From a virus, in the IMG/VR virus record IMGVR_UViG_3300047546_001721, positions 1-35,537 of that record: 35,537 nucleotides of DNA; one strand, given 5' to 3'. Both the position numbers and the translations under genes were made by a program. Shown piece by piece: positions 1-35,537 of this stretch (the stretch's first letter is position 1; each line of letters opens with the position of its first letter). Below the pieces are notes generated by a model. The model searched no databases. It was not told the DNA's origin and saw only the letters and a list, made by a program, of their open reading frames with translations.

Positions 1-1724
1 GATCTAGCCTGTATAGTGGTTTCTAATCCTCCGTCCCATGATTGATTTACATTTGTTACCAAAAACTTCTCAGTTCCAGAAAGCTCATTTAAAGAATGAG
101 ATATAGATATAACATCTCCTACTGATATTAATGGGTTTCCAAAAACATTTATCACAACCTTTAGTTGTTGATTTTTAAGCTGGCTCTTAATCCATGTTGA
201 TAAATTTTTTGCATCATCATATTTCTGTATCCATTTTGAATTAAATGTAACTGGTTCTTGTGTTACGTATTGATTAATTTCTTCATCCATATATTCTAAT
301 GGACTACTTTGGTCAATAGAATTTCCTAATATACTTACGGTAGTTTTAGTATCACTGTTTAGTGGAATATAGGTTCCAGCATTATTTAATAAATACATTT
401 CTGCATTAAAAGAAGATAAGTTGGTTCCTAATATTTTTACAAACTTATTTGCTGCTGTTGTTGGATATTTTGGAAAAGCAGGGGTTGTTGAATATCTAAA
501 CTGAATATTTCTAATTTCTCTGGCTACTGGACCAAACTCCTGAATAAATGGTTTATCTGATCCAACATTTGTATTTGCTAAACCAGTTATAAACAAATCT
601 CCATAAGCAATAGAGCTTGTAGCAGATGCAAAGTCGTCATCATATATATTTACTAATTCTGAATTATTATATTTATCTGCAGTTATGGGCATTGCATAAA
701 CGTAATCAAAATTAGTAGTTCCTAAAGATGCGTACAAAGCTACATTAGATGTTCTTGGCAATATGTCGTTAACAATAGACGAAGGATTTTTTTGCGTGTC
801 TGAAGCGGTTATCTTGAATCCATTAACAAAAATAATAAAGCTAATTTTTGAATCTGTTACCTTAACATTTATGTCTATTTTATATGACTGTGGTCCATAA
901 ATTCCTTTTATCTGACTTGCTGTATTAAGAACCTGTGAGTCTGGAATATTTATGTTGTTTCCTTTATTTACTTTAATTAGTTTAACCTCTGTGTCCCCAC
1001 GAGTACTTGCTGTTTCTGTTGTTCTAATATTTAAAAAGTATCCAGTATTACCAGTCTGATTAACAAAAAATCCTATTCCACCACTTTGTTTTGATTCCGC
1101 TGTTGTGGCTTTAAAAAACATTGTAGTACCAAATGCATAATGCGCTGGCTTACTTCCAGAAACATTGATATTTGTATTCTTAATAGCCATTGATATTGTT
1201 TGCGGATCTTCATTATTTTTACTAATTGTAAGTAATGACTTTGCTACAGTTCCAGCATTTCCTATAGTAATACCAGTATCTATTTCTTTTAAATCGTCTT
1301 CTTGTTGCTGATTATTTACAGCTGTATCTTGAAGCAATTTATTTAAAGCAGCTCTTGTCATAGCATCTTCTGTTCCATTGTAAGAATACGTGCTTGTATT
1401 ACCTTGAGAAATAAGAGAGTTTGTAACAACTGGAACATACACAGAAAAATATTGATAAACCCCTCCAGTACCTGACCCGTTAGAACCAGAATAAGCTTTA
1501 GTTCTTATGCTATATATTCCTCCTGGAGCAAGATTTGATGCTATATAGGAACCTTGACCATTTGTTAAGTTAACAGTGGTTTCAGCATAAGATCCATTAA
1601 ATGGATAAGAAAGTCTTCCAACAACAACACTTTGTGTATCTGTTGATGCAACTATTGCTATAGTACCAGATGTTTGAGAATCTGTATCTAATTCAAAACC
1701 TATTGCAGATACTGTAAGAGTCAT
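1..1724 (-). CDS. Tail-tip / baseplate-like protein with LamG-like region, 3' end cut by window edge
   Basis: The frame is open from an ATG at 1724 to the window edge, about 574 residues with no stop, so the C-terminus is missing. The ATG overlaps the TGA of the upstream tail gene (ATGA), with an AGGTGGG ribosome site before it. Residues about 20-90 look like a beta-sandwich. About residues 190-340 resemble a concanavalin/LamG jelly roll (HYAFGTTMFFKA, then FIIFVNGFKIT). The visible end contains VFGNPLISVGDVISI, a phrase typical of the domain with which tail-hub and tail-tip proteins contact the tube. Position, third gene after the tape measure, also fits a tail-tip or receptor-contact protein. 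The family is not identified precisely. It could be the central fibre/hub or an accessory adhesin. Confidence 0.75.
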   Translation of the reverse strand, partial: MTLTVSAIGFELDTDSQTSGTIAIVASTDTQSVVVGRLSYPFNGSYAETTVNLTNGQGSYIASNLAPGGIYSIRTKAYSGSNGSGTGGVYQYFSVYVPVVTNSLISQGNTSTYSYNGTEDAMTRAALNKLLQDTAVNNQQQEDDLKEIDTGITIGNAGTVAKSLLTISKNNEDPQTISMAIKNTNINVSGSKPAHYAFGTTMFFKATTAESKQSGGIGFFVNQTGNTGYFLNIRTTETASTRGDTEVKLIKVNKGNNINIPDSQVLNTASQIKGIYGPQSYKIDINVKVTDSKISFIIFVNGFKITASDTQKNPSSIVNDILPRTSNVALYASLGTTNFDYVYAMPITADKYNNSELVNIYDDDFASATSSIAYGDLFITGLANTNVGSDKPFIQEFGPVAREIRNIQFRYSTTPAFPKYPTTAANKFVKILGTNLSSFNAEMYLLNNAGTYIPLNSDTKTTVSILGNSIDQSSPLEYMDEEINQYVTQEPVTFNSKWIQKYDDAKNLSTWIKSQLKNQQLKVVINVFGNPLISVGDVISISHSLNELSGTEKFLVTNVNQSWDGGLETTIQAR

Positions 1725-3739
1725 GTTGTAGCCCACCTAACATTTATTTTTCCAATCCAACCATCAAGAGAATCTACAGAGCTAACGTAGTGACTTGTTT
1801 TAGTTGTTCCTAAAGCCCCTCTTGTTTTAACTCTGTATCTGCCAGTTGGTTTTATTGATGGTACGTATGCTGTGCCGTCTGGTGTTTGATTTACAAAAGC
1901 ATCACCTTTATATTTTAATAAATCGCTTGGCCCAGTTATGTCTACATACTTTGTTTGAAAAGTATTTACCTGTGTATAAGAATATTCTATTGCATCATAT
2001 TCTACAATTTCTGAGTTAATTAAAATATAACCAGAAAAGCTATACAGAACATCATCTTTATTGATAGCATTTTCATATAAATCTATTGGCTCTAATGTCA
2101 TATAATGCTTAGAGTTTGGAGTAATAGCTGGGTCTGCGGTTGCCAATAAATTATCTTTTAGCGATGCTGCTGCCAGCCAAGTATCTCCAGAGTCCCAAAT
2201 TTTATGACTGCTATTTTCATATGTCGATATTGCAGTTGTATAGTATATTACTTTTACTTGATTTGCTGTAGGCAAAACTTCTTTTTGTAACTTTACTATG
2301 TTTGCTAATTCTGATCCATTATTTGTATTTCTAAAAGTCCAGTCTATTGCTCTTGTATTATCGTATAAATAATCTCTTGTATAAAATTGCAATACGTTGT
2401 TCTCGTCCACAACTGCGCTTATTTGAGCATCTCTACATAACTCTTGTATATTAGACCAAACTGTTTGAGTACTGTCGCTCCACCAATAATTTGGAGATAT
2501 GATAGAAGTGTCAGAAATATTTCCAGCAGATATCTTATAGTTAAAATTATAATTTACAAATCCAACAGAATCAAGCATTTGTCTGAGGATGGCAGCCGAA
2601 GAATACTTTTCACAAACCATGTCTGGGCAAATTGTATCCTGCAATATCTTAGCAGAATCTAAAGCAAATATCTGTGTTTCTCCATATTCACCAATTGACC
2701 AACTGTCTAGTAAGAATGTGCCTTGATTTACTTTAAAATATTTTCCAACAGAATCTTGTAGATTTCCTTGTGAATCATAAATTTTAATAAAAGATTTTAT
2801 TTCAGCTCCTTTTAACAAGTATATTCTGTCTGCTGATATTATATCTGTGTTTAAATATGTCTTAAATTTTATTGTATTTTGTTGATAAGCGTTTAAGTCA
2901 ACAGTGCATGAGTTTGCTGTTACAGTTCCAACTGGAAGTAAATCTTCTGTGCTAGATGAGCTTTCTTTGTTAATCTGCATAGACACTAAATGTGTAGAAA
3001 GATCTTGAACCCAGTGTGGTGCTATCTCAACAACTCCAATATATCCTCCTGGATTTGTTGCGGAAAGAGATATGTTATTAAATGATTTTGTTGCTGAAAG
3101 ATTTAAAGTAGACTCGTTTGTAGACCAAGTAGTTCCATTATAATATAAAGACAAGGTTCCAGCCTCATATTGATTTGATGTAAAGCTTACTATCTGTGAA
3201 GATGTTCCAGAAGCAACTGACTGACCGTCTAAAGAAACAGTCCAGGCAGAAGGTGTTGCATGTGATATTTCAAACTTAATTACAATTTTATTTGCTAAAA
3301 CATTTTTTGCAGAACCGTTTGCGTTTTTGTAAGATATTGTTATTCCAGCATTTGTATTTAAAGGGGTAATCCAATATTTATAGTACACATCTGCTGATGG
3401 ATAATACACTCTATACTTAGTATTTAGCTTAGGATTATATGTTAAATTTTTTGGATCAGTCCATGTACCTGCTGGGATATCTCCATCTATAGCGTACTTA
3501 ACTCCAGCACCTGTTGGTCGATAGCTTTTAACTATGGTGTCTAGTGGAAAAAGCTTTTTAAAAGGCTGACGTCCGTTGATTGTTGTGTAATTACTTGTGC
3601 TTGTAATTGTTGAATAGTTAAAGTCAACCATTGAATTAATGTTAATGTCATACAAACAGCCAATGTTTGAACTTACGCTAACATTATTTTTTAATATAGT
3701 TTGTACTCTATTTGTAGAGTCTCCTGGAACGGTGATCAT
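1721..3739 (-). CDS. Minor tail protein, probable tail-hub / baseplate component
   Basis: 672 residues, second gene after the tape measure, where siphophages place the hub or tail-associated protein. The start ATG at 3739 follows the stop of the preceding gene directly (TAAATG), with GAGGTG upstream. The N-terminal 250 residues are Ser/Thr/Asn-rich beta-type sequence. The middle (about 375-465) has the arrangement seen in tail-hub proteins: a conserved DSVGFVNYNF stretch, then WSNIQELCRDAQISAVVDENNVLQFYTRD, resembling the segment 'evaea..a.v.vDe.G.l.f'. No hydrolase or lysozyme motif was seen. The role is inferred from position and this motif. Confidence 0.75.
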   Translation of the reverse strand: MITVPGDSTNRVQTILKNNVSVSSNIGCLYDININSMVDFNYSTITSTSNYTTINGRQPFKKLFPLDTIVKSYRPTGAGVKYAIDGDIPAGTWTDPKNLTYNPKLNTKYRVYYPSADVYYKYWITPLNTNAGITISYKNANGSAKNVLANKIVIKFEISHATPSAWTVSLDGQSVASGTSSQIVSFTSNQYEAGTLSLYYNGTTWSTNESTLNLSATKSFNNISLSATNPGGYIGVVEIAPHWVQDLSTHLVSMQINKESSSSTEDLLPVGTVTANSCTVDLNAYQQNTIKFKTYLNTDIISADRIYLLKGAEIKSFIKIYDSQGNLQDSVGKYFKVNQGTFLLDSWSIGEYGETQIFALDSAKILQDTICPDMVCEKYSSAAILRQMLDSVGFVNYNFNYKISAGNISDTSIISPNYWWSDSTQTVWSNIQELCRDAQISAVVDENNVLQFYTRDYLYDNTRAIDWTFRNTNNGSELANIVKLQKEVLPTANQVKVIYYTTAISTYENSSHKIWDSGDTWLAAASLKDNLLATADPAITPNSKHYMTLEPIDLYENAINKDDVLYSFSGYILINSEIVEYDAIEYSYTQVNTFQTKYVDITGPSDLLKYKGDAFVNQTPDGTAYVPSIKPTGRYRVKTRGALGTTKTSHYVSSVDSLDGWIGKINVRWATT

Positions 3740-4210
3740 TTACACCTCTTCCATTGTTAATGAAACATCCCAGAATGGTTGTGTTCCACGCTTTACAACA
3801 CTAAAAGAACAATCTGTAAATGAAACTGAATACTCCTCATAACCTGAAGATTCTTGACTCTGTCCAGTTTTTGCAAGATTTACTCTTATTAAAAAAGAAC
3901 CTTGACCTTCTACGCTGTCATAGAAAGATCTTAAATCTTCCGCTCCCCATGCTCCGTCTACTGTAAATGTTCTGTATGATGGGAGCATTGTCCAAGATAG
4001 ATTAAATCTATTTTTATCGGCAACAAAATATTTTCTCAAATTGCCATTAGACATTCTTTGAGATTTTTCAAATCTTATTGGGTCTATGCTAAATTCTTTT
4101 CTATTATGTTCTGTTACTTTATTCCAAACTAATGTGGTGCCAGCAGGAGTTGCAAGCAAGTCTTTTGCTTGTATTAATAATATAGAACCTCTTGGTAGTG
4201 ATCCTGGCAT
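3740..4210 (-). CDS. Probable distal tail protein (minor tail protein following tape measure)
   Basis: 156 residues, directly after the tape measure. The start ATG shares one base with the tape-measure TAA (TAATG) and is preceded by GGAGG at 9 nt, so translation is coupled. It has mixed beta composition with FSIDPIRFEKSQRM and a C-terminal pattern FTDCSFSVVKRGTQPFWDVSLTMEEV. That pattern resembles the closing strands of tail-tube-like or distal-tail proteins ('f..v.l.l.E.'). Siphophages place the distal tail (Dit-type) protein here, between tape measure and hub. It is shorter than Firmicutes Dit proteins, so it may be only the tube-like N-domain. Function is inferred mainly from position. Confidence 0.65.
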   Translation of the reverse strand: MPGSLPRGSILLIQAKDLLATPAGTTLVWNKVTEHNRKEFSIDPIRFEKSQRMSNGNLRKYFVADKNRFNLSWTMLPSYRTFTVDGAWGAEDLRSFYDSVEGQGSFLIRVNLAKTGQSQESSGYEEYSVSFTDCSFSVVKRGTQPFWDVSLTMEEV

Positions 4211-7200
4211 TATGCATTTCCTCCATAAGATATATTTGCTCCGCCTTGTCTAATAGACCTTGCAGTTTTAGTTTCAATCATGTTCACAGCAATTGTTGCT
4301 ATCTCTTTAGCATCTTGTCCTGGCTGTGCGTAGACAGACATATTGTTTATAATACTTACTGGAGCTGTTCCAGAATCTGCTCCTGCATTTATATTAAACT
4401 TTGACTTTGTTGGGATATCAAAAGCTGGCATACCCATTCTACCAAGTTTATGTAAAAATTCAAGATTATCGTAGCCAATATTTCTTGCTGCTAATTCGCT
4501 AAACATAAACTCGCCATTAGAGGCCATAATTTCTATACTGTCTGATGTACCTGTTCCAGGACCAGTTATTTTACCAGCAGTTGCATATTTTCTTTTACCT
4601 ATAATTCCACCCATAGCATATCCGCCTAATTTAGTATCAACTAACATAATATTGCCATCTGGCTGTACTCTAAATTTATATTCTTTATATGTTTTATCTG
4701 CTTTATTTCCAGATGCTAGTGTGAAATGATCCCCAGACATAAAGCCTTGTTGTTCTGCATATTTTTTAATTTGCTCTCTTGCGCTGTTTGCACCAATTCC
4801 ACCAATTGGTGTTTGCCAACTTTGTGGAGAAAGACCAGCAACTCTTCCCATAAAGTATGGGTTTGCACTTGTTCCAGCACCATTAGGATTGTTCTTAGCA
4901 AACTTATTAACAGCAGTAACAAACTTATCTACAGCTCCACTAAATGCTCCTGTATCAGCTTTGGTGTCTGTGACTTTCATTAATGATTCAAGAAGTTTAA
5001 ATTGTCCAGTAACGCTTCCCTTGCCATCAATTCCATATTGTTTCTTTAATTTTTCTGCTTCAGCTTTAGCAATTCCTCCAGCATCAATTAATGCTTTAAG
5101 AGCCTTATCAACAGCTCCTGCAATTTCTTGAGACGCTGGTTTATTTCTTAATTTCATCTTTAATGTTTCTGGGGTTTCCCCAGCAATTATTCCAGCTATG
5201 GTAGCTCTAAATGTTCCAAGAGCTGTTTGTGCTGCTGCATTATTTTGAGCAATTGTATTTTGATTTGTTGCAGCAGTTTGTGCACCTGCTGCTTTATCAG
5301 CAAGAGCATCTCTTTTTTCTTGTGCAGCTTTTATTTCAGCATCAGACTTATCAATTATAGCTTGACGAGCAAGTTCTCTTGCCCTATCATCCATAAGCTT
5401 TTGAATATTAAGTTTAGCTCTAGCTGCCGCACCCATATCTCCAACTGCAATTGCTTGTTGATACTCAATCTGTGCGTCTTGAATTTCTTTTTCAATATCT
5501 GCGTTCTTTTGTTGTACATCCAAAGCTTTTAGTCTGGCATCTGTTTCTTCTTTTATCTTTTTAATTAATTTATCTAATGCTTTTATTTGTGCATCTATGC
5601 TGCTAGTATTAGCTAAGTTCTTTGCTGCAGCAGTAGAATTTTTAATTGAAGTTGTAAGCTTGTTATAAGCTGTATTTAAAGATGATAGTGGACCTGAAGC
5701 GTCTTCTGATGCTGCGGTTGCTGCTGCTCCCCATGCCTGCATACCACTTGCTATATCTGCTGCGGTGTTAGAATCCATATTGGCAAGGTTTAGTTTACTT
5801 CCAAAACCATTTAGCAGTAATTGAGCTTTAGCATATACTCCAAGTAGTGTTTCATTCTTAGCCAATACTGATCCTAAAACCATATTTTGAGATTTAATTT
5901 GATCTACTGTTTTTTCATCAAGCTTTAGATTGCTTCCCTTAATTCCCTTAATTTTATCTAAAGTCATTTGAACTGCTGTTGTCTGTGTAATAATCTTATC
6001 GTTCTTGTCTTTAGTTCCGACCAAAGAATCTTGATATGACATTAAAGCATTAAGCATATTGTCAATTCCCATTGCTAACTCTTCTGCATTATATCCGCCC
6101 TTGGTAGATAGAGTTTTAATTAATAGCTCTACCTGATATTGTGCTGCGCTTGCTTTATCTGTTATTGCAGTAAATGCTTCTGAGGTGATTGCAGAAATTG
6201 CATATGCTCCCTTATTTGAAGCCTTTATTAATGCATAAATTTTATTTGTTGCTTCTTCAACGCTCATGCCAGCAGAAATATACTGTTGTTTTAATGAAGC
6301 CGCTAGTCTGAGTACGTCTTGTCTTCCGCTTAGCTTATTAAAGTTTTGTACTGTGTCTTTTGCATTTTCCTTTGCATCAGCAATAGCCTCATTTAATTCT
6401 TTAATTGTAAGAGTTAAACCGCTCACACCAGTTCTGTTTAAAGCTTGGAAAGCAGATATGTTAGCTTCTCTTGTAAGCTTTAATTGATCTTGTACTTGCT
6501 TTAACTTATCTGTAAACGATACATAAGTTAATCCAACCTCAGACATTGTCTTTTCTGTTGGAGCAAATGCAGCTCTATTAGCTTTGCCTACATCTTCATA
6601 ATGCTTCTTTAGTTTCATTAAGCCTGCGCCAACTGAAAGAATTGTAGTTATTACAGCTACTGGTGGAGCAAGTCTGCCTAGAAGTCCGCCGATAGTTTTT
6701 AAAGCACTTCCACTTGCAGCTATACCTTTAATTGCACTAAATACTCTACCTATTGGAAGGAAGGATGCAGCAAGACCTGCCATCTGAATAGCCTGTCCTG
6801 TTGACCCGCCAACCGCCGATCCAACAATTGTTGATCCAAGACCTATACCAATTTGTGCACCTACTCCAGAACCCATTCCAGAAGCCGCTGAACCAAACCT
6901 AGTCATCTTTCTTGTAGAGTAACGTGCATTTGCCATAAAGCCTTCACTTGTTGATGGCTTTACTAAATCTCCATTTTCTAAATATTGAACTCCGTTTACC
7001 ATTCCGCCATTATTAAATCTAACTCTTCTTGGAATTGGACCTCTAGCTATTTTAGTTTTTAATGTATTAAGTAAAAGATTATATCTTGATGGCTTAATTT
7101 TAGGGCCTATGTGTCCACGCTCAGATCCAAAAATCTGTGTTATTGTTGAACCTCTACCAAGTGGTCCTGTATATTTATTGGCAGGGGTTTCATCATAAAG

Positions 7201-10200
7201 CTCTTGAGCTAAATTAAAGTGTGTAAGGTTTTGTCCTCCAGAAAATCCGCTACCAGTTCCAACTAAGTGTCTAGGCATTGTGACGCCATCAAAACCAATG
7301 TTTCTTAAAGATCCTTTTAGAACGCCTTTTCCACTTTCATTTCTTTGATGACCCATTAATATTAATTCTTCTGCAAATCTAACTCTTCTTCCTAAAGAAG
7401 GACTTACTCTAGAAACACCTTTTAAGTATTTCATTGCAATACTGCCAGCTACTTTTTCAAAATATTTATTATTAATTGGTACATTTCCTTTTGCGGAAAA
7501 TGTTCTAACTATATCCCTGTAAGCTAATTTTAATGCTCTTTGTAGATCTGTTTTATCGTAACCCAACCTCAAGCCTTGTTCATAGAACATAGCCATAGGA
7601 TGCAGGCCTCTTGAATGCAACTGCTGCAGATCGTCTGCAATAAATGCACCAGTTAAATTAATATTTGGTCTGTTACCTGCTAGGGCTTGGTTAGCATCTC
7701 TGCCTTGATGAATCATCATTGCTGGCATGAAGTCTCTTCCACCCTCGTTTAATGCTCTTAGCAAAGGCAATGTTGTTTGATTTACCGCATCTTTTCTAAC
7801 AACGAATTCTCCTGGGGTAAGCATGGCTGGGACTGTATCTGTGTTTCCAGAACCAGGAACAATATCTCCTGTAGCAAATCTCTTAGGTCTTGTTGTCTCT
7901 ATGCTATAAGGAGCTCCGAATGTTTTTACTCCAAGACCTCTAGCAATTTTATTTAATAGATCTCTAGTTCTTCCTGGTCTTGCCAGCTCTTTCATATTTG
8001 ATTTACCTTGTGGATTTACAATTGGTTGATTTAAAAGAGGAACAGATGTCATGTTAATAACTCTTCCTTGCTGTGCTGCTATATCGGAAGCGCTTTGAGC
8101 TATCATCATTTCTATTTGTTTATTCAAAGCAATAATTTTTGCTCTAGCTTGGTCTACTGTAATTTTGCCAGCTTGTAATTGAGCAACAATTGCAGCAGAT
8201 TCTTGTGCTGCCTTTTGAGTTAACTGTGTCATGCTAGGCAATAAAGCTTGATAAGAATCTGAAAGCTCTGCTGTTATTAAGCCAGTTGTAGCAACTTCTT
8301 TTCTTAACTTTGCTATTTCTGTTTGAGATTGCATTGCTAATGCGCCTGTCATAGCATGCCATTTAGCTGCTTCTTCTGCAACGATACCAGTAGAAACTCC
8401 CTTTATTGATGTTAATCCTGAAATTTTTGGCAAGTCCCCTTGCATGTATATCTGTGGGTTAGCGCCAATTCTTTGATTTACTTTTGGTGCTCCAGGCACA
8501 ACTCCAAATATTGTTTGAGCTAATCTTTCATCTTGAGTCATTCCAGCAACAGGATTTAAGTGAGACATGGATCTTGTATCTTGTGCACTAATTAATGGGT
8601 GGTTTGGATTTACAACTCTTGATCCAATTAATGGATTGCCAGCCATTGTAGAAAATGCAGGAGCTAGGGATATGGCTCCACTTTTTGCCTTTTGCTCAAG
8701 TAAAGTAAATTCTGCAATTAATGCCTCTATAGATGTTTTTAAAACAGATGCTGCTTTTGCATCACTATAAAATGTTTTTTCTACTAAGCTGCCAGCTTTT
8801 TCTGCAGCAAGTATTTCTGGGGTAAGCATCCGCCAGCCTTCGCCGCCTTTAAACAATGCTTTAAAATGAGCAACTCCTTTAATTATATATCCAAAGAAGT
8901 TTGCTAAAACACCAGTTAACATAATTACTGGTCCTATGATTGCGGTAAGTCCTCCAGCAAATGTTAATATTTGTTTAATTGGTCCAGGTAAATTATTAAC
9001 AAATTTAACAATACTATCTGTTACATTAATAAAGAATGTCTGTACCTTTAAAAATTCTTCGCCAATTTCTGCAAGATTAGCTCTTAAAGACTCAATTGCT
9101 CTATTATATTTACCAGCTGCAGATTCTGTGACTGCTTTTAATTCTCGATCAGCGATTGCCCCAAGCTCTTGAGTGCTGGCCTTCATTAACTCTAATACCT
9201 GTAAGGTCTGGCTTCCTTCTTTTCCTAAATTATTAAATAAAGCATTTAATCTTGAGAACTGGAACTTTCCAAACAACTGCTCGATAGCCTGTTGCTTTTG
9301 TAGTGGATCTAGTTTATCTAGCGCTGCTTGTAGCTCCAAAAGCGTTGCTGTTAGATTGCCAGCATTATTATTTACAATACCTTTTAGATCAATTCCAAGT
9401 TCTGCAAACTTTTCTGTTGCTACTTTTGTTGGGTTAATCAAAGAAGCAAGTGATGACTTTAAAGCATTTGCGCCTTCTGTTGCATTGACTCCACCTTCAC
9501 GCATAGCAGTAAGATATAAAGCTAAATCCTGTACGCTACCACCTAGTCCTTGTATAACAGGACCAGCTTTTGGAATAGCCTCAACTAAATCCGCTAGCGT
9601 TGTTGATGTCTGGTTTTCAACTGCGTTAAGGAAGTTAATTGATTCTGATAGTTGATCCGTATTTTGTTTAAATGCAGATTGAATCGCTAGCGTTGCTTTC
9701 ATTGCTTCTTGACGATCTACCTCGCCAAGTACTGCAAGTCTGCTTGTTTCTTTTAATGAGCCTAGTAACTCATTTCCTTCTTTTCCAGTTGCTGCAATAT
9801 CTGCAGCAAGAGAAATACTTTCTTTAAATGATACACCGTAACCAGCAGACAATTCTTTTGCGGTTGCAGCTACGTCTTCTCTAATTCTAGCTAGTTCCTC
9901 AGAAGATGTTCTTGCTAGACCACCGTAGACCTTTGTTAATCTTGTTAATTCTGCATCTGCTTCTCTAAATGCTTTTGCTGCTGCAACGCCAAATGCGGCA
10001 AGCGGTACAGTTAAACCAACAGTAAGCTGACGACCTGCCCACTGAGTGTTCTTACCCCAGTTAATTAATTGAACTCCGCCATCTTGAATTACTCTATTCA
10101 TGATAGCTAGTTCTTGTCTAGCTAAAGCTGTTTTATTTTTAACTTCATTTAAGCCTTGTGGGATATGCACGTTATACTGCATAAGTCCCTCAGCATTTTT

Positions 10201-10581
10201 ACCAAGTGGCTGAATAACTGCATTTTGTAAAGCAACTTGCTGTTTTGCAAGCTCTCTAATTAAACCGCCAGATGTTTTAGTATGCTCTTGAAATGTTCTA
10301 AAATAGTCTCTTAACTTTAATTTTCCGCCATCTAGATTTTTACCAAACTTCTCTACATCAGATGTTAAAGTTACAAAGTGTGTTGAAAATTGTCCAGTTC
10401 TTCTTAGGCTTTCAGCAAAAGATCTATTTACTAGTGCAACCTGATTTGTTAGCTTTACATCAGATTGAATAATCTGTTGCTGTAATTTAGATAGCGACGC
10501 TGTAACCCTATTGACATTTGCAATAAGGTCTGAGAAGTCGGCATTAGCGACTATATTCGTAACTATTCTTTCATCAGCCAT
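4210..10581 (-). CDS. Tail tape measure protein (TP901-like core)
   Basis: 2123 residues, by far the longest gene and directly after the frameshifted tail chaperones, as expected. The TP901-type core spans about residues 190-520 (FREADAELTRLTKVYGGLA, TLADLVEAIPKAGP, MREGGVNATEGANALKSSLASL). A hydrophobic segment lies at about 527-580 (GPIKQILTFAGGLTAIIGPVIM) and a second at about 1240-1325 (Gly/Ala-rich, then APPVAVITTILSVGAGL); both are candidates for membrane contact at DNA entry. An Ala/Lys/Gln coiled coil covers about 1620-1800. The common tape-measure motif of the PGEFVVRK type occurs near 925 and in variant form (SNGEFMFSELAARNIGYDNLEFLHKLG) near 2030. At about 0.15 nm per residue the ruler implies a tail near 300 nm if the whole chain acts as ruler. 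The AAGGAG ribosome site overlaps the end of the preceding gene. Confidence 0.95.
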   Translation of the reverse strand: MADERIVTNIVANADFSDLIANVNRVTASLSKLQQQIIQSDVKLTNQVALVNRSFAESLRRTGQFSTHFVTLTSDVEKFGKNLDGGKLKLRDYFRTFQEHTKTSGGLIRELAKQQVALQNAVIQPLGKNAEGLMQYNVHIPQGLNEVKNKTALARQELAIMNRVIQDGGVQLINWGKNTQWAGRQLTVGLTVPLAAFGVAAAKAFREADAELTRLTKVYGGLARTSSEELARIREDVAATAKELSAGYGVSFKESISLAADIAATGKEGNELLGSLKETSRLAVLGEVDRQEAMKATLAIQSAFKQNTDQLSESINFLNAVENQTSTTLADLVEAIPKAGPVIQGLGGSVQDLALYLTAMREGGVNATEGANALKSSLASLINPTKVATEKFAELGIDLKGIVNNNAGNLTATLLELQAALDKLDPLQKQQAIEQLFGKFQFSRLNALFNNLGKEGSQTLQVLELMKASTQELGAIADRELKAVTESAAGKYNRAIESLRANLAEIGEEFLKVQTFFINVTDSIVKFVNNLPGPIKQILTFAGGLTAIIGPVIMLTGVLANFFGYIIKGVAHFKALFKGGEGWRMLTPEILAAEKAGSLVEKTFYSDAKAASVLKTSIEALIAEFTLLEQKAKSGAISLAPAFSTMAGNPLIGSRVVNPNHPLISAQDTRSMSHLNPVAGMTQDERLAQTIFGVVPGAPKVNQRIGANPQIYMQGDLPKISGLTSIKGVSTGIVAEEAAKWHAMTGALAMQSQTEIAKLRKEVATTGLITAELSDSYQALLPSMTQLTQKAAQESAAIVAQLQAGKITVDQARAKIIALNKQIEMMIAQSASDIAAQQGRVINMTSVPLLNQPIVNPQGKSNMKELARPGRTRDLLNKIARGLGVKTFGAPYSIETTRPKRFATGDIVPGSGNTDTVPAMLTPGEFVVRKDAVNQTTLPLLRALNEGGRDFMPAMMIHQGRDANQALAGNRPNINLTGAFIADDLQQLHSRGLHPMAMFYEQGLRLGYDKTDLQRALKLAYRDIVRTFSAKGNVPINNKYFEKVAGSIAMKYLKGVSRVSPSLGRRVRFAEELILMGHQRNESGKGVLKGSLRNIGFDGVTMPRHLVGTGSGFSGGQNLTHFNLAQELYDETPANKYTGPLGRGSTITQIFGSERGHIGPKIKPSRYNLLLNTLKTKIARGPIPRRVRFNNGGMVNGVQYLENGDLVKPSTSEGFMANARYSTRKMTRFGSAASGMGSGVGAQIGIGLGSTIVGSAVGGSTGQAIQMAGLAASFLPIGRVFSAIKGIAASGSALKTIGGLLGRLAPPVAVITTILSVGAGLMKLKKHYEDVGKANRAAFAPTEKTMSEVGLTYVSFTDKLKQVQDQLKLTREANISAFQALNRTGVSGLTLTIKELNEAIADAKENAKDTVQNFNKLSGRQDVLRLAASLKQQYISAGMSVEEATNKIYALIKASNKGAYAISAITSEAFTAITDKASAAQYQVELLIKTLSTKGGYNAEELAMGIDNMLNALMSYQDSLVGTKDKNDKIITQTTAVQMTLDKIKGIKGSNLKLDEKTVDQIKSQNMVLGSVLAKNETLLGVYAKAQLLLNGFGSKLNLANMDSNTAADIASGMQAWGAAATAASEDASGPLSSLNTAYNKLTTSIKNSTAAAKNLANTSSIDAQIKALDKLIKKIKEETDARLKALDVQQKNADIEKEIQDAQIEYQQAIAVGDMGAAARAKLNIQKLMDDRARELARQAIIDKSDAEIKAAQEKRDALADKAAGAQTAATNQNTIAQNNAAAQTALGTFRATIAGIIAGETPETLKMKLRNKPASQEIAGAVDKALKALIDAGGIAKAEAEKLKKQYGIDGKGSVTGQFKLLESLMKVTDTKADTGAFSGAVDKFVTAVNKFAKNNPNGAGTSANPYFMGRVAGLSPQSWQTPIGGIGANSAREQIKKYAEQQGFMSGDHFTLASGNKADKTYKEYKFRVQPDGNIMLVDTKLGGYAMGGIIGKRKYATAGKITGPGTGTSDSIEIMASNGEFMFSELAARNIGYDNLEFLHKLGRMGMPAFDIPTKSKFNINAGADSGTAPVSIINNMSVYAQPGQDAKEIATIAVNMIETKTARSIRQGGANISYGGNA

Positions 10582-10591
10582 TTATAGACGA

Positions 10592-10963
10592 TTACTCCTT
10601 GCTGTATCCTAATCCCATTCCAATTCCAAATCCAGCATTCTGTGCTAAACCTCCTTGCAATGATACTACGTCATCACTGCTAGTATTTATACCTAATGCC
10701 CGTCTTTGAATATCTTCAAAGGAAGGACCTTCTTTTTCTTCTTCTTCATCTTCCATCTTAATTCCTTTAAGACTTGCTAAGAACTTTCTATCTTCGTGTT
10801 CTTTTTTCTTAAAGGCTTTCAATGTTTGAATAAGTTCTGGCATTGAAAGATTTTCTTCTAGTTCTTCGTAATTTTTCCAATTACCTAAAAGAAAAACTTC
10901 TCCCTCTAAAGCGGCTAGATCTAGTTCTGACCAGCCAGAACTGCTGCCGCTAGTAGGTTTGGG
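10592..10963 (-). CDS. Tail assembly chaperone, frameshift extension (T part of GT fusion)
   Basis: This is the -1 frame extension of the short chaperone, read only after slippage at 10957-10963. The fused product is about 220 residues: 99 from the upstream frame and 121 from this one. It opens with a Ser-rich linker, then SGWSELDLAALEGEVFLLGNWKNYEELEENLSMPEL, a pattern seen in the second half of siphophage tail assembly chaperones, then a Lys/Glu-rich coiled segment and a Gly-rich tail. An independent start would have to be a TTG at 10987 without a ribosome site, which is unlikely. The stop at 10592 lies 10 nt before the tape-measure start. The chaperone holds the tape measure during tail assembly and is absent from the finished virion in characterised phages. 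Confidence 0.85.
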   Translation of the reverse strand, partial: PKPTSGSSSGWSELDLAALEGEVFLLGNWKNYEELEENLSMPELIQTLKAFKKKEHEDRKFLASLKGIKMEDEEEEKEGPSFEDIQRRALGINTSSDDVVSLQGGLAQNAGFGIGMGLGYSKE

Positions 10964-11253
10964 TCGTCTAGTTTGATTCCCCCGCAAACTTCAAGAATGC
11001 GATTAATAGTTGGTACATCAAGTGCGTCTTCTAATGCATCTCTATTGCTGACTAATTCTGGCAATTGCTTTTCTAAAGCTACTGCACAAGCGTCAATTAA
11101 TATTGTTAGAGTTTCTTCTTCAGAAGTTATTTCTGCTGTTTTTTGAATTACTACCATGAACTTTCTTAGTTCTTTAATGGTAAGCGGTTTTAATTTAACG
11201 ACCGCCCCATTTTGTAGGGTAATTTCTTCTATGTTATATACTGTATTGGCCAA
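10921..11253 (-). CDS. Tail assembly chaperone, short form (G)
   Basis: 110 residues. It starts at a TTG (11253) fixed by an excellent ribosome site, AAGGAGG followed by 6 nt. It resembles siphophage G-type chaperones: an N-terminal beta segment (EEITLQNGAVVKLKPLTIKELRKFM, as in tail-chaperone 'l..g..v.l.plt..e') followed by helices. It ends with AAAVLAGQN just after the slippery heptamer at 10957-10963, so termination gives the short product and slippage gives the long one. It is the first gene behind the promoter at 11281-11309 and the terminator at 11312-11339, and leads the tail operon. Confidence 0.85.
   Translation of the reverse strand: MANTVYNIEEITLQNGAVVKLKPLTIKELRKFMVVIQKTAEITSEEETLTILIDACAVALEKQLPELVSNRDALEDALDVPTINRILEVCGGIKLDDPNLLAAAVLAGQN
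10957..10963 (-). other. Programmed -1 ribosomal frameshift site, CCCAAAC
   Basis: Read on the minus strand, the zero-frame codons are GAC CCA AAC, giving the canonical slippery heptamer C CCA AAC (X XXY YYZ). Slipping back one base continues with CCT ACT AGC GGC, exactly the frame that encodes the conserved second half of the tail chaperone. The zero-frame stop follows 33 nt after the heptamer. Chaperone G/GT frameshifting is a conserved feature of long-tailed phages. No downstream pseudoknot was modelled. Confidence 0.88.
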
Positions 11254-11280
11254 TTTAATCCTCCTTGGATTGTCTCAATT

Positions 11281-11309
11281 ATTATAACATATAGGTTTTA
11301 ATACTACAA
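11281..11309 (-). promoter_or_regulatory. Promoter of the tail operon (extended -10)
   Basis: -35 TTGTAG at 11309-11304, 17-bp spacer, extended -10 TGT-TATAAT with TATAAT at 11286-11281. It lies directly behind the terminator at 11312-11339 and about 20 nt of leader before the AAGGAGG ribosome site of the tail chaperone gene. The -35 box is weak. The perfect -10 with TG extension carries the call. Confidence 0.6.
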
Positions 11310-11311
11310 GC

Positions 11312-11339
11312 AAAAAGCCCTCAATAATATATTGAGGGC
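11312..11339 (-). terminator. Intrinsic terminator after the major tail protein
   Basis: A perfect 10-bp stem (GCCCTCAATA paired with TATTGAGGGC, 3-nt loop) is followed on the minus strand by TTTTT. It begins 18 nt after the major tail protein stop. It isolates the highly expressed tail-tube gene from the tail assembly genes. Confidence 0.88.
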
Positions 11340-11357
11340 CTTGCTCACTTAATTAAA

Positions 11358-12041
11358 TTAAGCTGGGGTCCATGTACGGTCGATAATCTTTCCGTACTCT
11401 GATCCTGAGTAATTCGAATCTGCAAGCAGACGGAATGTTACTGGGAATGTTGTTGGGGTATTACGTGCAAGTGAGAATTGTGACTGTTGTACAGACAATA
11501 CACGACGTGCATAATAAATACGCTCTGATGTAGAAGATGTTACAGTTGGAGCCTGTCCAATTGCAATCAACTGACGCTCTGTTGGCTGAACACCAAGAGC
11601 ACCTGCTTCTAGTCCCAAAGTATTTCCTGATAGAGTTGACTGACCCTGTCCGAAAACAACTAGAACGTTTTCTAGTGTACCTTCGGCCATTTCTGTTGCA
11701 ATCATAACTTCCATCGCAGACTTGAACAGCTTAGCTGTATCAAGTAACTGGTCAACAGTAACGGAATCGTATGTTGGGTTATATGTGATCTGAAGACCAT
11801 TGTTTGTATAACCTACGTTACGGTATGCGTTCTCTGTGTCATTTTGTCCTGCATCAAGAGTTACACGATAAGATGCTGCAGCATTGTAAGCTGGAACTTT
11901 ATCCTTCTTACCTGTTGCGCCTACTCGTGATACGCCTGGCTCCATATTTTCAACATAGTTTGCACCTGCTGTTGAATCAGCATTTGTAATATAGAGAGGT
12001 GATGCACCGACAAGAATATTTTTGGCTGAGTTAAATGCCAT
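11358..12041 (-). CDS. Major tail protein (tail tube)
   Basis: 227 residues, placed between the tail terminator and the tail chaperones, the normal place of the tube subunit. The start ATG has CAGGAGG upstream. The sequence has beta-sandwich character: an N-terminal NILVGASPLYITNADS, a central NNGLQITYNPTYDSVTVDQLLDTAKLF typical of tube proteins whose loop forms the inner wall, and a C-terminal TPTTFPVTFRLLADSNYSGSEYGKIIDRTW, like 'fpv.f.a..d.....yg.i.d'. Codon use stands out: Arg CGT, Lys AAG and Asn AAC dominate where neighbours use AGA, AAA and AAT, a mark of high expression shared with the capsid gene. A terminator follows at 18 nt and a candidate promoter precedes it. Confidence 0.88.
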   Translation of the reverse strand: MAFNSAKNILVGASPLYITNADSTAGANYVENMEPGVSRVGATGKKDKVPAYNAAASYRVTLDAGQNDTENAYRNVGYTNNGLQITYNPTYDSVTVDQLLDTAKLFKSAMEVMIATEMAEGTLENVLVVFGQGQSTLSGNTLGLEAGALGVQPTERQLIAIGQAPTVTSSTSERIYYARRVLSVQQSQFSLARNTPTTFPVTFRLLADSNYSGSEYGKIIDRTWTPA

Positions 12042-12131
12042 TATTTCTTACCTCCTGTTTTCAAGAATATATATATATATTATTGTTTCAATCTTTCGAT
12101 CTTGGCTGGCTAGGCCCTTTCCTCTAGGATA

Positions 12132-12160
12132 ATTTTAATGTATAATCTGCCCCAAGGCAA
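12132..12160 (-). promoter_or_regulatory. Candidate promoter of the major tail protein
   Basis: -35-like TTGCCT at 12160-12155, 17-bp spacer, -10-like TAAAAT at 12137-12132, in the 120-bp gap before the major tail protein. The leader would be about 84 nt, with an AT dinucleotide run and then CAGGAGG before the start. The match is modest. The unusual gap length, in an otherwise packed genome, supports some regulatory content. Confidence 0.4.
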
Positions 12161-12161
12161 A

Positions 12162-12674
12162 TCATAAAAATCTGCCGTCTGTGCCTACGTGCCTTGAGTA
12201 TTTGACCTCTAAAACTATGTCTGATGAGAAAAACCCAGCTAGCTCTTCAGATGGGGAGGTCTCTGAAATGTCTGCTATGAATATACTGTAAAATTTAAAC
12301 TTATTGGAAATGCCAGAAAATCTATTTGTGTCTGCTGCTGACTCATCCATTCTTCTATATTGATCCGTTATAAAGTTCCTAATTTCTGCTATTTCAGAAT
12401 AGTCTGTAGCATAAATTGTTAGTAGTATCTGCTCGCAACATATAACCCAGTTCTCTTCATATGACATTCCTATCTTGTCATATATGATGTGCTTTTTACC
12501 ACTTAAAAATTGGTCAAGCTCTGGCTGCTGCTGGACTGGAAGTATGGGGACGATATTAGCATTTAAATTTTCGCTATAATAATCTTCCTCGTTAAATATA
12601 TTAGCACTAGTAAGTCCGCTCCACAAATGCTTTCTTAAATCAGACATCATATCTATTTTATAATCTATTGTCAT
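12162..12674 (-). CDS. Probable tail terminator / tail completion protein
   Basis: 170 residues, directly upstream of the major tail protein, where siphophages encode the tail terminator that caps the tube and joins the head. The ATG follows GGAGG at a normal distance, and the upstream stop TAA is 2 nt away. It opens with helical MMSDLRKHLWSGLTSANIF. Then comes alternating beta and alpha sequence: IVPILPVQQQPELDQFLSGKKHI, WVICCEQILLTIYATDYSEIAEIRNFITDQYRRMDES, and a final strand SDIVLEVKYSRHV. This matches the alpha/beta outline of tail terminators ('.....e.i.l.vwa.d...a..l...v...l'). The call rests on position plus this outline. Confidence 0.7.
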   Translation of the reverse strand: MTIDYKIDMMSDLRKHLWSGLTSANIFNEEDYYSENLNANIVPILPVQQQPELDQFLSGKKHIIYDKIGMSYEENWVICCEQILLTIYATDYSEIAEIRNFITDQYRRMDESAADTNRFSGISNKFKFYSIFIADISETSPSEELAGFFSSDIVLEVKYSRHVGTDGRFL

Positions 12675-12675
12675 T

Positions 12676-13452
12676 TTATCCTCCGAATGCCATCTTTAAT
12701 GCAGTATCTGATTGAGCATTTAAACTATTTGCAGAAAAAGAATATTTAACTTTTTTTACATCAAATGGCAACTTTAATGCCTTTCCAAGATTTGATGAAA
12801 ATATTTGCTGGAATCCAGATCTTTTAATAGAAAGACTTACTAGGTTCCCTGTAAAGAATCTTGCATAGGCGATTTGGAATCTTCCTGAAGCTTTGCCTCC
12901 ACCTGGTTTTCTAACAGTAACAGATCTTCCTTCTGGCATAAATACAATATCATCATCTATTTTAAATACTAATCTTTTTGCATTGCGTGGTCTAATAACA
13001 ATAGGATTGCCTGCTTCCATTACACTTGCCTTGTTTGCAAATACATATCTAGATTTTCCAATAGAAGATGGAACCATGCTTTTTGATAAAAGAAAATCTG
13101 CTTTTATTGAAAATGAAAGACCTTCTGCAGAGTTTACTACTAGCTTAAACAATCTGCTATTGCTTTGTCCTACCCTTTTCCATTCATACATATGATGTAA
13201 AGATTTAGGATTTGATCTTGCCTGTGCATCTATATATTCAGAAAAATCTTTTTCTATTTGTTTAAATAAAATAGTTCTAAACTTTTCTTGAAAACCTTTA
13301 TTTGTAGTAACCTTTGCTATTGTTGTTGCTTGATAATATATTGCAGCAGATATCTGGGCTACGGTGCTATCTTTTAAAACCGTTCCCTTTGCGCCAGATA
13401 AATTTCTTTGCAATCCGCTGGCAGCTTGTACTAATAATGGGCTAGTATCCAA
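12676..13452 (-). CDS. Neck / head-tail joining protein (HK97 gp10-like position)
   Basis: 258 residues between the head-closure candidate and the tail terminator. The likely start is a TTG at 13452 overlapping the upstream TAG by 11 nt. No ATG or GTG with a better site was seen near the N-terminus, so the exact start is uncertain. It is rich in Lys/Ser/Phe. It includes a helical part (residues about 50-90, FRTILFKQIEKDFSEYIDAQARSNPKSLHHMYEWKRVG), then beta-type sequence with VRKPGGGKASGRFQIAYARFFTG. Proteins in this position join tail and head or complete the tail. Length is above the usual 120-150 of HK97 gp10 relatives, so an added domain is possible. No family is recognised with confidence. 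Confidence 0.6.
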   Translation of the reverse strand: MDTSPLLVQAASGLQRNLSGAKGTVLKDSTVAQISAAIYYQATTIAKVTTNKGFQEKFRTILFKQIEKDFSEYIDAQARSNPKSLHHMYEWKRVGQSNSRLFKLVVNSAEGLSFSIKADFLLSKSMVPSSIGKSRYVFANKASVMEAGNPIVIRPRNAKRLVFKIDDDIVFMPEGRSVTVRKPGGGKASGRFQIAYARFFTGNLVSLSIKRSGFQQIFSSNLGKALKLPFDVKKVKYSFSANSLNAQSDTALKMAFGG

Positions 13453-13873
13453 TTTGTTGATTTTCCGATCTCATTACTGTATTGTTATATCCTACAATAT
13501 TTCCAAAAGGATCAGTCATGGGGGTTATTCCAATAATTTCAAATACGGTTGGTGTTTCTGTTGGAAAATTTATTTCTGCCCAAATAACTTTTCCTGTTGA
13601 ATCTTTTATGTTTGTTAATTTAACTCTATATGTTAATCTTTCATTTGTTCTAACTTGTAAAACTTGTTCATTATTATATTTTGCTCCAAATGACTGTTGA
13701 TTTCCAGATCTTGTATTTGATGAAGAGTTGCTTATGTTTCCTTTTGCGTGGCAAGGTATTGTTTTATAATAAGTCCACTCTTTTTTTATTTCACCAGTAT
13801 CTTCATTTTGAGTATTTATTTGTCTGTATACATCTGCAGACATTGTAAGAATTGAATCAACAATATCATACAT
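13442..13873 (-). CDS. Probable head-closure / neck protein
   Basis: 143 residues. The ATG shares its first base with the upstream TAA (TAATG), so translation is coupled. The sequence SADVYRQINTQNEDTGEIKKEWTYYKTIPCHAKG has the 'm.a.iyr......G.i...w.....i.C.a' form of short head-closure or stopper proteins. The remainder is beta-rich (NERLTYRVKLTNIKDSTGKVIWAEI, then TVFEIIGITPMTDPFGNIVGYNNTV). In the neck order connector, closure, completion, terminator it fills the closure slot. Assignment is by position and the N-terminal outline. Confidence 0.6.
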   Translation of the reverse strand: MYDIVDSILTMSADVYRQINTQNEDTGEIKKEWTYYKTIPCHAKGNISNSSSNTRSGNQQSFGAKYNNEQVLQVRTNERLTYRVKLTNIKDSTGKVIWAEINFPTETPTVFEIIGITPMTDPFGNIVGYNNTVMRSENQQIGY

Positions 13874-14856
13874 TACACTATAACCATCTGAGTTAAGACA
13901 TAAGGCTGAAGGAGTTTATCAACATAGCTGTTTCCAGTGCCACTAAATGTTTCTGAACTATATTCAAAACTCCAATCAAATGATTGTATAGATTTTAGAT
14001 ATTTATTTCTCCATGTTTTATCTTTAGAAAAATAATCTCTCATTAATTCAATACATGCTAATTCAATTTCATCTGGGATCTCTTCCCATCCGAATCTTCC
14101 ACGAACTTTATATGGAGTTTTTTCTCTAAAAACTCCAGAAGAATCATTAATTGTTGGAGGAATCATTCCGTTTGCAACATAAACTGTATTATCTAACATG
14201 TCTCCACGATTAATTCTTATTCCAAATGAACTTTCTGAAATTATTGTAGAGTACCCCCAATTATTAACTGCTGGTGTAGAGATATTATCTATTAATAAAA
14301 CATCATTTACATATAGCTCATAAAGCCTATTTATTTTTTGAGGTAATGGTAAAACATCAGTTCCATTTCCATACACAATATATGTGTCTTCATATAAATA
14401 AAAGTTTTGTGTGGTAACATTTTCTATAATTTTTCTTGCATATCTTTCTGCAGTAAGTAATTCTTTATAAGTTTTATAATTTGGATCAGATGGGTCTGAC
14501 CCAAGCCCAAGGGCATCTATTGCTTGTGCAACATCTACATATGGAGTAACAACATAAAGTTTATGAGTTTTGGTTACTGGTTGCCCTTGTATAGAATATG
14601 ACCACGACAGCTTAAGATCTCTACTTTTTGAAGTTGCTTCAAGTGGAAGAAATACCTGATATACACCTATATCTGTTTCTACTTTTTCAGCAGTTAATGT
14701 GTATAAAACAGAATTTACTGGAATTGGTGGAACAGTTAGTGGGTCTAGGGTGACGTCATAGACTGTAACAATTGGCATAGCATCAGCATCAACGGACTCT
14801 CCTCGCCAAAATACTTTGTGCTCAATTCCTGGATTTGTGTTTACTAACAGTTCCAT
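13873..14856 (-). CDS. Head-tail connector (adaptor) with N-terminal Ig-like extension
   Basis: 327 residues. About 110-327 read as an adaptor: VAQAIDALGLGSDPSDPNYKTYKELLTAERYARKIIENVTTQNFYLYEDTYIVYGNGTDVLPLPQKINRLYELYV, and near the C-terminus IPDEIELACIELMRDYFSKDKTWRNKYL. This is the 'a...I...tgr.f....et....g.g...l.Lp..i..v..v' outline of phage connector proteins. The first 110 residues form a separate beta-rich domain (PIVTVYDVTLDPLTVPPIPVNSVLYTLTAEK...VYQVFLPLE...LKLSWSYSIQGQPVTKTHKLYVV), Ig-like and unusual for an adaptor. It starts 9 nt after the upstream stop. No clear ribosome site is seen, so coupling is likely. Confidence 0.75.
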   Translation of the reverse strand: MELLVNTNPGIEHKVFWRGESVDADAMPIVTVYDVTLDPLTVPPIPVNSVLYTLTAEKVETDIGVYQVFLPLEATSKSRDLKLSWSYSIQGQPVTKTHKLYVVTPYVDVAQAIDALGLGSDPSDPNYKTYKELLTAERYARKIIENVTTQNFYLYEDTYIVYGNGTDVLPLPQKINRLYELYVNDVLLIDNISTPAVNNWGYSTIISESSFGIRINRGDMLDNTVYVANGMIPPTINDSSGVFREKTPYKVRGRFGWEEIPDEIELACIELMRDYFSKDKTWRNKYLKSIQSFDWSFEYSSETFSGTGNSYVDKLLQPYVLTQMVIV

Positions 14857-14865
14857 TTAAATGGA

Positions 14866-15264
14866 TTAAGAGTAATACTCCTGTACTTCTTTTGGAGTAG
14901 CTAATCTAAATCCTTCCTCCTTGTCAAAAATTTCCTGAGCTTTTTCTTCAGACATAGCAACAAATGGATGGTCTTTGGTAAAAGTATATCCCATTATGTC
15001 ATATCTAAAGTTTTCTCTAGTCATTCTTACTAATACTTCATCTTTAGCAATTTCTTTTTTTGAATCAAATCTTGGAAGGATTTCATCTGCTACGTCTTCT
15101 GCTTCTTCTAAATCTTTTTGAGTTTTTTGGTAAACAGACCAAGTAACTCCTTCTTCTGATAGGGCAGCAATTATGTCCGCTTTGTTTTTTAATCCTTCTA
15201 CTTCAACCGCAAAATCTTCTGCAATTTGCTTTAGCTCTGCGACCTTTAACGCTTCAAAAGACAT
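14866..15264 (-). CDS. Small head-associated protein with SAP/HeH-like N-terminus
   Basis: 132 residues. The chosen start is ATG 15264, preceded by AAAGGAGA at the right distance; a longer reading from TTG 15291 has no ribosome site and overlaps the promoter. Residues 1-45 (FEALKVAELKQIAEDFAVEVEGLKNKADIIAALSEEG) match the helix-extended-helix/SAP-like pattern 'l.v.eLk.ia......v.g..kkadli..l'. Small phage head proteins next to the capsid gene often carry it. The C-terminus (VRMTRENFRYDIMGYTFTKDHPFVAMSEEKAQEIF) resembles proteins encoded just after the capsid gene in many actinophages. It is the first gene behind the promoter at 15291-15319. A role in head completion or decoration is likely but unproven. 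Confidence 0.75.
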   Translation of the reverse strand: MSFEALKVAELKQIAEDFAVEVEGLKNKADIIAALSEEGVTWSVYQKTQKDLEEAEDVADEILPRFDSKKEIAKDEVLVRMTRENFRYDIMGYTFTKDHPFVAMSEEKAQEIFDKEEGFRLATPKEVQEYYS

Positions 15265-15290
15265 ATAATCTCCTTTGTCTAGGTTATTCA

Positions 15291-15319
15291 ATTATAGCAT
15301 TGATAAATTTAAATGAAAA
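15291..15319 (-). promoter_or_regulatory. Promoter of the neck operon (extended -10)
   Basis: -35 TTTTCA at 15319-15314, 17-bp spacer, extended -10 TGC-TATAAT with TATAAT at 15296-15291. The -35 overlaps the T tract of the capsid terminator. The leader is about 20 nt, followed by AAAGGAGA and ATG 15264. The same terminator-then-promoter layout occurs at 11281-11339. Confidence 0.6.
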
Positions 15320-15341
15320 GCCCCTAATAAAAATTAGGGGC
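15316..15341 (-). terminator. Intrinsic terminator after the major capsid protein
   Basis: A 9-bp stem (GCCCCTAAT paired with ATTAGGGGC, 4-nt loop) is followed on the minus strand by TTTTC. It begins 31 nt after the capsid stop. It resembles the terminator behind the major tail protein in stem sequence and placement. Confidence 0.85.
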
Positions 15342-15371
15342 CTTTCTTGCAAATCTACTTCAAAAATTAAA

Positions 15372-16421
15372 TTATGAAGCGACCTTAACGTTCTTAACGA
15401 CTACCCAAGCGTCAGCCTGCTCGATTTGTACGCCTACACGTGTGTATAGAGTGTACTCGATGCTGTCCTTGCGTGGCCAGAAGAAGCGGTAAACAGTTAC
15501 GTCACGCTTGATACCAATAACTACGTTATTTGGGAATGTCAAGTGGATATCACCGTGTGAACCAGCTGCTCCTGAGTATGAACCAGTTTGTGTCTCTGGA
15601 AGAAGTGGAACTTCAACAATTGGAATACCGAAAGCATATGGTGCTACGTATCCTGCTGGACCTCCAAGAACTGGGACATCACCACGGATAATGCCAGATG
15701 CAATATCTTGTGGGTTAACATTTTGAATGTTTTGTGAAGTTGCATATAGATAATCCTGGATCAAGTTTGAACCTGATAGGAATCTAAGATCTGTACGGCG
15801 CTGCTTGTACTTACGAGGAAGTGCCTTTAGCGCTGAGTTGAATACTGCACGGGAGATATTAGCTCCTGCTGCATCAACTACGTGTGCACTGGTCTTTGCC
15901 TTCTTTACAACACCATTAAATGACTTGTAAAGTGCATCACCTGTGAGGGCTGTGTCACCGTTAAGAATAACATCTTCGATGTCATTTCCTGCCTGTGTTG
16001 CCATCAAACGTGCAATATGATCTTCTAGATCAGCACCTTCAATATTGTCTTCAAGAGACTCTGTTGAAAGTTCCCAATCCATACGAAGCTTCTTTGTTGT
16101 GAGAGAGATCTTTGAGAAAGTTACTGCTGAGTTAGCAGCATCATTATCACCTTCGGTTGCAAGCTTCATAAGCTTCTCACCAACGGACATACGATCAATC
16201 TCGGTTGTGTCTGCCTTCATTCGAACTGTACGTGCTACTTTACCGATAACGGTTGCATCGAACATGTAATCAAGGAAGCGAGCAGACTGTTCTGGATTGA
16301 GGAGACCACCGTTGCCGTTTTCAGAGGCTACGTGTACACCTGTACCACCAGTTGTAGAGGCAAATGTACCAGTGGCTGTTGTGCCAGCGGCAATTGCTTT
16401 CTCTAATGTTTCATTGCTCAT
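15372..16421 (-). CDS. Major capsid protein (HK97 fold)
   Basis: 349 residues, directly after the protease-scaffold gene. The N-terminal segment is flexible and Thr/Gly-rich. Then come NGGLLNPEQSARFLDYMFDATVIGKVARTVRMKADTTEIDRMSVG and KLRMDWELSTESLEDNIEGADLEDHIARLMATQAGNDIEDVILNGD, the spine-helix/P-domain pattern of HK97-fold capsid proteins ('..e.s.e.led......l...i...la..ia..ed.all.Gd'). The C-terminus (FPNNVVIGIKRDVTVYRFFWPRKDSIEYTLYTRVGVQIEQADAWVVVKNV) matches the closing strands. Codons are biased to CGT, AAG, TTC and AAC, unlike neighbours. The ATG has GGTAGGTGA upstream. A terminator follows, and transcription probably comes from the promoter before the protease gene. Confidence 0.95.
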   Translation of the reverse strand: MSNETLEKAIAAGTTATGTFASTTGGTGVHVASENGNGGLLNPEQSARFLDYMFDATVIGKVARTVRMKADTTEIDRMSVGEKLMKLATEGDNDAANSAVTFSKISLTTKKLRMDWELSTESLEDNIEGADLEDHIARLMATQAGNDIEDVILNGDTALTGDALYKSFNGVVKKAKTSAHVVDAAGANISRAVFNSALKALPRKYKQRRTDLRFLSGSNLIQDYLYATSQNIQNVNPQDIASGIIRGDVPVLGGPAGYVAPYAFGIPIVEVPLLPETQTGSYSGAAGSHGDIHLTFPNNVVIGIKRDVTVYRFFWPRKDSIEYTLYTRVGVQIEQADAWVVVKNVKVAS

Positions 16422-16442
16422 TTATTTTTCACCTACCTTATT

Positions 16443-16964
16443 TTAGTTGAATATATCATTCACGGAACCGAGGAAAGAACCGTTCCATTTGGATTTCTTG
16501 ATTGTTACTTCCTGAGACCCGCCAAGGTCCGAGGACTTCTTAATTGCAGTCTCTGATTCTACTGCATCGACACGCTTTTGTACACCATCAATCGTGCTCT
16601 TGATGTCATTTACAGCATTTGATAATGCTGTGTGTTGTTCTGCCAACTCTGAAATTCTTGCATCAACGCTCTTGCTAAATGTTTCTACTGTTTCTTTAAT
16701 AGCGGAAACCTGAGCAGCATTTGCTTCTGATGCCTTTGTAAGAGTGTCTGAGAAAAAGCCTTTAAGATCGCCTAACATCTTTGCAAAATCAGGTTCATCA
16801 ACCTCAACTTCTGATACGTCGGCTGCTTTTTCCAGAGTTTCGGCAGAAGCGTCTGCTACTGCTTCAGCAGGAGCTTCAGCTACTACTTCTGCAGCAACTG
16901 GTGTTTCTTCTGCAGCTACAGCTGTTTCTTCAACGACTGCTACTGCTTCTGTATTTTCTGACAC
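16443..16964 (-). CDS. Nested scaffolding protein from an internal in-frame GTG start
   Basis: 173 residues, co-terminal with the protease gene. The start is GTG 16964 (Val263 of the long protein), preceded at 6 nt by AGAAGGAGGT, the strongest ribosome site in the window, although it lies inside coding sequence. The product begins MSENTEAVAVV, continues as an Ala/Glu/Val-rich acidic stretch (about 1-50), then a long predicted coiled coil (FFSDTLTKASEANAAQVSAIKETVETFSKSVDARISEL). It ends in a basic tail, KKSKWNGSFLGSVNDIFN, suited to capsid-subunit contact. It parallels the Nu3 scaffold nested in the lambda protease gene C. Separate expression is inferred from the ribosome site. Confidence 0.7.
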   Translation of the reverse strand: MSENTEAVAVVEETAVAAEETPVAAEVVAEAPAEAVADASAETLEKAADVSEVEVDEPDFAKMLGDLKGFFSDTLTKASEANAAQVSAIKETVETFSKSVDARISELAEQHTALSNAVNDIKSTIDGVQKRVDAVESETAIKKSSDLGGSQEVTIKKSKWNGSFLGSVNDIFN

Positions 16965-17750
16965 TTCGTTACCTCCTTCTGCGTTTGCCTGTTTTGCTAA
17001 TTGTGTATCAGGCAACGTAAATCTTGATTGCTTATGTGCATCAAGAATCTTTTGTATTTCTTTTGCTTTATTGACATCTGTTTTTTCAACCCAACCTATT
17101 AGCTCTGCTGGCTTTCCAGATACTGGCGATTCAAATGTTTTTTCTGTTGAAAGAAAAACTGAATCACTATCTTCGCAATAGAAAATATTTTCTGTTACTG
17201 TCTCTGCAGCAATCCCTTTAAATAAAAGTTGACCATTCATTTTTTGAATGGATAGAATGTTACAAAGTTCATTTGCTGGAGAATCTACTACTGACAACTC
17301 CATCAATGCATAATCTTTAATAAATCTTACTGTTTGACCTGTAGACTTATTTACTTCATTATCTGACTCGATAATTTTTCCGCCAATAGAAAATCCTGAT
17401 AGTGTGCCGTCAAGAATCTTTTCCCATGTGTCTTGTGCGCCTTTTGAAATATATGCATCGACATATACTCCATTATAAAATTCTCCGCTCTTTGGATCAT
17501 AAAATGTTTCTGGTTTAAATGAAACCATCTTACCAACTGCATTAGATCCATGCATCTCACGAATATTGCCACGGAAATTTTCAAATGCTTTTAAAGAAGC
17601 TTCGGCTGTAACCATATCTCCAGTTTGATCAACGTTGTCTAACGTTGCAAATCCAGACACAGTTCTCTTTTCACGGTTGACCTTAGTAAAAGGCACAGAC
17701 AAGCTAATGTTGTCGCCGTGGCTAGACCATAAAGATTTCTCAATATTCAT
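16443..17750 (-). CDS. Prohead protease (XkdF/S78-like) fused to scaffolding domain
   Basis: 435 residues between portal and capsid genes. Residues 1-170 are a prohead protease: beta start (SVPFTKVNREKRTVSGFATLDNVDQTGD), a His in EMHGSN (H67), LSGFSIGG with a candidate nucleophile Ser121, and ELSVVDSPAN (151-160) with a candidate acid; this is the His-Ser-Asp/Glu order of the S78/XkdF group. Residues about 170-260 are a linker or XkdF-type extension. From about 263 it is the acidic and coiled-coil scaffold, which can also be made alone from GTG 16964. The ATG has no ribosome site but has a -10 box 7 nt upstream, so the mRNA is probably leaderless. The protease digests scaffold and itself during maturation in known relatives. 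Confidence 0.88.
   Translation of the reverse strand: MNIEKSLWSSHGDNISLSVPFTKVNREKRTVSGFATLDNVDQTGDMVTAEASLKAFENFRGNIREMHGSNAVGKMVSFKPETFYDPKSGEFYNGVYVDAYISKGAQDTWEKILDGTLSGFSIGGKIIESDNEVNKSTGQTVRFIKDYALMELSVVDSPANELCNILSIQKMNGQLLFKGIAAETVTENIFYCEDSDSVFLSTEKTFESPVSGKPAELIGWVEKTDVNKAKEIQKILDAHKQSRFTLPDTQLAKQANAEGGNEVSENTEAVAVVEETAVAAEETPVAAEVVAEAPAEAVADASAETLEKAADVSEVEVDEPDFAKMLGDLKGFFSDTLTKASEANAAQVSAIKETVETFSKSVDARISELAEQHTALSNAVNDIKSTIDGVQKRVDAVESETAIKKSSDLGGSQEVTIKKSKWNGSFLGSVNDIFN
16971..16980 (-). promoter_or_regulatory. Internal ribosome binding site AGAAGGAGGT for nested scaffold
   Basis: Minus-strand AGAAGGAGGT, complementary over its core to the 16S rRNA 3' end, with 6 nt (AACGAA) before GTG 16964. 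The codons it uses (GAA GGA GGT, Glu-Gly-Gly) lie in a low-constraint linker, and the in-frame GTG opens exactly at the scaffold domain. Confidence 0.75.
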
Positions 17751-17757
17751 ATGCTTT

Positions 17758-17786
17758 ATTTTATACTTTTATATATCATAACGCAA
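17758..17786 (-). promoter_or_regulatory. Candidate leaderless promoter of protease-scaffold-capsid
   Basis: -35-like TTGCGT at 17786-17781, 17-bp spacer, -10 TAAAAT at 17763-17758, then exactly 7 nt to the protease ATG at 17750, which lacks a ribosome site. The start of transcription would fall on or next to the A of the ATG. Confidence 0.5.
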
Positions 17787-17803
17787 ATAATAGTTAACTA
17801 GGT

Positions 17804-19381
17804 CTAGTCGACTTGCCGTCCGTCGCCCTTGGCATTTCGGCCTTCTCCAGAAACATCTGGGGCATTTGCCTCTCTATCCTGAGACCTTTGTCTACTATTC
17901 ATGGCTTGAGCTTTAATTTCTGCTGCCTGGGCTTGAAGGTCTACAACCTTATCCCCGCCCTCTAAAGGAATCATACCCTTTCTAATTCTAACTTCATTAG
18001 GGGTAATTACCTGCATTCTTAAATATCTTTCGTCAATCTTGGACTGAGTATCTTCATCTGTCAAGGTCAATTCATTGAATTTAAGTACTAGGGCATCTGT
18101 TTTTTCTTCAAATATCTTATTTATTTTCTTTTCAAGAATTAATTGTGCTGGTCTGCATACCTGCTCTTTAAACATCTTATCTGCGTCTCTGGCTGATGCA
18201 AGACTAACTCCCTCTGGAACTCCAATTTTATTTATTGGAACTCTGTGGGCTAACAATATTTCATCTCTATTTGATTTACGATATTTTTCAAACGAGCCTT
18301 CTTGATTTCCTGCTTCAATTGGCTCCATCTTAAATTCAACTTTTGAATCTTGGGTATCAGCTGGAAGTGGAACATACAAAGATCTATGGTTTTTGCCTTT
18401 TAGACCAACCTGGAAGAATTCTAATAATTTACGCTCAGACTCTGGGGAAAGCTTTGCACCCTTAACAGTAATAATATATCTTGGAACAGCTTTATTTTCA
18501 AAATAATCTAAGTTGTATCTTCCAGAAAGCTCATTTCCAGTAAGAGCAATTTGTGAAGCTATGATATCTGGAATACCATAGTAGTTGTTCATTGGAGTAT
18601 ACTTCTTTAAATGTATAATTTCATTAGGTCGATCTTCTTGTCCAGCAATAGGATTCTCAGTATTAGAATCTCCAAAGTTTCTGAAGAACACTGCCTTACC
18701 GTAAAGAAGCTGAACAAACCCATCTCTTAATCTACGAACTCTCATAGTCTTTGCTGGGATGTGTCCAATATATCCTATGTTGCCTGTTGCTGTTCTGCCA
18801 ATTTCAATAAAACCATTTCCAGTAGCTTCTAAGTCAGTATACACCTTAATTAAAGTTTGAGTAAATGTATCTTCATCATTAGTTTCATCTAGCCAGTTAT
18901 GTAAATCCTGTCTTAACTTATTTAACTTTCTACGTGCTCTTTCTAGTTGTTTTTCATCTGTAATAGAGTCAAATGCATCATTTGTTTTCTTTGTTTCAAT
19001 AAAATCGTAACCAAGTCCTACGATGTTTGCAACCTTAGCATTAATTGCTGCATAGTTGTATGTAGAAATTTCATAAACTTTTGATAAATATTCAAGGTTA
19101 TATGGAGGCTCAATAAGATCAAACATTGCATAACCAGTAATTGCTTGTGCCAAAAGATTTTGTTGTGTCTTAGCACCATCTTGACCAGTAAGAGCTTTTG
19201 AAAAATCTCTATTTACTTTTCTTCTAAAAGAAGCTCCAAGTCCTTTTACCTTTTTTAATTCATCTAAGCCTACAGCAAATGGATCAGAAATAATTTCTTC
19301 TTTTTTAAAAGAGAACCAGTCTGATGTATTTGTTATATCAATTATGTTTTGGTTATTGTCGTCTTCTTCGATAGAGATCAT
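17804..19381 (-). CDS. Portal protein
   Basis: 525 residues from ATG 19381, which overlaps the upstream TGA (ATGA). A GTG at 19393 would add four residues and lacks a ribosome site. Typical portal sequence: EPPYNLEYLSKVYEISTYNYAAINAKVANIVG (about 92-125), a wing region LIKVYTDLEATGNGFIEIGRTATGNIGYIGHIPAKTMRV, then GIPDIIASQIALTGNELSGRYNLDYFENKAVPRYIITVKG and the stem helix and clip part (LLAHRVPINKIGVPEGVSLASARDADKMFKEQVCRPAQLILEKKINKIF). The motif GNGFIEIGR and the 'hrvP...iG' segment are characteristic of the HK97/PBSX-type portal family. It forms the dodecameric DNA gate at one capsid vertex. The terminase gene that usually precedes it is not next to it here. Confidence 0.95.
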   Translation of the reverse strand: MISIEEDDNNQNIIDITNTSDWFSFKKEEIISDPFAVGLDELKKVKGLGASFRRKVNRDFSKALTGQDGAKTQQNLLAQAITGYAMFDLIEPPYNLEYLSKVYEISTYNYAAINAKVANIVGLGYDFIETKKTNDAFDSITDEKQLERARRKLNKLRQDLHNWLDETNDEDTFTQTLIKVYTDLEATGNGFIEIGRTATGNIGYIGHIPAKTMRVRRLRDGFVQLLYGKAVFFRNFGDSNTENPIAGQEDRPNEIIHLKKYTPMNNYYGIPDIIASQIALTGNELSGRYNLDYFENKAVPRYIITVKGAKLSPESERKLLEFFQVGLKGKNHRSLYVPLPADTQDSKVEFKMEPIEAGNQEGSFEKYRKSNRDEILLAHRVPINKIGVPEGVSLASARDADKMFKEQVCRPAQLILEKKINKIFEEKTDALVLKFNELTLTDEDTQSKIDERYLRMQVITPNEVRIRKGMIPLEGGDKVVDLQAQAAEIKAQAMNSRQRSQDREANAPDVSGEGRNAKGDGRQVD

Positions 19382-19716
19382 TTCTTGCCCCACTTTTTCA
19401 TTTCATCTTTATAGTTGCCAATATCCAATGGATCTGGAACCAAGCCCCATTCGAGTCTTTGCTTTTGATGCTCAAACTCTTCGTCATCAATCTTTCTTCT
19501 TCCTGACAAAAATTTTGGCTGACCATCATAAATACCATAAGATCTGACTTCTCTAGCTAAAGCATCTATACGAGATCTGTTTCCCTTTTTAGATGTTATT
19601 GATAAGAAGTTGCCCTCATCATCTCCGATCCACCTTCCATCAGGCATCTCCCAGACATATATGCCTAGTGTGCTCTCTTCGTCAATAACTTTTGTGCTTA
19701 ATTTGTTAAGGTCCAT
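19378..19716 (-). CDS. Small conserved-looking protein of unknown function before portal
   Basis: 112 residues, not assigned. Soluble and charged, without signal peptide or membrane segment. It begins with a short Thr/Ile region, then IYVWEMPDGRWIGDDEGNFLSI, which reads like two beta strands with a WxxPDGRW turn. A basic helix follows (KKGNRSRIDALAREVRSYGI), then DGQPKFLSGRRKIDDEEFEHQKQRLEWGLVPDPLDIGNYKDEMKKWGKK. Its stop overlaps the portal ATG (ATGA), so the two are translationally coupled, and it sits behind its own candidate leaderless promoter. A role linked to portal assembly or packaging is suggested by the coupling only. Confidence 0.8.
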   Translation of the reverse strand: MDLNKLSTKVIDEESTLGIYVWEMPDGRWIGDDEGNFLSITSKKGNRSRIDALAREVRSYGIYDGQPKFLSGRRKIDDEEFEHQKQRLEWGLVPDPLDIGNYKDEMKKWGKK

Positions 19717-19724
19717 AGGATATC

Positions 19725-19753
19725 ATTCTACCATCTTATACGACCAAAGTCCA
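19725..19753 (-). promoter_or_regulatory. Candidate leaderless promoter of the small protein and portal
   Basis: -35-like TGGACT at 19753-19748, 17-bp spacer, -10 TAGAAT at 19730-19725, then 8 nt to ATG 19716, which has no ribosome site. The match is moderate and is supported by the same spacing at three other operon starts. Confidence 0.4.
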
Positions 19754-19778
19754 TATTTTGGTACAAGAATGTGACAAA

Positions 19779-21518
19779 TTATATTGTTGAAAACACAACC
19801 CAGTCATTATTATAATATTGAGGAGCCGATTCGGTAATCGTAAGTGACGTATCTTCTGATCTAACCCCTGGTCTTTCAATATAAAGATTAAAATGGCTTA
19901 AAGCTTTAGATAATGCTAGTTCTGTTTGATATATTGCTAGACAATTATAAAGATTTGAGGGTCCAGAGCTATTAAAAGAAATATCTCCAGAAACTGGATT
20001 TGAAAATACCAATACAATATGACTCATATTGTCAACATTTAATAGATTAGATATATTTGTTTGTGCTGTCTTGTCTACGCCATTTATGTATATTTTTGAT
20101 ATATTAGTTTTAGATATTGTTCCAGAGCCATTCCAAGATAGGTTAGAAGCCGCATATGAGCCGTTTGCGACAGTTGATACTAATGTCGTAGCAGAAAGTG
20201 CAGAGGGTGTTAAAAACATCTCTATTGACCTTACAGCCTCATCTACGGGTATTTTAAAACCTCCTGTAGAAGATGTTTTAAGACCATTAGTTAAATGCCT
20301 TGAAAGTATTGGAAAGTTAAAAGATCCTAGGCTATATTCTTTATTTGAAGTTATTTTAAATCCATAGTTATCTGCATAAACATCTTTGTTGGCATAGAAT
20401 CTAATTCTAAATAAAGATAACTTTGGTAAATATTTAGATGCGTCAGATGTTGACATTGTGATTTTAATATAAAGTGGTCCTGGTGTTATTGCTGACTCTT
20501 TAGTATATCCTGGGATAGCCGCTCCGTTTACACATGGACTATATGTAATTCCATCTGAGCTTACCTCTACAGATATGCCATTATTACCACGCCACTCTAT
20601 TTTAGAAGAAGATATTGGTAGTTGTAGCGGAACCATCAATATGTCATTAATAATAAATTCTTTTGCTTGAACATCGTCTGTTCTGTAAAATGAAATATAA
20701 TTTTGCTCATTATTATAATATACATCTTCTGTAATTAATTTTCTAAATTTATTTTCAGTATATTCATATTTAAAAAGAACATCCATGTTTTCATCATTTA
20801 ATGTAAATAGCTTACCGCCGTCTGGTTTTACTACGTGGAGAGGATTTATGCTTGAAGATCCGTTTTTAAAATGATCAAGGCATTGAATTAGATTTAATCC
20901 ATACCTATAAATAGCTGGTGCGTCTGCTATAAAGTAGTCTGTAGAAATTGTTGTGGGGCCTAATGATGGCGAGAATGAGCTATTAGTAAATTTAAAATCC
21001 TCTAATGTTTTTGAAGCAACTGGGTACCCGTCAACATATAAAGTCATTGAAGAGGTAGAGTATACTCCAATTAAATGAACTGCTTTGTCTAAATAATTTA
21101 GTGTATAGTATAACTCTTCATTTTGAAGCTTAAATACAATTGATCCTTTTTCATAGTAAAGACCTATTCCATTTGAATTATCTGCAAAAATAATTGTTCT
21201 TGAGGATGAGGATATCTTAGGGTATACCCAGACTTCAATAGAAAAATCATTATCTGAAGACCCTGACTTTGCCATTCCTCCGCCTGCGGATACTCCATAA
21301 TAATTTTTATTTACATTAAAATTAACATAAGAAGTATTTGTAATCTTTGTTCCTACAGACCCACCAGAAACTAAAGGCAGTATATCTTGAGATATTACCC
21401 CTACGTAAGTCCCATTATTTTGGCATCCAGAGTAATCGACAGCAGTGGTTCCAGAGGTTTCATCTAAATGCCAGAAACCTACTGGGTTGTCTTTAATTAC
21501 TTTTAGTTGATAGGACAT
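19779..21518 (-). CDS. Two-domain LamG-like (concanavalin-type) virion adhesin
   Basis: 579 residues. Residues about 8-200 are a clear LamG/jelly-roll domain: NPVGFWHLDETSGTTAVDYSG (the family's 'p..yW.LdE.sGt.a.D.sG'), DFSIEVWVYP (91-100) and LYVDGYPVAS (160-169). A second copy is likely at about 425-560: AVRSIEMFLTP and KIYINGVDKTAQ repeat the same landmarks in order. In between lies a beta-rich linker. Such domains bind sugars in phage receptor-binding and decoration proteins. No signal peptide. The ATG has no ribosome site but a perfect TATAAT 7 nt upstream, suggesting its own leaderless transcript, separate from the oxygenases before it and the portal gene after it. Confidence 0.8.
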   Translation of the reverse strand: MSYQLKVIKDNPVGFWHLDETSGTTAVDYSGCQNNGTYVGVISQDILPLVSGGSVGTKITNTSYVNFNVNKNYYGVSAGGGMAKSGSSDNDFSIEVWVYPKISSSSRTIIFADNSNGIGLYYEKGSIVFKLQNEELYYTLNYLDKAVHLIGVYSTSSMTLYVDGYPVASKTLEDFKFTNSSFSPSLGPTTISTDYFIADAPAIYRYGLNLIQCLDHFKNGSSSINPLHVVKPDGGKLFTLNDENMDVLFKYEYTENKFRKLITEDVYYNNEQNYISFYRTDDVQAKEFIINDILMVPLQLPISSSKIEWRGNNGISVEVSSDGITYSPCVNGAAIPGYTKESAITPGPLYIKITMSTSDASKYLPKLSLFRIRFYANKDVYADNYGFKITSNKEYSLGSFNFPILSRHLTNGLKTSSTGGFKIPVDEAVRSIEMFLTPSALSATTLVSTVANGSYAASNLSWNGSGTISKTNISKIYINGVDKTAQTNISNLLNVDNMSHIVLVFSNPVSGDISFNSSGPSNLYNCLAIYQTELALSKALSHFNLYIERPGVRSEDTSLTITESAPQYYNNDWVVFSTI

Positions 21519-21525
21519 ATTTAAT

Positions 21526-21552
21526 ATTATATACCATTATTTATCTTGTAAA
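21526..21552 (-). promoter_or_regulatory. Candidate leaderless promoter of the LamG adhesin
   Basis: Perfect -10 TATAAT at 21531-21526, followed by exactly 7 nt before ATG 21518; the gene has no ribosome site. The best -35 match is TTTACA at 21552-21547, with a short 15-bp spacer. Confidence 0.5.
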
Positions 21553-22137
21553 GAAAAACAACGGAATCATATACTTGGTTCCAGAAGTAGTAGGTTTTGG
21601 ATCATGTAAACATCCAACTGATGGGAAAACTACTGCGCTGCCTGCCTCTGGCTTGATTGATATGCCATGGTCTGGGAACTCAATTTCTCCTCCTTCATAT
21701 TCGTCATTTAAATAAATTACCATTGAAACAGAAGACTTGTCATCTGCGCCATACCCAGAATCAACATGAGGGCCCATATATACGCCAACATCGTATTTAT
21801 TTATTCCAAAATAAACTGGTAGATATCCTAGATCCATATCGTGATCTTTTGCATATTCTTCTGCCATAGTCAAAGCAAGATATGACACCATTGAACAAAC
21901 TTTTGAGTTATGTCTATCTACGTCGTTGTTATTTGCAAACAGGTTTAGATATGCTCTCTTAACTTTTCCATAAATTACGTCTGGACTTGAATGAGGTGTC
22001 CAAGTTTCCCATTTAGATATTTGAGACCCAAAAGACTGATTAGCATCCATGTCTTCAATTTCTTTTATTAATTCATTAACATTAGGAATAATGTTAGTGT
22101 AGTAATATATGTCTGGGTGTAAAACTTGTTTATTCAT
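21541..22137 (-). CDS. 2OG-Fe(II) dioxygenase, prolyl 4-hydroxylase-like (enzyme 6)
   Basis: 198 residues, last of the eight-gene cluster; its ATG overlaps the preceding stop by 8 nt. The double-stranded beta-helix core is complete: GPHVDSG gives H124 and D126, the distal His is H178 (VGCLHDPKPT), and the 2-oxoglutarate anchor is K188 (SGTKYM), ten residues after it. The shared sentence YLNDEYEGGEIEFPDHGISIKPEAGSAVVFPS lies between. With intact ligands the enzyme should couple decarboxylation of 2-oxoglutarate to hydroxylation of a substrate. It is near the minimal length for this fold, with no extra domain. The P4Hc-type layout suggests a peptidyl substrate, but small molecules are also used by relatives. 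Confidence 0.9.
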   Translation of the reverse strand: MNKQVLHPDIYYYTNIIPNVNELIKEIEDMDANQSFGSQISKWETWTPHSSPDVIYGKVKRAYLNLFANNNDVDRHNSKVCSMVSYLALTMAEEYAKDHDMDLGYLPVYFGINKYDVGVYMGPHVDSGYGADDKSSVSMVIYLNDEYEGGEIEFPDHGISIKPEAGSAVVFPSVGCLHDPKPTTSGTKYMIPLFFFTR

Positions 22138-22843
22138 ACTTACCTTTATATTGTGGAATCAAACCTTTCTTAGTGTTTTCTTCCCACTCTTTATATGTTT
22201 CTTCTTGTTCTGCTCTGGTCTGCTTTAATTCGGCTTCCCATTCTGCAATTTGTTCTGGTGTGTACACAGCGTCTGCGTTGTCCCAAAAAGAACCCACAGT
22301 ATATCTTTCGCCATTTCTAACTGTTGTTACCTCATGCTCATTTCCATGACCACCCTTAAAAAATGCTAGTCTTCCTGGCTTTGCTTTTATTGTAATATCA
22401 TGATGTTTAAAGTTTAAAAATCCACCATTAAAATTATCATTTAAATACAAAAATCCAGCATACTTGCTTTTATAAAAAGCGGAAGGGCTACCGTCTTCAT
22501 GAGTATTATCTGAGTGGAATCCAGCAAATGCTCCTTCCACCCACTTTTGAGCGTGATAACTTACCTCTGACAACTCTCTACCGAAACACTCTTCTCCAGC
22601 CTTTTTAATTTTTTCTTTTAGTTGTGAAAAGTAATCTCTTGGCAATCCAAATAAAAGAAGATTATCATCGTATGGCCAATATCCCATAGCAAATGATCCA
22701 TAAAATGAAATTTGATTCCAGTCTAGGTAGCCAGCTTCAACTATCTTATCAAGATACGCTATGATAGCTTTGCACTCTTGATCAGTAATTAGATTGTCTA
22801 CTACAAATACATCATCTTTTAAAGATACAATTTCCATTAGCAT
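22130..22843 (-). CDS. 2OG-Fe(II) dioxygenase, prolyl 4-hydroxylase-like (enzyme 5)
   Basis: 237 residues. Two in-frame ATGs are possible, at 22843 and 22837; the latter forms TAATG with the upstream stop, as elsewhere in the cluster. N-terminal VVDNLITDQECKAIIAYLDK is the 'v.dnflt..ec..ii' opening of prolyl-hydroxylase domains. Active site: H110 and D112 (AGFHSDN), H170 (GNEHEV), anchor Arg180 (NGERYT) in place of Lys. The strand GFLYLNDNFNGGFLNFKHHDITIKAKPGRLAFFKGG is the family core. A charged C-terminal tail of about 45 residues (EQIAEWEAELKQTRAEQEETYKEWEE) is probably a helix for partner contact. Confidence 0.9.
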   Translation of the reverse strand: MLMEIVSLKDDVFVVDNLITDQECKAIIAYLDKIVEAGYLDWNQISFYGSFAMGYWPYDDNLLLFGLPRDYFSQLKEKIKKAGEECFGRELSEVSYHAQKWVEGAFAGFHSDNTHEDGSPSAFYKSKYAGFLYLNDNFNGGFLNFKHHDITIKAKPGRLAFFKGGHGNEHEVTTVRNGERYTVGSFWDNADAVYTPEQIAEWEAELKQTRAEQEETYKEWEENTKKGLIPQYKGKYE

Positions 22844-23679
22844 TCAGTCTTTTCTTTTTCAGCAAGATAGTCCATATGAACATCAATTTCTTCTTTAGTT
22901 GGTTCTACCTTTACTCCATTTCTAAATACAAGGTTTCCACCATAAATATCTGCGTCTACTCTTTTCTTTTCCATTTCTAACCACTTTATAGCCCCATACT
23001 CTATTTGATTAGCAAGCCATTCTGGCGAACCTGGATATGGGTAGATCATAAAGTTTCTAATTAGATATTTGTTGCCCCTAGTTGCTGTTCTTACTCCATG
23101 ATAATATGGCTCTCCAGAAGGGAACACCATAATATCTCCAGCTTCTGGCTTATAGGCTGGAACAAATTCTCCATCTACATAGAACTCAATTTCTCCACCT
23201 TCGTAATCATCGTTTATGTAAACTGTGCATGTTAAGAAAAACTGTCTACCAGGCATGTCTTTTTCGCTTTGCTTAAAGTCTGTATGATATTGCATAGTTA
23301 GATTATTTTTTAAGGTATCTACGTTTGTATCATATTTACAAAATGAAGAAGATCCAAGCTCACATTTTTCTGGCAACTCTACATTATATTTTGCGATATA
23401 GTCTTTTATTGCAATATTATATGCATCATAAACAGTTTCTGCTGCCCAGTATTCCTTATCAAATGTTTCATTTTTACCTAATTGATCTTGAACTGCACCT
23501 TTAAATTTTGTACTAGCGTATGTACCAAAAGCACTCCATCTAGTCCACTCATTAAAATAATGCTCTCCAGTACCATTTTCAGTTGATTTAATAACTTCAA
23601 AAATTTCTTTGTGGTCTGGCAGCAAACCCTTATATACCTCTATTCTAGGGTATAAAGTTTTTGTTGTATAGTCTGGCAT
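22837..23679 (-). CDS. 2OG-Fe(II) dioxygenase, prolyl 4-hydroxylase-like (enzyme 4)
   Basis: 280 residues from ATG 23679, which forms TAATG with the upstream stop and has AAGGAAC before it. A longer reading from TTG 23718 would overlap the neighbour by 40 nt without a ribosome site. Active site: H132 and D134 (QYHTDF), H194 (PYYHGV), K204 (GNKYLIRNF). The core reads TCTVYINDDYEGGEIEFYVDGEFVPAYKPEAGDIMVFPSGEP. It is the largest of the six, with an added N-terminal helical half and a C-terminal tail of about 65 residues. The SSSFCKYDTNVDTLK stretch before the HxD is distinctive and may shape the substrate pocket. Confidence 0.9.
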   Translation of the reverse strand: MPDYTTKTLYPRIEVYKGLLPDHKEIFEVIKSTENGTGEHYFNEWTRWSAFGTYASTKFKGAVQDQLGKNETFDKEYWAAETVYDAYNIAIKDYIAKYNVELPEKCELGSSSFCKYDTNVDTLKNNLTMQYHTDFKQSEKDMPGRQFFLTCTVYINDDYEGGEIEFYVDGEFVPAYKPEAGDIMVFPSGEPYYHGVRTATRGNKYLIRNFMIYPYPGSPEWLANQIEYGAIKWLEMEKKRVDADIYGGNLVFRNGVKVEPTKEEIDVHMDYLAEKEKTEC

Positions 23680-24347
23680 TACTTGTTCCTTCCTAATTTT
23701 GTAATTGTCCAAAACCAAGGGGATGTATATCTTACTCCACTTGTAATTACATCTACTCCATGAATATAATTTAAATCTCCTGGAAAAAAGTAAGCAGCTT
23801 TTTTCTTAGGTCTAATTGCAACATCTTGTTTTGGAAAATGTAGTCTGCCACCTTCGTAATCATCGTTTAAATAAAATATTGTTCCAAGGTCATACCATGG
23901 GAAGTTTCCAGGCTTTCCAGCATCAGGACCTTCATGCAACTCTTTATCTGCATGTGGCCACTGCATAGATCCTACTGGCCATCTTACTAAACATGGCCCT
24001 GTTGGCAAAACTTCTACATCAAAATGATCCTCAATAACTGGTCTAAGTCTTTCAATAATTTCTTCTAGCATAGTTACAACTTTTGGATCACCCTTTTCTA
24101 AAGATGCTTTTGTGGCTACACGATCTTTCCAAACATTATGCTGATAGATAATAGTACCATTTTCATTATATACATCTTCTCCGCCATCCCAAATGGTATT
24201 ATTCTTTGTATAGTTTAATAAATACTCACACTCTTCATCTGTTAAAAAATTTTCTACCTCAACAATATGTTCTTTACCTGAACCAAAATATCCAGATGGA
24301 GTTATTGATGTTCTATGATCTCTTATGTCTGATATACTCTTATGCAT
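23679..24347 (-). CDS. 2OG-Fe(II) dioxygenase, prolyl 4-hydroxylase-like (enzyme 3)
   Basis: 222 residues; ATG 24347 with AGGAGA upstream. It opens with HIVEVENFLTDEECEYLLNYTKNN, the N-terminal signature of this hydroxylase group. Active site: H132 and D134 (QWPHADKE), H196 (NYIHGV), and Arg206 (SGVRYT) as the 2-oxoglutarate anchor. A loop of about 20 residues rich in Gly/Pro (EGPDAGKPGNFPWYDL) separates the HxD from the next strand FYLNDDYEGGRLHFPKQDVAIRPKKKAAYFFPGD. The loop is longer than in the first two enzymes, so substrate choice probably differs. It directly follows the two DUF6065-like genes. Confidence 0.9.
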   Translation of the reverse strand: MHKSISDIRDHRTSITPSGYFGSGKEHIVEVENFLTDEECEYLLNYTKNNTIWDGGEDVYNENGTIIYQHNVWKDRVATKASLEKGDPKVVTMLEEIIERLRPVIEDHFDVEVLPTGPCLVRWPVGSMQWPHADKELHEGPDAGKPGNFPWYDLGTIFYLNDDYEGGRLHFPKQDVAIRPKKKAAYFFPGDLNYIHGVDVITSGVRYTSPWFWTITKLGRNK

Positions 24348-24355
24348 TTTTTCTC

Positions 24356-25069
24356 CTATTCATATTTTTTTGGAACCCAAGTTTCTCTTTTATAGACTCC
24401 ACCTTCTGTTGTTCTATAAATTGCTGTGTGCGCCTCATGCCTTTTTATCATTTCTTCTTCAGTAAAAAGGTTAAATTCAGATGTCCAAGTTTCTCTCTTA
24501 TATGGAATAACTTGAACATACGGGGTTCCCTTTTTAATAATCCCAGTAAAACCCTCACGAATGAAAAACGGTATAAGACCTGGTGCCCCATACTTATCAC
24601 TATCAATTATACCTGCTGTTGTTAAAAAAGGTAACTCAAAGTGATTTATAGGTTGAACTACAAGTGCACTATATCCTTCTGGTAGAGTAAATCCCCAATT
24701 TGGATACCAATGATAGCCAAATTTATAATATCCTTCTGGATAATGAAATTCACCCATATGAGGTCTTATTTCACAAAAACCTTCAAATCCCAATTCGGGC
24801 TGAGCATAAACAACACCTTCATATTCAAATACGCTAATGTCGCAAGGAGTTGTAAACATATAACCAGAAGTAAATATATCATGTAAGGCTGGACAAGACT
24901 TAAACCCTGGACCTTTTTCGTTTTCTGGTGGCATCTTAATTGGTACGCCATTTTCATCAGTCCAGTATTTGCTTGCATTTTTAAACCATTCTGGGGTTGT
25001 TTTTTTAGCAGGCTTTGGAACTGTGTTTTCTGTGTTATATGATCTGTTAGAATTAAAAGTTATTTTCAT
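24356..25069 (-). CDS. DUF6065-like paralogue 2, function unknown
   Basis: 237 residues, coupled to the upstream gene (TAATG). It lacks the HxD...H...K/R set and so is not a 2OG dioxygenase. Landmarks: TTPEWFKNASKYW (24-36), KSCPALHDIFTSGYMFTTPCDISVF (57-81), GYSALVVQPINHFELPF (132-148), IKKGTPYVQVIPY (178-190). The same landmarks, in the same order and spacing class, occur in the neighbouring gene, so the two are divergent copies of one fold. Similar proteins occur beside oxygenase genes in aquatic phages (recalled, not searched). The N-terminal 'P.WFK......' opening is typical of that phage group. An enzyme, a substrate-recognition partner or a carrier are all possible. Confidence 0.8.
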   Translation of the reverse strand: MKITFNSNRSYNTENTVPKPAKKTTPEWFKNASKYWTDENGVPIKMPPENEKGPGFKSCPALHDIFTSGYMFTTPCDISVFEYEGVVYAQPELGFEGFCEIRPHMGEFHYPEGYYKFGYHWYPNWGFTLPEGYSALVVQPINHFELPFLTTAGIIDSDKYGAPGLIPFFIREGFTGIIKKGTPYVQVIPYKRETWTSEFNLFTEEEMIKRHEAHTAIYRTTEGGVYKRETWVPKKYE

Positions 25070-25782
25070 TAAAACTTCTTTTCTACATTTAGTCTAATTG
25101 CTTTTACTTCGTGTTCTCCAAGCTTATTCCCCATATAGTCAACAGCATCTCTATAGTAATCTGTCCATTCTCCAGCTGCATTAGCTTTTGCTGCTGCTTC
25201 CATAGCTCCTTCTAATGTGAGAGGAATTTCTCTTTCAATTGTAGGAGCCATGTGGCCTGGATACATATTTGCTGTTGAGTTATTTAACTCAGTAAGAGAT
25301 ATTGGCATTATTGCAATAAAAGGTTCATTGGCTTTAATTGTTATTGGAGAAAATGGTTTTGTAATTTTCCATGCAACAGTTAATGGCCCCTCAAAAAATG
25401 ATGAACTTAATAATGTTGTTACTGCTTGAGCTCCATCAACAAATTGATTTGGTACTGGAAATGAAAGCAGCGTGTAATTTGGATCAGTTCTAAATATTAA
25501 ATCAGTTTCAAAATTAATTACTGCGTGTCCTCTACTTGTTTTACAATATTTTTCTCCTGCTAGTACCTTTACATTATCTGGATAAGTTGTTATCTGACCG
25601 TCCCACATAAATGTAATATCTTCTGGAAAAGAAAGTCCCCACCCTAATTGATTGCTTAGGGTAAGAGGAAAGCATCTATATGCATGTTTTTCTGCAGTAG
25701 CGTCCATCCAATCACGCTTTGCAGAAAGAGGAGCTATGTTTGCTGCATTATCAGAAACTTTATAAACATTTAAATTTATCAT
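25069..25782 (-). CDS. DUF6065-like paralogue 1, function unknown
   Basis: 237 residues; its ATG overlaps the upstream TGA (ATGA). SAKRDWMDATAEKHAYRCFPLTLSNQLGWGLSFPEDITFMWDG (20-62) matches the DUF6065 opening as I recall it: R-x-W-M-x-x-T, then R-C-x-P-L, then N-x-x-G-W. Later landmarks NYTLLSFPVPNQFVDG (102-117) and IKANEPFIAIMPI (149-161) align with those of the next gene. The C-terminus is helical (EGAMEAAAKANAAGEWTDYYRDAVDYM). There is no metal triad of the dioxygenase type. Sitting inside a run of hydroxylases suggests a joint pathway, but no reaction can be named. Confidence 0.8.
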   Translation of the reverse strand: MINLNVYKVSDNAANIAPLSAKRDWMDATAEKHAYRCFPLTLSNQLGWGLSFPEDITFMWDGQITTYPDNVKVLAGEKYCKTSRGHAVINFETDLIFRTDPNYTLLSFPVPNQFVDGAQAVTTLLSSSFFEGPLTVAWKITKPFSPITIKANEPFIAIMPISLTELNNSTANMYPGHMAPTIEREIPLTLEGAMEAAAKANAAGEWTDYYRDAVDYMGNKLGEHEVKAIRLNVEKKF

Positions 25783-26519
25783 AAAACTCTCTGTTCTGCT
25801 GGCACAAACTTCTTTCCTTCTGTTATATGGTTATATTCGTAACTTGCTTCTATCTCTCTATACAAAGGAGTATGTGGAGCTTCCTGATAATCTAACATAG
25901 TTACTACAGAATATTTTACTCCAGATTTTACTGGCATAGCTGCATGAGAATAAATAAATGATGATGGAAATAAATATAAATCTCCAGCTTTTGGTTTTAC
26001 ATTAACGCCAAGTTTATCAAAAAATAATTCTCCGCCTTCGTAGTCATCATTTATATATCCTACTGAAGATAAGACGCATACATACGAATAACCATGATCT
26101 GAATGTACTTGAAAGTGTTGATCTTTTGCATATTTAATAAAGTTAAAAGACTCCCAATAGTTCAATGGTGGAAGTTGAAACATTTTCATATAATCAGCTA
26201 CTGCTGCTAATTGTAGCCCTTTTGCTTCTCTCCAAATTTGTCTTAATTCTATTTCATCTTCAGTAAAATCTTCTGGTTCAACATGCACACCGTTTCCTAG
26301 CATTAAAGATCCGCCATTATTTTCTTTAATCTTAAAATCCCAAGCATCCCTATAATCTTTATTTAAGTTATCATATCCAACCTGAGCTAGGTTCCAATGC
26401 TTCTTTCCTTCTGTCTTTGAAAGAACAGCCTCTAGCCTTTCAGCAAATCTATATTCTTTTGGAAACACATTGCGGTAAACAATAATTCCAGGATATATGG
26501 TTTCAGCATTTGGTAACAT
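25779..26519 (-). CDS. 2OG-Fe(II) dioxygenase, prolyl 4-hydroxylase-like (enzyme 2)
   Basis: 246 residues. Active site: H139 and D141 (FQVHSDHG), H192 (FIYSHAAMP), K202 (SGVKYSVVTMLDY). The core GYINDDYEGGELFFDKLGVNVKPKAGDLYLFPSSFIYSHAAMPVKSG is nearly superimposable on that of the upstream enzyme, as are the N-terminal AETIYPGIIVYRNVF and the post-core LDY. The two are recent paralogues within the cluster. Compared with its sister it carries an insertion of about 25 residues before the HxD and a longer C-terminal tail. Ligands are intact, so activity is expected. Confidence 0.92.
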   Translation of the reverse strand: MLPNAETIYPGIIVYRNVFPKEYRFAERLEAVLSKTEGKKHWNLAQVGYDNLNKDYRDAWDFKIKENNGGSLMLGNGVHVEPEDFTEDEIELRQIWREAKGLQLAAVADYMKMFQLPPLNYWESFNFIKYAKDQHFQVHSDHGYSYVCVLSSVGYINDDYEGGELFFDKLGVNVKPKAGDLYLFPSSFIYSHAAMPVKSGVKYSVVTMLDYQEAPHTPLYREIEASYEYNHITEGKKFVPAEQRVL

Positions 26520-26525
26520 TTTATC

Positions 26526-27146
26526 TCATTTCTTTTTATGTTTATTGTCTACATAGTCGTCATACTCTTTTGTATGAGCATCGTCATTATAGTCTAGCAT
26601 AGTAACAAAACAATACTTAATTCCAGATTCTACTGGTAAGGCAACATGTGAATAAATAAAAGATGATGGAAAGATTATTAAATCTCCAAATTTAGGTTGA
26701 ATAAATACATCTAGTTTTGGAAATAATAACCCGCCACCAACATAATCATCATTTGGATACCCAACTAAAGATACTGCACACTTATAAGACCACCCGTCAT
26801 CTGCATGCTCTTGGAAAAATTGATTTGGATAATATTTTATAATATTAGTCCATTCCCAAAAATCCATTTTAATTGAGTACATGTTACAAAAATCTTGTAC
26901 TGGCTCATATTGAACATTATATATATCTTTATATAAGTCATGGTCTTTGCCTAAAGCAGACAATTTAAAATCTTGGCAATCTCTATAACTTAAATCGGTT
27001 TCTTCTAAAGATACCTGAGACCTATTCCAACCTGCTTCTTTATTTTCTATTACTTTTTCAATTCTAGAAATAAGATTAAGATCTTTTTTAAAGACGTCTG
27101 GGTATCTCCAGATCCCTGGATATATTTGCTCTTTATTGTAAATCAT
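26526..27146 (-). CDS. 2OG-Fe(II) dioxygenase, prolyl 4-hydroxylase-like (enzyme 1)
   Basis: 206 residues, first gene of the oxygenase cluster and directly downstream of the FFxPP/Hint gene. Active site: H114 and D116 (FFQEHADDG), H167 (FIYSHVALP), K177 (SGIKYCFVTMLDY). The strand GYPNDDYVGGGLLFPKLDVFIQPKFGDLIIFPSS is the family core. ATG 27146 has no ribosome site; a consensus-like promoter lies 7 nt upstream (27182-27154), so a leaderless mRNA is likely. Prolyl 4-hydroxylase-type enzymes modify proline in peptide repeats in other systems; whether this one does is not shown. Confidence 0.92.
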   Translation of the reverse strand: MIYNKEQIYPGIWRYPDVFKKDLNLISRIEKVIENKEAGWNRSQVSLEETDLSYRDCQDFKLSALGKDHDLYKDIYNVQYEPVQDFCNMYSIKMDFWEWTNIIKYYPNQFFQEHADDGWSYKCAVSLVGYPNDDYVGGGLLFPKLDVFIQPKFGDLIIFPSSFIYSHVALPVESGIKYCFVTMLDYNDDAHTKEYDDYVDNKHKKK

Positions 27147-27153
27147 ATTGCTT

Positions 27154-27182
27154 ATAATAACATTTAATTATTAATCAGTCAA
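27154..27182 (-). promoter_or_regulatory. Leaderless promoter of the dioxygenase cluster
   Basis: -35 TTGACT at 27182-27177 (5 of 6 consensus), 17-bp spacer, -10 TATTAT at 27159-27154 (5 of 6), then exactly 7 nt to ATG 27146, which has no ribosome site. The -35 lies in the final codons (Leu-Thr) of the Hint gene. It is the best promoter match in the window and would let the enzymes be expressed independently of the fibre operon. Confidence 0.7.
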
Positions 27183-28781
27183 TGATTTTATAGCACATCC
27201 ATTATAGGCTAACATTGATTCAGCAACAATTAAGCCCCATGGCTCTCTGTATATTAAATATACATCAGTTTTTTTAGGTAATGTTTGAATTGATTCAATT
27301 TTAATATGTTCAAGCTTACCATCAATATAAACCAACATTTCATCGCCAGTCTCTATATCAATAGTAGCTGGAACTATATATTTATGATTTCTTTTTATAA
27401 TAATCTGTTCATTTTGAGATAAATCATATTTTTCATCATCATTAATTCTTACAATATAATCATATTCTCTTTTTTCAATATGGAATACTTTTGATTCAAG
27501 AATTTCTGGCTCTGATAATTCTTTTTGTGACCAAATAACTGATTCATAAATACAATCTTGAGTAACAACTCCAAATGAACAATTTTCATCACCCTTTGGA
27601 AATTCTTTAAACATAACTGTTACTAAATTATCATCTATTACTATGTCTTTAGCCTTCTTATATCCTTCTGCCGTCAAAACATTTGTTTCAGCTGGTATGC
27701 AGAAAGTTGGTGGCGCAAAGAATCTTGGTGGAGAGAAGAATCCTGGTGGCGCAAAGAATCTTGGTGGGGAGAAGAATGCTGGAGGAGAGAAGAATCCTGG
27801 CGGAGAAAAGAATCCTGGTGGGGAGAAGAATCCTGGTGGCGCAAAGAATCTTGGTGGGGAGAAGAATAGTGGTGGAGAGAAAAAGTTTGGTGGCGTAAAG
27901 AAGTTAGGCGGCGCAAAGAAATTTGGCGGCGCAAAGAAGCTTGGCGGCGCAAAGAAATTAGGTGGAGCAAAGAATAGTGGTGGCGCAAAGAAGTTAGGTG
28001 GTGCAAAGAAGTTGGGTGGCGCAAAGAAGTTAGGAGGCGCAAAGAAGTTAGGAGGCGCAAAGAAATTTGGTGGGGCAAAAAAGTTAGGTGGTGCAAAGAA
28101 GCTTGGTGGGGAGAAGAATGTTGTTACGGATCCACTTGATGCTGGTAAAGATGGTCCATTTGCATTATGTGCAACTACTGTATAAACCTGAGTAGTTCCC
28201 ATTGTTTCTCTAATACTAATTGTAGTTGCTGGTGGATTTCCAACAACTTCATAAGGAGAAGCAAGTCCTCCTGGCTGAGTTGTAGTGTCCGAAGAAGTTA
28301 TAACATATTTAGTTAATGGTTTTCCTCCGCTTGTAGAAGCGTTCCATGTAACAACATCTTGACCTCTATTGTCTGCCTGTGTATGTCCTGGGCCAGTTGT
28401 TGTAGATGAAGCAGTAACCCCAGTAGGTGCTGACGGAACAGTTGTAAATGTGGCTGGCTGACTTGGATCTGATGGGACAGATGTTCCATTTACATTTGTT
28501 GCTGTTACTGTTGCTGTTCCCGTTGCGCCTTGTGGTATTCCAACAATTGTTATTGGCGATGAGGTTCCAAATTCTGTGAATGTTCCTTGTGCTCCACAAT
28601 TAATTACAGCTGTATAGCTTACAACTGGTAACTGATTTGGTGGATAATCAAAAGTAACTACACCTGCAGCATTATTAAAAGGTCTGTTTGTTCCTACATC
28701 TGTTACAACTACGTTGATTGGTGGAACTGGCATTTCAAATTCGCCAGAGCTTTGCGTTTTACGACCAACCTTTTTTGCCAC
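27171..28781 (-). CDS. Fn3/Ig-like protein with 23 FFxPPx repeats and C-terminal Hint domain
   Basis: 536 residues; GTG start with AGAAAGG upstream. Residues about 18-115 and 116-220 are two Ig/Fn3-like domains (PPINVVVTDVGTNRP...; VPSAPTGVTASSTTTGPG...TQVYTVVAHNANGPS). Residues 222-359 are 23 contiguous hexapeptides F-F-(A/S/T)-P-P-x. Residues 361-527 read as a Hint/intein-like domain: Cys361 opens CIPAETNVLTAEGYKKAKDI (block A), IETGDEMLVY (475-484) holds the usual Gly-Asp, and the end VYLIYREPWGLIVAESMLAYN resembles blocks F and G, with Asn527. The block-B His is replaced (SQNE, 455-458) and the penultimate His is Tyr526, so self-cleavage may be altered or lost. Nine residues (GCAIKSLTD) follow. 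It is a virion-type protein by neighbourhood, with no signal peptide. Confidence 0.88.
   Translation of the reverse strand: MAKKVGRKTQSSGEFEMPVPPINVVVTDVGTNRPFNNAAGVVTFDYPPNQLPVVSYTAVINCGAQGTFTEFGTSSPITIVGIPQGATGTATVTATNVNGTSVPSDPSQPATFTTVPSAPTGVTASSTTTGPGHTQADNRGQDVVTWNASTSGGKPLTKYVITSSDTTTQPGGLASPYEVVGNPPATTISIRETMGTTQVYTVVAHNANGPSLPASSGSVTTFFSPPSFFAPPNFFAPPNFFAPPNFFAPPNFFAPPNFFAPPNFFAPPLFFAPPNFFAPPSFFAPPNFFAPPNFFTPPNFFSPPLFFSPPRFFAPPGFFSPPGFFSPPGFFSPPAFFSPPRFFAPPGFFSPPRFFAPPTFCIPAETNVLTAEGYKKAKDIVIDDNLVTVMFKEFPKGDENCSFGVVTQDCIYESVIWSQKELSEPEILESKVFHIEKREYDYIVRINDDEKYDLSQNEQIIIKRNHKYIVPATIDIETGDEMLVYIDGKLEHIKIESIQTLPKKTDVYLIYREPWGLIVAESMLAYNGCAIKSLTD
27705..28118 (-). repeat. Tandem 18-bp coding repeat, 23 copies, encoding FF(A/S/T)PPx
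   Basis: 23 in-frame copies of an 18-bp unit (414 bp). The first six residues after the Fn3 part are FFSPPS and the last before Cys361 are FFAPPT. Copies 2-13 mostly encode FFAPPN; copies 14-23 mostly encode FF(S/A)PP(G/R/L/A). Neighbouring units are nearly identical in DNA, for example two successive units around 28020-28060, which suggests recent unit duplication. Copy number may vary between relatives. Confidence 0.97.
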
Positions 28782-28795
28782 TTTTTATACCTTTC

Positions 28796-29296
28796 TTACG
28801 CTGTTAAATCTCCGAATAGAAGCCAAGTGTTGGCATCTCTTTTTAATAATGTTGCCATTGACCATTGTAGTCTTAATTTTCTTCCTGGTGTAAAGTTTAA
28901 TACTACACCAGTTGCTCCTTGAACAGAAGTTTGTCCTGTTCCAGACTGAAGAATATCTATTGTTGTTCCAACTGGAAAATTTAAAACATCGTCTGTTGGA
29001 ATTGTAATAGTATTTGCAACAGTCATTCTCATATCAATGATAGTATCTCTTAATGACAAGCTGTCTAGGGTATAGCTATAATATTGTGTATTAATTGGAG
29101 TTAATGATGGGACACCTTGTTTTGATTGTACCCCATCTGCAAAACTAACTGTGCCTCCCGATAAATCGAGAGACCCAGTTAGTCTTACTGTACCAGCTAA
29201 AGTTGTCTGGCCATTTAATCCCGTAGACCCTTTTACAGATATAGAGTTTACCTGTAGGTCGGCATCGTAATTAAACTTACCCTTATTAAGAGCCAT
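28796..29296 (-). CDS. Small fibre-like virion protein
   Basis: 166 residues; ATG with AAGAGGAGC upstream. The N-terminal part is repetitive beta (NSISVKGSTGLNGQTTLAGTVRLTGSLDLSGGTVSF), as in fibre shafts. The C-terminal part (NTITIPTDDVLNFPVGTTIDILQSGTGQTSVQGATGVVLNFTPGRKLRLQWSMATLLKRDANTWLLFGDL) matches a tail-fibre end domain common in aquatic phages: 'itiP....faiGt.i.iiq.g.gqv...g..gv......g...r.qw....l......W...G.l'. It probably forms a short trimeric knob or attaches to the neighbouring fibre proteins. Confidence 0.75.
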   Translation of the reverse strand: MALNKGKFNYDADLQVNSISVKGSTGLNGQTTLAGTVRLTGSLDLSGGTVSFADGVQSKQGVPSLTPINTQYYSYTLDSLSLRDTIIDMRMTVANTITIPTDDVLNFPVGTTIDILQSGTGQTSVQGATGVVLNFTPGRKLRLQWSMATLLKRDANTWLLFGDLTA

Positions 29297-29308
29297 TTTT
29301 TGCTCCTC

Positions 29309-32300
29309 TTATGCCTGAGCTTCTGTCCAGGATAGTCGTCCGAACACAGATGCTGTCTGGCTACCAAGATTTTGTACAACAATTGTCAAAGTATCTGGTC
29401 CGTCTGGATAGATGTTAGCATTTGAGTTAGCTGAACCTCCTCCAATAATTGAGTTTCCAAGATCTCTAACTGTTGATAGATCAATTGAAGATGCATTTGA
29501 TCCTAAGAAGAAACCACCTGTAGTTTCTCCACCAGATATTGTTATGTTACCTGCTGAGCTATAATCTGCAATCTGTGCAAGAGATGAGTTTGCAACTCCA
29601 GAAACGTTACCGACAGCATTTGTCCATGCAACTGCTGAGCTTGGTAAACCATTTAGAATTGCAGTAACCAATAGTTGTGGAGTTCCTGTAGATGTTGTTG
29701 CGGCAACATCCAAAGCTCTTAATGTTAACTGCATTCTATTAATAAGTTCTCTTTGTCCAAAGGCTGCTGCAATACCATTATCTACAGATGGTGCTACACG
29801 AATTGAGAACAATGCTCTGGATGAACCAGCAGAAATTGATGTAGCAGTTCTCTGTCCGTATGTAAATACGAGAGACTTATCATCATCATATCTTCCGTCC
29901 ATAATAACTGAGGTACCCCAGTGTGATATAGAAGCTGCAAATGATGGGTAAGCCAACTCAACCATTGTTGGTGCTGTTGCAATATATGTAAAGAGTTGTG
30001 CTGATGTAGCTCCCATTGGAGAAACAATTACTCCTGTTGGATTTGCTGTCAAAGCGGCTTTGCTGAACTGTATTGTTAAGTTATTTATATTAGATATAAA
30101 TGTTCCTTCTGGGAAGGAGTCTGAAATTACTCTTTGTCCAACCTGAAGTCCAGTTGCATCAGCAACAGTTCCTGTACTGGCTCCTGCTAAAATTGTAACA
30201 CTTAGGTTTGCATTTCCTGCACGACCTCTTGTTAATCCAGTAAATGATGTTGCAGACTTTGCAGAATAATTCATATATTCATATGTAGTTGCATTTCTAA
30301 CAACTAATGTTCCGCTATTTGGGAAACCTTCAGTTGATCTTACTGTAAGAGCTGTATCTGTAGTTAATACATCCTGAGTGATAATTGTGTATGGAGGCAT
30401 TGTAGAGGATTCGTATCTACCTGGCAAGTTACCTGAACGCATATACGCTTCTGTATTTACGTTGTTGTTAGGCATCTTGTGGCAATAAATTACGTCACCT
30501 TTAGGGCCTCTCACACCCCAACGAATAAATCCTGCACCGTACCATGTATAGTCAATATAGAACATCTGCATCTTTGAAAGATCAATGTTATATTGTGATG
30601 GTCCAGTTCCGTCTAACTTATCTAAATTAAAGTCAGACTGTGGAATCCTTTTTTCTTGTGTCTTTGAAACAATGCAATATGTTGCGCTTGCGCCACGATA
30701 TGCTGGAGTGATTGTTAAAGAGGTATCTGTTGCAATATCTTGAACCTTGTATGACTGACCTCTGATAACAATAAAGTCTCCTGGAATTAATTGCTTTGAG
30801 AAATATGTTGGGAACTCTACGCTTGTCTGCAAAACTGTTGCAGAGCCGTTAGTAACAGTTACTTTACCAGAAAGTTGGAAAGTTGAATTTCTTCTAACTG
30901 CATATAACTTAGTTCCGTCATACTCCCAATATAGACCATTTTGGTTATCAAATACACCAAGTCTATTTTGGCATCCCCACCATGCTTCAATTGAAGCATA
31001 AAATTCACCAGTTGCAACTGTTGTTGTTGGGACGCTTAACGCTGTATATTCAAACTTATCAGCACTAACGATGTTTGTAATTGTAAATGTTCCATTATAA
31101 GCTGACTGATCACATCCACCAATCTTTACAATTGTTCCTGGATTTAAATTGTGCTTTTCTTTTGTTTGAACAGTTACGGTTGTTGTTCCATTACTTGTAA
31201 TGTTTTCAATTCCAGCATATGGCTTAAGAATTGTACCAGATGACATCTGCAAGCCTTTACCTGATTGGTAACGGAAATAACGACGTGTTTGACGAATACA
31301 TTGTGCATAGTTTGAGCCAGCATTTGTACCAAACAAAACACCACCATCATGTGGTCTATGGAAGAATGAAGACTGTGGTCTTACATAAATTGAAATACCG
31401 CCTCCAATTGTTCCTGTTGGGACAGCATCATGATAGAATGCAAATGATGTGGCGCTAAGAATTTGAGCAACTTCTTGATTTCCATTTGGTGGATTAGTTG
31501 TTGCTGTTGCACCCAATACAACAATCTCATTGCCTAGAGCAAGACCATGAGGAATTGTTGTTGTTGCAACTACTCTACGACCAGAGTATGTTAGAGTTGC
31601 AGAAGCACCAATTTGTGCTCCGCTAAACAATACACCTTCTTGAATAATTGTTTTATTAGGATCTAGAATTTGAGTAATTGAAGTTCTGTTTCTTGCGGAG
31701 GCAGTGTATGTAAATGAGTTGCTTCCTCCACCGCTTTCAATAATAAAGTTACCATTAGCAATTTGCAAGAAGGTATCAATAACATAAATAGGTGTTCCAT
31801 TTGCTGGAGCAGTTCCTGAAGAAAGTGTTACTGTAACAATTCTTGAATCTTGAGGTATTGAAATAGAAGAAACGTTAGAAATTGGGGTTGGTCTTGCATA
31901 TGCAAATGGTCTATTGTTATATAAACCAAGATTTTCCCATTTTGAGACCTGTGTTCCATACTCGAAGTCTGTATCAATAAGTGCCTGTGGAGTTGTTACA
32001 CGGAACTTATTTGTTGGATCCAGTTGTGTTTCTGCTGGAGTAAAGCTTTCATTAAATGTATCAATTGTAAACTGAAGCTTATCAGTTGAAGACATAGATG
32101 CTGTGTTAAATTCAAGCACCATTGTGGTATTTTCTACCATGTTTGAATCAGTTGTAGCTGAGTAGGAAGTTGTTCCTAGGCTAGGATCTGAAAAATTATA
32201 AATAACCTGGTTTGTGGTTACGTTTGTAATAAGAAGCAATCTTTCTTTTAAGATTGTCTTCGGAATTGAAATAGTCCGTGTTGACGGAGTAAACGTATAA

Positions 32301-32329
32301 GACGTTTCGAGTAATACTTTTCTTGCCAT
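29309..32329 (-). CDS. Large virion structural protein, fibre/baseplate type
   Basis: 1006 residues; ATG with TAGGAGA upstream, 3 nt after the preceding stop. Beta-rich Ser/Thr/Asn composition, no signal peptide. Distinct segments: an N-terminal beta domain (1-110), then YVIDTFLQIANGNFIIESGGGSNSFTYTA, then FFHRPHDGGVLFGTNAGSNYAQCIRQTRRYFRYQSGKGLQMSSGT (about 320-365). The last is a phrase I associate with large structural proteins of marine T4-like phages. Further on, MFYIDYTWYGAGFIRWGVRGPKGDVIYCHKM and the C-terminal GPDTLTIVVQNLGSQTASVFGRLSWTEAQA also fit that family. It probably forms a fibre or baseplate-associated assembly with the flanking fibre genes. Exact role unknown. Confidence 0.75.
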   Translation of the reverse strand: MARKVLLETSYTFTPSTRTISIPKTILKERLLLITNVTTNQVIYNFSDPSLGTTSYSATTDSNMVENTTMVLEFNTASMSSTDKLQFTIDTFNESFTPAETQLDPTNKFRVTTPQALIDTDFEYGTQVSKWENLGLYNNRPFAYARPTPISNVSSISIPQDSRIVTVTLSSGTAPANGTPIYVIDTFLQIANGNFIIESGGGSNSFTYTASARNRTSITQILDPNKTIIQEGVLFSGAQIGASATLTYSGRRVVATTTIPHGLALGNEIVVLGATATTNPPNGNQEVAQILSATSFAFYHDAVPTGTIGGGISIYVRPQSSFFHRPHDGGVLFGTNAGSNYAQCIRQTRRYFRYQSGKGLQMSSGTILKPYAGIENITSNGTTTVTVQTKEKHNLNPGTIVKIGGCDQSAYNGTFTITNIVSADKFEYTALSVPTTTVATGEFYASIEAWWGCQNRLGVFDNQNGLYWEYDGTKLYAVRRNSTFQLSGKVTVTNGSATVLQTSVEFPTYFSKQLIPGDFIVIRGQSYKVQDIATDTSLTITPAYRGASATYCIVSKTQEKRIPQSDFNLDKLDGTGPSQYNIDLSKMQMFYIDYTWYGAGFIRWGVRGPKGDVIYCHKMPNNNVNTEAYMRSGNLPGRYESSTMPPYTIITQDVLTTDTALTVRSTEGFPNSGTLVVRNATTYEYMNYSAKSATSFTGLTRGRAGNANLSVTILAGASTGTVADATGLQVGQRVISDSFPEGTFISNINNLTIQFSKAALTANPTGVIVSPMGATSAQLFTYIATAPTMVELAYPSFAASISHWGTSVIMDGRYDDDKSLVFTYGQRTATSISAGSSRALFSIRVAPSVDNGIAAAFGQRELINRMQLTLRALDVAATTSTGTPQLLVTAILNGLPSSAVAWTNAVGNVSGVANSSLAQIADYSSAGNITISGGETTGGFFLGSNASSIDLSTVRDLGNSIIGGGSANSNANIYPDGPDTLTIVVQNLGSQTASVFGRLSWTEAQA

Positions 32330-32332
32330 ATT

Positions 32333-35300
32333 CTAATCTCCTAAAAATATATCCACTGCTCTAAATGGATATCTAGATTTGCTGACTGTTTGAGTCTCTG
32401 GTCCTGACATATATCTTGCTTCAAATGATGACCCAACTGGAACTGGTTCTCCAAATTGGATATATCCTTCTTCATCAAAGAAATAGCCGTCGGCAGGAAT
32501 CAAACTTAGCCAATGTTGATCTTGGTTTCCCAATATCTGAAGTATACCATTAATCGTTACTAAAAGCTTATATGGATTTTCTGGTTGGAAAGTAGCTCCA
32601 TTAAATGTAAGCCTAAATCTCGATTCAGAACCATCAAATGATGGCGATATATCATCTAGAGGCATAATTGCAGATCCGACTGCGGTTGACAATCTTCCCT
32701 CTAAATACTGTCTATTTACTGCATGAGGTCCTTCAATTGGGTCTGGAACTACTACAGCACCAGTCATTGTTGGATTTGTTAATAATGCAGAAGTTAATGT
32801 TTTATTTGTTAATGTTTGTTGGTCTTGTCTAGTTACAATAGCATTGTCTGATGTAGCTTCTAGGCCTATGCCTGGAATTCTAAATTTGGTAATGCTATTA
32901 TTACCTAAAGTAATTTCGTTACTTGCAGCATTGCTACTTGCGTTTGCAGTATCTCCAATTACAATATTATTGCTTCCGTTTGTTACTAAAATACCAGCTG
33001 AACGACCAATAATAACGTTTGCTTCTCCACTTGTTATTGATCCACCAGCTCTATATCCTACTGCTATGTTATTTATTCCATTTACAGATGCAGATAGTGC
33101 TTCATCTCCTAAAGCTGTATTATATTGACCATCAAATACTGATGTTAATGCTAATCTACCTATACCTATGTTTGAATTAGTTGTATCTACTTTTCCAAAT
33201 ACAATTCCTGCTACTGTAGGTGCTGCTACTGGATTTGTATATGTTCCGCCTAATGCTACGGATGTTCCATTTATAGTAATAGATGAATTTGTTAATTTAT
33301 TATTTGCAATTGATCCTGCTAACATAGCATTCGTTACAGTATTTGCTGGAAGTGTTACAGTTCCAGTAAATGTTGGAGATGCTAAATTTGCTTTTGCAGC
33401 TAAATCTGTTGTTAGATTTGTAACGTCTGCTTGTGGTATTGCTGCAGAGGAAGATATAACGCCAGCTACAGAAGTTTTAACATATCCTGCTGTAGTTAAC
33501 GGTAAGGTTACTGTGCCTGTAAATGTTGGAGACGCAATATTTGCTTTTGCAGACAAAGAAGTTGTTAATCCTGAAATTTTTGATTGAGCTATATTTGCTG
33601 AAGCATTTATATCACCATCAACAATTGTTCCATCTGCAATCATTGTGCTTGTTACAGTTCCAGTATCAGCTTGTGTTACTGCAGTACCAGAAATTTTAGT
33701 TGCTGCAATAGCTGCTGTAGCACTTATGTCAGTATTTACAATTGTTCCATCAAGAATCATTGCAGATGTAACTGTTCCTGTTGGAAGAGTTACAGTGCCA
33801 GTAAATGTTGGGGAAGCAAGTGGTGCTTTTAGAGAAAGTGCATTTGTAATAGTAGATGCATAATTTGCATCGTTTCCTAATGCTGCAGCTAACTCATTTA
33901 AAGTATCTAATGCTCCTGGAGCACCATTAATAACATTTGAAATTGCTGTTGTTACATATTGAGTTGTTGCAATTTGTGTTGAATTTGTTCCAGCTACTGC
34001 AGTTGGAGCAGCAGGAACTCCAGTAAATGTTGGTGAAGCAAGATTTGCTTTAAGGTCTAATGCAGTTTGAGTAGCAGTTGAAACTGGTTTATTTGCATCT
34101 GAAGTATTGTCTACATTTGATAATCCAACATCAGATTTTGTAATTCCAGTTGGACTATTAATTACTGGTGATGTTAGAGTTTTATTAGTTAATGTTTCTG
34201 AGCCTGCACGTGTAACTACTGTATGTGCTCCGCCACCAACTGGAATTGTTGTTGTATTTCCGCTGTGGCTAAATTGAATATTTCCAGAACTTAACTGCAT
34301 TGATGCTGCATCTAAATAAAGTGTTGCTCCAGATAAATATAAATCTTTAAATTTATTAGCAGCTGATCCGAGATCATAAACACCGTTTGCAGAAGGAACT
34401 AAGCTTCCTCCAATTGTTGCACCATTTATTACTGGCGAGGTTAATGTTTTATTTGTAAGAGTTTGTGTTCCTGAGTTTGTTGTTACTGTAGAATCAATAT
34501 CTAATGTTATTGTATTTGCAGCATCATCATAGACTTTATCAAGCCCAATACCAGCTACAATTGCTGTATTAACTGCATCTTGAGCTAACTCTGTTATGTC
34601 AGAAGAATTAGCCTTAGCATTAATTTGAGTTTGAATAGAAGAGGTAACTCCGTCTAAATATCCAATTTCTGTTGCAGAAACTGTACCTATTGATGTTGTT
34701 GAAGGTAAAACAACTGTTCCAGTAAACGTTGGGGAATCAGAAGGAGATTTTGTATTAATCTGAGATTGAATATTTGACGTTACTCCATCTAAGTAGCCTA
34801 TCTCAGTATCAGTTACATTTGCAACTCTTTCTTGGATTAAAGTAGTATCAATTTCGCTAAGTGGGATTTTTCCACTTGAGTTTAAAGAAGCTACGCCATC
34901 TGGGTTTCCTCTATCTGTTATTGGTAAATATGTTTGAGCAGAAGTATTTCCTAATCCTAGTACTGCTGCATCTGTATAGTCTTTTGCTTCCTCATGTTTT
35001 GTTTGAACAAACTCTGTTGTTGCAATTTGAGTTGTATTTGTTGTTCCTGAAGCAGTTGGAGCAGTTGGAGTACCAGTTAAAGCTGGGGACGCAAGAGGAG
35101 CTTTAAGATCAAGTTGTCCTTGAACCCCAGAAGTAACTCCATTTAAATATTGTAATTCAGTATTAGAAACATCTCCAATTGTTGCTGAAGCAGCTGTAAA
35201 TCCTGCTACCTCTAAATCGTCGAGTGTTCCTTGTGCAAAATTTACTGTTGTAGAAGGTTCATCTGTTACACCTTCAAAAAGTTTCCATTTATCTGCAGAT

Positions 35301-35537
35301 ACATCTCTTACAAAACCAGAATGTTTTGTTGTTCCATCATTATATGCAACAATAATACCAAGATCTACAGTATTTGCTGGATTTTGATGTGCAAGCTGAA
35401 TCATATTGTCTTCAATATTAATAGTTGTTGCGCTTGCTGTAAATGTAGTTCCGTTAACTGTTAAGTTACCATCAATTACTGTGTTTCCGCCAACGTTTAA
35501 ATCATTTGTAATTGTTACATCAGAAGGTAATCCAATT
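32333..35537 (-). CDS. Long repeat tail fibre, 5' end cut by window edge
   Basis: The frame is open to the right edge with no stop: 44 residues precede the Met at 35404, including DLNVGGNTVIDGNLTVNGTTFTASATTINIED, the usual fibre-shaft opening. The true start is therefore outside the window and 35404 is internal. 1067 residues are visible. Repeats: six (S)PTFTGT-type units (SPTFTGTVTLP), three YLDGVTSxIQxQI-type units, three LTNKTLTSPVIN-type units, and two TQIATTxxVxT units. About residues 790-860 carry 'G.nNiaiG..AG' motifs as in head domains of phage fibres and adhesins. The C-terminus (PLDDISPSFDGSESRFRLTFNG...FEARYMSG) matches fibre ends of aquatic T4-like phages. Host contact is likely. 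Confidence 0.85.
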   Translation of the reverse strand, partial: IGLPSDVTITNDLNVGGNTVIDGNLTVNGTTFTASATTINIEDNMIQLAHQNPANTVDLGIIVAYNDGTTKHSGFVRDVSADKWKLFEGVTDEPSTTVNFAQGTLDDLEVAGFTAASATIGDVSNTELQYLNGVTSGVQGQLDLKAPLASPALTGTPTAPTASGTTNTTQIATTEFVQTKHEEAKDYTDAAVLGLGNTSAQTYLPITDRGNPDGVASLNSSGKIPLSEIDTTLIQERVANVTDTEIGYLDGVTSNIQSQINTKSPSDSPTFTGTVVLPSTTSIGTVSATEIGYLDGVTSSIQTQINAKANSSDITELAQDAVNTAIVAGIGLDKVYDDAANTITLDIDSTVTTNSGTQTLTNKTLTSPVINGATIGGSLVPSANGVYDLGSAANKFKDLYLSGATLYLDAASMQLSSGNIQFSHSGNTTTIPVGGGAHTVVTRAGSETLTNKTLTSPVINSPTGITKSDVGLSNVDNTSDANKPVSTATQTALDLKANLASPTFTGVPAAPTAVAGTNSTQIATTQYVTTAISNVINGAPGALDTLNELAAALGNDANYASTITNALSLKAPLASPTFTGTVTLPTGTVTSAMILDGTIVNTDISATAAIAATKISGTAVTQADTGTVTSTMIADGTIVDGDINASANIAQSKISGLTTSLSAKANIASPTFTGTVTLPLTTAGYVKTSVAGVISSSAAIPQADVTNLTTDLAAKANLASPTFTGTVTLPANTVTNAMLAGSIANNKLTNSSITINGTSVALGGTYTNPVAAPTVAGIVFGKVDTTNSNIGIGRLALTSVFDGQYNTALGDEALSASVNGINNIAVGYRAGGSITSGEANVIIGRSAGILVTNGSNNIVIGDTANASSNAASNEITLGNNSITKFRIPGIGLEATSDNAIVTRQDQQTLTNKTLTSALLTNPTMTGAVVVPDPIEGPHAVNRQYLEGRLSTAVGSAIMPLDDISPSFDGSESRFRLTFNGATFQPENPYKLLVTINGILQILGNQDQHWLSLIPADGYFFDEEGYIQFGEPVPVGSSFEARYMSGPETQTVSKSRYPFRAVDIFLGD

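Follow-up and report, generated by a model that had tools for sequence, protein, structure and literature searches.

A stalk protein gene in the structural module of a viral contig

The stretch of DNA analysed here (hereafter the window; 35,537 nucleotides from a viral record) carries on its minus strand an open reading frame, positions 27171–28781, that begins at a GTG codon and encodes a stalk protein of 536 amino acids. The protein consists of (i) N-terminal beta domains, (ii) an array of FFxPP repeats, and (iii) a C-terminal Hint domain; full-length relatives share 37–73% identity with it. A structural model of the full-length protein is confident for beta domains at residues ~20–225 and for the Hint domain at residues 361–532. 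The former appear as two all-beta blocks, which we read as two beta-sandwich (Fn3-like) domains (residues 20–225; 28107–28724, minus strand). A Pfam fn3 search of the window protein gave no match; in L118 and L086, which also encode stalk proteins of the FFxPP kind, fn3 is present. The FFxPP array itself (residues 222–360; 27702–28118, minus strand) comprises about 23–24 six-residue units without confident predicted structure (pLDDT <50 for residues 229–357). A search of the open-access literature for FFAPP, FFSPP and FFGPP repeats gave no phage paper among the matches listed. A large neighbouring protein, encoded at 29309–32329, resembles virion structural proteins from myoviruses of marine Synechococcus (44–46% identity; e.g., S-PM2 and S-RSM4), which places the stalk gene within a structural module.

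Downstream of the stalk gene lies an oxygenase region (23679–27146), the first member of which is a 2OG-Fe(II) oxygenase gene at 26526–27146 (minus strand). Between the oxygenases are found a DUF6065 protein (25069–25782; E 1.7e-37) and a same-sized open reading frame of unassigned family (24356–25069), an order shared by two other contigs (L001 and L003). The oxygenase is a constant neighbour of FFxPP genes: among distinct cases with enough room, one occurs no more than 3 kb downstream in 43/44 Hint-ended and 21/26 short-ended stalk genes, compared with 1/16 control loci and 6/24 loci whose aromatic stalk lacks Pro-Pro, these cases not being independent because many of the viruses are related. 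That the enzyme acts on either the stalk or its Hint domain is hypothetical; the Pro-Pro repeats may be hydroxylated, a lead that is separate from the Hint domain discussed below.

The stalk protein ends in a predicted Hint domain

The original prediction, made from the order of intein-like blocks, was that the repeat protein ends in a Hint domain. Structure prediction, which had been named as the means of checking this, returned a Hint fold and no other: according to an AlphaFold2 model built on an alignment of 32 relatives (pLDDT 88.9, pTM 0.83), the last 176 residues of the stalk protein form a Hint domain, and matches to PDB structures agree. The best of these matches, obtained with Foldseek/VIA-align, are inteins, bacterial intein-like (BIL) domains and hedgehog proteins (Z 12–16). 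They include Tetrahymena BUBL1 BIL2 (6y75; Z 16.1, 138 aligned residues, rmsd 2.2), the Ssp DnaB M86 G-1F/H73A intein (6fre; Z 15.8), a Clostridium thermocellum BIL domain (2lwy; Z 15.7) and the hedgehog structures 6tyy (Z 15.2) and 1at0 (Z 15.1), a ranking to be read as a set of ties, since the top matches lie within 1 Z unit of each other. There are 84 PDB chains with Z of at least 8 and, among the matches listed, all are Hint structures. In the superpositions, model residue 13 (Cys361) coincides with residue 1 of the inteins and model residue 179 (Asn527) with their final Asn.

Taken alone, the window sequence gives no Pfam match for the Hint region, and phmmer returns only weak intein matches (E 0.88); the former is what would be expected if the resemblance were due to chance and no Hint domain were present. 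That explanation is contradicted by the modelling and structure searches above, and by two kinds of profile comparison. Firstly, a profile of 32 members searched against the PDB ranks inteins and BIL domains at the top (E 0.001–0.1; 4e2u 0.001, 5bkh 0.013, 2lwy 0.02). Secondly, hhalign matches the domain to its counterparts in phage NCTB (98.5%, E 1.6e-15) and in an Erwinia phage (96.2%), both of them Hint domains, with the window's S-Q-N-E458 in register with T-E-Q-H and T-H-E-H. Chance resemblance is thus already refuted at the level of the model, and we regard it as barely credible.

Catalytic positions of the window domain

The Hint domain (residues 361–527; 27201–27701, minus strand as are all features in this section) has the landmarks that were originally listed for it. 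Cys361 (27699–27701), the block A nucleophile, is structurally equivalent to intein residue 1; Gly479-Asp480 (27342–27347) follows, and Asn527 precedes a tail of nine residues, GCAIKSLTD (27174–27200), which in the translation leaves no real C-extein. One detail needs amendment: Cys361 was described as directly following the last FFAPPT unit, but a single Phe intervenes (FFAPPT-F-C). The candidate scissile bond, Phe360–Cys361, is as originally written.

Several residues that are central to intein chemistry have been replaced. In block B (27408–27419), Ser455-Gln-Asn-Glu458 stands in place of T-x-x-H, the common though not universal Hint motif, in alignments with relatives; hhalign sets Glu458 opposite the block-B His of the NCTB and Erwinia-phage domains, in line with the replacement first proposed. 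The translation likewise bears out that the residue before the final Asn is Tyr526, not His. This Tyr526-Asn527 pair (block G; 27201–27206) is mostly His-Asn in relatives outside the clade described below. Two further positions set the window domain apart: Arg512 (27246–27248), found in 29/29 FFxPP domains of the Glu class and 0/34 Gln/His sequences, and Gly516 (27234–27236), a site that holds Asp in 30/34 non-Glu relatives. The protein ends in Tyr-Asn-Gly with nine residues left, and so lacks the end of a class 1 intein (His-Asn, a +1 Cys, Ser or Thr, and a C-extein). By fold and position-1 nucleophile, the window domain is a Hint domain, and neither a class 1 intein nor a Hog domain.

A family of Hint domains at phage stalk tips

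A family was assembled from pattern scans of viral contigs for FFxPP arrays, in versions that did or did not demand a Cys, together with a Hint-only profile scan. It contains 79 distinct Hint domains that end aromatic/proline phage stalks; the window protein, with its aromatic/proline repeat stalk followed by a near-C-terminal Hint domain, belongs among them. A tblastn search of the phage collection with the window Hint domain as single query gave no match, and the NCTB and Erwinia phages were reached through an intermediate relative (L005). Scans of bacterial genomes returned chance matches only, and we found no report of Hint domains at phage stalk ends in the open-access literature.

A nucleophile occupies position 1 in 79/79 domains (Cys in 72, Ser in 7). 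When position 1 was left unspecified in the scan, Cys was found in 47/47 genuine members, the other four matches being chance; when only FFxPP repeats were required, Cys or Ser was found in 30/30 domains in which −1 is not Phe. The other catalytic positions vary. At the block-B site, 45 domains have Glu, 21 Gln and 13 His, while the last residue is Asn (66 domains), Asp (7), Ala (4) or Gly (2). Asn527 had seemed invariant among 32 sequences, a pattern that is broken in the wider set of 79.

Canonical TxxH branches occur on the same stalk type (L093, L145 and L098), and TxxH Hint domains are also present in the collagen-stalk proteins of the NCTB and Erwinia phages. Seven contigs (L098, L105, L113, L143, L163, L092 and L132) carry Ser-type stalk Hint domains that retain the block-B His and have Asp in place of the final Asn. 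A second aromatic/proline stalk, built of VFGFSPF repeats, bears the same Glu-type Hint domain (L222, L232, L236, L252 and others); in two members with this stalk (L241 and L242), the final Asn is replaced by Gly.

The Glu class is a single, conserved clade

The Glu class, which includes the window domain, is recovered as a single clade in a 63-domain tree (support 99/95). Relative to the other 34 domains, Glu replaces Gln/His458 in 29/29, Gly replaces Asp516 in 28/29 and Tyr replaces His526 in 27/29 members of this clade; Asp480 is invariant across it. Arg512 is present in 29/29, the other 34 having Ala, Thr, Val, Cys or Ile at this position; a few additional Glu-class members of the wider set have Lys or Thr.

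The Hint domain is under purifying selection, with dN/dS mostly 0.1–0.2 in pairs that are 60–95% identical. Recent decay of the catalytic residues was considered and is ruled out by this result and by residue conservation: replacement followed by renewed near-invariance (Glu458, Arg512, Gly516 and Tyr526) is unlike decay. The original prediction had left two alternatives for the window domain, active or an end cap. The replaced residues on which it turned are real, and the question is now sharper: they are conserved across the stalk-tip clade, and hence the window domain is no recent casualty.

One candidate explanation for the loss of the block-B His is the residue at −1. Large −1 residues, Phe included, restore N-terminal cleavage in the Ssp DnaB/M86 intein without block-B His (Friedel et al., PMC6333167). 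By analogy, compensation by a bulky −1 residue fits the window domain and most, but not all, of the Glu clade: the 45 Glu-class domains have Phe (32), Tyr (6), Val (2), Leu (1), Gly (3) or Ala (1) at this position, and the −1 residues of Gln-class domains include Gly, Lys, Pro and Ser. Phe(−1) as a general explanation of His loss is weakened by the Gly or Ala in 4/45 Glu-class domains, which indicates that −1 rescue is not general and not the whole story. Further, since Glu arose once, its association with Phe(−1) counts as a single event.

Alternative stalk ends

FFxPP stalks do not always end in a Hint domain. In one contig (L095, 9634–10341), the stalk is fused to a Peptidase_S74 domain at the Hint position (E 7e-10). 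Peptidase_S74 is an intramolecular chaperone that autocleaves in known phage tailspikes. Many other FFxPP stalks stop 3–10 residues past the array, near the end expected of a cleavage product. Six contigs (L007, L010, L012, L041, L064 and L073) have a Cys-rich tail of 18–20 residues (e.g., FCSFNCPYGTYCDNGKCIG) on the FFxPP stalk instead of the Hint domain.

Candidate self-processing at the stalk–Hint junction

The reading that we favour, and to which we give about an even chance, is N-terminal self-processing at Phe360–Cys361 by a rebuilt active site. Cys361 would attack the Phe360 carbonyl in an N–S acyl shift, and the thioester would then be hydrolysed to give a stalk ending in ...PPTF and a separate Hint domain. 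Glu458 would occupy the site of the former block-B His, alongside Arg512, Gly516 and Tyr526, and the bulky Phe360 may take over some of the activation normally due to His. We infer that cleavage occurs and what it would yield, as well as the parts that Glu458 and Arg512 would play and any function in stalk assembly. Two lines of argument favour self-processing. The first is that the nucleophile is retained in 79/79 domains while the C-terminal Asn varies, which points to N-terminal processing and not to splicing; judged by sequence, a negotiable His and C-terminal Asn combined with a non-negotiable nucleophile is the pattern expected if selection acts on an acyl shift at the stalk–Hint junction. 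The second is positional: an S74 domain in the Hint position, together with stalks that end soon after the array.

Conventional splicing, by an intein or a BIL domain, would account for the Hint fold and for an Asn527 so close to the C-terminus. With Gly at +1 and only nine residues past Asn527, protein splicing is unlikely; block-B and penultimate His are also absent and Asn is lost in sister groups, and we consider this reading very improbable.

A weightier alternative is that the Hint fold is catalytically dead and serves as a structural cap, an assembly (e.g., trimerisation) domain or a receptor-binding tip, with Cys, Ser, Glu, Arg and Asn conserved for packing and a new binding role. The window domain lacks all three classical Hint His residues (block B, block F and penultimate), its gene lies among virion protein genes, unrelated Cys-rich or short ends occupy the same position on other stalks, and Cys361 could be retained for a structural reason or as a disulfide partner (for instance of Cys529 in the NGC subgroup). 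What a dead cap leaves unexplained is why the nucleophile alone was never lost in 79 domains, with Ser as the sole swap, while Asn and block B drift. It is a real possibility that nonetheless falls short of probable.

Acyl transfer, in which the Phe360 thioester would be passed to a partner amine, hydroxyl or lipid in a hedgehog-like manner and so anchor the stalk covalently, draws on the hedgehog fold matches given above and on relatives that dispense with the C-terminal Asn; in addition, an acidic residue beside hedgehog Cys1 (D303) acts as general base (PMC9163320). The window protein, however, has neither a sterol-recognition-like extension nor an identified acceptor, and Glu458 occupies the block-B site rather than that of D303. 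We consider acyl transfer unlikely.

Beyond self-processing at the window junction, we tentatively put forward a broader and doubtful proposal: that a large virus-borne Hint lineage has given up the block-B His, the best-conserved residue of inteins, and performs N–S acyl chemistry by means of a conserved Glu and a co-gained Arg, thereby finishing or covalently attaching virion stalk tips. No precedent for Glu at the block-B site was found in the open-access literature.

Sixty-six of the 79 related stalk-tip Hint domains lack the block-B His, yet their nucleophile is intact and they are under purifying selection. They thus make up a naturally occurring panel for studying how the opening step of protein splicing may be activated without His. 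They also point to a candidate step in the maturation of phage stalks, in which a Hint domain takes the place occupied elsewhere by an S74 chaperone, and could possibly be a source of new tools for cleavage or ligation.

Comparison with known systems

Among the closest known counterparts are NCTB BN7874_136 ("putative phage tail protein, contains intein domain") and proteins of Erwinia phages Alexandra and SNUABM_2. Like the window protein, they have a repeat stalk leading to a terminal Hint domain with few residues after it (profile match 96–98%). They differ in having collagen repeats, TxxH, His-Asn and Gly(−1), where the window protein has FFxPP, SxxE, Tyr-Asn and Phe(−1). Directly behind the NCTB collagen-Hint gene lies a stand-alone "intein domain" open reading frame, BN7874_135 (L080, 5480–5941), without Cys at the usual Hint start. 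The Peptidase_S74 tailspike chaperone shares the position on the FFxPP stalk of L095, but is of unrelated fold.

BIL domains (2lwy) and BUBL1 BIL2 (6y75), among the closest structures, share the fold, Cys1, the final Asn and independence from a C-extein nucleophile. The window domain differs from BIL domains in lacking the block-B His and in its place at a phage stalk tip; a BIL-like anatomy fits. The hedgehog autoprocessing domain (1at0, 6tyy) has the same fold and likewise carries its functional part upstream of the Hint domain, and only N-terminal processing would be shared. Hedgehog has a sterol-recognition region, whereas the window protein has none and ends nine residues past Asn527. Hedgehog requires T326 and H329 and is inactive without the block-B His (PMC9163320); its general base D303 offers a loose analogy at best to Glu458, which lies at a different site.

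In a 2014 intein review (PMC4031507), inteins lacking the block-B His numbered two, and one of these was a pseudogene. The Tko CDC21-1 intein (PMC4031507, PMC6333167) is, like the window domain, natural, without block-B His and bulky at −1; unlike our reading of the window domain, it splices, and it relies on a Lys that lies outside the conserved motifs. The Ssp DnaB M86 G(−1)F/H73A variant (6fre, PMC6333167) combines, as does the window domain, Phe(−1) with absence of the block-B His, and N-terminal cleavage of such combinations has been demonstrated in Ssp DnaB. That variant is engineered and has Ala at block B, while the window domain is natural and has Glu.
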